Positions 1-46,738 of a stretch of 46,738 nucleotides of DNA are shown here, piece by piece (position 1 is the stretch's first letter; the number at the start of each line of letters is the position of its first letter). The notes beneath the pieces are model-generated. The model saw nothing but the letters and a program-made list of their open reading frames with translations, ran no database searches and was not told where the DNA came from. The stretch spans positions 1 to 46,738 of the forward strand of contig JAQCJC010000007.1 of the NCBI GenBank assembly GCA_027593245.1. The letters run 5' to 3'. The stretch comes from Bacteroidota bacterium. Its GTDB lineage: Bacteria; Bacteroidota; Bacteroidia; Flavobacteriales; Flavobacteriaceae. A program made the position numbers and the translations under genes.

Positions 1-1674
1 TTTATTCTTTTTTGATGTTGCAGCATCATCAATACGCTTTCGAAGTTCTTCATCGAAAAATTCTTTTTGAGGTGTATATTCCTCTAACCCTTTAATTTTA
101 GGTAAATTTAACGGAGGATCATCAGCGAACAAATCCTCTATACTTTTTGGTCGCTCATCGTGCCGCCAAATAAACCCTTTTAATTTCCGTTCTTTTTCAG
201 GAAAATCTTCTTCGGGATAGGTCATCCCACCAATTTGATTAAGCTTCCTTAATTCGTCAATCTCATTTTCCGAAATCCATATTTTTATGGCACCAGATTT
301 TGATTTATCTATGCCAATCAACTCATCTTCGCTATTACGTAGATAATAAATTGTTTCTGCATTTTTAATTACATCAATCGTTTCCAGCGCATTATCAACA
401 AATAGACCATTTAGGCGTTTGCCCGAAATTTGATTATAACCTTCGCCTAAACTATCTTTACTTATCACAAATGCATTGTTAAACACTTTAAGTGAATCAA
501 GTGTTTCATTCTTAGAATTTGAAATCAAGTGGATAGAATCTCCTGTAATTTGACTTTCAAAGTGCCATAAAATAGGGTATTTTTTCTTTGTGAATGCATC
601 TGAATCAAGATCGTAGAAATTAATGAGTTGCGTTAATCCTGTTTTTTGATTCATGTGAATAGAATCAGCTTTTCCACTTAGATTAGACTTAAACATTTTA
701 GCATTGTAGTATCCACGGATAATTCGATTATCAGCTGGACCAGTTACCATCAATGTATCACTGTGCATGAATATAGAGTCATTTTCTTGTTCTGTAATAG
801 CAAGCGCTCTTTTGGTTATAAAAACAGAGTCTTTTTCTCTAAAAATCTCTGCGTAGTGCCCTTTGATAATGCTGTTGTTTAGCGTGTCTGTTACAGTGAT
901 GTTGTTTGTAGCTGAAGCAAAACTTTTATTGCGATCAAAATAGAGACTATCACCCTCAACAATGCGGTCATTGTAATTGATTTTTGATTTCTTAACAAAA
1001 TATCCTGTGTCGTTATTTGTGTTGTAATATCCACGTTCACAGTAAATTACACTTGCTTCACTCGTTATAGTTGTAGGTCCGTATAAAAATGCAAATCCAG
1101 ATTCAGTGTAAAAATCTAACTGTTCAGTATCAATAACATATTCTGGATTTACAAGCTTTACATTGTTTACAAATTGATATTTTTTTGATGTCATGTAGTA
1201 CCTACCTCTTGTACTCGTAATAGTTCCCGAAGTGTCGCGAACTACCTTACCTTTTTGATTGTAGTACGCCTGTTGCTTGATACGATCAAAATGCAAAACA
1301 TCAGTATATAACTTTGAGTCGGGATCGATCAAAACGACATCGCCACTAGCGTAAGCTAATTGTGTTTTACCACTATATTCAACATACTTAGATGTCATAT
1401 TGATGCTATCGCCTTGTTTGACGCGCACATTACCAAAAGCTTCGATAAAATCCTCATTACCATAATAAATTGCCTCATTGCACCAAAGTTCGATTCCTTT
1501 GTGCTTGACATGTACTTGGCTTGAATTATTACGGGTTAAAATAGTCGCCCCTGGTTTATCTTCAACTATGTCCATATATGGAGCATATTCAATTTCTATT
1601 TGCTTTCTTTCTTGCGCACTTATAAAGAATGGCATTGAAATAAAATAAAAAAATATGATATGCTTTATGTTCAC
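1..1674 (-). CDS. OstA/LptA-like outer-membrane biogenesis protein (3' end cut by window)
   Basis: Open from a GTG at 1674 to the window edge, with at least 558 codons and no stop, so the C-terminus is missing or nearly reached (it ends in a lysine-rich tail). The N-terminus has a lysine, a hydrophobic run of about 15 residues and a cleavage-like SAQ, a normal signal peptide. The mature part repeats short beta-rich units such as GNVRVKQGD, ASGDVVLID and KGKVVRD, typical of the OstA/LptA jellyroll (OstA_2 type) found in Bacteroidota. LptA-family proteins bridge lipopolysaccharide across the periplasm; a role in LPS transport here is inferred. The GTG start is preferred over an internal ATG at 1635 because only the former keeps the full signal peptide. 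A -7 promoter box lies about 22 nt upstream. It follows purA after a 97-nt gap. Confidence 0.75.
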   Translation of the reverse strand, partial: MNIKHIIFFYFISMPFFISAQERKQIEIEYAPYMDIVEDKPGATILTRNNSSQVHVKHKGIELWCNEAIYYGNEDFIEAFGNVRVKQGDSINMTSKYVEYSGKTQLAYASGDVVLIDPDSKLYTDVLHFDRIKQQAYYNQKGKVVRDTSGTITSTRGRYYMTSKKYQFVNNVKLVNPEYVIDTEQLDFYTESGFAFLYGPTTITSEASVIYCERGYYNTNNDTGYFVKKSKINYNDRIVEGDSLYFDRNKSFASATNNITVTDTLNNSIIKGHYAEIFREKDSVFITKRALAITEQENDSIFMHSDTLMVTGPADNRIIRGYYNAKMFKSNLSGKADSIHMNQKTGLTQLINFYDLDSDAFTKKKYPILWHFESQITGDSIHLISNSKNETLDSLKVFNNAFVISKDSLGEGYNQISGKRLNGLFVDNALETIDVIKNAETIYYLRNSEDELIGIDKSKSGAIKIWISENEIDELRKLNQIGGMTYPEEDFPEKERKLKGFIWRHDERPKSIEDLFADDPPLNLPKIKGLEEYTPQKEFFDEELRKRIDDAATSKKNK

Positions 1675-1695
1675 AGCTTTGGATTCGAATTTCAA

Positions 1696-1703
1696 CAAAA
1701 ATA
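1696..1703 (-). promoter_or_regulatory. -7 promoter box for the OstA-like gene
   Basis: On the minus strand this reads TATTTTTG, an exact match to the Bacteroidota -7 form TAnnTTTG. It lies 21 nt before the GTG at 1674, giving a leader of about 17-18 nt. No good -33 TTTG sits at the expected distance. Confidence 0.4.
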
Positions 1704-1771
1704 GGGAATCTCTAAAATTTTATCCTCAAATCAATGTAAAATAAAGCGTACCGCCTTTAGGGACGATATTT

Positions 1772-3043
1772 TTACCTAAAAATTGTTTGCTTTCGGTCAG
1801 GGCCAACAGATACAATCTTTATAGGGATTTGTAGTTCGTCCTCTAGAAATTCAATATAGCTAATGAGTGATTCAGGAAGTGTTTCAGCACTGTCCATACT
1901 GGTCAAATCTTCTGCCCATCCTTCAAAATCTGTATATACTGGACTAATATTTTCTGACTCTATATTATAGGGTAGATGTTTTATTTCTTTGCCTTTGTAG
2001 TTGTATGCAGTGCATACTTTCAAAGTTTTAAAACCTGAAAGCACATCAGCTTTCATCATCATAAGTTGTGTTACACCATTGACCTGACAAGCATAACGAA
2101 GTGCAACTAGATCTAACCATCCACATCGTCTAGCTCTACCTGTAGTGGCTCCAAATTCATGACCTACACGACTCATAGTTTCACCATTTTCATCAAAAAG
2201 TTCAGTAGGGAAGGGGCCAGATCCTACACGTGTGGTATAGGCCTTAAAAATCCCAATAACATCTTTTATGGAGTTCGGTGCAACTCCTAGACCGGTACAA
2301 GCGCCAGCAGCAGTTGTATTAGACGAAGTGACAAAGGGGTATGTACCAAAGTCAATATCCAACAAAGAGCCTTGAGCACCTTCAGCTAACACAGATTTTT
2401 GATCGCGTTGTGCTTGATGTAAATACTCCTCTGAATCAATGAACTCTAAAGATTTTAAAGTATCAACGGCTTTAAAAAATTCAATCTCTAATTCACCCAA
2501 ATCGTATTCAAGCTCAATATTGTAAAAATCAATCATCGCTTGGTGTTTGTTAGCGAGATGCCTGTATTTTGCTTTCCAGTCTTCTAATTCAAGATCTCCA
2601 ACGCGAATACCATTCCTTCCAGTTTTATCCATGTATGTTGGTCCAATACCTTTGAGAGTAGAGCCAATTTTGGCTTTGCCTTTTGACGCCTCAGATGCAG
2701 CATCTAACAATCGGTGAGTAGGAAGAATAAGATGTGCTTTACGAGAGATCAATAGTGTTTTTCTGAAATCTACATTTTGATCCGTTAGTTTGTCTAATTC
2801 TTTTTTGAAAATAACAGGATCAATAACAACTCCATTTCCTACAAGGTTTTTTACATCTCCATGAAAAATTCCTGATGGTATGGTGTGTAAAACGTGTTTC
2901 ATTCCATTGAAAACAAGAGTGTGGCCCGCATTTGGCCCACCTTGAAATCGTGCTATTATATCGTAATTTTTGGTTAGTACATCAACAATTTTCCCTTTTC
3001 CTTCATCGCCCCACTGGAGTCCTAATAGCAAATCTACAGCCAT
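1772..3043 (-). CDS. purA: adenylosuccinate synthetase
   Basis: Makes adenylosuccinate from IMP and aspartate using GTP, the first committed step of AMP synthesis, in the cytoplasm. The 423-residue length is normal. The N-terminal GTP/IMP loop WGDEGKGK is at residues 11-18 with the catalytic Asp13, and NAGHT at 38-42 carries catalytic His41. TTGRARRCGW near residue 300 is the IMP/GTP loop, and the protein ends in the usual GPDR...TIF. The ATG at 3043 places GDEGKGK at the standard distance. Only 8 nt separate it from the fur-family gene upstream, so the two are probably one transcript. Confidence 0.98.
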   Translation of the reverse strand: MAVDLLLGLQWGDEGKGKIVDVLTKNYDIIARFQGGPNAGHTLVFNGMKHVLHTIPSGIFHGDVKNLVGNGVVIDPVIFKKELDKLTDQNVDFRKTLLISRKAHLILPTHRLLDAASEASKGKAKIGSTLKGIGPTYMDKTGRNGIRVGDLELEDWKAKYRHLANKHQAMIDFYNIELEYDLGELEIEFFKAVDTLKSLEFIDSEEYLHQAQRDQKSVLAEGAQGSLLDIDFGTYPFVTSSNTTAAGACTGLGVAPNSIKDVIGIFKAYTTRVGSGPFPTELFDENGETMSRVGHEFGATTGRARRCGWLDLVALRYACQVNGVTQLMMMKADVLSGFKTLKVCTAYNYKGKEIKHLPYNIESENISPVYTDFEGWAEDLTSMDSAETLPESLISYIEFLEDELQIPIKIVSVGPDRKQTIFR

Positions 3044-3051
3044 GTGTTATG

Positions 3052-3507
3052 TTAGTTTTTAGTATTTTTTTTTGTTCCGTAGAAGTAAAGAGAATGATTT
3101 TGTATGTCAAGATCAAATACTTCTTCAATGGTTTTTTTTATGGATTGAATTCTTGGATCACAAAACTCGATAATTTCTCCAGTATCTGTTAAAATCACGT
3201 GATCATGTTGTTTATCAAAATAAGATTTTTCATACTGTGCCTGGTTGAGACCAAACTGATGTTTACGTACAAGCCCACATTCCAACAATAATTCAATGGT
3301 GTTGTATAAAGTAGCACGCGAAACACGATACTTCTTATTTTTCATTTTGATGTACAGAGATTCAATATCGAAATGTTCATCGTTATCATAGATCTCTTGC
3401 AGTATGGCAAAACGCTCAGGCGTTTTACGCTGACTATTTTCTTCGAGATAAGTTGTAAAAACATTTTTTACAATTTCCTGATCGCTATTTTTTGATTTTG
3501 AATTCAT
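3052..3507 (-). CDS. Fur-family transcriptional regulator
   Basis: A 151-residue Fur/PerR/Zur-type metalloregulator. The N-terminal winged helix spans about 15-85 ([20 protein letters not shown] is the recognition-helix region) and the dimerisation/metal domain runs from about 90, with [15 protein letters not shown] replacing the canonical HHDHLIC-DCG. The two CxxC structural-zinc pairs of many Fur proteins are absent: only two cysteines are visible, in LLECGL and EFCDP. This pattern is common in Bacteroidota as far as I know. Metal or peroxide specificity cannot be read from the sequence. It sits between spoT and purA and is likely co-transcribed with purA. Confidence 0.9.
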
Positions 3508-3518
3508 AATCTAAACTT

Positions 3519-3526
3519 CAAATTTA
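3519..3526 (-). promoter_or_regulatory. -7 promoter box for the Fur-family gene
   Basis: Minus-strand TAAATTTG matches TAnnTTTG and lies 11 nt before the ATG at 3507. Nineteen nt further upstream, inside the 3' end of spoT, is TTTC, one base from the -33 TTTG. It suggests the fur-purA pair has its own promoter. Confidence 0.4.
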
Positions 3527-3534
3527 ACTAATTT

Positions 3535-5751
3535 TTAGACTCTGGAAACCTTTTCAATGCCATTTATTTTTTTTAGTCTATTCATTAGTTTAGTAACAAA
3601 GTTTGTGTTGTTGACCTCTACGGCTATCTCTCCATAAAATGTACCACTGTCCGAATCAAATTTGATGCTTTTAATATTCACATTCATGTTAGAAGAAATT
3701 AATTTTGTAATATCACTAACGAGTCCTTTTTCGTCAATACCAGTAAGCTTGATTACAGCCCTAAATACTTGTTGTGAAGAATCAATCCATTTGGCTAATA
3801 TAATTCTGTATGCGTAATTGGATTGTAGACTCACAGCATTTGGACAGTTTTTTTTGTGCACTTTTATTCCTTCTTTGATACTTAAAAATCCAAACACTTT
3901 GTCACCAGGAATTGGATTGCAACACGAAGCTACCTTATAGTTAAGTTTTTCTTCCTCTTTACCAAAAACAAGCATGTCATACTTTGAGGTAATCTCATCA
4001 TTATCAATGGTTTCTGAAGGTGTAGCTTTTTTTCTTTGGATTTTACTCTTGATATAACTAACCAAAACGTTACTTCTAGATGCGGCAAATTTTTTCAACA
4101 TAGGGTTGTCAATACTTCCTATACCGATCCTGTAAAACAAATCAAGACTAGTTTGCAGTTTAAAATGGTTAACCAATTCATTTATAGAGCGCTCATCCAA
4201 ATTGATTTTGAGTTGCTTGAGTTTTCGTCTTAAAATCTCTTTACCCTGATGGGCAATAAGCTTCTTTTCTGCCTTGAGCGATGATTTTATTTTACTGCGT
4301 GCTCGCGCTGTCGTTGCATAGTCCAACCAGTTCGAATTTGGTGTGGCATTTTCGGAAGTAATGATGCTGACTTGATCGCCGCTATTTAGAGTATGATTTA
4401 GAGGGACGAGCTTACCATTGACTTTTGCCCCTCTTGTTTTTAGACCAACCTCGGTATGAATACTAAATGCAAAATCTAATGGGGTGGCTTCTTTGGGTAG
4501 GGATTTTAAATCACCCTCGGGCGTAAATACAAAAATCTCTTTAGCGTATAGATTTAGTTTAAATTCTTCTACAAAATCTACCGCATTTGCACCTGGATTG
4601 TCCATTACCTCTTGTAGTTTACCGATCCAGCTTTCTAGGTTTTCATCATTGTTAATTTCGCCTTCTTTGTACTTGTAGTGTGCTGCATACCCTTTTTCTG
4701 CAATTTCGTTCATTCGTTCGCTTCTAATTTGAACTTCCACCCAGCGCCCCTTAGGCCCCATGACTGTTATATGAAGCGCTTCATAGCCCGTTGATTTTGG
4801 TGATGAAATCCAGTCTCTTAAACGGGTTGGATTTGGCCTGAAAAAATCGGTAACAATTGAGTAAATTTTCCAAGCTAAAAACTTTTCGTTTTTTAGTCCG
4901 GATTTATAAATAATTCGAACAGCAAACTTGTCATATACTTCTTCAAATGAAACCCCTTGTTTTTGCATTTTGCGACGAATGGAAAAAATAGACTTTGGGC
5001 GACCTTTTATTTCGTATCTAATTTTTTCTTTATTCAGGGCTCCTTCTAAAATCGTACTAATTTCACTTATATAATTATCTTGATCTTCTTTACTTTCTTT
5101 TAGTTTTAGTAAAATAGACTCATAAACTTCTGGTTCAGTGTATTTTAAAGCCAAATCTTCAAGCTCTGATTTAATATTGTACAGTCCTATTTTATGGGCT
5201 AATGGCGCATAAATATATAGGGTTTCAGAGGCAATTTTGATTTGTTTATCTTCCCGCAGCGATTGAATTGTTTGCATGTTGTGCATACGGTCCGCTATTT
5301 TGATAATAATAACACGAACATCATCATTTAATGTTAGCAGCATTTTTCTAAAATTCTCTGCTTGAAGCGAAATATCCTTATCTTTTTTTAAGCTAGAAAT
5401 TTTGGTAAGCCCATTCACAATTCGTGCTACGGTTTCACCAAACAACTGCTCAATATCACTGATAGAATAATCTTCACAATCTTCTACAACATCGTGGAGA
5501 AGGGCAGCTGCAATAGAAGTTGCATCTAATCCAATCTCAGAGGCTACAATTTTAGCTACAGATATAGGGTGAAAAATATAGGCCTCTCCTGATTTTCTAC
5601 GTTGGTCTTTGTGTGCATCAACTGCAACATCAAAAGCCTTTCTTATCATTTTTTTATCAGCAGCAGATAAATTCCGGTAGCTGATCTTGAGAAGTTCTTT
5701 GTACTCCTTAGCTATAGCGGCATTTTCTTTTTTAATATCTTCTGCAGTCAT
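3535..5751 (-). CDS. spoT: bifunctional (p)ppGpp synthetase/hydrolase, RelA/SpoT family
   Basis: Long RelA/SpoT homologue of 738 residues that makes and degrades the stringent-response alarmone (p)ppGpp. The N-terminal hydrolase HD domain has FHPISVAKIV with His61, LLHDVVED with His86-Asp87, and RMHNM. All metal ligands are present, so hydrolase activity is expected. The synthetase domain at about 240-370 carries YEALHITVMGPKG and VEVQIRSERMNEIAEKG. Then come a TGS domain (IFVFTPEGDLKSLPKEATPL, about 405-465), a conserved cysteine segment (ASCCNPIPGD) and a C-terminal ACT domain (about 660-738). Both catalytic halves look intact, so it is a dual-function Rel/SpoT. It lies upstream of fur and purA on the same strand. 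Confidence 0.96.
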   Translation of the reverse strand: MTAEDIKKENAAIAKEYKELLKISYRNLSAADKKMIRKAFDVAVDAHKDQRRKSGEAYIFHPISVAKIVASEIGLDATSIAAALLHDVVEDCEDYSISDIEQLFGETVARIVNGLTKISSLKKDKDISLQAENFRKMLLTLNDDVRVIIIKIADRMHNMQTIQSLREDKQIKIASETLYIYAPLAHKIGLYNIKSELEDLALKYTEPEVYESILLKLKESKEDQDNYISEISTILEGALNKEKIRYEIKGRPKSIFSIRRKMQKQGVSFEEVYDKFAVRIIYKSGLKNEKFLAWKIYSIVTDFFRPNPTRLRDWISSPKSTGYEALHITVMGPKGRWVEVQIRSERMNEIAEKGYAAHYKYKEGEINNDENLESWIGKLQEVMDNPGANAVDFVEEFKLNLYAKEIFVFTPEGDLKSLPKEATPLDFAFSIHTEVGLKTRGAKVNGKLVPLNHTLNSGDQVSIITSENATPNSNWLDYATTARARSKIKSSLKAEKKLIAHQGKEILRRKLKQLKINLDERSINELVNHFKLQTSLDLFYRIGIGSIDNPMLKKFAASRSNVLVSYIKSKIQRKKATPSETIDNDEITSKYDMLVFGKEEEKLNYKVASCCNPIPGDKVFGFLSIKEGIKVHKKNCPNAVSLQSNYAYRIILAKWIDSSQQVFRAVIKLTGIDEKGLVSDITKLISSNMNVNIKSIKFDSDSGTFYGEIAVEVNNTNFVTKLMNRLKKINGIEKVSRV

Positions 5752-5839
5752 AACCTAAATCTAAAACAAACATTTGTAACAAACAACCGTGATTTATACT
5801 TTTTAATAAAAAAGGTATAAACAATTCGTACTGCTAGAA

Positions 5840-6637
5840 TTAGCTAAATCCGCGTTGACGTTTTGCTTCAAACATAAGAATACCAGCCGCTACAGAAACA
5901 TTCATAGAATCGACTTTGCCTAGCATAGGTATGTGAATACATTGAGTTGCAGCAACACGCCATTGTTCAGTAAGTCCATCAGATTCAGTGCCTACTACCA
6001 AAGCAGTTGGCTTTTTGTAATTTAGCGTTGTGTAGGGTTTAGAGTCTTGTAAAATGGCACTGTAAATTCCAATTTTTTGTGCGCTTAAATAGTCAATAAG
6101 TTCAGCGGATGATCCTACCACAACTTGGGTGCAAAATAGACCACCGACACTGGACCTTATCACATTTGGATTATACACATCGGTTTTGGGGTCCGCTATA
6201 AAAACAGCGTCAACATTTGCAGCATCTGCAGTTCTTAGTAATGCTCCGATATTTCCAGGTTTTTCAGGTGATTCAGCTACTAAAATCAATGGATTTTTGG
6301 AGTTGATTTTTAATTCATCTAAAGCTAAATTTTTGGATTGTGCAACCGCAAAAACTCCCTCTGTGTTCCCTCGATAAGCTACTTTTTCATAAATCTTTGC
6401 ATCAATTTTCACCCATTCAATTTGATGATTTTCTAATTGCTTAAGTTTTTGTAAATCAAATAAAAGAGGATCAAAATAAATAGTTTTAATTTTGTACCCA
6501 CTGTTAACTGCTAAAAGAACCTCACGCTTGCCTTCAATAATAAATAGTCCTTGTGCGCGCCGCTGTTTCGATTTTTCTTTCAGTTGAAAGAGGTTTTTTA
6601 TTCTAGGGTTTTTTAAGCTATTAATCTCTTTTATCAT
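5840..6637 (-). CDS. SpoU/TrmH-family RNA methyltransferase
   Basis: SAM-dependent SPOUT-class RNA 2'-O-ribose methyltransferase, 265 residues. The N-terminal substrate-binding domain (about 1-100) has the FIIEGKREVLLA segment. The knotted SpoU domain contains motif 1 PGNIGALLRTADAANVDAVF, motif 2 VVGTESDGLT and motif 3 IPMLGKVDSMNVSVAAGILM, all with the usual conserved Asn/Arg/Glu/Ser residues. The exact target (a 23S rRNA or tRNA nucleotide) cannot be read from the sequence; TrmH/RlmB/TsnR-like proteins all share these motifs. It is flanked by short gaps and probably has its own promoter. Confidence 0.93.
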   Translation of the reverse strand: MIKEINSLKNPRIKNLFQLKEKSKQRRAQGLFIIEGKREVLLAVNSGYKIKTIYFDPLLFDLQKLKQLENHQIEWVKIDAKIYEKVAYRGNTEGVFAVAQSKNLALDELKINSKNPLILVAESPEKPGNIGALLRTADAANVDAVFIADPKTDVYNPNVIRSSVGGLFCTQVVVGSSAELIDYLSAQKIGIYSAILQDSKPYTTLNYKKPTALVVGTESDGLTEQWRVAATQCIHIPMLGKVDSMNVSVAAGILMFEAKRQRGFS

Positions 6638-6706
6638 GGTACAGAAATAGGTTTATTTTGCATGCATAAATAAAGCTCAAACTTTTATTTGGGCTTCAGA
6701 TGGTTA

Positions 6707-8008
6707 TTATTGTCCTTCATATTTCTCTGTATATCTTTTCCATAGCTTTGTTTGGTGACTCTCAAGACTTATATTTCGCCCATCTATGAAAGCATGTACT
6801 AATTGGTTTGTACGCATATCCAAAGCGTCTCCTTGACTAATAAAAAGGGTAGCGCTTTTTCCGGTCTCTAAACTACCGTATTGCGCATCTATTCCAAGGA
6901 TTTTTGCAGCATTCAAAGTAATAAGTTGCAAGGCTTGTTCTTTGTCAAGACCATACGCTACTGTAGTTCCGGCGTAAAAAGGTAAGTTTCTAGAATTCAT
7001 TCGCTCCATATCACCACTGGCTTCAAGCGCAACAGTCACACCTGCATCAACTAGCTTTTTAGCAAGTTTGAAAGGTAGATCATAGTCTTCATCGGATTTG
7101 TTAGGTCTTGAATGTACGCGTCTTAACAATACAGAAACATCATTTTCTTTGATCAATTCCGTTTGTTTGTAGGCTTCATAAGCACCAACCAAAACGACCT
7201 TTTCGATTTTGTGTTGTTTTGTAAAGTTTATTGCATCAATGATACCTTTTTCATCGTCTACATGTATAAATAGTGTTTGATGCCCCAAAAACACCCCTTT
7301 CATGGCTTCAAATGGCAAATTGAGGCCAGGACTAGCTTTAAAGTTGTGTACTTTAGCATTATTAAAGTATACGTTTAATTCCTGCAGCTCATCAGCATAT
7401 TTTTTATTGATATTTAGTCCAGGCTCTTCACCCATCCACCAACGTCCTCTAGAAAAGGTGTTAGGCCAATTCATATGAATGCCATCATCTATTTTTACAA
7501 CGGCATCCTCCCAATTCCAAGCGTCAAGTTGGACTACAGAGGAGGTACCTGATATTCGACCACCTCGTGGACTTATTTGCGCCATTAACACACCATTTGG
7601 GCGCATTGTTTCCACAACCTTTGATTCTGTATTATAGGCAATTATACTTCTGATGTGGGGGTTCCAAGTTCCAATTTCTTCGTCATCATCTGAAGCGCGC
7701 ACGGCATCAATTTCAATAAGTCCAAGTGTTGAGTTTGGAATGATAAAACCAGGGTAAACATGTTTTCCTTTGGCATCTATAATTTCTATTTCTGAGTTTA
7801 GTTTGCTAGCGTCCATTTTGCCGACATATCGAATAGTACCATTGTCGAATACAACAAGACTATTTTTTATTAAACTTCCATTACCAAGATGTGCTGTAGC
7901 ACCGCTAATTGCTATAGTTTTCATCTGTTTTTTTGCTGGCGTTTGTTGCGCATTAAGCGTGAAACAAACGGCAAGAATTGTTATAATCGGTATCTTAAAT
8001 ATTCTCAT
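6707..8008 (-). CDS. secreted amidohydrolase-family protein, metal site degenerate
   Basis: A 433-residue protein of the imidazolonepropionase-like amidohydrolase superfamily with an N-terminal signal peptide (hydrophobic run then NAQQTPAKK). The small beta-sandwich part is visible as IDAKGKHVYPGFIIPNSTLG near residue 80. In active relatives PGFID is followed by an HxH metal pair; here it reads PGFIIPNSTL, so that pair is missing. The C-terminal half keeps the normal superfamily ending (LITLNAAKILGIDAQYGSLETGKSATLFI). It lies 10 nt after the 990-residue amidohydrolase and is surely co-transcribed with it. It may be an inactive partner or scaffold subunit; this is inference. Confidence 0.82.
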   Translation of the reverse strand: MRIFKIPIITILAVCFTLNAQQTPAKKQMKTIAISGATAHLGNGSLIKNSLVVFDNGTIRYVGKMDASKLNSEIEIIDAKGKHVYPGFIIPNSTLGLIEIDAVRASDDDEEIGTWNPHIRSIIAYNTESKVVETMRPNGVLMAQISPRGGRISGTSSVVQLDAWNWEDAVVKIDDGIHMNWPNTFSRGRWWMGEEPGLNINKKYADELQELNVYFNNAKVHNFKASPGLNLPFEAMKGVFLGHQTLFIHVDDEKGIIDAINFTKQHKIEKVVLVGAYEAYKQTELIKENDVSVLLRRVHSRPNKSDEDYDLPFKLAKKLVDAGVTVALEASGDMERMNSRNLPFYAGTTVAYGLDKEQALQLITLNAAKILGIDAQYGSLETGKSATLFISQGDALDMRTNQLVHAFIDGRNISLESHQTKLWKRYTEKYEGQ

Positions 8009-8018
8009 AATAGTTTTT

Positions 8019-10991
8019 TTAAATTTGATCGTGGTCTAGAGTGTCACAATGCATATCCTGTTTTGTTTCTACTTTTACAGCTTGGGTTTTCATTCCCTTA
8101 TTTTTTTCTTTAAGCATCATTTGAATCAATATATTTCGCTCTTTTTGAATACTTTTTCGAAGTTGTTGGTCACGTTCAATATCAAAATATACAGTACCTT
8201 CAATTATGGTTTGTTCAGCTTTTGCATAAACAGAAAGGGGGTGTTCATTCCAAAGCACTAGATCTGCATCTTTACCTATTTTGATACTTCCAACTTTATC
8301 ATCAATATGAAGTAGTTTTGCTGGATTTAGTGTCACCATTTTCCATGCATCTTCCTCAGAAGCTCCTCCATACTTTACTGCTTTTGCAGCTTCTTGATTA
8401 AGGCGGCGAGACATTTCAGCATCATCACTGTTTATAGCTGTAACAACACCCACAGCGTTTAGAATTGCTGCGTTGTAAGGTATGGCATCATTTACTTCGT
8501 ATTTGTAGGCCCACCAATCGCTAAATGTTGAGGCGCCAACTCCGTGCGTTTTCATTTTATCTGCTACTTTATAACCCTCTAAAATATGCGTAAAGGTGTT
8601 GATATTGAAATCAAATTTTTCTGCTACTTTCATCAGCATATTGATTTCACTTTGGACATAAGAATGACAACTAATAAAGCGTTCTTTATTAAGGATTTCT
8701 GCTAGGACTTCCATCTCAGTGTCGACTCTAAAAGCTTGACCGCTTTTCTTTTTTAAATCATAGGCTTTGGCACGCGAAAAATAATCAATATACATTTGTT
8801 CTACACCCATTCTTGTTTGAGGAAAACGACTGTAGCTGCCCCAGTTGGATTGCTTTACATTTTCTCCTAATGCAAATTTGATGAATTTTGGTGCATTTTT
8901 GTAAAGCAAATTTTGCGCTGACTCACCCCATTTCAATTTGATGAGTGCAGAACGTCCTCCAATCGGATTTGCAGATCCGTGTAATATTTGAATTGTAGTA
9001 ACCCCGCCAGAAAGATTTCTGTAAATATTAACATCATCGGCATCAACTACATCTTCAATGCTAACTTCAGCAGACGAATTTTGCCCAGCTTCGTTTATGC
9101 TTGCTGCTGCGATATGTGAATGCTCATCAACAATACCAGACGTGAGGTGTTTTCCTGTTGCATCTATTATTCTTGCCTTACGAGATTTTAGATTACGGCC
9201 AATTTCTACAATTTTTCCATCTTTTACCAAGACATCTGTGTTTTGTAGGATTCCTTCGCTTTCATTAGTCCAAACTGTTGCATTTTGAAAAAGAATAGTT
9301 TCAGGCTCAGGCAATTGTAAAGAGCCGTATGCACCATTTGGATAACTAACTGCTAAAACTGTTTTGGCTTCAGCTTCTTTTTTATCTTTCTTAGCTTTTG
9401 TGATGTTTTTAGAACTGCTTTTTATTAAGGTCAATTTTTTGATTGTCCCATCAAAGAAATTAACAGTTCCACTCAAATCCGGAGTATTGGAATCAAGTTT
9501 AGCGCTAAAGCGCATAAATTGTTGATTGACAGTGTCCTTTGTTGTGAATAGTAGGTGAACCCAGTCTTGATTCTGCTTGATTGAACAACTGAGATTTAAG
9601 CTGTCTGACTTTAATTTCGTCTTGTGATTTCCTCTTTTACCAGAAATATCAAGTTTATATTTCTGCTTGTCTAGGTTAAAAGTGTAAGATCCATTTAAAT
9701 CTTTTTGGTTGAACTCTTTAAAAATTGTTCTCGATCCTCGAATCCAATGCTCGAAGATTGAGGTATCTGAATCAAAAAATTCTCCTGATGTAATGGTGAA
9801 ATTAGCATAACTACCATTTTTGAGGTTTCCAATTTTATTGTTGTTTAATAATTGTGCGGGTACTGTAGTAAGCGCTTCAAGTGCTTTTCTAGCACTCCAT
9901 CCGTGTTCAATCGCATTTTTAACATGATTTTTGAATTCACTTACAGATTTTAATCCATGTGTGGTTAGTGCAAAAGGAACATCATTATCATTTAAAATTT
10001 TAGGATTTGTTGGTCTTTGGTTCCACTCTTTCATGCTTTCTAACTCCAGTTTGTTGGCTAAAAAACTATTTTCGACATCATACGGTTTTGGAAAATTGAC
10101 AGGAATAATGAATGCTGCATTTGTGTTTTTAATAGTACTTATGCGTTCATATTCATCTCCACCACCCAATATAATGTATTGAACTCCAAATTGATCACCA
10201 ACAGCGTCTGCTCGAAGCGCATTTACTCTACTTCCAGCTGCCATAATTTGAACTAAATCCGAATTGTTGTTAAACGCATCTATAGATCGATCTATCGTCG
10301 TTCTATTTTCTTTTTTGTACCAATCGGCATCTTGGTACAATTGGCGCAATAGTGCCATTGCTCCCATGATTGAAGTTGGATAGGATTGTTGGGATTTTAC
10401 ACTTTTCGAGAACGAAATATATTGTGCTGAGCGACCAGATAGGATTCTTTTGGCATCTGAGCCATTTATATCCAGAGCTATCAGTGCTCCATTACCTCGG
10501 ACAATTCCATCTTCTATGTGGGTATTAACCACTCCAAAACCCTGTTCCAGCATCGATTTGGCGGTTTTTTTATCAAACTTGAAAGCAGTGAGTGCATTTT
10601 GTTCTGGACGAATGTGATCATTCCAATAAAAACCTTCTCTAGAGGGTCCATATTGTGGACTATTGCCACTGCTTTCACGTTTAGGTTTGTCCACACCAAA
10701 AGTTGAATACAAATCAATAAATGAAGGATATATGCTATTGCCTTTTATATCAATGACCTCTGTGTTTTCCGGAATTTCAATATCCGCTCCGCTTTTGACG
10801 ACTATGCCGTCTTTTATTAAAAGTGTGCCATTTTCAATTACACTGTTGGGTGTAATAAAAATTTTAGCATTACTGATAGCAGTGTAATTTGAAGCTTTTG
10901 TTTTTACACCATCATTTTTTGGGAAATAATCTTGAGTATGTGCAACAAATGAACAAAAGAGCCCAAAAAGTAGGAATTTGATTTTTTTCAT
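8019..10991 (-). CDS. large secreted amidohydrolase, two amidohydrolase modules
   Basis: A 990-residue protein with a signal peptide (MKKIKFLLFGLFCSFVAHTQ). It holds two amidohydrolase modules. In the N-terminal one, PSFIDLYSTFGV stands where PGFIDxHxH is expected, so the metal pair is lost, although the module ends normally (ALEALTTVPAQLLN...IGNLKNGSYANF). A beta-rich linker and a lysine/alanine-rich stretch follow at about 430-550. The C-terminal module is intact, with TSGIVDEHSHIAAAS (HxH near 622), a later His (ISCHSYVQSE), a third His (NTFTHILEG) and the conserved Asp in AINSDDAEMS. The active half is likely a metal-dependent dipeptidase-type or other amide hydrolase in the periplasm; the substrate is unknown. 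It is in an operon with the shorter amidohydrolase downstream. Confidence 0.85.
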   Translation of the reverse strand: MKKIKFLLFGLFCSFVAHTQDYFPKNDGVKTKASNYTAISNAKIFITPNSVIENGTLLIKDGIVVKSGADIEIPENTEVIDIKGNSIYPSFIDLYSTFGVDKPKRESSGNSPQYGPSREGFYWNDHIRPEQNALTAFKFDKKTAKSMLEQGFGVVNTHIEDGIVRGNGALIALDINGSDAKRILSGRSAQYISFSKSVKSQQSYPTSIMGAMALLRQLYQDADWYKKENRTTIDRSIDAFNNNSDLVQIMAAGSRVNALRADAVGDQFGVQYIILGGGDEYERISTIKNTNAAFIIPVNFPKPYDVENSFLANKLELESMKEWNQRPTNPKILNDNDVPFALTTHGLKSVSEFKNHVKNAIEHGWSARKALEALTTVPAQLLNNNKIGNLKNGSYANFTITSGEFFDSDTSIFEHWIRGSRTIFKEFNQKDLNGSYTFNLDKQKYKLDISGKRGNHKTKLKSDSLNLSCSIKQNQDWVHLLFTTKDTVNQQFMRFSAKLDSNTPDLSGTVNFFDGTIKKLTLIKSSSKNITKAKKDKKEAEAKTVLAVSYPNGAYGSLQLPEPETILFQNATVWTNESEGILQNTDVLVKDGKIVEIGRNLKSRKARIIDATGKHLTSGIVDEHSHIAAASINEAGQNSSAEVSIEDVVDADDVNIYRNLSGGVTTIQILHGSANPIGGRSALIKLKWGESAQNLLYKNAPKFIKFALGENVKQSNWGSYSRFPQTRMGVEQMYIDYFSRAKAYDLKKKSGQAFRVDTEMEVLAEILNKERFISCHSYVQSEINMLMKVAEKFDFNINTFTHILEGYKVADKMKTHGVGASTFSDWWAYKYEVNDAIPYNAAILNAVGVVTAINSDDAEMSRRLNQEAAKAVKYGGASEEDAWKMVTLNPAKLLHIDDKVGSIKIGKDADLVLWNEHPLSVYAKAEQTIIEGTVYFDIERDQQLRKSIQKERNILIQMMLKEKNKGMKTQAVKVETKQDMHCDTLDHDQI

Positions 10992-11059
10992 ATTCTTAAA
11001 TTTAGTATGGCTAAATATATGAATAAACTATCTAAAAAAATCATAAATCTTTATTGTTA

Positions 11060-12130
11060 TTAATGATTATGCTGCGCTTCATAATGCCCCACAATTAGAC
11101 CTACAACATAGCTATAACTCTTAATGCCTTTATCTTGGGCGTTTGCTTTTAAAAAGTTATTGTAAATCGATTTAAATAAAGGTTCTAGAGGGTTTTTATA
11201 TCGGGCCCAGTGCATACTTCGGTTTTCAAAATCAGTTAAAATTCCCGGATTTACCTCCTCTTTTATTTCTTCGAACACTTTTTTATTTCTATTGGACAAT
11301 TCAATCAGGCAATAGCGCAATGCAAAAGAATACGCAGCATACTGAATCTGTAGATCGCTGTGTTGGTAGGTCGCTAAAAAAGCTATAAAATTAGCTTCAC
11401 TCTCTGCAGCATAACCCAATTGATGGGCTTGTTCGTGGGCAAGTGTTAACGGAAAGGAATTAGTTGGTGCTTTATAATTTACTTGTGCTTCGTTGGTGAA
11501 GGGGTTCAAATAACCACTAAACCCCATATAAGCAAGAGGCGTGCTTAGTAAAGATAATTTTTGACTTGGGTTTTTGTACTTTAAATAAGGATATATTTTA
11601 GCGCTGTTTTGATAGCCCTCAACAGATTTTTTTTTCAATACATCAAAATCGTTTGGAATTATGACGATTGCACTGCTATCTTTCACTAATTTTAAATGAA
11701 CTTTGTTTGTAAATACTGTAATTTTTTTTGTTGTTTGAATCAGTTGTTCAGTAGTGTAAATTGGATTGATATTTTGTTTTTTATGAAGGGGTAAACGGTA
11801 ATAGTTTAACCCCCAAAACAAATGAAATACAAAATACAAAATGGATGCAGTTGAAAGTAAATCGACAATAGTTTTTCTTGGATTTTTCAGTACTTTTTTC
11901 CCATGCGTAAAAAACCACCAAAGGCCATACCCAAGCGCAGCAACATAAAGTAAATCTCCGGTAGAAAATGGCACCCAACCATACACCAAACGCAAGGCAT
12001 TAGAAATCTTAGGATACACTATGTTGCTGTAATTTTCCTCTACCCAATAGGGGTAACTCGACAAAATTTTGATGAAGAGTATTTGAGGCACAATACTAAA
12101 AGCAATAAATAGTTTTAAAGTTTTCGGCAT
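11060..12130 (-). CDS. DUF3810 membrane protein with HExxH motif
   Basis: A 356-residue integral membrane protein of the DUF3810 family. Hydrophobic segments lie near residues 8-25, 55-75 and 90-110. The rest is extracytoplasmic or cytosolic and contains LAHEQAHQLGYAAESEANF at about 229-247, a zincin-type HExxH followed by a downstream ExxxxF as in gluzincins. This suggests a membrane metallopeptidase; no substrate is known to me. The ATG at 12130 is only 4 nt from a strong -7 box, so the message is probably leaderless. It is transcribed divergently from pepD. Confidence 0.8.
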   Translation of the reverse strand: MPKTLKLFIAFSIVPQILFIKILSSYPYWVEENYSNIVYPKISNALRLVYGWVPFSTGDLLYVAALGYGLWWFFTHGKKVLKNPRKTIVDLLSTASILYFVFHLFWGLNYYRLPLHKKQNINPIYTTEQLIQTTKKITVFTNKVHLKLVKDSSAIVIIPNDFDVLKKKSVEGYQNSAKIYPYLKYKNPSQKLSLLSTPLAYMGFSGYLNPFTNEAQVNYKAPTNSFPLTLAHEQAHQLGYAAESEANFIAFLATYQHSDLQIQYAAYSFALRYCLIELSNRNKKVFEEIKEEVNPGILTDFENRSMHWARYKNPLEPLFKSIYNNFLKANAQDKGIKSYSYVVGLIVGHYEAQHNH

Positions 12131-12134
12131 AGTT

Positions 12135-12142
12135 CAAAAATA
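12135..12142 (-). promoter_or_regulatory. -7 promoter box for the DUF3810 gene
   Basis: Minus-strand TATTTTTG matches TAnnTTTG. Only AACT separates it from the ATG at 12130, so the transcription start should fall at or within a base or two of the start codon. The -33 region (about 12162-12164) is not a clear TTTG. Confidence 0.45.
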
Positions 12143-12174
12143 GAAAATTATATTTAGGTTTAAGGCGATATTTG

Positions 12175-12182
12175 TACCTTTG
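12175..12182 (+). promoter_or_regulatory. -7 promoter box for pepD
   Basis: TACCTTTG matches TAnnTTTG and lies 19 nt before the ATG at 12202. It argues against an upstream TTG at 12172 as the start, because that codon would precede the transcript. The -33 element is weak. Confidence 0.45.
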
Positions 12183-12201
12183 TTCTTCAAAATTGTTAGC
12201 T

Positions 12202-13665
12202 ATGAGTAAAGAAGTCAGCCAATTGAAACCCGAAGAAATTTGGTCTAATTTTGCCGATTTAAACGCTGTTCCTCGTCCATCCAAAAAGGAAGAGCGTGTG
12301 ATTGCTTTTATGAAAGATTTTGGCGCAAAACTAAACCTCGAAACTATTGAAGACGAAGTGGGCAATGTCATCATCAGAAAACCAGCAACACCAGGAATGG
12401 AGCACCGAAAAGCAGTGGTGTTGCAATCTCATTTGGATATGGTACACCAAAAAAACGCCGATACCGATTTTGATTTTCTAAATCAAGGCATTCAGATGTA
12501 TGTGGATGGCGATTGGGTAAAAGCCAAAGGCACAACACTTGGAGCAGATAATGGTTTGGGAGTAGCCACCATAATGGCGGTATTGCAAAGTACTGACATA
12601 CCTCACCCAGCGCTAGAGGCATTATTTACTATAGATGAAGAAACAGGAATGACTGGAGCTATCGGACTCCAGCCCGGACTGTTGAAAGGGGATATTCTTT
12701 TGAATCTAGACACTGAAGAGGATGATGAAATTGGTGTAGGTTGTGCTGGAGGAATCGATGTGACTGCAACGCGTTCTTATAGCGAAGAGCCAACGCCTCA
12801 AACCGCACTCGCTTTTGATCTTTCTGTTAAAGGACTCCAAGGCGGACACTCTGGTATGGATATCCACAAAGGGTTTGGAAATGCCAACAAACTCATGAGC
12901 CGCTTGTTGTACGATGGATTTGATCGTTATGGACTCCGTATTTCAAAAATTGATGGTGGAAGTTTACGTAATGCTATTCCAAGAGAAAGTAGGGCTATAG
13001 TGGTGGTTGATGCGCTGCATAAAGATGCTTTTGAACAAGCAACAGAACATTTGATAGCAGTTATTGAAAAAGAATTTGAAGCCCTTGAACCAGAACTCAA
13101 TATTGCATTAAATCCAACGGATTTGCCAGAAACAGTGATGGATCTAAGTGTACAGCAACCCTTGGTAAAAGCCCTTCGTGTTGCACATAATGGGGTGTAC
13201 CGTATGAGCCCTCATATTGAGGATTTAGTAGAAACGTCCAACAATGTAGCGCGTGTGCTTATAGAAAATGGACAAATTCATGTGGGCTGCCTTACACGAT
13301 CTTCCGTAGATAGTTCCAAAATGGATTTGGCACAGACTCTTAAAGCAACCTTTGAATTGGCTGGATGCACCGTAGAATTTTCTGGAGATTATCCAGGTTG
13401 GACGCCCAATATGAAGGCCTCAATTTTAAACGTACTCACAGATTTATATGTGCAATTAAACGGCGCTGAACCTCATGTCGCTGCTTGCCATGCAGGGTTA
13501 GAGTGTGGTATTTTAGGGACGCATTATCCCAATATGGAAATGATTAGTTTTGGCCCTAATATCAGAGGGGCACACTCTCCAGACGAACGTGCACAAATTT
13601 CTTCTGTACAGAAATTCTGGGTGTTTCTTAAGGCGATTTTAGCAGCTATACCAGAAAAGCTATAA
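12202..13665 (+). CDS. pepD: aminoacyl-histidine dipeptidase (cytosol nonspecific dipeptidase)
   Basis: M20-family zinc dipeptidase of 487 residues that cleaves Xaa-His and other dipeptides in the cytoplasm. Metal-site segments are in order: LQSHLDMVHQK near residue 76-86, LGADNGLGVATIMA near 113-126 (bridging Asp), DEETGMTGAIGL near 149 (catalytic Glu and metal Glu), LNLDTEEDDEIGVG, and the C-terminal AACHAGLECGILG and GPNIRGAHSPDER. The lid/dimerisation domain lies between, with LQGGHSGMDIHKG. The ATG at 12202 is chosen because a -7 box sits just before it and the protein then begins MSKEVSQLKPEEIW, the usual N-terminus. It converges on the cyclophilin-FKBP gene. Confidence 0.95.
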   Translation: MSKEVSQLKPEEIWSNFADLNAVPRPSKKEERVIAFMKDFGAKLNLETIEDEVGNVIIRKPATPGMEHRKAVVLQSHLDMVHQKNADTDFDFLNQGIQMYVDGDWVKAKGTTLGADNGLGVATIMAVLQSTDIPHPALEALFTIDEETGMTGAIGLQPGLLKGDILLNLDTEEDDEIGVGCAGGIDVTATRSYSEEPTPQTALAFDLSVKGLQGGHSGMDIHKGFGNANKLMSRLLYDGFDRYGLRISKIDGGSLRNAIPRESRAIVVVDALHKDAFEQATEHLIAVIEKEFEALEPELNIALNPTDLPETVMDLSVQQPLVKALRVAHNGVYRMSPHIEDLVETSNNVARVLIENGQIHVGCLTRSSVDSSKMDLAQTLKATFELAGCTVEFSGDYPGWTPNMKASILNVLTDLYVQLNGAEPHVAACHAGLECGILGTHYPNMEMISFGPNIRGAHSPDERAQISSVQKFWVFLKAILAAIPEKL

Positions 13666-13690
13666 AAAACCCCGCATTAGCGGGGGGTCT
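13664..13690 (-). terminator. intrinsic terminator of the nrnA-gldI-PPIase operon
   Basis: A perfect 6-bp GC stem (CCCCGC, loop ATTA, GCGGGG at 13670-13685). Read on the minus strand it is followed by TTTTTT, the classical U-tract. Read on the plus strand the tail is GGTCTT, so it works mainly for the minus-strand operon and perhaps weakly for pepD. Confidence 0.85.
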
Positions 13691-13710
13691 TAATGATTTA
13701 ACTTGTTGAG

Positions 13711-14880
13711 TTATTCAGTACCAAGTTCCACAATAAAAATCAAATCTGAATTTGGTTTTATAGGGCCACGGCCATTTTCACCATAAGCAAGGTGAGAGGG
13801 CAGGTAAAAGAATGATTTTTGTCCTCTAGTCATGGCCAATACACCTTCTTTAAAACCAGGAATCATTTGTGCATCGGCACTAAATTTCATTGGCATTTGG
13901 TTGTATAACCCTCGTTGTTCTTTTTGTGGGTCGTATGTGCCACACTTTACATCAACATCTTTTACGTTGGTGCTAAAGAGTTTTCCATCGGTAAAATATC
14001 CTTCATAATAGAGTTTTACAACAGAACCCAATGCCGGTTTTTCGCCATTGCCTTCTGTAATCGTGTAGGTGAGGAGACCAGAATCTGTAGCTGTAGCTTT
14101 GCTTTTGTAGTCTTCCAAAACAGGAAGAATCGAAGCTGCAGCAGCTTCCATTTTTTCTTCAGCGATTTTCTTTTGACGTTCGGCCTCCTTTTTGGCTTCT
14201 TCTATTTTTTTGAGACGTTTTTCTTCAAGAAGGGGTAATTCTTTTTCCCAAGTTTTTGCGGCATCAAATCCTTTAGCACTCAATCCTTGGCGAATAATGT
14301 TGATTGATAAAATTTCAACATCTTCAAGAGGTTTATTGCTTCCTTGGGCGACTGCTACATTCGAAATCGAATCTTGTACTTCCATTCCCTTTACAACTTG
14401 CCCAAAAACTGCGTGTCGGTTATCGAGGTGAGGTGTAGGCACTTCTGTAATAAAAAACTGACTACCATTGGTTGATGGACCAGAGTTGGCCATAGACAAT
14501 ACACCTGGTTTATCATGTTTTAACGTTTCATCAAATTCATCCCCAAATTTATAACCTGGATCACCCATACCAGTAGCAGTTGGATCACCGCCCTGAATCA
14601 TAAATTGATCGATGACTCTGTGAAATATAGTACCATTGTAATATGGTTTACCTTTTAATGAATCTGCTAGTTGTGGATGTGTTCCTTCTGCAAGTCCTAC
14701 AAAATTCGCTACAGTAAGTGGGGCTTTTTTGTAAAATAATTGAATAACCATAGTATCTTTTGTGGTGGCAAATTCTGCAAATACACCATCACCTAGTTCT
14801 GGGTATTTGTTTTGACAAGAGGAGCTGCTTAGTAATAATAGAATACCAAATAGGGTAGTTATAGATTTAGTGATTTTCAT
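13711..14880 (-). CDS. cyclophilin-FKBP fusion peptidyl-prolyl isomerase lipoprotein
   Basis: A 389-residue dual immunophilin. The N-terminus is a lipoprotein signal with lipobox SSSC (Cys about 23). Residues about 35-195 form a cyclophilin domain (FHRVIDQFMIQGGDPTATG, NGSQFFITEVPTPHLDNRHA, FGQV). A charged, Ala/Lys/Glu-rich helix at about 210-250 links it to a C-terminal FKBP domain (about 260-389) with VKLYYEGYFTDGKLFSTN, PGFKEGVLAMTRGQK and YLPSHLAYGENG. Such cyclophilin-FKBP fusions are known as dual-family immunophilins and occur in flavobacteria. It presumably folds exported or outer-membrane proteins from the periplasmic face. Last gene of the nrnA-gldI operon, 25 nt after gldI, with a terminator behind it. 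Confidence 0.93.
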   Translation of the reverse strand: MKITKSITTLFGILLLLSSSSCQNKYPELGDGVFAEFATTKDTMVIQLFYKKAPLTVANFVGLAEGTHPQLADSLKGKPYYNGTIFHRVIDQFMIQGGDPTATGMGDPGYKFGDEFDETLKHDKPGVLSMANSGPSTNGSQFFITEVPTPHLDNRHAVFGQVVKGMEVQDSISNVAVAQGSNKPLEDVEILSINIIRQGLSAKGFDAAKTWEKELPLLEEKRLKKIEEAKKEAERQKKIAEEKMEAAAASILPVLEDYKSKATATDSGLLTYTITEGNGEKPALGSVVKLYYEGYFTDGKLFSTNVKDVDVKCGTYDPQKEQRGLYNQMPMKFSADAQMIPGFKEGVLAMTRGQKSFFYLPSHLAYGENGRGPIKPNSDLIFIVELGTE

Positions 14881-14905
14881 GATTTTTTTGTTTAGTGTGT
14901 TGTTA

Positions 14906-15433
14906 TTAATTTTTAATTATATCGCGTACAATAACCTCACATATTAGTGGAGTGTTTGCATCTATTTTGTTATCATCTCCGTAGTAGCCATACGCCATTT
15001 GAGATGGAAAAATAAAAGTAATTTTTTCGCCTTTTCTCATTAATTTTATCCCCTCTCTAAGCCCAGAAAACAATTCTTCTTGATCTACAAAATATGTTTT
15101 TAAGTTGGTTTCATTCATAGAATAAATCCATTCACCAAATAAATTTTTGATACTGTAGTTGTAAATGACCTGATCACCAAACCTCGGAGTATATAGTTCT
15201 TTATCGTTTTTGAAGTTATATTTATACCAAAACCCATAATCTGAGGCAATAAAGTTATTGTCTTTATCTACAAGTTGCTTAATTAGCTTGTATTCTTTTT
15301 CGTTTCGGGTTTTGTTGATTTGAATGGAAGTATCAATAAAACTTCCTGAATTTTGTTGAACTGGCAGTCGAGCATTTGAGGGCTTACAGCCTAGAAACAA
15401 AATAATTACGGTAAGTAAACGAAAAACAGACAC
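14906..15433 (-). CDS. gldI: gliding motility-associated peptidyl-prolyl isomerase GldI (FKBP type)
   Basis: A 175-residue lipoprotein with lipobox FLGC at the end of a short hydrophobic signal, then the GldI-like start ARLPVQQNSGSFIDTSI. The FKBP fold follows, with RFGDQVIYNYSIKN, LREGIKLMRKGEKITFIFPS and QMAYGYYGDD. GldI is needed for gliding in Flavobacterium johnsoniae and probably folds components of the gliding/type IX secretion apparatus; this is known for the family, not shown here. The start is GTG at 15433, which overlaps the TAG stop of nrnA by one base, implying translational coupling. The next gene is a second, larger PPIase. Confidence 0.85.
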   Translation of the reverse strand: MSVFRLLTVIILFLGCKPSNARLPVQQNSGSFIDTSIQINKTRNEKEYKLIKQLVDKDNNFIASDYGFWYKYNFKNDKELYTPRFGDQVIYNYSIKNLFGEWIYSMNETNLKTYFVDQEELFSGLREGIKLMRKGEKITFIFPSQMAYGYYGDDNKIDANTPLICEVIVRDIIKN

Positions 15434-16446
15434 TATTTTAATTTTGATGCTAATGTTTTTACTAATTTTTTAAATTCTTCAACTGTCTTTTCTAAAGAAA
15501 GCATGCTTTTTCCACCAGCTGCATTTTTATGTCCACCACCACTGAAATGTTCACGAGCCAATAGATTGACATCAAAATCTCCTTTGGAACGCAAGGATAT
15601 TTTAATGATTCCTTCTTCTTTATTTTCAATAAAAATTGCCGCTAATTTCACACCTTTTATGGATAAACCGTAGTTAACCAACCCTTCAGTATCTCCTTTT
15701 TGTTGACCAATTTTATCGAGTTCTTTTTGCGATAATGTTATGTAGGCTGTATGCGATGGTGCAATAACATTGAGGTTATTAAGAGCAGTTCCCAACAATT
15801 TTATGCGTTCATAACGATTAGCGTCATACACTTTACTGTGAATTTCGGAGTGTTCAACTCCAATCTCAATTAGATGTGCCACTATGCGATGTGTTGTGCT
15901 TGTTGTTTTTGGAAAACGAAACGATGCTGTATCCGTCATAATACCAGTATAAAGTGCACTCCCGATTGCTTTATTAATCAAATCTATATCTCCTAGTTGA
16001 TCGATAAAATTATAAACCATTTCAGCAGTTGAACACATATTCACATCAGAATAGGTGTAAGCTGCATAATTATCTGGTTGTTGGTGATGATCGATCATAA
16101 TTTTCAAAGCAGTATTTTCAGTCAACACCTTTTGCATTGGTCCACTGCGTTGTAAAGCATTAAAATCAAGGGTGAATACGAGATCTGCAACATCTAATTT
16201 TTTTTGAGCTTTTTTTGTATTTTTTTCAAATTGAATCACTGATGATGTACCTGGTATCCATTTTAAAAAATTGGGATAGTCATTGGGTACTATAACATTC
16301 GCAACGTGTCCTTTTTGTATGAGATAATGATAAAGGCCCAAAGATGAACCAATAGCATCACCATCTGGGTTAACATGGCAAACAACCACTATGTTTTTTG
16401 GCGATTGTAATAAGGACTTTACATCGTTAAAAGTTAAACTTTTCAT
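15433..16446 (-). CDS. nrnA: bifunctional oligoribonuclease/PAP phosphatase (DHH family)
   Basis: DHH/DHHA1 phosphoesterase of 337 residues that degrades nanoRNAs and dephosphorylates 3'-phosphoadenosine 5'-phosphate. N-terminal HVNPDGDAIGSSLGLYHYL starts near residue 24, the DHH motif itself is in MIDHHQQPDNYA near 115, and the C-terminal DHHA1 nucleotide-binding element is SGGGHKNAAGGKS near 310. The ATG at 16446 is preferred to an upstream TTG at 16455, because a -7 box occupies 16453-16460 and the protein then begins MKSLTFNDV. First gene of an operon with gldI and the cyclophilin-FKBP gene, divergent from ndk. Confidence 0.92.
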   Translation of the reverse strand: MKSLTFNDVKSLLQSPKNIVVVCHVNPDGDAIGSSLGLYHYLIQKGHVANVIVPNDYPNFLKWIPGTSSVIQFEKNTKKAQKKLDVADLVFTLDFNALQRSGPMQKVLTENTALKIMIDHHQQPDNYAAYTYSDVNMCSTAEMVYNFIDQLGDIDLINKAIGSALYTGIMTDTASFRFPKTTSTTHRIVAHLIEIGVEHSEIHSKVYDANRYERIKLLGTALNNLNVIAPSHTAYITLSQKELDKIGQQKGDTEGLVNYGLSIKGVKLAAIFIENKEEGIIKISLRSKGDFDVNLLAREHFSGGGHKNAAGGKSMLSLEKTVEEFKKLVKTLASKLK

Positions 16447-16452
16447 AAGAAA

Positions 16453-16460
16453 CAAAGATA
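16453..16460 (-). promoter_or_regulatory. -7 promoter box of the nrnA operon
   Basis: Minus-strand TATCTTTG matches TAnnTTTG. It is 6 nt from the ATG at 16446, so the transcript should have a leader of only one to three bases. No convincing -33 TTTG at 19 nt. It faces away from the ndk promoter in the same gap. Confidence 0.5.
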
Positions 16461-16485
16461 CAACTTTTTATAAATAGCTCTGCAG

Positions 16486-16515
16486 TTTGTTTTCATTTCA
16501 AAATCATTACTTTTG
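16486..16515 (+). promoter_or_regulatory. promoter of ndk
   Basis: TTTG at 16486-16489, an 18-nt spacer, and TACTTTTG at 16508-16515 give both elements of the Bacteroidota housekeeping promoter. Nineteen nt separate the -7 box from the ATG of ndk. Confidence 0.75.
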
Positions 16516-16534
16516 CACGAATTAAATTTTAAAT

Positions 16535-16954
16535 ATGGCAAACAATAGAACCTTTACGATGCTTAAGCCTGATTCAGTTGAGAAAGGAAACATCGGCCCA
16601 ATTTTAGAAAAAATAACCTCTTCCGGATTTCGTATTGTAGCGATGAAATTAACACAATTGACTACAGCCGATGCTGAGGCTTTTTATGACATTCATAAAG
16701 AACGTCCGTTTTTTGGAGATTTAGTAACGTATATGACTCGAGGTCCCATCGTAGCTGCTATCTTGGAAAAGGATAATGCTGTTGAAGACTTTAGAGCACT
16801 AATTGGCGCAACAAATCCAGTAGAGGCTGCTGAGGGGACCATCCGCAATATGTTCGCTGATTCTATTAGCGAAAATGCTGTCCATGGAAGTGATAGTGAT
16901 GAGAATGCCGCTATTGAAGGTACTTTTCACTTTTCAGGACGCGAGATGTTTTAA
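16535..16954 (+). CDS. ndk: nucleoside-diphosphate kinase
   Basis: A 139-residue NDK that transfers the gamma phosphate of ATP to nucleoside diphosphates. [12 protein letters not shown] at 7-18 is the family start, and [15 protein letters not shown] and [20 protein letters not shown] are conserved. The signature [12 protein letters not shown] near 113-124 carries the active-site His. Length and domain are complete. It stands alone between a strong promoter and a hairpin terminator. Confidence 0.98.
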
Positions 16955-16977
16955 AACTTTTCTCGAATTCAATATTA

Positions 16978-17005
16978 AACCCACACCATAGGTGTGGTTT
17001 TTTTG
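16978..17005 (+). terminator. terminator after ndk
   Basis: Stem AACCACACC / GGTGTGGTT with an ATA loop at about 16979-16999, followed on the plus strand by a T-run (TTTTTTTG). On the opposite strand the tail is TTTAAT, so it may also serve weakly for the convergent DciA-like gene. Confidence 0.85.
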
Positions 17006-17302
17006 TTATCTTAAAATAATTTTTTTAATAACTTCTTTACCCAATTCTTCGTTGATCATAGCGATGATTTTGTCTTTACCATAGGCCAATTCTTCGCGTA
17101 AGACAGATGAGCTTAAAGCTACATACAAAGTACCTTTATGTAGTTTGATGCTGTTGGTGTAGTTGTTTACACCATTGCCCATAAGTTCGCGCCAAGCATT
17201 GGCTACGTTTACACTGTCCAGTCCTTTCTCTAATTTGTTATTTTCAACAAATGAAGCCAACACTTCGTTTATTTTTTGATGGTCGTTGTGGCGTTTACTC
17301 AT
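17006..17302 (-). CDS. DUF721/DciA-like protein
   Basis: A 98-residue protein with the DUF721 layout: a helical N-terminus (NEVLASFVENNKLEKGLDSV), VANAWRELMGNGVNNYTNSI, then a short alpha-beta part (LHKGTLYVALSSSVLREELAYGKDKIIAMINEELG). DciA proteins of this family help load the replicative helicase in bacteria that lack DnaC/DnaI; in flavobacteria the gene typically lies next to recF, as here. Two nt separate it from the lipoprotein gene upstream, so recF, lipoprotein and this gene form one operon. Confidence 0.85.
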   Translation of the reverse strand: MSKRHNDHQKINEVLASFVENNKLEKGLDSVNVANAWRELMGNGVNNYTNSIKLHKGTLYVALSSSVLREELAYGKDKIIAMINEELGKEVIKKIILR

Positions 17303-17304
17303 TC

Positions 17305-17715
17305 CTATAAGTTTAGAGGTTCGTAAGGTTTATAGGTGTATACAAAACCCTCGGTATTGGCTAATACGAGTGCTGTGGTACTTGCCGAAATAATTTCCTC
17401 ACTATATGAAGTTGCGTTATCCTTATACACCAAAAACAAGCTATTGTGTTCTGTTTTAATTTCAAAATTAAGCACATCATCAGAGGTTTCAAAAGTTCCT
17501 TGAAAATTTGGTTTTAGCTTTTTACGAAAACCCGAACGATCTGAATTGATTTTAAAATAATCAATTCCTGTACTGATTTTGAATGCCTTAATTTTTGCCC
17601 CGTTCTTATGGACTTGATCAATTTCCCAATAGCCCTCCACAAAATTGAGGTATTGTGCTGGGTCCTTCTTACAACTCATGATCATCAATAAAGAAAAGCA
17701 GATTAAGTTTTTCAT
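17305..17715 (-). CDS. small lipoprotein, lipocalin-like
   Basis: A 136-residue protein with a short signal and lipobox MSC (Cys about 15). The mature part reads as a small beta-barrel with a lipocalin-like opening ([15 protein letters not shown]) and a core of alternating hydrophobic strands. No catalytic motif is visible and the function is unknown. Its ATG overlaps the recF stop by 4 nt (ATGA). It ends in TAG, one of several genes here that do. The operon with recF and the DciA-like gene looks positional more than functional. Confidence 0.8.
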
Positions 17716-18791
17716 AACTCGAAAATTTCAAAAGATTGATGGACATTTTTCACGGCCTTTTCGGTGCGCTCAGCATGGGTGTCAGAGATGAAAAGCTGCC
17801 CAAAACTATCGTCATTGACCATGCCAATGATACGCTCTACACGTTGTTCGTCCAATTTATCAAAAATATCATCCAAAAGCAAAATGGGAGTATTTCCGCT
17901 TTGCGATTTTATAAAGTCAAATTGTGCCAGTTTCAGCGCAATTAAAAATGATTTTTGTTGCCCTTGACTTCCAAATTTCTTGATTGGGTATTCCCCAATA
18001 TTTAACTCAACATCATCTTTGTGAATGCCTACACTAGTGTATTGTAGTACACGGTCTTTATTGGTCTGTGATTTTAGTAATGCTTCAAGTGACTGATTAT
18101 TTAATTGGCTTTTATATTCCAAGCTTACAATTTCATTTTGATTACTAATTGCCTTGTATTGTTTTAGGAAAACTGGAATAAAAGCCTCGATAAATGCCTT
18201 TCTTTTTTGATGGATTTTAGCCCCCAAATCGGATAGTTGTTCATTGTACACTTCTAATGCATTAATATCAAAAGTATTTTGGTTTGAAAAATACTTTAAT
18301 AAGGCATTGCGTTGACCTAAAATTTTGTTGTATTGAATCAAATGCTCAAGATAAATTTTGTCGCTTTGCGAAATTACCCCATCAATAAATTTCCGTCTCA
18401 TATCGCTACCTTCAGTAATTAAATCACGGTCTGCTGGAGATATAATGACAAGAGGTAAAAACCCTATGTGATCACTAAAGCGTTCGTATACTTTAGCATT
18501 GCGTTTTATGATTTTTTTGTGCCCTTTTTTGAGCGAAACAATTATTTTTTCTTCACGATCTTCTTTAGAGTAATTACCGTCTACAACAAAAAACTCTTCT
18601 CCGTGCTTTATGTTTTGAGAGGCGATGGGGTTGAAGTAGCTCTTCCCAAACGATAAATGATATATGGCGTCCAAAATATTGGTTTTACCAATCCCGTTAG
18701 GTCCAACAAAGCAATTTACCTTTTTGTTAAATTCAAATGATCTGCTGTCAAAATTTTTATAATTTACTAAATTTAGTGACTTTAGAATCAT
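17712..18791 (-). CDS. recF: DNA replication and repair protein RecF
   Basis: SMC-like ATPase of 359 residues that helps load RecA at gapped DNA. Walker A is [12 protein letters not shown] at about 30-41, the ABC signature region is [17 protein letters not shown] near 273, and Walker B is [16 protein letters not shown] near 303. The N-terminal [15 protein letters not shown] opening is typical. Length matches the family. First gene of the recF-lipoprotein-DciA operon, divergent from the TPR membrane protein gene. Confidence 0.97.
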
Positions 18792-18808
18792 TTGGATTTA
18801 AATTGGTT

Positions 18809-18816
18809 CAAAATTA
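18809..18816 (-). promoter_or_regulatory. -7 promoter box for recF
   Basis: Minus-strand TAATTTTG matches TAnnTTTG, 17 nt before the recF ATG. The -33 region is not clear. The 138-nt gap to the divergent gene is AT-rich and otherwise featureless. Confidence 0.35.
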
Positions 18817-18900
18817 TATTTTTGATAGGAACTAGACTATTAATGGTGCAAAATATTGAAAAATAACAAATAAATTATCATTAATTTAAGAATAAAATTA

Positions 18901-18908
18901 TATTTTTG
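18901..18908 (+). promoter_or_regulatory. -7 promoter box for the TPR protein gene
   Basis: TATTTTTG matches TAnnTTTG and lies 21 nt before the ATG at 18930. The -33 position has no TTTG. Confidence 0.4.
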
Positions 18909-18929
18909 CCCCTCATATTTTAGAACATT

Positions 18930-19697
18930 ATGGCTACATATAAAAAACGCGGCGGGAAGCCAAAAACAAAAGCAGAAAAACAAAAGTCAATCGAGGAAGG
19001 TTCAACAACTGCAGAGGTCTTCAAATCATTGGATGAAAATGCTTCCAAAACTGAGCAATGGGTTGCCTCAAATCAAAAATATATTTTTGCTATTGTTGGT
19101 ATTGTAGCGGTTTTAGTTTTAGGTTTTTTGGGGTATGACAAATACATACAACAACCCAATGAACGCTTGGCTATGAACGATATGTATTCTGCGCAAAAGT
19201 ATTTCAATGAGGCGGTCAATGGTACAGAACAAGATTCATTGTTTTCTCTTTCTTTGAATGGTGCTGATGGGAAATACGGTATGCTTGATATTGTGGACAC
19301 ATACAGCGGAACAAAAGCTGGGAATTTAGCTAATTATTATGTTGGGATGGCTTATCTAAATATGAAGGACTACGTTAATGCAATAGAGTATTTAAATGCT
19401 TTCGAGTCCACTGATGATGTTTTGGGACCAATCGCCAAAGGGGGTATCGGAGATGCATTTGTTCAACTCGAACAACTTGACGAGGCTTATGATTATTATG
19501 TTCAAGCTGCAAATGACAGAACGAATAATTACACCACACCAATGTACTTGTATAAAGCAGGTGTAATCGGTTTAAAATTAGGTAAAAACTCAAAGGCTTT
19601 GAGCTTTTTTAATACTATAAAATCAGATTTTCCCAATAGTACAGAAGCTAAAGATATTGATGTTTTTATAGGAAAAGCACAAGCAGCGCGTAACTAA
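18930..19697 (+). CDS. single-pass membrane protein with TPR repeats (YfgM-like)
   Basis: A 255-residue protein. The basic N-terminus ([17 protein letters not shown]) and an amphipathic stretch precede one transmembrane helix at about 48-68 ([21 protein letters not shown]). The rest is helical with TPR-type units ([59 protein letters not shown]). This is the layout of YfgM-like periplasmic TPR proteins that contact the SecYEG/chaperone network; that role is only an analogy here. Seven nt before ribH, so co-transcribed. Confidence 0.85.
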
Positions 19698-19704
19698 AAA
19701 ACGC

Positions 19705-20190
19705 ATGGCAACGGTAAATATAAATCTTTCTAATTACGATAAATCAGCACTTCCAGATGCATCTAGTTTCAAACTGGGCATTGTTGTTTCTGAGTGGAAT
19801 GCTGAGGTTACCAATGGGCTTCTTCAGGGTGCTTTAAAAACATTATTAGATTGTGGTGTTTTGGATCATAATATTTCTGTTCACAAAGTCCCTGGTAGTT
19901 TTGAACTTGTTTTTGGTGCAAAAAAACTGCAAACTTCGGGAGTTGATGCTGTAATTACCATAGGCTGTGTAATTCAAGGAGAAACAAAACACTTTGATTA
20001 CGTTTGTGCAGGGGTAACACAAGGGATTAAGGATTTAAATATAAACCATTCAATTCCGGTAATTTTCTGTGTTTTGACTGACAATAATCTTCAGCAATCA
20101 TTAGATCGATCTGGAGGAAAGTACGGAAACAAAGGCATTGAAGCCGCAATAACCGCTCTAAAAATGATTGATTTTAATAGATCTATATAA
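19705..20190 (+). CDS. ribH: 6,7-dimethyl-8-ribityllumazine synthase
   Basis: Condenses the ribityl-pyrimidine intermediate with dihydroxybutanone phosphate in riboflavin synthesis. The 161 residues include [52 protein letters not shown] with the catalytic His near residue 91, [11 protein letters not shown] and [20 protein letters not shown]. Complete and ordinary. It follows the TPR gene by 7 nt and precedes two small membrane-protein genes and mutL. No other riboflavin genes and no FMN riboswitch are seen nearby. Confidence 0.97.
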
Positions 20191-20237
20191 TTTGGTTTAA
20201 ATTTTAGACTCCTCTTTTTTATGCTGTAATTTTTAAG

Positions 20238-20245
20238 TATTTTTG
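20238..20245 (+). promoter_or_regulatory. -7 promoter box before the small membrane ORF
   Basis: TATTTTTG matches TAnnTTTG, 23 nt before the ATG at 20269. It may drive the small ORF, the 90-residue protein, mutL and the genes beyond. The -33 is only a T-run. Confidence 0.35.
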
Positions 20246-20268
20246 ATTTCATCGAACTTACATTTTTT

Positions 20269-20385
20269 ATGGTAAAATTCAGATCAAGAACTCAGTGTAA
20301 AAAAACCTACTCGGTATCATGGTTAGTGGTAGTTCTTATTGTAATTTTAATTGGAATGTTTGTTTTGGATTTGAAATATATTTAG
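20269..20385 (+). CDS. putative 38-residue single-pass membrane protein
   Basis: A short frame of 38 codons plus TAG. The product has a basic N-terminus (MVKFRSRTQCKKT) and a hydrophobic helix (SWLVVVLIVILIGMFVLDL), which obeys the positive-inside rule. A -7 box stands in front and the stop is 2 nt before the next ATG, so spacing looks like a real operon member. No family recognised. It could be a chance frame; protein-level or comparative support is lacking. Confidence 0.5.
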   Translation: MVKFRSRTQCKKTYSVSWLVVVLIVILIGMFVLDLKYI

Positions 20386-20387
20386 AT

Positions 20388-20660
20388 ATGGGATTATTTA
20401 AACTCAGAAAAAATAAAAAATTCAATTACGAGCCGCGTTACTATAAAGGGGATTCAAGTCCGTTTGAAATGAAACACAAGTTCGATGACCAGCGAGTGAC
20501 CGTTCAAAAAACGAACTTAAAAGGTACATTAAAAAATGCGCTTAATGATGCTAGGCACACAGATCGTGCGACCAGCAGACGAATAGGGTTTATTATTATG
20601 GTTCTTGTTTTAGTCGCTTTGTGGATCATTGATTTTGACCTTTCATTATTTTTTAGCTAA
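20388..20660 (+). CDS. conserved 90-residue C-tail membrane protein
   Basis: Starts at ATG 20388 (MGLFKLRKNKKFNYEPRYYKGD), not at an upstream GTG-type extension that would run through the small ORF in another frame. The first 60 residues are strongly basic and soluble; the last 25 form one transmembrane helix (IGFIIMVLVLVALWII). Similar short proteins next to ribH in flavobacteria are sometimes mislabelled as a riboflavin synthase subunit; nothing in the sequence supports that. Function unknown. Its TAA shares one base with the mutL ATG (TAATG), suggesting coupling. Confidence 0.8.
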   Translation: MGLFKLRKNKKFNYEPRYYKGDSSPFEMKHKFDDQRVTVQKTNLKGTLKNALNDARHTDRATSRRIGFIIMVLVLVALWIIDFDLSLFFS

Positions 20661-22486
20661 TGGCAGACATCATAAACCTTTTACCAGATCACGTAGCCAA
20701 TCAGATTGCTGCTGGAGAAGTTGTTCAACGGCCTTCTTCAGTCGTAAAGGAATTACTGGAAAACGCTATCGATGCTGGATCCACAACTATTAAGTTATTC
20801 ATCAAAAATGCTGGAAAAACTCGAATTCAAGTGATTGACGATGGTAAGGGGATGAGTGATACTGATGCACGATTGAGTTTCGAGCGTCATGCAACCTCTA
20901 AAATTAATTCTGCGGAAGATTTATTTTCCTTAAACACTAAAGGGTTTCGTGGAGAGGCTTTGGCCAGCATTGCCGCTATTGCACATGTAGAGCTCAAAAC
21001 TAAACAGGAAAATGACGAGTTAGGAACCGCTATTACCATAGAAGGGAGTTTAGTAAAAAAACAAGAGACCACTGCTACTTCAAAAGGAACATCTATAGCT
21101 GTCAAAAATTTGTTTTTTAATATACCTGCCCGGCGAAATTTCCTCAAATCTGATGCTGTAGAATTGCGCCATATAATCGATGAATTTCATCGTGTAGTTT
21201 TAGCACATCCCCAAATAAATTTTTCAATGTACCACAACGACAATAACTTATTTGACTTGCGTTCCGAAAATTTTAGACAACGTATTGTACATACCTTTGG
21301 AAAAAAAACAAATGAGAAGTTAGTACCCGTCGATGAGGATACGGAGTTGTTAAAAATAAGTGGTTTTGTCGGAAAACCTGAGTTTGCGAAAAAATCAAGG
21401 GGAGAACAATTTTTCTTTGTAAATCAGCGCTTCATCAAAAGCCCTTATTTGAATCACGCTATTCAAGCTGCTTTTGAAGGTTTAATAGCTCCAAATAAAT
21501 ATCCAAGCTATTTTTTGAATTTGAGAGTTGACCCGAAGTCTATTGATATTAATATTCACCCTACTAAAACAGAAATTAAATTTGATGATGAACCCACTAT
21601 TTATGCTTTGTTACGTGCTGCCGTAAAGCACAGTTTAGGGCAATTTAGTGTTGCACCTATCCTTGATTTTAAGCGGGATGCGGCTCTGGATACTCCGTAC
21701 CATCAACAAAGCGATAACGTATCAAGCCCAAGAGTTGAGGTTGATCCATATTTTAATCCATTTTCTAGTTCTAAACCTAATAAAAGTACACCAAATACGC
21801 CTGCATGGGAAAGTCTTTACACGGGCATAAAATCGGCAGCAAACAATACTAATGATTTTAGCGAAGTGCAATTTGAGTCTGATGAGTTTCAATCTTCAAT
21901 TTTTGATGAAGATGAAAGCAAAAAGGTCCAAAACACCTTTCAATTACAACATAAATACATTATCAGTACCATTAAATCTGGCATGGTTGTTATCGACCAA
22001 AACAGAGCTCACCAACGAATTTTATATGAAGATTTTTTAAAACAAATTACCGTAAAAGATACGGTTCGGCAGCAGCTGATGTTTCCGCTAAGTTTTGAAT
22101 TTTCAACTAAAGATTTCGATGTATTTCAAAATTTAAAGGAGCAATTGGAGCATTCTGGTTTTGTATTTGATGAACTGAGTAATAAACAAGTCACAATTTC
22201 TGCTATACCCGCAGCATTAAAGGAAAGTGATGTTGCAAAAGTATTTACCCAGCTTATTGATGATGTGCATAATGAAGTTCCTGATTTTAATTTCAGTTCT
22301 AGTGATTTATTGGCTAAAACATTTGCTAAAAGTCTTGCAATCAAAAACGGAAAAAAGTTAAATGTGACTGAGCAGGAGTTTATTGTTAACTCATTATTTG
22401 CTTGTAAAGAACCGACGCTCTCTTTGAACAATAAGGCTATTTTTAAGACCATAAAAATTACAGAAATAGAATCTAAATTTAATTAA
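20660..22486 (+). CDS. mutL: DNA mismatch repair protein MutL
   Basis: A 608-residue MutL. The N-terminal GHKL ATPase has VKELLENAIDAG, IDDGKGM, RHATSKI and GFRGEALASI; the middle has FVNQRFIKSP and DINIHPTKTEIKF. A long variable linker (about 330-425) leads to the C-terminal dimerisation domain. The endonuclease signature, usually DQHAxxExxxxE, reads DQNRAHQRILYE, and the late cysteine/histidine metal motifs are not visible. So it is probably a matchmaker without nicking activity, or uses an altered site. Starts one base inside the preceding gene; rhomboid genes follow after 1 nt. Confidence 0.97.
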   Translation: MADIINLLPDHVANQIAAGEVVQRPSSVVKELLENAIDAGSTTIKLFIKNAGKTRIQVIDDGKGMSDTDARLSFERHATSKINSAEDLFSLNTKGFRGEALASIAAIAHVELKTKQENDELGTAITIEGSLVKKQETTATSKGTSIAVKNLFFNIPARRNFLKSDAVELRHIIDEFHRVVLAHPQINFSMYHNDNNLFDLRSENFRQRIVHTFGKKTNEKLVPVDEDTELLKISGFVGKPEFAKKSRGEQFFFVNQRFIKSPYLNHAIQAAFEGLIAPNKYPSYFLNLRVDPKSIDINIHPTKTEIKFDDEPTIYALLRAAVKHSLGQFSVAPILDFKRDAALDTPYHQQSDNVSSPRVEVDPYFNPFSSSKPNKSTPNTPAWESLYTGIKSAANNTNDFSEVQFESDEFQSSIFDEDESKKVQNTFQLQHKYIISTIKSGMVVIDQNRAHQRILYEDFLKQITVKDTVRQQLMFPLSFEFSTKDFDVFQNLKEQLEHSGFVFDELSNKQVTISAIPAALKESDVAKVFTQLIDDVHNEVPDFNFSSSDLLAKTFAKSLAIKNGKKLNVTEQEFIVNSLFACKEPTLSLNNKAIFKTIKITEIESKFN

Positions 22487-22487
22487 T

Positions 22488-23309
22488 ATGCTTAGAATTA
22501 CTCCTACAGTCAAACACCTAGTAATCTTGAATGTTATTATATTTCTAGGTACATACTTTATGGGTAATGAAGACTTGTTTTTCCGTCTATTAGCTCTTTT
22601 TTATCCTTTGAGCAGCTACTTTGAGCCCTGGCAAATTATTTCGCATATGTTTATGCACGGGAGTTTTCAGCATTTGTTATTCAATATGTTTGCGCTCTGG
22701 ATGTTTGGAACTGCTGTCGAGCATTATTTTGGTCAAAAAAAGTTTATTGTATTTTACATCAGTTGTGGCTTAGGCGCTGTAGCACTTACTTTTTTAGTTT
22801 ATTATATTCAGATTTATCCTTTAATAACCGAATTAGAAGGGCGTGGATTTACTTTCGAATTTATAAAAGAAACTACTCGTTTAAACATTTTGCAAAACAA
22901 TATATTTAAAGGTGAGATTTTAGTTCAAAAAATGCAGGTTATTCTTGATAATTTTGGCTACAGCTTGAGTCAAATAGATCAAAACACCTTTGGTCGTATA
23001 TTTGATTTAAATGTAAAAAGCAATTCATCCATGGTAGGTGCTTCTGGTGCAATAATGGGTATTTTAGTGGCTTTTGGTATGATGAATCCCAATGCTGAAC
23101 TGATGATGATTTTTCTGCCTATTCCGATAAAAGCAAAATATTTTATCCCTGGAATTATTGCTTTGGATTTGTTTTCTGCCGTCTCTGGAGTTTCAATTTT
23201 TAGTCCAAGCAATACGGCTTATATAGCCCATATTGGTGGTGCGCTTACTGGATTCTTACTTATGTACTTTTGGAAAAAAAATCAATTTGATAAATACCGC
23301 TGGAATTAA
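22488..23309 (+). CDS. rhomboid-family intramembrane serine protease
   Basis: A 273-residue polytopic protein that cleaves transmembrane substrates inside the membrane. SHMFMHGSFQHLLFNMFALWMFG carries the family HxxxxHxxxN in transmembrane helix 2, GASGAIMGILVA holds the catalytic Ser, and AHIGGALTGF the catalytic His. An insert of about 65 residues separates the second hydrophobic block from the GASG helix. Complete. It abuts a second rhomboid gene: the ATG follows directly on this gene's TAA. Confidence 0.93.
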   Translation: MLRITPTVKHLVILNVIIFLGTYFMGNEDLFFRLLALFYPLSSYFEPWQIISHMFMHGSFQHLLFNMFALWMFGTAVEHYFGQKKFIVFYISCGLGAVALTFLVYYIQIYPLITELEGRGFTFEFIKETTRLNILQNNIFKGEILVQKMQVILDNFGYSLSQIDQNTFGRIFDLNVKSNSSMVGASGAIMGILVAFGMMNPNAELMMIFLPIPIKAKYFIPGIIALDLFSAVSGVSIFSPSNTAYIAHIGGALTGFLLMYFWKKNQFDKYRWN

Positions 23310-24158
23310 ATGAGTAGCCTGAAACAAGATATAAAGACAAAGTTTTTGCACTTACACGTTTTAGAAAAAATAATTGTATTAAATACAAGTCTGTTTTTTT
23401 TAGGAATAATCCTGAATTTATTGGGATTCAATCTTTTAGACTGGTTTTCGTTACCATACAGGTTTTCAGAAGTTCTTTCACATCCATGGAGCATAATTAC
23501 ATATGGGTTTTTGCACCATAGCCTTGGGCACCTCTTTTTTAATATGTTAGTCTTGTATTTTATAGCGCAATCTTTTGCTAATTTATTTAAACCTCGTCTT
23601 TCATTTAAAATTTACATTTTGGGCGTAATCTTTGGTGGTTTAGCATTTGTATTCGTTTCCATGCTCTTCCCAGATTTATTGCGCATCAATGGCCCTTTGG
23701 TTGGTGCATCAGCAGGAGTTCGTGCTTGTATTTTATTCCTTTGTGTGTATTGGCCAAATAAACCCATAGGATTTTTCTCTTTTAGGTTTCCTTTGAAGTA
23801 TTTGGGAATAGCTATGGTCCTATTAGATTTGCCAGGATTGATGTCGGTGAATTCTGGTGGAATAGTGGCTCATATTGGGGGTTATCTTTCGGGCTTTTTG
23901 TATGCAAAACAATTTAAAATCGGAAAGGACTTAGGTTCTTTTCTTGATGTTGTTTTAGATTATTTCAAATCAGTAAATAAGTTAAAAACTGTTCACAAAT
24001 CTAAGTCATCTACCATGGGCGGAAAACAAAAAAAAGAGTTTAATACATTCCCACAGCAAAAACAAATAGATTTGATATTAGATAAAATTAGTAAAAGTGG
24101 ATATGATAGTTTAACACAAGCGGAAAAAGATTTTTTATTTCGTGCAGGAAAAAAGTAA
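23310..24158 (+). CDS. rhomboid-family intramembrane protease with C-terminal tail
   Basis: A 282-residue second rhomboid. TYGFLHHSLGHLFFNMLVLYF, VGASAGVRACI (Ser after GA) and IVAHIGGYLSGFLYA mark the helices with the conserved His/Asn, catalytic Ser and catalytic His. After the last membrane helix there is a soluble tail of about 80 residues ending in DKISKSGYDSLTQAEKDFLF, a short helical module seen at the end of many Bacteroidota rhomboids. Paired with the preceding rhomboid; substrates unknown. Confidence 0.92.
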   Translation: MSSLKQDIKTKFLHLHVLEKIIVLNTSLFFLGIILNLLGFNLLDWFSLPYRFSEVLSHPWSIITYGFLHHSLGHLFFNMLVLYFIAQSFANLFKPRLSFKIYILGVIFGGLAFVFVSMLFPDLLRINGPLVGASAGVRACILFLCVYWPNKPIGFFSFRFPLKYLGIAMVLLDLPGLMSVNSGGIVAHIGGYLSGFLYAKQFKIGKDLGSFLDVVLDYFKSVNKLKTVHKSKSSTMGGKQKKEFNTFPQQKQIDLILDKISKSGYDSLTQAEKDFLFRAGKK

Positions 24159-24163
24159 TTATT

Positions 24164-25177
24164 TTGAAACGTTTAAACTTTTTTGATAAAATTTTATTTC
24201 TTCTAAACACTTTAGTTTCTACACTATTACTCCTTTCTTATTTTCTACCTTTTTTACCACCTAAAACATTTTCGCATTTGGCCGTTTTGAGTCTTACCGT
24301 ACCTTTTTTAATTCTCATTAATATTTTATTTTGTGTCTATTGGTTAGTTAAAATTAGGCGGCAATTTTTATTATCAGCACTAGTTTTAGGACTTGGATAC
24401 AACCATTTATTGTCATTATATAATTTTTCGGGTAGTGAAACATCGGCTAAAGAAGAAGGCCTAACCCTCATGAGTTACAATGTTCGTTTACTGAATTTTT
24501 ACAATTGGATCAACGATGAAGCTATTCCAGAAAAAATACAAGCTTTTATTGAAAAACAATCACCAGATATATTAACAGTTCAAGAATACAACAGTAGTGA
24601 AGCTCTACCATTGGATTACCCACATGTATTCAGCTCAGCTTCAAAAACTAAATCTGAATTAGTTATTTTTTCAAAATATCCTTTTTTGGATAAGGGCATT
24701 ATAAAGTTCTCAAATTCTGCGAATTCGGCAATATACGCTGATATTCTGATTAACTCTGATACACTCAGAATTTATAATATTCATCTGCAATCATCGGGGG
24801 TAAATCCAAATGTAAAAAGATTAGATTCAAAAACATCTGACCGGCTTTTTAGACGCCTCAGCAAAACATTTAAAGCCCAACAAGACCAGGCCGAGTTGGT
24901 TTCTAATCACCTGCACAACTCTCCTTATAAAACTATTTTAAGTGGTGATTTTAACAATACTGCTCATTCTTATGTATACCGTCTTTTGAAATCAAATTTA
25001 AACGACGCTTTTGAAGTAGCTGGTAGTGGATTTGGTCCTACATTTGCATTTCAATATTTTCCTTTGCGCATCGATTTTATTTTAGTCGATGAAGGGTTAA
25101 AGGTTTCAAGTTTCAAAAATCACAAGGTAAAGTATTCCGATCATTTTCCAATTTCGACATTAGTACAAAACAATTAG
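24164..25177 (+). CDS. membrane-anchored endonuclease/exonuclease/phosphatase-family protein
   Basis: A 337-residue protein. Three hydrophobic segments occupy roughly residues 10-80. The EEP catalytic domain follows: LMSYNVRLLN, ILTVQEYN (metal Glu), IYNIHLQSSG (His), LSGDFNNTAHS (Asp/Asn), RIDFILVDEG and YSDHFPI (terminal Asp-His). All catalytic residues are present. Substrates in this fold range from nucleic acids to phospholipids; the membrane anchor favours a lipid or extracytoplasmic substrate, which is inference. The start is TTG, as no ATG lies near the N-terminal hydrophobic block. It converges on the WbqC-like gene with two bases between stop codons. Confidence 0.88.
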   Translation: MKRLNFFDKILFLLNTLVSTLLLLSYFLPFLPPKTFSHLAVLSLTVPFLILINILFCVYWLVKIRRQFLLSALVLGLGYNHLLSLYNFSGSETSAKEEGLTLMSYNVRLLNFYNWINDEAIPEKIQAFIEKQSPDILTVQEYNSSEALPLDYPHVFSSASKTKSELVIFSKYPFLDKGIIKFSNSANSAIYADILINSDTLRIYNIHLQSSGVNPNVKRLDSKTSDRLFRRLSKTFKAQQDQAELVSNHLHNSPYKTILSGDFNNTAHSYVYRLLKSNLNDAFEVAGSGFGPTFAFQYFPLRIDFILVDEGLKVSSFKNHKVKYSDHFPISTLVQNN

Positions 25178-25179
25178 CC

Positions 25180-25791
25180 CTAAATTGCCGGATGATTTTT
25201 GATATAAAGAAGTGTTTCTGGTCCTAAATTAAATAATAAATCTAAGATGCTTAGGTTTTGTAAATAACCATATTTGTTTTCAAATACTTGGATGTAAGCT
25301 TCGGTTTTAATCGAATTATTATTTTTTGTTTCAATTAAAAATCTATAGTCTTTCCCATCGTATTTTTTTTTAAAAGTCTCTGAAATACTATAATTGAATT
25401 TAAAATCTAAACACTCATTAATTCGACTGATGCATTCAAGGTTAAAGGACGTCAATTCGTCACTTTTTTTACTAAAAAGAGTTTTTAAATCATCCTCATA
25501 AAATTCAAAAAAGGGTGAAGTTCGATATGCACTTTCTATAGATTTCCAATGTATACTTTTCCAATTTGTACTGTTGTCTATACGGATATCTCTCGTTTGC
25601 TGTCTATTTAACTGTGAGTAATGCACAGGAATGTGTAGTCCTAATTGACCATTTGCACCATAGATGTAGCCCCGGTTTCTTAGAGTTTGTTTTTGATAAT
25701 TATCATGCATCTCAAAAACGATATTTTTGTTTTGTGCAAAAATGATATAATTTGCAATACTTGGAATATAAGAAGGGTAAATTAAACTCAT
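25180..25791 (-). CDS. WbqC-like family protein
   Basis: A 203-residue protein of the WbqC family (YPSYIPSIANYIIFAQ opening, YQKQTLRNRGYIYGANGQLGL, HIPVH, WKSIHWKSIESAYRTSPFFEFYEDDL). The family is often near polysaccharide genes but its reaction is not established to my knowledge. Here it sits at the end of the parA-parB-dapB-lepB block with no sugar genes nearby. The ATG at 25791 is used; an adjacent upstream TTG is possible. Eight nt after lepB, so co-transcribed. Confidence 0.82.
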   Translation of the reverse strand: MSLIYPSYIPSIANYIIFAQNKNIVFEMHDNYQKQTLRNRGYIYGANGQLGLHIPVHYSQLNRQQTRDIRIDNSTNWKSIHWKSIESAYRTSPFFEFYEDDLKTLFSKKSDELTSFNLECISRINECLDFKFNYSISETFKKKYDGKDYRFLIETKNNNSIKTEAYIQVFENKYGYLQNLSILDLLFNLGPETLLYIKNHPAI

Positions 25792-25799
25792 CAATGCTA

Positions 25800-27401
25800 T
25801 TAGGCCGCTGTGTTTTTATATTTCTTCCATTTTTTGTAGCCGTAGTTGATGAGTATGAGTATAACAAAAGGAATTAGGTAAGATCTTCTTGGGCCATCGG
25901 CATGCACCGTAGTAAAGACACGATCCCATCTTATTTTATTAAGTCCTTTGCCATGCGTATTCCAGCTCATCCAAATAAATACTGGCTTACCCACCACATG
26001 ATTTTCTGGAACAAATCCCCAGCGACGTGCATCAAGTGAACCATTTCTGTTGTCCCCCATCATCCAGTAGTAATTTTGATTAAATGTATATGATTTAGCT
26101 TCTTTTCCATTTATGTATACCGCATTTCCTTTAGCGTAAATAGAGTTTCCTTCGTATTCTGAGATGAGGCGTTTGTATAAAGGCAAATTGGACGTGTTTA
26201 CTTCAATAGTCGCTCCTTTTTTAGGAATGTAAATTGGCCCAAATTGATCCATATTCCAATTAAATTCTGGGTCATGTGGGAACATGTCTCTATCGATTTC
26301 TTCTTTAGCTCTGATTTTTCTTTCTATACTAGCCACACTTGGGTGCTTTTTTAATAATTCTATAGATTCCTTTGTTGCTGCTGAAACTTCAAAATGAGTA
26401 CTGTTGTTAACAAAACCATCAGTTATATCGTAATATGTTTTTAAGCGGTTATAGATAGATCTACTAAAGCGTTTTCCTTCCTTAATTTTGCCTTTGTATG
26501 AAAACTGCAAGCGCGCACGACCAGGAAGCTCATTCTTTATTCCGTTTATGTAAACATAGCCATCAATAATTTGAAGTGTATCTCCAGAAATACCAACGCA
26601 GCGCTTAACTAGATTGGTTTTTTTATCTATGGGTTTGTAATAATTTCGATCAGGTGTAAAGACGTTCATATCCAAAAGTGTGTCAGCGGGCTGATTGAAT
26701 ACTACAATTTCATTGCGTTTTATTTTTTCCCACCCTGGAATTCGCAGATAGGGGAGTTGTAACATATTTTTCCAGGACGTGTTTTTTTCCTCCATTTTGT
26801 CACTAAACAAATAAGATTTTTTTCCAGTAAAAGGAATTGTATCGTGTACCATCGGAAAACTGACAGTTGTCATTGGAATTCTCGGCCCGTAATGCATTTT
26901 ACTCACTATAAGAAAATCACCAACTAAAAGCGATTTCTCTAGAGATGATGATGGTATTACAAAAGGTTGTAAAAAATAGATATGAACTGTGCTTGCTACT
27001 ACAATAGCAAAAAGAACAGAATTGACAAACTGGCCAGCAGTTGATTTTGGTTCAGGCTCTCTATTTTTTATGTGTTTTAGGTCTAAGAAATAATTTAGAT
27101 AGTAGTTGTAAAAACCTAGGGAGAGTACAGCTAATATAGTGTCTTTTGTAGTATTTTTGCCGAAGCTTCTTGCTGTTTCAACCCAAATCACAGGGAACAT
27201 CACACAATTGATCACTGGTAAGAAAATAAAGAATATCCAGTACCATGGTCTGTTTAATATTTTGAAAAGGACGAGCGCATTGAAAACTGGTACAAAGGCC
27301 TCCCAGGCTTTTCGTCCAGCTTTTTGGTATAACTTCCATGTTCCGAGCCCATGTATTAGTTGCAGAATCAAAATAAAATTAAACCACTGTACTGATGTCA
27401 T
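25800..27401 (-). CDS. lepB: signal peptidase I
   Basis: Leader peptidase of the S26 family, 533 residues, long compared with E. coli LepB. Two to three hydrophobic segments form the N-terminus (about 1-95) before the anchor helix at about 130. The catalytic serine motif is FVIPSSSLEKSLLVGD and the general-base lysine is in NLVKRCVGISGD. DNRNGSLDARRWGFVPENHVVG is the conserved box E. An insert of about 130 residues between boxes D and E and a C-terminal membrane helix followed by a basic tail (INYGYKKWKKYK) are typical of Bacteroidota. It cleaves signal peptides of exported proteins. Between dapB and the WbqC-like gene. Confidence 0.96.
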   Translation of the reverse strand: MTSVQWFNFILILQLIHGLGTWKLYQKAGRKAWEAFVPVFNALVLFKILNRPWYWIFFIFLPVINCVMFPVIWVETARSFGKNTTKDTILAVLSLGFYNYYLNYFLDLKHIKNREPEPKSTAGQFVNSVLFAIVVASTVHIYFLQPFVIPSSSLEKSLLVGDFLIVSKMHYGPRIPMTTVSFPMVHDTIPFTGKKSYLFSDKMEEKNTSWKNMLQLPYLRIPGWEKIKRNEIVVFNQPADTLLDMNVFTPDRNYYKPIDKKTNLVKRCVGISGDTLQIIDGYVYINGIKNELPGRARLQFSYKGKIKEGKRFSRSIYNRLKTYYDITDGFVNNSTHFEVSAATKESIELLKKHPSVASIERKIRAKEEIDRDMFPHDPEFNWNMDQFGPIYIPKKGATIEVNTSNLPLYKRLISEYEGNSIYAKGNAVYINGKEAKSYTFNQNYYWMMGDNRNGSLDARRWGFVPENHVVGKPVFIWMSWNTHGKGLNKIRWDRVFTTVHADGPRRSYLIPFVILILINYGYKKWKKYKNTAA

Positions 27402-27425
27402 ATTCTTTTAGTTTTAATATATGTT

Positions 27426-27455
27426 GTAAGTTGTTAAAATTTGTTACAAACTTAC
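27426..27455. repeat. imperfect inverted repeat across the dapB stop
   Basis: GTAAGTTGT and ACAAACTTAC face each other across 11 nt, with a one-base bulge. It covers the dapB stop codon and the start of the 50-nt dapB-lepB gap. There is no clear T-run, so it is not a normal terminator; it could attenuate or protect the message, or mean nothing. Confidence 0.35.
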
Positions 27456-28156
27456 TTAATATTTAACACGTCTTTCATTGTAAATATCCCTTTTTTACCT
27501 ACTAGCCATTCGGCTGCTACAACTGCACCCAATCCAAAACCATTTCTATTATGTGCTGTATGAATAATTTCTATTGAATCGATTTCAGAGCCATAATTGA
27601 TTTTGTGGGTGCCTGGAACATTTTCTATACGTTTGGCTTCAATTTCAATTTTATTCGGCTCATTTTTAGGGCTTAATGTCCATCCTTTGTAATTAGATAC
27701 ATCTGCGATACCTTCAGCCAAGGTAATGGCTGTTCCAGATGGAGCATCCTGTTTTTGAGTGTGATGTGTTTCTTCAATTTGCACATTATAATCTTCGAAA
27801 GGTGTTATTATTTTAGCTAAAACTTTGTTGAGTTCAAAAAATAAATTTACACCTAAACTAAAATTAGAAGCGTATATAAATGCACCATTTGTTTTTTTAC
27901 ATAGGTTTCTTATTTCTTCAAACTGATCTAGCCAACCTGTTGTTCCGGAAATAACAGGAACCTTGTTGTTCAAGGCCATACTGATGTTCCCTACTGCGGC
28001 AGTGGGCACACTAAAGTCTATAGCAACGTCAGCTTGACTTAGATCATATGACTTGTCATTTTTGTCAATTTTCAATACCACATCGTGTCCTCTGTCAATT
28101 GCAATTTGTTCAATCACTTTTCCCATTTTACCATAGCCTAATAGTGCAATTTTCAT
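27452..28156 (-). CDS. dapB: 4-hydroxy-tetrahydrodipicolinate reductase
   Basis: NAD(P)H-dependent step of lysine and diaminopimelate (cell-wall) synthesis, 234 residues. The nucleotide-binding GYGKMGKVIEQIA is at about 7-19. VPVISGTTGW and NFSLGVNLFFE are conserved, and the active-site block EETHHTQKQDAPSGTAITLA holds the catalytic His pair and Lys. It is 3 nt after the DUF5683 gene and belongs to the parA-parB operon. Confidence 0.97.
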   Translation of the reverse strand: MKIALLGYGKMGKVIEQIAIDRGHDVVLKIDKNDKSYDLSQADVAIDFSVPTAAVGNISMALNNKVPVISGTTGWLDQFEEIRNLCKKTNGAFIYASNFSLGVNLFFELNKVLAKIITPFEDYNVQIEETHHTQKQDAPSGTAITLAEGIADVSNYKGWTLSPKNEPNKIEIEAKRIENVPGTHKINYGSEIDSIEIIHTAHNRNGFGLGAVVAAEWLVGKKGIFTMKDVLNIK

Positions 28157-28159
28157 AAC

Positions 28160-28744
28160 TTAAAATTTAATATTTAAGGATAGACCTATTTGAGTTGTAT
28201 AATTTGGATTATTGAAATCTATAAAAGGTTTTAGGGCTAAATTTTCATCTAAATTATATTGCAGTAAGTGTGCATCAACATTGGCTTCAATAATATTTAA
28301 TACATAAAGGCCAACAGTTACCAACATGGAGAGTTCTTTATTTCTTTTAAGCGTGCGTTGTGCTCTTATAAGTGCTTCGTCCGACAAAAAAGGTGTATCT
28401 CCGGGGCCATAAAATTCATCATCTGTAAATCCTGCTAAGCGCCGTTTATACGCATTTCGGTATTGTTTGTATAATTTGTTGTTGTCTAAATAGAAATACA
28501 ATCCAGTTCCTATTGCTCCATATACAATAGGGATTTTCCAATATTTTTTATTGTAAGCTTGCCCAAGACCAGGTAAAACAGCTGAGTAAAATGCCGCTTT
28601 AGCAGGCCGAAGTGGGTCTAATGCTCTAGATGTGTTTTTTTTGTTTTGTTTGGCGGTTTCATCTAGTTCGTCCTTGTTGCTCTGCGCTAGAGTTGCCAGA
28701 CAAATAAAAAGGCAAAATAATGTAGCAGTAAATCTATTGATCAC
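28160..28744 (-). CDS. DUF5683 protein, exported
   Basis: A 194-residue protein with an N-terminal signal sequence (FTATLFCLFICLATLAQS). AAFYSAVLPGLGQAYNKKYWKIPIVYGAIG is the DUF5683 hallmark, a glycine-rich membrane-associated segment, followed by YFYLDNNKLYKQYRNAYKRRL and NVDAHLLQYNLDENLAL. Function unknown; the family is typical of Bacteroidota and often lies between parB and dapB, as here. Its ATG lies 11 nt inside parB, so translation is probably coupled. Confidence 0.85.
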   Translation of the reverse strand: MINRFTATLFCLFICLATLAQSNKDELDETAKQNKKNTSRALDPLRPAKAAFYSAVLPGLGQAYNKKYWKIPIVYGAIGTGLYFYLDNNKLYKQYRNAYKRRLAGFTDDEFYGPGDTPFLSDEALIRAQRTLKRNKELSMLVTVGLYVLNIIEANVDAHLLQYNLDENLALKPFIDFNNPNYTTQIGLSLNIKF

Positions 28745-29633
28745 CCTTCAAAAGTTTTAAAATACGCTTATAATCTTCTTTGGAATGAAAAGGAATGCTT
28801 ATGGTACCATTATCCTTTTTCCCCATTTTTATAGTAATTTTTTTACCAAAGAAATCAGAAATTACAGCGATGCCATTTTTGACAAAGCTTGGAGTATTTG
28901 GAGCGTTTTTATTTGGAGATGATTTGGGATTGTTTAGACTTTTAACCAGATCTTCTGTAGCTCGAACAGACAATTTTTTGGCAATAATTTGTTCGTAAAT
29001 AGAAAGTTGGTCTGTTGATTTTAATACGTTTATTATGGCACGACCATGCCCCATACTTATAAAGCCATCCCGCATTCCTGTTTGAATAATAGGATCGATT
29101 TTTAGCAATCGAAGGTAGTTGGCTATCGTTGATCGTTTTTTTCCAACTCTTTGGCTCATCTGATCTTGAGTTAGCTTTACTTCCTCCATTAATCGTTGAT
29201 AGCTCATAGCAATTTCGATAGGGTCAAGATCTTGTCTTTGGATATTTTCTACCAATGCCATTTCCAAAGCCTCTTGGTCATTTGCTAGACGAATGTATGC
29301 AGGAATACTTGTTTTGCCTAATATTTTTGAAGCTCTAAAACGACGCTCGCCTGAAAGTAGTTGGAATTTGTTTTCATTTATTTTACGAACAGTAATCGGT
29401 TGAATAACACCTAATTCTTGAATAGATGCTGCAAGTTCTTTTAGCTGCTCGTCATTAAATTTTGAACGCGGTTGGAAAGGGTTGACTTCAATTGAATTTA
29501 GTTCAATTTCCATGATGGAGCCCATAGCAGTTTTAGCTGTCTTTTTGTCAACTTTTGAAAAATCATTTGTAGATTCGTTCAATAGTGCAGAAAGTCCGCG
29601 TCCCAGAGCTTGTTTTTTAATCGCCTTTGCCAT
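28734..29633 (-). CDS. parB: chromosome partitioning protein ParB
   Basis: A 299-residue ParB/Spo0J. The start LGRGLSALLNE is typical, IEVNPFQPRSKF begins the CTP-binding N-domain, and GERRFRASK is the CTP-binding box. The helix-turn-helix (LTQDQMSQRVGKKRSTIANYLRLLKI, about 140-165) binds parS, and the C-terminal dimerisation part ends in KRILKLLKG. It starts 17 nt inside parA. I could not find a canonical parS nearby. Confidence 0.96.
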   Translation of the reverse strand: MAKAIKKQALGRGLSALLNESTNDFSKVDKKTAKTAMGSIMEIELNSIEVNPFQPRSKFNDEQLKELAASIQELGVIQPITVRKINENKFQLLSGERRFRASKILGKTSIPAYIRLANDQEALEMALVENIQRQDLDPIEIAMSYQRLMEEVKLTQDQMSQRVGKKRSTIANYLRLLKIDPIIQTGMRDGFISMGHGRAIINVLKSTDQLSIYEQIIAKKLSVRATEDLVKSLNNPKSSPNKNAPNTPSFVKNGIAVISDFFGKKITIKMGKKDNGTISIPFHSKEDYKRILKLLKGDQ

Positions 29634-30399
29634 TAGCTAAAGTTTTACTGATGATTTCCTTGGCCAAACTTAAGTAATTTGAAGCACCTTTACTATTAAC
29701 ATCGTAATTAATTATACTTTCTCCAAAGCTTGGAGCTTCGCTCAGCCGCACATTTCGCTGGATAATAGTTTTGAACACCATATCATGAAAGTGATTTTGA
29801 ACTTCTTCAACTACTTGGTTTGATAATCTTAGCCTCGAATCATACATAGTAAGTAAAAGGCCTTCGATGTCTAAATTAGCATTGTGGATTCTTTGTACAC
29901 TTTTTATGGTGTTGAGTAGTTTTCCTAAACCTTCTAAAGCAAAGTACTCACATTGAATGGGTATAATAATTGAATCTGCTGCTGTCAGTGCGTTTAAGGT
30001 TAGCAATCCCAAAGATGGAGCACAATCGATTAGAATAAAATCGTATTGATATTTTACAGGGTTGAGTGCGCTCTGGAGCATATATTCGCGTTTCTCAACT
30101 TGAACCAGTTCTATTTCTGAGGCAACAAGATCTATGTGGGCTGGTATGATGTCAACATTAGCTGCTGTAGTTTTTTGTATGACCTCTTTTGCGGTACAAT
30201 CGTGTTCTAATAATTGATAAGTCCCTTTTTCAACAGTTTCAACATTTATACCAAGTCCTGAGCTAGCATTGGCCTGAGGATCGGCATCGATAAGTAAAAC
30301 TTTTTTGTCAAGAACACCTAAGCAAGCTGCTAAGTTGACCGTGGTTGTAGTTTTTCCTACGCCGCCTTTTTGATTTGCAATTGCTATGATTTTACCCAT
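29617..30399 (-). CDS. parA: chromosome partitioning ATPase ParA (Soj)
   Basis: A 260-residue deviant Walker A ATPase that moves ParB-parS complexes. KGGVGKTTTTVNLAACLG at about 10-27 has the signature lysine; LIDADPQANASSGLG is Walker A', and FILIDCAPSLGLLTLNALTA Walker B. The length is right for a chromosomal Soj with no N-terminal DNA-binding domain. Overlaps parB by 17 nt and heads the parA-parB-DUF5683-dapB-lepB-WbqC block. A second ParA-like gene lies 95 nt upstream. Confidence 0.96.
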   Translation of the reverse strand: MGKIIAIANQKGGVGKTTTTVNLAACLGVLDKKVLLIDADPQANASSGLGINVETVEKGTYQLLEHDCTAKEVIQKTTAANVDIIPAHIDLVASEIELVQVEKREYMLQSALNPVKYQYDFILIDCAPSLGLLTLNALTAADSIIIPIQCEYFALEGLGKLLNTIKSVQRIHNANLDIEGLLLTMYDSRLRLSNQVVEEVQNHFHDMVFKTIIQRNVRLSEAPSFGESIINYDVNSKGASNYLSLAKEIISKTLANGKGD

Positions 30400-30422
30400 G
30401 GAGTTTAGACCTTTTGTACCTT

Positions 30423-30430
30423 CAAAAATA
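30423..30430 (-). promoter_or_regulatory. -7 promoter box for the parA operon
   Basis: Minus-strand TATTTTTG matches TAnnTTTG and lies 23 nt before the parA ATG. Upstream by 19 nt is TTT, one base off TTG. This gives parA its own promoter downstream of the ParA paralog. Confidence 0.5.
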
Positions 30431-30494
30431 CAATTATTTACGTGGAATTAAAATCAATATTTATAAGGTTTTCAACAATTTTTATATTTGTATT

Positions 30495-31589
30495 TTACCC
30501 ACGTCTGAAGCGTCTTAGTTCTATCGACTGAACTCGATTATTGATGAAAGTTAAGTATAGAAAATTCTTTCTAAAAACCGTAGCTCTTTCCGAAACGCGG
30601 TACATCCAGATATTTGAGTGTATGTCGTTGTAAACTAGTCCAAGACGTTTTATAACCTCTTCCTTGGTCAAATTTTTAAGTTTATTAAAGTTTTTCTTTT
30701 TTACGTCAAAAGGTTCAAAGTGTTTTAAATGGTTCTTACGTATTGATGTTTCAACAACATTAGTTTCTTTGTTGTCGTTCATGATTTGCTGGATTGTTTT
30801 TCCGAGTGTTTTTGTTGTGTTTTTCATCTTATTTCGGTTTGTTATTATTTCACGGGATAGATTTAGGTAGTCTTCAGAGCCAATACTTTCAATTTTATAG
30901 TCAAAAATGTTGGTTCCGAAGCTTGGAGCTTCACTCAAACTTACGTTTCTTTTGATGACAGTTTTGAAAACTAAATCATCAAAATACGCTTTGAGTTCGT
31001 TTATAATGTGTTGATTGTGTTTTAAGCGTTTATCGTACATGGTAATCAAAAAGCCTTCTATATCGAGCTCTTTATTAAAATTTACTTTTATTTCTTTGAT
31101 GGTTTTTAATAGTTTGTTTAGCCCCTCCATCGCTAAATATTCGCATTGGATAGGAATTAAAATAGAATCTGCAGCAATAAATGAGTTAACCGATATGTAC
31201 CCAAGTGAAGGGGAACAGTCTATTATTAGGTAATCGTATTTATCTTTTATTTTATCAAGCGCTTTTTTTAGCTCAAAGACATTTTTGCTGATATTATTGA
31301 TTTCCAAATCCGCCAAGTTCACTGAACTGGGGATTAGGTCTAGGTTTGGGCTATGCGTTTGCATGATTTGTTGTAGTGCACTGCTGTTTTCGTCAAAAAG
31401 ATGGACCAAGGATTTTTCACAAGGAATTTTGGTTCCCAATCCTAAACTTGTATTATCTTGTGGATCAGCGTCAATCAAGAGGACTTTATGGTTGAGAATA
31501 CCTAAGGCAGAGGTCAAGTTAATAGCCGTGGTGGTTTTGCCTACACCACCTTTCTGGTTTGCAATTGCAATTGTTTTTGATTTCAGCAT
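30495..31589 (-). CDS. second ParA-family ATPase with C-terminal extension
   Basis: A 364-residue paralog of the adjacent ParA. It keeps KGGVGKTTTAINLTSALG, LIDADPQDNTSLGLG and LIIDCSPSLGYISVNSFIA, so ATP binding is expected, and SLSEAPSFG near the end of the core. After about residue 250 it adds a basic linker (TLGKTIQQIMND) and an 60-residue C-terminal domain from LTKEEVIKRLG through WMYRV to LTFINNRVQSIELRRF, resembling a BamE/SmpA-type fold by eye. The ATG at 31589 is preferred to a TTG at 31607, as it puts the P-loop at the usual distance. Fifty-seven-plus nt after mutB; role unknown, perhaps partitioning of another cargo. Confidence 0.85.
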   Translation of the reverse strand: MLKSKTIAIANQKGGVGKTTTAINLTSALGILNHKVLLIDADPQDNTSLGLGTKIPCEKSLVHLFDENSSALQQIMQTHSPNLDLIPSSVNLADLEINNISKNVFELKKALDKIKDKYDYLIIDCSPSLGYISVNSFIAADSILIPIQCEYLAMEGLNKLLKTIKEIKVNFNKELDIEGFLITMYDKRLKHNQHIINELKAYFDDLVFKTVIKRNVSLSEAPSFGTNIFDYKIESIGSEDYLNLSREIITNRNKMKNTTKTLGKTIQQIMNDNKETNVVETSIRKNHLKHFEPFDVKKKNFNKLKNLTKEEVIKRLGLVYNDIHSNIWMYRVSERATVFRKNFLYLTFINNRVQSIELRRFRRG

Positions 31590-31664
31590 AATCGATTTGG
31601 GGATCAACTTGTACTTTAAAACCTTAAAACGAAGAAATTGGTAGGTAAAGGCTTGTAAATATAG

Positions 31665-33758
31665 CTAATTAATCAATATTTCCAAAACAGCTATTGCAGC
31701 ATCACTTATTTTTGTTCCAGGGCCAAATATTGCAACTGCGCCTGAATCGAAAAGTACTTGATAATCTTGTTTGGGAATAACACCACCAACAATCACCATA
31801 ATATCTTCACGGTTCATTTTTCTTAAATGATTTATTACTTTAGGGACCAGTGTCTTATGTCCTCCTGCTAATGTGGATATACCCAATATATGCACATCAT
31901 TTTCTACTGCTTGTTTTGCTGCTTCTTCTGCCGTTTGGAACAAAGGACCTATATCTACATCGAAACCAAGATCTGCATAGCCAGTAGCAACAACTTTAGC
32001 GCCTCTGTCGTGTCCGTCTTGCCCCATTTTAGCGATCATGATGCGCGGTCTCCTGCCTTCATTGTCTGCAAACTGATCAGCTAATAGCTTAGCTTTTTCA
32101 AAAGACTCATCATTTTTTAATTCTTTTTTATACACCCCTGAAATAGATTTAATTTTTGCTTGATACCGCCCAAATACTCTTTCAAGCGCTGTGCTTATTT
32201 CGCCCAAAGTTGCTCGAACTCTTGCAGCTTCCACTGCTAAAGCTAATAAATTTTCTCCTTTATCCCTCGCTGCAGAACTAAGTTTATTCAGCCATAGATC
32301 TACTTCCTCTTGATTTCGTTTAGCTTTAATCTGTTTTAAACGATTAATTTGCTGCTTTCTTACCAATTCATTGTCGACTTCCAATATATGTAAGGGGTCC
32401 TCGTTTTCTAGTTTAAACTTATTGACCCCCACAATTATATTTTGCCCAGAGTCAATATGGGCTTGTTTTTTGGCGGCTTCTTCTTCAATTTTTAATTTTG
32501 GTATTCCAGCTTCAATAGCTTTAGTCATTCCACCTTGTTGTTCAATATTTTGGATTATCTCCCAAGCTTTTTCAATGATTTGATGTGTCAATAACTCTAC
32601 GTAATAACTACCAGCCCAAGGATCAACAGTTTTGATGATGTGGGTCTCTTTTTGAAGGTACAATTGAGTGTTTCTCGCGATTCGTGCAGAAAAGTCTGTA
32701 GGTAATGCAATAGCTTCATCTAGTGCATTGGTATGTAAGCTTTGAGTACCGCCAAACACTGCCGAAGTAGCTTCTATACATGTTCTTGCAACATTGTTAA
32801 AGGGGTCTTGTTCTGTAAGACTCCAGCCACTTGTTTGACAATGGGTTCTCAAAGCCATTGACTTAGGGTTTTGAGGATTAAATTGTTTGACAATCTTAGC
32901 CCATAATACCCGAGCGGCACGCATTTTAGCAATTTCCATAAAATGATCCATTCCAATACCCCAAAAAAACGATAAACGCGGAGCTAATTTATCAATATCC
33001 AATCCGATTTCGAGCCCTTTTTTCAAATATTCTAAACCATTAGCAAGCGTATATGCCAGTTCAATTTCTGACGGCGCACCTGCTTCCTGCATATGGTAAC
33101 CAGAGATACTGATACTGTTGAATTTTGGCATGTTTTTGCTGCAATATTCAAAAATCTCACCAATAATATGCATTGAAGAAGCAGGAGGGTATATATAGGT
33201 ATTACGTACCATAAATTCCTTGAGAATATCATTTTGTATTGTGCCACTAAGCTCATCTAGATTTACGCCTTGTTCTTGTGCTGCTACAATGTAAAATGCC
33301 ATGATGGGTAAAACTGCACCATTCATTGTCATTGATACGCTCATTTTGTTCAATGGAATTTGATCAAAAAGAATTTTCATGTCTTCAACGGTGTCAATTG
33401 CCACTCCAGCTTTTCCAACATCTCCAATCACTCGTTCATGATCACTATCATAGCCTCTATGCGTAGGCAGATCAAAGGCCACAGACAGACCTTTCTGGCC
33501 TGCTGCAAGGTTTTTTTTATAGAAGTTGTTGGAGTCCTCAGCTGTAGAAAACCCAGCATATTGACGTATGGTCCATGGTCGTCTTACATACATTGTGGAA
33601 TAGGGCCCTCTCAAGAACGGCGGACTTCCTGCGCCAAAACCCAAATGTTTTGTGTGATCTAAATCTTCCTTTGAATAAATATTTGTATTGGCTCTGTTAC
33701 TGTTCTTGACATTCAGATTGGAGGAGAGTTTTATATGTTGTATGTTTTTTCTACTCAT
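31665..33758 (-). CDS. mutB: methylmalonyl-CoA mutase, large (catalytic) subunit
   Basis: Coenzyme B12 enzyme interconverting (R)-methylmalonyl-CoA and succinyl-CoA, 697 residues. The substrate-binding barrel has [19 protein letters not shown] near 60-78 and [14 protein letters not shown]. The C-terminal cobalamin domain has [13 protein letters not shown] near 582-594, where the His is the lower cobalt ligand, and then [15 protein letters not shown] and IVGGVIP. It overlaps mutA by 8 nt. It ends in TAG. No epimerase or MeaB-type GTPase chaperone is in the window. Used for propionate/branched-chain or odd-chain metabolism. Confidence 0.96.
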
Positions 33759-35109
33759 TACCCAAACGCTTTTTTTCTATGGATTCTGCAATTCTTTTAC
33801 CAATGATTGGCTCAATCAATGTTTTGCGCGGTTGATGTTTAACAAAGGGATAAAGTTCAAGTTGTTCTTTTATTTTTTCATTGGTGTTTTGTTGGATATG
33901 TATGCCTACCAGCTCTTGATTATTGTTGTCAAAACTATCTTGCTCTTTTTTAGCGTATTCCTTTATTTTTTTTTGTATTGTCCCATCAATTAATTGCTTC
34001 AGAAACCCGCCTTGTTTTTCTATGTCTTTAAAGAGTGCTAAGGCCTTTTCTGCGAACTGATTAGTAAGGTCTTCAATGTAATATGCACCCATCGTTGGGT
34101 TGGTTACAGCACTAAATTTACTCTCGTGCTTTAAAATCAGTAGTTGATTTCTGGAGATGCGTCTGCCAAATTCGTTGTCTTTGTGGTAAAGTACATCATA
34201 GGGTAAATTAATGATGGTATCACTACTACCCAATGCCGCGCTCATGATTTCGGTCATTGTACGCAGCATATTTACATTGTATTCATAAATTGTTTTGTTG
34301 CGTTTGCTCGGTTCAGCGATAATATGACATCTTGTGCTCAAATCATAGTCTTTTATTAAGCTATTCCATAACCATCTCAAGGCTTGAAGCTTCGCAATTT
34401 CAAAGAAATAATTTCCACCAACAGCAACTTTAAATACTACTTCTTCAGGCATAACATTTTTAAATTCAAGAAGGTACTCATGTGCATGTGCAAGGCCATA
34501 TGCGAGTTGTTGTACTATAGCTGCACCCGCATTTTGATACTGTGCTATATCAACAGAAAATACAGATTTCACTCCTTCAGTCGCACTGCATAATCCTAGT
34601 GTGTCACTGAAGTCTTTAAACTTATTTTTATACCAATTTCCGCTTTTACATAAGTGTCCGATAGAGTCGCTTATAAGAAAAATAGTTGAATGAGATTTAA
34701 ATATTTTAGTGTCAATTTCTGTTAAAAAGTCTGCAGCAGAAAAATTTAATTCTAGATAGATTCTTACTGCAGAATCAACGATGCCATTGAGGAGCTCATC
34801 AATGCAAATAGATGCTTTTGGAAGTATAAAATAAATACTTTCAGTTCCTTTACTCAAGCACTCTAGGGCTTTTTTATTTGCTGATTTTACGTTTTGAACA
34901 TAGATGTATTCTCCAATTTTCCATTCGTCTGATTGATGTGGTATTGGTAGGGTTTGTTCGCTTGAATCTGCATGGTAAAATGGCTTGACATCTATGCCTT
35001 CTAGTGAATTCCAAACGAGATTGGTATTGAAATCCGCGCCGTCAAGCTCATATTGAATACGCTGTTTCCATGCTTTTGAAGATTGGCTGTCAAACTCGTC
35101 AAATTTCAT
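33751..35109 (-). CDS. mutA: methylmalonyl-CoA mutase, small subunit
   Basis: A 452-residue non-catalytic partner that forms the heterodimer with the large subunit. It keeps the barrel-like core ([74 protein letters not shown]) but has no DxHxxG cobalamin motif and is shorter than the bacterial MutA of actinobacteria. Start ATGA overlaps the DivIC-like gene by 4 nt; end overlaps mutB by 8 nt. Clearly one operon. Confidence 0.92.
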
Positions 35110-35429
35110 TCAGATTGTTTTAAGGAGTCTCTAGCAATAATATAAATATCTTCATTTTCCTTTTTCATATTGTAATTTTCACGGGCATATTTTTCAATAC
35201 CTTCAGGAGTTTGAAGCTTTTTTATTTCCTTGGTGTCGGATTTAATTTCACGCTCATAGAATTCTTTTTTGGTATTTAAACCCTCAATTTCTTTGTTTAA
35301 TTCTCTATGAATTAGCCACGAATTAGCATCAAAAAAAAGCATCCAGACAATGAAAATAACAGTAACTACTAAAAATATATTTCGGAAGGGTTTAAGCGTA
35401 TTCTTAAGGAATTTCAAAGTTGATTTCAT
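35106..35429 (-). CDS. FtsB/DivIC-like septum formation initiator
   Basis: A 107-residue single-pass protein. One transmembrane helix (IFLVVTVIFIVWMLFF, about 18-34) is followed by a coiled coil (LNKEIEGLNTKKEFYEREIK) and the family box LQTPEGIEKYARENYNMKKENEDIYII. This is the layout of DivIC/FtsB, which bridges FtsL and FtsQ in the division complex. Four-nt overlaps with udk upstream and mutA downstream make it the second gene of the operon; the link to mutase looks positional. Confidence 0.9.
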   Translation of the reverse strand: MKSTLKFLKNTLKPFRNIFLVVTVIFIVWMLFFDANSWLIHRELNKEIEGLNTKKEFYEREIKSDTKEIKKLQTPEGIEKYARENYNMKKENEDIYIIARDSLKQSE

Positions 35430-36034
35430 TTGGATAATGCTTTTATTTTATCAATGAGCTCAGAGAGGTTTAGTGGAGTATTTTGGTGATTTTCTAAAGT
35501 TATATCAGCATGCACTTTCATGGGTTCAATAAACTTTTTATGCATGGGCTTTAGGGTATTTAGGTATCGACTTAGAACTTCTTCTGGTGTTCTTCCACGT
35601 TCAGAAATATCTCTAATTACTCGCCTTTCCATACGCACATCAGTGTCTGCATCTATATAAATTTTCAGATCAAATAAACTTCTAAGTTTTGGGTAATTCA
35701 ATATCAGAATTCCTTCAATAATCAATATTTTTTTTGGCACAACAGTTACAGTCTCTTTTGTTCGATTATGTGTTTCAAAAGAATAAACGGGTTGTTCTAT
35801 GTTTTCCCCATTTTTGAGTGAGTTTACATGTTGATAAAGCAATGTGAAATCTATTGCATCAGGATGGTCAAAATTAAGGGCACAACGTTCCTCGAAAGTA
35901 AGTTGAGTGGTGTCTTTGTAATAGGAGTCTTGAGATATCACCTGAATTTCGCTTGAGGGAAACTCAGATACAATTTGTGATACAATGGTAGTTTTACCAC
36001 TTCCAGTTCCGCCATAAACTCCAATAGTAATCAT
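35426..36034 (-). CDS. udk: uridine kinase
   Basis: Salvage kinase phosphorylating uridine and cytidine to the monophosphates, 202 residues. P-loop GVYGGTGSGKTTIVSQI at about 5-21; QDSYYKD near 40; FDHPDAIDFTLLYQHVNSL; ILIIEGILI is the Walker B-type strand; RRVIRDISERGRTPE is the lid. Complete. First gene of the udk-divIC-mutA-mutB operon, with a good promoter 24 nt before its ATG. Confidence 0.95.
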   Translation of the reverse strand: MITIGVYGGTGSGKTTIVSQIVSEFPSSEIQVISQDSYYKDTTQLTFEERCALNFDHPDAIDFTLLYQHVNSLKNGENIEQPVYSFETHNRTKETVTVVPKKILIIEGILILNYPKLRSLFDLKIYIDADTDVRMERRVIRDISERGRTPEEVLSRYLNTLKPMHKKFIEPMKVHADITLENHQNTPLNLSELIDKIKALSK

Positions 36035-36057
36035 ATTAATGTTATTCGCTGTTTGAA

Positions 36058-36086
36058 CAAAGTTAAGATTTTTTGCTTCATCACAA
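36058..36086 (-). promoter_or_regulatory. promoter of the udk-divIC-mutAB operon
   Basis: On the minus strand, ATTG at about 36084-36087, an 18-nt spacer, and TAACTTTG at 36058-36065. The spacing and the -7 box fit the Bacteroidota housekeeping promoter. Confidence 0.6.
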
Positions 36087-36143
36087 TTAATAAGTTTGTA
36101 AATTCTGTTGATAACTTAAGGTTTTATTTATGGATAAAACAGC

Positions 36144-36151
36144 TATTTTTG
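36144..36151 (+). promoter_or_regulatory. -7 promoter box for trxB
   Basis: TATTTTTG matches TAnnTTTG, 18 nt before the ATG at 36170. The -33 is a T-run, not a clean TTTG. It shares the 135-nt gap with the divergent udk promoter. Confidence 0.45.
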
Positions 36152-36169
36152 TACTCTAAATTTTGAACC

Positions 36170-37120
36170 ATGTCTGAAACTATAGAATCTCTAAAATGTT
36201 TAATTATTGGCTCTGGACCTGCGGGTTATACAGCTGCCATTTACGCCGCTCGAGCCAATATGAATCCGGTATTGTATCAAGGGACTCAGCCAGGAGGACA
36301 ATTAACCACAACAAACGACGTTGAAAATTTTCCAGGTTACCCTGAGGGGGTTACAGGCCCTGAAATGATGCTTGAACTGAAGGCTCAAGCCGAACGTTTT
36401 GGCTCTGACGTGCGTGATGGTTGGATCACAAAAGTTGATTTTTCTGGAGAGATTCACAAAGTCTGGGTTAATGATACTAAAGAGATCCATTGTGAAACAG
36501 TTGTTATATCAACAGGTGCCTCTGCAAAATATTTAGGCCTTGAGTCTGAGCAGAAATACTTAAAGCTTGGTGGTGGGGTTTCGGCCTGTGCTGTTTGTGA
36601 TGGGTTCTTTTACCGAAACCAAGAAGTTGTTATTGTTGGTGCAGGTGATTCTGCTTGTGAAGAGGCTCATTATTTATCCAAGTTATGTTCAAAAGTTACA
36701 ATGTTGGTTCGTCGCGATGTATTTAGAGCTTCAAAAATTATGGCTAACCGGGTGATCAACACAGAGAATATAGATATAATGTTCAATACTGAAACTGTAG
36801 AAGTCATTGGCGATGGTCAATTGGTAACAGGGGTAAAAGTACGTAACAATAAAACCGGATCAGAAACGGATATTGATGCAACTGGTTTTTTTGTAGCTAT
36901 TGGACATAAGCCAAATACAGATATTTTTAAAGATTTCTTAAAACTTGATGAAACAGGATACATTATAAATGAGCCTGGCACTTCAAAAACAAATATTCCT
37001 GGCGTTTTTGTAAGCGGCGATGCTGCTGATCATGTATACAGACAGGCGGTTACAGCTGCCGGAACAGGCTGTATGGCTGCTTTAGATGCAGAGCGTTATT
37101 TGGCCGCCAAAGAGGGGTAA
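36170..37120 (+). CDS. trxB: thioredoxin-disulfide reductase
   Basis: Flavoprotein that reduces thioredoxin with NADPH, 316 residues. FAD motif GSGPAGYTAAIYAARA at about 14-29, GGQLTTTNDVENFPG, the redox pair CAVC at about 139-142 followed by DGFFYRNQ, the NADPH fold GAGDSACEEA near 160 and the C-terminal FAD motif PGVFVSGDAADHVYRQA. All catalytic residues present. Stands alone; converges on pheT after 16 nt without an obvious hairpin. Confidence 0.96.
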   Translation: MSETIESLKCLIIGSGPAGYTAAIYAARANMNPVLYQGTQPGGQLTTTNDVENFPGYPEGVTGPEMMLELKAQAERFGSDVRDGWITKVDFSGEIHKVWVNDTKEIHCETVVISTGASAKYLGLESEQKYLKLGGGVSACAVCDGFFYRNQEVVIVGAGDSACEEAHYLSKLCSKVTMLVRRDVFRASKIMANRVINTENIDIMFNTETVEVIGDGQLVTGVKVRNNKTGSETDIDATGFFVAIGHKPNTDIFKDFLKLDETGYIINEPGTSKTNIPGVFVSGDAADHVYRQAVTAAGTGCMAALDAERYLAAKEG

Positions 37121-37136
37121 TTAAAATAATTGTACT

Positions 37137-39563
37137 CTAACGCAAAACGGCTCCAATTTCACTTTCAAACTTTTTAAGAAGTTTACTCATGAGCTTGTCA
37201 ATTTGTTTATCTGTAAGCGTTTTAGAGTCATCTTTGAGCGTAAAACTTACTGCATAGCTTTTCTTTCCTTCGGGGAGATTCTTTCCTTTATAAACATCAA
37301 ACAAGTTTATATCTGTAAGAACTTTGTTATCCGTTTTTTTTGCAATTTGATAAATCGTATCAAAAGTAATGTCCTCGTTGATGAGTAAAGCAAAATCGCG
37401 ACGCACTTCTGGGAATTTAGAAATAGGTTTAAACTTCACTTTGTTTGATTTAATACAACTAAAAACCAAATCCCAATTGAAATCTGCAAAAAGTACTTGC
37501 TGTTCAATTCCGAAGGCTTTACATATACTTTGCTTTATAATCCCAAACTCAACGGCATTAGTTTTGCCAATTGCCAATGCTAAACTTTCTTCAAACACAT
37601 CGCTTTTTGTCGGATTTGTTTTCAAATTTGTGACGCCTATTTTTTCAAAAATTGAGGATATTATTCCCTTAAGGTAAAAGAAATCAATACTTGAAGGTGA
37701 AGTGGTCCAGCTTTCTGTAGTTTTGCTTCCAGTCGTAAAAACGCCCAAATGTTTAAACTCCTCGCGTCTGTCACCAAATTGATGATATGTTTTAGCGAAT
37801 TCAAACATCTTGAGGTTTGCCTGTTGACGGTTCAAATTAAACGCTAAGGCTTCAAGTCCTGAAAACAACACAGATCTACGCAGTAAGGATAAATCATTGC
37901 TCAGCGGGTTTAAAATCTTTACATAGTTATCCTCAGCCAGTTCGGAACTTAATCCAGTATGTTTTTCAGCAGTAAGAGAATTAGTCATGATTTCATAAAA
38001 TCCAAGACTAACTAAATGATCTGCAATTTTGTTTTCTACAAGATGTTGTTCTTTTTTTGTAGAGTTTGAAATGGAAGCATTTAGTTTATTTGTAAATTCA
38101 ATAGTATTGTAACCATAAACACGTAGGATTTCCTCGATTACATCAATTTCCCTTTGCACATCATTTCTATATTTGGGATGCGCCTAAAGTAATACAGCTT
38201 CTGTTACGCTGTTAACTTTTATTTCTAAGGAAGTTAAAATCTGTTTAATGGTCTCCTTAGGGATTTCCTGACCAATGATGTTGGTGATGTTTTTATAACT
38301 TAAAAGTACTTGAGTATCTTCAATTTTACTGGGGTATTCATCCCATATATCACTAGAAATTTCACCGCCAGCAATTTCAGTAATCAGAAGTGCAGCATGC
38401 TTTAGCGCATATTTTGTAATGTTTGGATCTATGCCGCGTTCAAATCGAAATGAGGCATCTGTGCTTAATCCATGTCTTTTAGCAGTTTTTCGAATACTTA
38501 CAGGATCAAAGTATGCAGATTCTAGAAAAATGTTTGTTGTTGTCGCACTAATACAAGAGTTTATACCACCAAAGACTCCGGCAATACACATGGGTTGTTT
38601 TGAATTACAAATCACTAAATCATCTTGGTGTAGTTTGCGTTCTACATTATCCAATGTAGTAAATTTTTCATTTTTGTGTGCCGTTCGGACTATCAATTTT
38701 TTGTCAGTAATTTTATCCGCATCAAAAGCGTGTAACGGCTGTCCTAAGCCATGTAATACAAAGTTAGTGATGTCTACAATGTTATTGATTGGCACTAAAC
38801 CAATGACTTTTAGCTTATTTTGAAGCCAAGTAGGGGAGTTGTCTACTTTCACTCCAGTAATTGTCACGCCACAGTAGCGAGGAGCTTTAATTTTATCTTT
38901 CACATCAATATCTATTTTAAGTGTACGGCTATTGACGTGAAATCCAGAAACTGATGGGCTCATTAGTTCTGGATTAAGGCCATTTTGAATAAGGCCAGCG
39001 CGTAAATCTCTTGCTGTTCCAAAATGACTCATTGCATCGGCTCTGTTGGGAGTTAATCCAATTTCAAAAACAATGTCGTCTTCTACTTCAAAATAATCTG
39101 ACAATGCTGTTCCTGCTTTTAAATCATTGTCTAACACGAGTATACCTTCATGGCCTGTCCCGAGCCCAAGTTCATCCTCTGCACAGAGCATTCCATGACT
39201 TTCTTCTCCTCTGATTTTCCCTTTTTTGATTTTCCATGGCTCACCTTCAGCAGTGTACAAAGTTGCACCTATTGTAGCAACAGCAACTTTTTGTCCTTTA
39301 GTTACATTTGGAGCGCCACAAACAATTTTAAGAGGTTCATTGTTACCAACGTTTACGCTAGTTAGTTTTAATCGATCTGCATTGGGGTGTTGCATGCAAT
39401 CCAATACTTCTCCAACAACAATCCCCTCTAAGCCTCCTTTTACCGATTGAAACACTTCAGTACCCTCTACTTCGAGACCTAAATCGGTGAGTAATTCTGA
39501 TGTTTTTTCCGGTGACCAGTCTGTATTGACATACTGCTTGATCCAATTGTAAGAAATTTTCAT
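37137..39563 (-). pseudogene. pheT: phenylalanyl-tRNA synthetase beta subunit, interrupted by in-frame TAG
   Basis: An 808-codon gene of normal PheT length, broken by TAG at 38186-38184 (codon 460). The N-terminal part has the EMAP-type tRNA-binding domain (VVGEVLDCMQHPNADRLKL, about 47-65), FRFERGIDPN and the B3/4 and B5 domains. After the stop the same frame resumes AHPKYRNDVQREIDVIEE, the conserved PxYRxDVxRExD core, and runs to the anticodon-binding fold ending KFESEIGAVLR. Alignment by eye with family members puts the TAG at a usually leucine position. PheT is essential, so a sequencing error, readthrough or a real lesion covered elsewhere must be considered. A perfect promoter precedes it. 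Confidence 0.9.
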
Positions 39564-39582
39564 ACGCTTATTTTATTCATTG

Positions 39583-39613
39583 CAAAGATAAATCAATCGA
39601 ATTAGCTTTCAAA
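39583..39613 (-). promoter_or_regulatory. promoter of pheT
   Basis: Minus-strand TTTG at 39610-39613, exactly 19 nt, then TATCTTTG at 39583-39590, the best match to the Bacteroidota consensus in the window. The -7 box is 19 nt from the ATG at 39563. It begins immediately after the ompA terminator. Confidence 0.8.
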
Positions 39614-39647
39614 TAAAAAGCCCATCCAAAAGGCGGGCTTTTTTTGT
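39614..39647 (-). terminator. terminator of the OmpA-family gene
   Basis: On the minus strand, GCCCGCC and GGATGGGC pair around TTTT with a small internal bulge, flanked by A- and T-runs (TTTTTATTT after the stem). It lies 17 nt past the OmpA-family stop. Confidence 0.75.
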
Positions 39648-39663
39648 GGTTTTAATGGATATA

Positions 39664-40518
39664 TTATTGTCCTGAAAGTTGTTTCATTTCTTTTTCAATC
39701 ATATCGTAAAATTGATCAATTTTTGGCATAACAACCACGCGAGTGCGTCTGTTTTTTGCTCTATTTTCAGCTGTTTCATTATCCACTAATGGAACAAAGC
39801 TACTTCTTCCAGCGGCGATAAGTTGAGCTGAGCTAACGCCTAGTTTTTCAAGTTCACGAATTATTGAAGTTGAACGTTTAACACTCAAATCCCAGTTGTC
39901 TAATAGTACCCCATCGCTGAACGTTCTGCTGTCGGTGTGTCCCTCAATCATCGCTTCAAAATCAGGTTTATAGGAAATAACTTTAGCAACTTTACCTAAA
40001 ACTGTTTTTGCTTTTTCGGTGACAACATAGCTACCGCTTTTAAATAAGAGCTTATCAGAAATAGAAATAAAGACAACGCCTTTCTCGACATTAATCTCAA
40101 TATCTGGATCATCTATACCAACTGATTTTTTCAGGCTAGAGATAATTGCTAATGTTACGCTATCTTTTTTGCTTACAGCATCTTGTAAACGACTAATTTT
40201 TAGATCTCTTTCTTTGAGGCTTTCAAGAGTTTTTTCAAGATTCTCAGCTCCTTTAGTGGTCAATACAGTCATGTCTTTTGTGCTGCTAAAAAGCGCATCA
40301 TTTGTTTTCCTAAGATCCTTTAGTTGCTCTCTTAGTGCAGATAAACTAGCATCAGCTGCTGCTTTGTCAGAAAGACAAACATTTAGCTTAAGAGCGGTAG
40401 TGTTGAGTAAATCTTTAGTTTGTTTTAACTCTTCTTGTGCTGCCAAAAGTTCTTTATTAGGTCCACAGGAGGATAAAATCAGGAGGGACATTAGTCCTAG
40501 AGTACATAGCTTTTTCAT
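39664..40518 (-). CDS. OmpA-family peptidoglycan-binding lipoprotein
   Basis: A 284-residue outer-membrane lipoprotein. Signal MKKLCTLGLMSLLILSSCG has a lipobox with Cys18. Residues about 25-120 are a charged coiled coil (ELLAAQEELKQTKDLLNTTA onward). The C-terminal OmpA/MotB domain (about 145-275) has KLLFKSGSYVV, IEGHTDSRTF, NWDLSVKRSTSIIRELEKLG and the peptidoglycan residues NRRTRVVV. It anchors the outer membrane to peptidoglycan. Monocistronic, with a hairpin terminator and its own -7 box. Confidence 0.93.
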   Translation of the reverse strand: MKKLCTLGLMSLLILSSCGPNKELLAAQEELKQTKDLLNTTALKLNVCLSDKAAADASLSALREQLKDLRKTNDALFSSTKDMTVLTTKGAENLEKTLESLKERDLKISRLQDAVSKKDSVTLAIISSLKKSVGIDDPDIEINVEKGVVFISISDKLLFKSGSYVVTEKAKTVLGKVAKVISYKPDFEAMIEGHTDSRTFSDGVLLDNWDLSVKRSTSIIRELEKLGVSSAQLIAAGRSSFVPLVDNETAENRAKNRRTRVVVMPKIDQFYDMIEKEMKQLSGQ

Positions 40519-40545
40519 CTTGAAATAAATTAAAAGTTCTTTACA

Positions 40546-40553
40546 AATTTAAA
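40546..40553 (-). promoter_or_regulatory. -7 promoter box for the OmpA-family gene
   Basis: Minus-strand TAAATTTG matches TAnnTTTG, 27 nt before the ATG at 40518, behind a run of T. No TTTG at -33. Confidence 0.4.
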
Positions 40554-40590
40554 AAAAATAACGTTCTAAATTATATAGAATTTAAATTAA

Positions 40591-41586
40591 TTAACGATTT
40601 GTATGGCTTTGAAATATTTTTCGTTTTCTGATAAAATAACGCCAAACAATTGAGGAATGGCTATCATATGAGCTGCGTTGTTGCTTATTTCTAAATTTTA
40701 GAAGTTCTGGAATTGAAGTGTAGAAACTTCCATGGGCCTTAATTATGGCTAGTGTGTGTGTAATTTTTCCAGAAAGTAAAAAAGAAACACCAGCAAAACC
40801 ATCTAATATCAAACGCAATAAAATAGTTGAAAATAGGGAGCGATGTGAATTTTTTGTTAGGGCGAAAAGACTGTTTCTAAAGTTGTAAAATGTTTTCTTC
40901 GGATTGTTTTTGGATAAACTAGCGCCCCCTAAATGATAAACCGTTGAACATCCTATGTATTTTACGTTTTGTTTTAAGTTATGTGCACGCCAACACAAAT
41001 CTATCTCTTCCATGTGGGCGAAAAAGGTCTCATCAAATCCGTCAAGATCTACAAAAATATTTTTTCGGATAAAAAAACAAGCGCCTGAAGCCCAAAATAT
41101 AGAACATTCGTCGTTGTATTGTCCATGATCAGCTTCAATGTTATCAAAAATCCGACCGCGACAATAAGGATATCCAAGTTGGTCAATAAATCCACCGGCT
41201 GCTCCAGCGTATTCAAATAGATCTGGATTTTTTTGATCTAGTATCTTCGGTTGTGCAATAGCAATAGTCCTATCTTTTTTGAAAGATTTTATGATTGGTT
41301 TAAGCCAATTTTCACTTACCCTAACATCTGAGTTTAGGAAACACAATAATTCAGCATCAATTTGTTGTACAGCTCTATTGTAACCACCAGCGTAGCCATA
41401 ATTCTTGCTTAGCTCAATGGCATTGACGTTGGGAAAGTTCTGTTGAAGAAATTTAACGGAGTCGTCTTTTGAGGCATTGTCAACTACATATATATCGTGG
41501 CCTTTGCTGAATTCAACCACCGAGGGTAAAAACTCGTTTAAAAGTTTTTTTCCATTCCAATTCAGTATGACAATCGCTAATTTCAA
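40591..41586 (-). CDS. glycosyltransferase family 2
   Basis: A 331-residue GT2. The GT-A fold begins LAIVILNWNGKKLLNEF, with YVVDNASKDDSVKFLQ and NYGYAGGYNRAVQQI. The metal-binding DxD-like position is FLNSDVRVSENW (about 84-95), and the acceptor-side segment is FDETFFAHMEEIDLCWRAH. The C-terminal 80 residues have a membrane-associated hydrophobic stretch. It resembles rhamnosyl-type GT2 enzymes but donor and acceptor are unknown. The start is TTG at 41586, overlapping the HsdR_N gene stop by 3-4 nt, so the pair is co-translated. Confidence 0.88.
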   Translation of the reverse strand: MKLAIVILNWNGKKLLNEFLPSVVEFSKGHDIYVVDNASKDDSVKFLQQNFPNVNAIELSKNYGYAGGYNRAVQQIDAELLCFLNSDVRVSENWLKPIIKSFKKDRTIAIAQPKILDQKNPDLFEYAGAAGGFIDQLGYPYCRGRIFDNIEADHGQYNDECSIFWASGACFFIRKNIFVDLDGFDETFFAHMEEIDLCWRAHNLKQNVKYIGCSTVYHLGGASLSKNNPKKTFYNFRNSLFALTKNSHRSLFSTILLRLILDGFAGVSFLLSGKITHTLAIIKAHGSFYTSIPELLKFRNKQQRSSYDSHSSIVWRYFIRKRKIFQSHTNR

Positions 41587-42044
41587 ATACGTTTGTGTTG
41601 TTGTGAATATTCAGGAAGAGATTCTAAAAAACGATATGTTTTGGATGGTTTATGCATCGTACAATAATAATGATTTACCCCATTAGTTATCATGATGTAG
41701 GTAGTGTTCAAGCTAATATTGTATTGCGCAATTTGATCAAAGGCCTCTTGATTGATTTCAATATTAGGCGCTTTGCATTCAACAACGCAGTGCACGCTGC
41801 CGTCAGTATTGTAAACAACAATATCGTAACGCTTTTTTTGCCCGTGAACAAGTAATTGTTTTTCAATGCTTACAAGCGAAATGGGGTACTTTTTTTCTTT
41901 TAGAATAAAGTGCAAACAATGTTGGCGAACCCATTCTTCAGGTTGAAGCGCTACAAATTTTTTACGCACTTCATCAAAGATTTGCATATTATTTTCGCTA
42001 TTTTTGAACCTAAATTTGTAAGATGGAAAATTTAGTTTTTTCAC
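41583..42044 (-). CDS. orphan HsdR N-terminal-domain protein
   Basis: A 153-residue protein like the N-terminal nuclease domain of type I restriction HsdR. RFKNSENNMQIFDEVRKKFV and LQPEEWVRQHCLHFIL lead to KQLLVHGQKKRYDIVVYN and VHCVVECKAPNIEINQEAFDQIAQYN. The PD-(D/E)xK residues are D in RYDIVV and ExK in VECKAP, so a nuclease fold is likely intact. No methylase, specificity or motor gene is here, so it is not a restriction system. In Bacteroidota this stand-alone form commonly lies next to holA, as it does here. Start GTG at 42044; the divergent holA begins 28 nt away. Confidence 0.87.
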   Translation of the reverse strand: MKKLNFPSYKFRFKNSENNMQIFDEVRKKFVALQPEEWVRQHCLHFILKEKKYPISLVSIEKQLLVHGQKKRYDIVVYNTDGSVHCVVECKAPNIEINQEAFDQIAQYNISLNTTYIMITNGVNHYYCTMHKPSKTYRFLESLPEYSQQHKRI

Positions 42045-42071
42045 AATACAAATTTGCTAAATTTTTTCTAA

Positions 42072-43073
42072 ATGCATACCGTTCAATCAATTTTAAATGA
42101 AATAAAAGCCGGGGATATTCGTCCGCTGTATTTTTTAATGGGTGAAGAAGCATTTTTTATTGATCAAATTTCATCATTTATTGAAACTTCTGTATTAGAT
42201 GAAACGCAGCGTGGTTTTGATCAAACGGTACTCTATGGTAAAGATACTTCAATAGACGCTATTGTTTCTAGTGCAAAGCGTTTTCCTATGCTGGCAGCGC
42301 GTCAAGTGATTGTTGTTAAAGAGGCTCAAAATTTGAGTAGAACCATAGAGGATTTATTACCTTATGTTAAAAACCCTCAACAGACAACTACTTTGGTCAT
42401 TTGCTACAAGTATAAATCGCTTGATAAAAGAAAAGCTTTGTACAAGACATTATCTAAAGCACATTTTGTTTTTGAAAGTAAAAAAATATATGACAGTAAA
42501 ATTCCTTCTTGGATAAGTGGAGAATTGCAGAAAATGAATCTTAAGATTACGCCAAAGGCCAGCTATTTGTTAAGTGAGTTTCTAGGAAATGATTTAGCTA
42601 AAATTTCAAATGAATTATCCAAGCTTCAGTTGGTTATGGGCGATAATGATTTAATTACGCCAGAGCTTATTCAAATCAATATTGGAATTTCTAAAGACTT
42701 TAATAATTTTGAATTGCAAAAAGCCATAGCGCAAATCGACCAAAAGAAAGCCTACCAAATTGTACGCTATTTTTCAGAAAATCCAAATCAACACCCTATG
42801 GTCCTTACGGTAGCTACTTTATATAGCTTTTTTTCAAAATTAATGATTCTTCACACAGTAAATGACCGCAATCCCAAAGTGCTTTCTAGGGCTATTGGAG
42901 TGAACCCTTATTTTTTAAATGATTACACAGCTGCTGCTAAAAACTTCCCCATGCGCCGCATCAGTAGCGTTTTTCAGACCTTACGCACCATAGATGTCAA
43001 AAGTAAGGGTGTTGGTGCGAATCTAAAATCATTAGATTTGTATCAAGAACTTATTTTTCGAATTTTAAGTTAA
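42072..43073 (+). CDS. holA: DNA polymerase III delta subunit
   Basis: Clamp-loader delta subunit of 333 residues, which opens the beta sliding clamp. The N-terminal AAA-like part has IRPLYFLMGEEAFFIDQIS, FPMLAARQVIVVKEAQNL and TTLVICYKYKSLDKRK; the middle has YLLSEFLGNDLAKISNELSKL and the C-terminal helical collar has NNFELQKAIAQIDQKKAYQI and IGVNPYFLNDYTAAAKNFP. Complete. It converges on ppgK with a 12-nt gap and no hairpin. Confidence 0.94.
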   Translation: MHTVQSILNEIKAGDIRPLYFLMGEEAFFIDQISSFIETSVLDETQRGFDQTVLYGKDTSIDAIVSSAKRFPMLAARQVIVVKEAQNLSRTIEDLLPYVKNPQQTTTLVICYKYKSLDKRKALYKTLSKAHFVFESKKIYDSKIPSWISGELQKMNLKITPKASYLLSEFLGNDLAKISNELSKLQLVMGDNDLITPELIQINIGISKDFNNFELQKAIAQIDQKKAYQIVRYFSENPNQHPMVLTVATLYSFFSKLMILHTVNDRNPKVLSRAIGVNPYFLNDYTAAAKNFPMRRISSVFQTLRTIDVKSKGVGANLKSLDLYQELIFRILS

Positions 43074-43085
43074 TTCTTTCTGAAT

Positions 43086-43829
43086 TTAAAGGCTGCTCCT
43101 TTTGGCAAAGAGTGCAGCGCCCACGATACCAGCATTGTTTTTTAGTTTTGCAGATTTTAAAGGGGTTTCAATGTCAATATAGCGTTTGAAGTGATCTATT
43201 TTTTTACTCACACCACCTCCTATGATTATTAAATCTGGATTAAAGCTTTTTTCAATATGTGATAGGAAAAAATTCAGACATTTACCCCATTTTCTAAAAT
43301 CCCAATCGTTTCGTTTTCGAGCGGCATCTGAAGCAAACAGTTCCATTATATCACCTTTTTTTCCGTAAAGCCTCCCCAATTCAAAATTTGATAGTAACTC
43401 TCCATTAAAAAATACTCCAGATCCAATACCAGCTCCAAGCGTTATGGTTATCACTAACCCTTTTTATCCTTTCCCTACGCCAAATTCCATAACTCCCATA
43501 GCGGCAGCATCGGCATCATTTACCACAAAAAAAGAGTTATTGGAGTGTTGTTCAAATAATTTATCCACTTGTGTTCCTTTCCAAGATTTATCTAAATTTC
43601 CGAAATGTATCGCTCGACCTTTCTTTATGATCGTGGGAAATGAAACCCCAACAATACTACTCCAATGAAGCTGTTGACAGATGGTTTTTATAACTTCGGA
43701 AATAGCTTCAGGTGTGGCAGGTTTTGGTGTGGGTATACGAATACGATCACTAATTAATTCTCCTTTTTTTGTGTCTACAATGGCACCTTTTATTCCAGAC
43801 CCACCAATATCTATCCCTAATATATTCAT
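43086..43829 (-). pseudogene. ppgK: polyphosphate glucokinase (ROK family), interrupted by in-frame TAA
   Basis: A 247-codon ROK kinase of normal PPGK length that would phosphorylate glucose from polyphosphate or ATP. TAA at 43466-43464 is codon 122. Before it are ILGIDIGGSGIKGAIVD (phosphate loop), VGVSFPTIIKKGRAIHFGNLDKSW and VVNDADAAAMG with the catalytic Asp. After it the same frame continues KGLVITITLGAGIGSGVFFNG, NFELGRL, DLIIIGGGVSKK and NAGIVGAALFA. The local peptide reads GKG, stop, KGLVITITLG; active relatives usually have a lysine there, and AAA to TAA is one change. Error, readthrough or true loss cannot be told apart here. Follows the 158-residue hypothetical gene by 3 nt. Confidence 0.88.
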
Positions 43830-43832
43830 TGT

Positions 43833-44309
43833 TTATGATTTTAAATCTTCAATCTGAAGATTGTACTCGTATTGTAAATCTTCATGAAGTTTTGATGTCT
43901 TTTTTTGAATCAATTCAATCTGACGATTAAATATATTTGTTAATGTTTTGTTCCTCAAAACAGAAGGTTTTATTTTTAGCATTTGATGACAAACATAGAG
44001 CAGTAGCTCAACTTCTGTTTCAGGGCAATTTGAATAACGAGAAAACTTTCTGACACGGCGTAAAATTTTCCGTATACTTTTTTTTATGTAAAAATAGCTG
44101 TTGGTATTGATCTCACTAAAATGATTGTCCAATTGAGTTTTAATGCTGTTTATATAACCTTCTTCATTGTCAGCTTCAAAGAGAAGGTATGTTAGTAGTT
44201 CCTTGTTTTCAAGTTTGAACCGCGCCAGACGTAAACAAAGTTGTCTTATACTTTCTTTATCCAAACCCGCTAACTCTTTTCTAATTTCTACGACACTAGC
44301 TGCTTTCAT
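43833..44309 (-). CDS. hypothetical helical protein
   Basis: A 158-residue protein that I do not recognise. It is almost entirely helical and charged, with the segment ELAGLDKESIRQLCLRLARFKLENKELL and a basic stretch FYIKKSIRKILRRVRKFSRYS; no signal peptide or membrane segment. The C-terminus is a coiled-coil-like run (QIELIQKKTSKLHEDLQYEYNL, about 130-151). Similar sequences seem to occur in Bacteroidota, but I cannot name a family. It is 3 nt upstream of ppgK, so the two are one operon. Confidence 0.75.
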   Translation of the reverse strand: MKAASVVEIRKELAGLDKESIRQLCLRLARFKLENKELLTYLLFEADNEEGYINSIKTQLDNHFSEINTNSYFYIKKSIRKILRRVRKFSRYSNCPETEVELLLYVCHQMLKIKPSVLRNKTLTNIFNRQIELIQKKTSKLHEDLQYEYNLQIEDLKS

Positions 44310-44428
44310 ATGTGTTGTAATATTACAATTTTTAAGAAATTATCACAAAAAGATGTTGAATTTTATTTTTTTTCATTTTTTTTAAATAAAATTTAGTTAA
44401 AACCACATCAGAAACTACAACAGATATG

Positions 44429-44436
44429 TACTTTTG
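44429..44436 (+). promoter_or_regulatory. -7 promoter box for the membrane hydrolase gene
   Basis: TACTTTTG matches TAnnTTTG, 10 nt before the ATG at 44447, so the leader is only about 5-7 nt. No TTTG at -33. The rest of the 137-nt gap is AT-rich with no other recognisable element. Confidence 0.45.
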
Positions 44437-44446
44437 TCCTTAGTTT

Positions 44447-45469
44447 ATGGATTCACTTACACAAATTGTTTTGGGTGCCGCCTGCGGTGAAGTAGTTTTG
44501 GGAAAAAAAATTGGCAATAAAGCCCTTTTTTTTGGTGCTCTTGGAGGTACGCTTCCAGATCTTGACGTATTTGTTGGAAGATGGCTTTATAGTAATGAAA
44601 TTCAGGCTATGGCCTTCCATAGAGGGTTTATGCATTCTATTCCGTTTGCGGTTATTTCAAGTATTCTCCTAGGCTATTTTCTGTTTTGGTCTTTTGATCG
44701 CGGAAGTCGAAAAGGGCTTACCACAAGAAAAAATTGGATTAGCTTATTTTTTTGGTCGATTTTCACACATCCTATTTTGGATTGTTTTACCGCTTATGGT
44801 ACACAATTATTTGCTCCTTTCTCATCTTATAGAGTAGCTTTTGATAATATTTCTGTTGCAGATCCTTTATATACTGTTCCTTTTTTATTGAGTCTTATTT
44901 TGTTGTTGTTTTTCAAACGCAATTCAAAGCCAAGGCGCTCCATATTAAACTTTGGCATAGTGGTTAGTTCGTTATATATGTTGACAACGTTTATAAATAA
45001 GACATACATCTCTACTGTATTTAAATCTTCATTAGAAAATCAAAAGATTGTATATAGTCGGTTCAGGTGCCAGCCAACGATTTTTAATAATGTACTTTGG
45101 TATGGTATTGCGGAATCTAAATCTGATTATTATGTAGCCCTTTATTCCATATTCGATGAGTCGGATTATCCAAAGAAATGGCAGCGAATTCCTAAAAATC
45201 ACAACCTAATTTCTACAAATGACAAAGATATTCAAACCTTAATTTGGTTTAGTAATGGGTTTTACAGTGTAACAGAATCTGCTGAGCTAGGAGTTTTTAT
45301 TTTTAAAGATTTAAGATATCCATTAATGGATGAAAACGATCCAAATTCATCTGTGTTTAGTTTTTCAATTGAAAAGGTAAATAAGCGTTGGATTGCAGCG
45401 CCATTTTACCCAGAGAATCCTGACGAAGACGACGTTTTAAAGTTTTGGAACCGTATTAAAGGAATTTAG
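44447..45469 (+). CDS. YdjM/YbcI-type membrane-bound metal-dependent hydrolase
   Basis: A 340-residue polytopic protein of the LexA-binding inner-membrane-associated hydrolase family. The opening MDSLTQIVLGAACGEVVLGK is the family start, GALGGTLPDLDVF and FHRGFMHSIPF carry the conserved Asp and His ligands, and WSIFTHPILDCFTAYGTQLFAPFS holds a second His/Asp set. Four or more hydrophobic segments lie in the first 190 residues; the C-terminal 150 form a soluble domain. Substrate unknown. It converges on the trans-sulfuration gene with 4 nt between them. Confidence 0.88.
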   Translation: MDSLTQIVLGAACGEVVLGKKIGNKALFFGALGGTLPDLDVFVGRWLYSNEIQAMAFHRGFMHSIPFAVISSILLGYFLFWSFDRGSRKGLTTRKNWISLFFWSIFTHPILDCFTAYGTQLFAPFSSYRVAFDNISVADPLYTVPFLLSLILLLFFKRNSKPRRSILNFGIVVSSLYMLTTFINKTYISTVFKSSLENQKIVYSRFRCQPTIFNNVLWYGIAESKSDYYVALYSIFDESDYPKKWQRIPKNHNLISTNDKDIQTLIWFSNGFYSVTESAELGVFIFKDLRYPLMDENDPNSSVFSFSIEKVNKRWIAAPFYPENPDEDDVLKFWNRIKGI

Positions 45470-45473
45470 AAAC

Positions 45474-46667
45474 TTAAAGTATGCCTACAGATTTCATACA
45501 AGCGCTCATGGATTTGAATGTTCGCTTAATATCATTATCCAACCCAACAGAAAAGCGAATCAATCCTGGGGTTAGGCCCATTTCCTTTTGCTCATCTTCT
45601 GGAATTTCGGAAGATGTAGACGATCCTGGTGCGCTGAAGAGCGTTTTATAAAAACCAAGACTAACCGCTAAATACCCTAAATTTTTCCCTTGCATTAACT
45701 CCATCAAGGCATTGGCTTTTTCAAGTGTTCCGACGTCAATAGTTAGCATCCCGCCATACCCAAATTCTGTATTCATTTGACGTTTAAATACATTATGTGA
45801 AGGGTGTGTGTCTAGTCCAGGATATACAGTTATTACGCCTAAAGATTCAAATTGCTTTGCTAAATACATAGCGTTGGCACTGTGTTGTTTCATTCGGATG
45901 TGTAAAGTTCTTAAGTTTTTAAGAATAGATGCCGCGCGCTGACTGTCCATTGTAGCTCCGAAAAGCATTGCAGCTCCATCGTTTACATTACGTAAGTTAT
46001 CGACAAGTTCCTGTGTACCACATACCACACCTCCAATTGTATCACTTGCGCCATTGATAAATTTTGTTAGGCTATGGATAATTATATCAGCACCAAGCTG
46101 TTTTGGCGAAATAGATAAAGGGGAGAAGGTGTTGTCAACAACAAGTTGAAGGTTGTGTTTTTTAGCAATTACTGAAAGGGCTTCAATATCAGCGACTTCA
46201 AGAAGCGGGTTACTTATAGATTCACAGTACAGTACTTTTGTTTGACTTGTAATCGCGGCTTCAACTGATTTAAGACTTGTGATATCAACAAAACTTGTTT
46301 TAATATTAAGCTTAGGTGTAAAGTTTTTTAGAAAAGCGTAGGTGCCTCCGTATATTGTTCGGCTCGATACGATATGATCTCCAGCCGCACAAAGCTGCAT
46401 GAGTACGGCTGTGATTGCGCCCATTCCTGAAGCAGATACATTTGAAGTCTCTGTTCCTTCCATTGCGGCCAATGCTTCTCCTAAGTAAAGGTTTGACGGG
46501 GAGCTGTGTCTTGAATACAAATAACAACCGTCTGCGTTGCCTTCAAAAGTGTCAAACATGGTTTTAGCGGACAGAAAGGTGTAGGTTGAAGAATCAGAAA
46601 TGGATGGATTTATCCCTCCAAATTCTCCGAAATACTGTAAGTCTTGAATGGAGTCTGCTGGTTTCAT
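45474..46667 (-). CDS. PLP-dependent trans-sulfuration enzyme (methionine gamma-lyase/cystathionine-type)
   Basis: A Cys/Met-metabolism PLP enzyme of 397 residues. CYLYSRHSSPSNLYLGEALAAMEGTE (about 48-73), SASGMGAITAVLMQLCAAGDHIV with the cofactor phosphate contacts, CESISNPLLEVADI, VVDNTFSPLSISPKQLGADI with the conserved Asp, and IIHSLTKFINGASDTIGG with the Schiff-base Lys near 201. The C-terminal FSAPGSSTSSEIPEDEQKEMGL and GLIRFSVGLD are conserved. Methionine gamma-lyase, cystathionine gamma-lyase/synthase and O-acylhomoserine sulfhydrylase share these motifs; the exact reaction is not decided by sequence reading. The 71-nt gap upstream to the window edge shows no recognisable riboswitch. 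Confidence 0.9.
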   Translation of the reverse strand: MKPADSIQDLQYFGEFGGINPSISDSSTYTFLSAKTMFDTFEGNADGCYLYSRHSSPSNLYLGEALAAMEGTETSNVSASGMGAITAVLMQLCAAGDHIVSSRTIYGGTYAFLKNFTPKLNIKTSFVDITSLKSVEAAITSQTKVLYCESISNPLLEVADIEALSVIAKKHNLQLVVDNTFSPLSISPKQLGADIIIHSLTKFINGASDTIGGVVCGTQELVDNLRNVNDGAAMLFGATMDSQRAASILKNLRTLHIRMKQHSANAMYLAKQFESLGVITVYPGLDTHPSHNVFKRQMNTEFGYGGMLTIDVGTLEKANALMELMQGKNLGYLAVSLGFYKTLFSAPGSSTSSEIPEDEQKEMGLTPGLIRFSVGLDNDIKRTFKSMSACMKSVGIL

Positions 46668-46738
46668 AATAATAATTTTAAGTCAAATAACTAAAAATTA
46701 TGATATAAAAACAATTAATATTTATTTATATAGAAAAA

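Follow-up and report, generated by a model that had tools for sequence, protein, structure and literature searches.

The in-frame TAG that interrupts the phenylalanyl-tRNA synthetase beta chain gene (pheT) of this Flavobacteriaceae draft genome is one codon of a 26-base patch of altered sequence, and comparison of the sequence with that of relatives indicates that the patch and the stop are most likely an artefact of assembly or consensus building. At most, the patch would be a very recent and nonfunctional change, with no recoding involved.

Interruption of pheT

The window, by which we mean the whole 46,738-nucleotide stretch of DNA analyzed, is contig C25 of a draft assembly (G000) of 2.02 Mb in 142 contigs, which is 90.9% complete with 3.6% contamination and whose draft character suggests that it is a MAG. 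Its closest relative in our comparison is the single-contig genome G006, to which positions 1-46737 of the window align at 95.64% identity with 12 gap openings.

The pheT gene lies on the minus strand at 37137..39563 (808 codons plus stop). Its translation matches the TIGR00472 model at 834.2 bits from profile position 1 to 798 with one TAG inside, which bears out over the whole length the assignment to pheT made in the initial annotation, and it is 95.5% identical at the protein level to the gene found in collinear position in G006. The minus-strand codons read GCT GTA TTA CTT TAG GCG CAT CCC AAA TAT AGA AAT GAT GTG. This places the TAG at 38184..38186, codon 460 of 808, and translation finds the frame unbroken on both sides, both as first described. 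The result is an upstream open frame of 459 codons plus TAG (38184..39563, minus strand) and a downstream open frame of 340 codons (37137..38159, minus strand) that begins at a GTG, codon 469; the terminal stop of the gene is itself a TAG, at codon 809.

In G006 the interrupted position is a leucine codon, CTA. The site had been called normally leucine, and among 114 aligned pheT loci, in which at least six contigs are present twice, it holds Leu in 109, Ile in three, Met in one, and Val in one. A functional PheT has all of its domains in one open frame; here the TAG falls inside the B5 domain (residues 421-485, Pfam on the G006 protein). The conserved B5 segment of the GLGLTIPAYRNDV type is likewise lacking, as the draft genome reads VLL*AHPKYRNDV, in which the P, Y, R, N, D, and V part is retained and the GLGLTI part is lost.

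A profile search of the contigs found one copy of full pheT, and pheS is present as a single copy without a stop. A match in contig C95 was rejected as a second pheT, being weak, limited to profile positions 46-121, and located inside a 708-codon frame. The earlier suggestion of a second pheT elsewhere thus loses ground, with none in the assembled 90.9% of the genome.

A length-neutral patch surrounds the TAG

A single change from TTG or TTA had been proposed to explain the TAG, which is not what the comparison with G006 reveals. Across positions 38169..38194 (minus strand), the draft genome departs from G006 in 16 of 26 columns without a gap, and GLGLTIPAY becomes VLL*AHPKY. The changes in codons 457-465 are G457V, G459L, L460stop, T461A, I462H, and A464K, while P463 and Y465 are retained via synonymous codons and L458 is unchanged. 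The two pheT genes differ at 121 of 2427 bases, again without a gap, and 16 of these differences are within the patch; the background divergence of the whole window from G006 is 4.4%. By a hand binomial estimate, the chance of the patch is about 1e-15 for one such stretch, too low for independent point mutations, and the surrounding patch rules out point mutation as the source of the TAG. In the 96.9 kb that could be compared between the two genomes (pieces of >500 columns and >88% identity, or >90% in one run), the patch is the densest ungapped stretch, and the next with conserved flanks has 12 differences in 26 columns. Enlarging the G006 sample to 920 kb placed no additional contig of the draft genome.

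On both sides of the patch, pheT is under purifying selection, with dN/dS values against G006 of 0.094 for codons 1-456 and 0.109 for codons 466-808. The change is therefore either very recent or not a real biological one. Sequencing or assembly error was rightly among the options listed in the initial annotation, and it is the best explanation of the TAG here; we infer that sequencing or assembly, and not any event in the cell, introduced the wrong bases. The TAG would then come along with a brief run of incorrect bases (38169-38194) in the draft consensus, possibly from a stretch of reads of low coverage and quality or from a faulty join that introduced substitutions and kept the length, and the living cells would most likely encode an ordinary PheT. 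The sole full pheT, the single intact pheS, and the absence of the patch letters from the other sequences searched count in favor of an artefact, as does G471, another low-completeness genome with a broken pheT.

Decoding of the TAG and split proteins

Readthrough or suppression of the TAG to give a full-length PheT would suit a frame that is unbroken on both sides, but it would mend only one of the six altered residues. As the other five stay changed, decoding the TAG would not restore the segment. The decoding apparatus also speaks against it. A suppressor tRNA with a CTA anticodon had been proposed as something to look for, and CUA occurs in none of 19 tRNA matches, an incomplete set (13 anticodons called by ARAGORN and six read by eye, with 150 of 173 first-look candidates scored), so that suppression loses ground without being disproved. 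Reassignment of UAG would call for loss of RF1 or disuse of TAG as a stop, and neither is found: prfA is present, matching positions 5-357 of a 361-position model with no stop, and TAG ends nine of 45 frames picked from the 61 open frames of the window, the downstream pheT frame included. We consider readthrough very improbable.

Equally hard to credit is a PheT made as two reassembling chains, the first ending at codon 460 and the second restarting at the GTG at 38159. An in-frame GTG does lie nine codons downstream of the TAG, but the reinitiation there that the initial annotation envisaged also loses ground. Codon 469 lies within B5, so the break would fall inside that domain and lose codons 460-468 (LTIPAYRND in G006); the GTG is a Val codon synonymous with the GTA of G006; and no relative listed has a split at this site. 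Ribosomal frameshifting or bypassing as a way to recover the conserved sequence over the patch is the most remote of these ideas. It has the open flanks and nothing beyond them in its favor, and three-frame translation contradicts it, because the remaining frames give LYYFRRIPNIEM and SCITLGASQI, neither with GLGLT.

Search for the origin of the patch

A real and very recent multinucleotide replacement, for example one in which a short piece of foreign DNA entered by illegitimate recombination, could have knocked out pheT in the cells that were sequenced or in a fraction of their population; the allele would then be dying, or an intact pheT copy would lie in sequence missing from the assembly. 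We judge this, taken as a whole, unlikely but deserving of serious weight. A replaced patch between conserved flanks is what it would leave, further genes of the draft genome are broken too, and at 90.9% completeness a second pheT copy could be missing. Against it, PheT is needed for charging tRNA-Phe, the assembly holds no second copy, and none of the relatives searched (60 genomes including our own) has two full-length pheT genes.

The search for a donor also argues against a real replacement. No second occurrence of the patch sequence turned up in the draft assembly at up to three mismatches, as a 27-mer or as a 21-mer (the backwards control of the 21-mer search gave one match), and no exact match to the patch 23-mer was found in viral contigs. 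The donor with border microhomology that short-patch illegitimate recombination requires is thus without a match in its own assembly at three or fewer mismatches and without an exact one in the viral contigs. A chimera with another genome of the family was rejected, as the patch was not found in 298 others, among which G003 and G008 are the only members of the same genus. The longest exact matches to the patch in 356 kb of the genome's own sequence are 12 bases long (window position 31833 and locus L151), and 11 of 60 random 27-mers from the window find at least 12 bases in the window alone.

No local template stood out either, since 99.6% of shuffles were as good as the best direct template and 10% as good as the best inverted one. 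Small compensating indels, or homology with indels, were dismissed, since in alignments with eight relatives 13% of shuffles did as well; for a degenerate back-translation of the motif, likewise dismissed, the figure was 15%. A literature search found nothing on point.

Other interrupted genes in the draft genome

When 73 gene models of G006 were read in the draft genome, four were flagged and three were counted as broken, pheT among them; in the reverse reading of 71 models there was one flag and none was convincing. One flag in each direction was dropped by judgement, namely, L161, a 155-codon frame, and L147, where the frame of the draft genome starts further upstream and the flag looks like an effect of that start. 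These figures replace a cruder count (11 of 77 and five of 77 flagged), in which most inspected flags were indels in leaders. Besides pheT, a ROK-family kinase gene at window positions 43086-43829 (minus strand) is interrupted relative to G006 by a TAA at 43464-43466, with two substitutions in neighboring codons, and a 467-codon gene on contig C16 (L160, alignment columns 1140-2544) is one base short, compared with G006, in a run of five Gs. The broken genes fit scattered consensus errors, though the numbers are small, and the breaks in the ROK kinase and C16 genes could be real pseudogenes.

Several observations count against an artefact. The excess, three of 73 versus none of 71, is small and rests on the two flags dropped by judgement. 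The rest of the consensus looks sound, with dN/dS near 0.1 and 12 gap openings over 46.7 kb. Within the 96.9 kb compared, no other ungapped patch is as dense, so the supposed error is not systematic. Finally, the pheT of an unrelated MAG (L135, described below) is interrupted by stops in this segment too.

pheT stops in other genomes

The initial annotation had recommended comparing the TAG site with close relatives. Among 60 genomes including our own, 57 had pheT over the cutoff, and the draft genome is the only one of these with an internal stop (0 of the 56 others); the patch is likewise absent from the relatives examined. Order-wide, 142 of 148 genomes including our own have pheT, with internal stops in two, the draft genome and G471. 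A further search of 397 genomes, 388 of them with pheT, contained no stop among the best-scoring matches listed, a result that gives no rate, as the row for the draft genome itself is outside those matches.

The pheT of G471 (L209, G471:C1:149500-154500) is broken by several frameshifts and contains 11 stops; its genome comprises about seven contigs at 71% completeness, and the pattern is one that indel-prone sequencing would produce. It was rejected as a further case, having frameshifts along the gene and an intact LKLSVPPYRADV motif. In genus g257, whose genomes in the order-wide set are reduced to 0.6 Mb, the top PheT match begins near profile position 144-158, within open frames of roughly 700 codons; these genes may have lost the N-terminal tRNA-binding part, or it may have diverged.

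Among 80 named pheT loci, the sole other one with a stop before residue 790 is L135, from an uncultured Allomuricauda MAG (NZ_CAKZYF010000215.1), whose pheT at 3001-5421 has TAA at codons 465 and 470, with changed residues on either side (GLWLTITY*LMDV*RDVYV). No second full pheT was found in that genome. It resembles the draft genome in having a sole copy, stops in the same B5 segment, and altered neighboring conserved residues. It differs in belonging, by name, to another genus, and no DNA patch above background divergence is evident there; against the nearest relative compared (72% DNA identity), another part of the gene diverges more than this segment does. By a hand estimate, independent random damage to a gene of 800 codons would land within 10 codons on either side of the same position in about 2 to 3% of cases, and we take the shared position to be coincidence. 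The alternative is that GLGLTIPxYRxDV of pheT is a true damage hotspot in Flavobacteriaceae, where a nuclease or mobile element would attack the conserved site and error-prone repair would follow, leaving independent scars in the two genomes. Altered residues and stops are present in L135, but no DNA patch above the background is evident, which lowered our estimate of this reading to a very slight chance.

Implications and comparison with known systems

A real patch would mean either that the organism survives with an essential synthetase gene disrupted or that something attacks a conserved site in pheT. With an artefact as the preferred reading, the lesson is that an in-frame stop in a draft genome calls for comparison of the surrounding bases with those of a close relative before suppression or a split protein is invoked.

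Short-patch double illegitimate recombination is a known process that produces clustered polymorphisms. The patch in pheT is like its products in being a short cluster of differences with conserved flanks, and it differs in that no donor was found, the length is exactly kept, and an essential gene is inactivated. Set beside bacterial PheT (TIGR00472, Flavobacteriaceae), the gene differs in six of the nine residues at codons 457-465, with the TAG at codon 460; what it shares is a full-length match and a position collinear with that of its G006 counterpart, at 95.5% protein identity.
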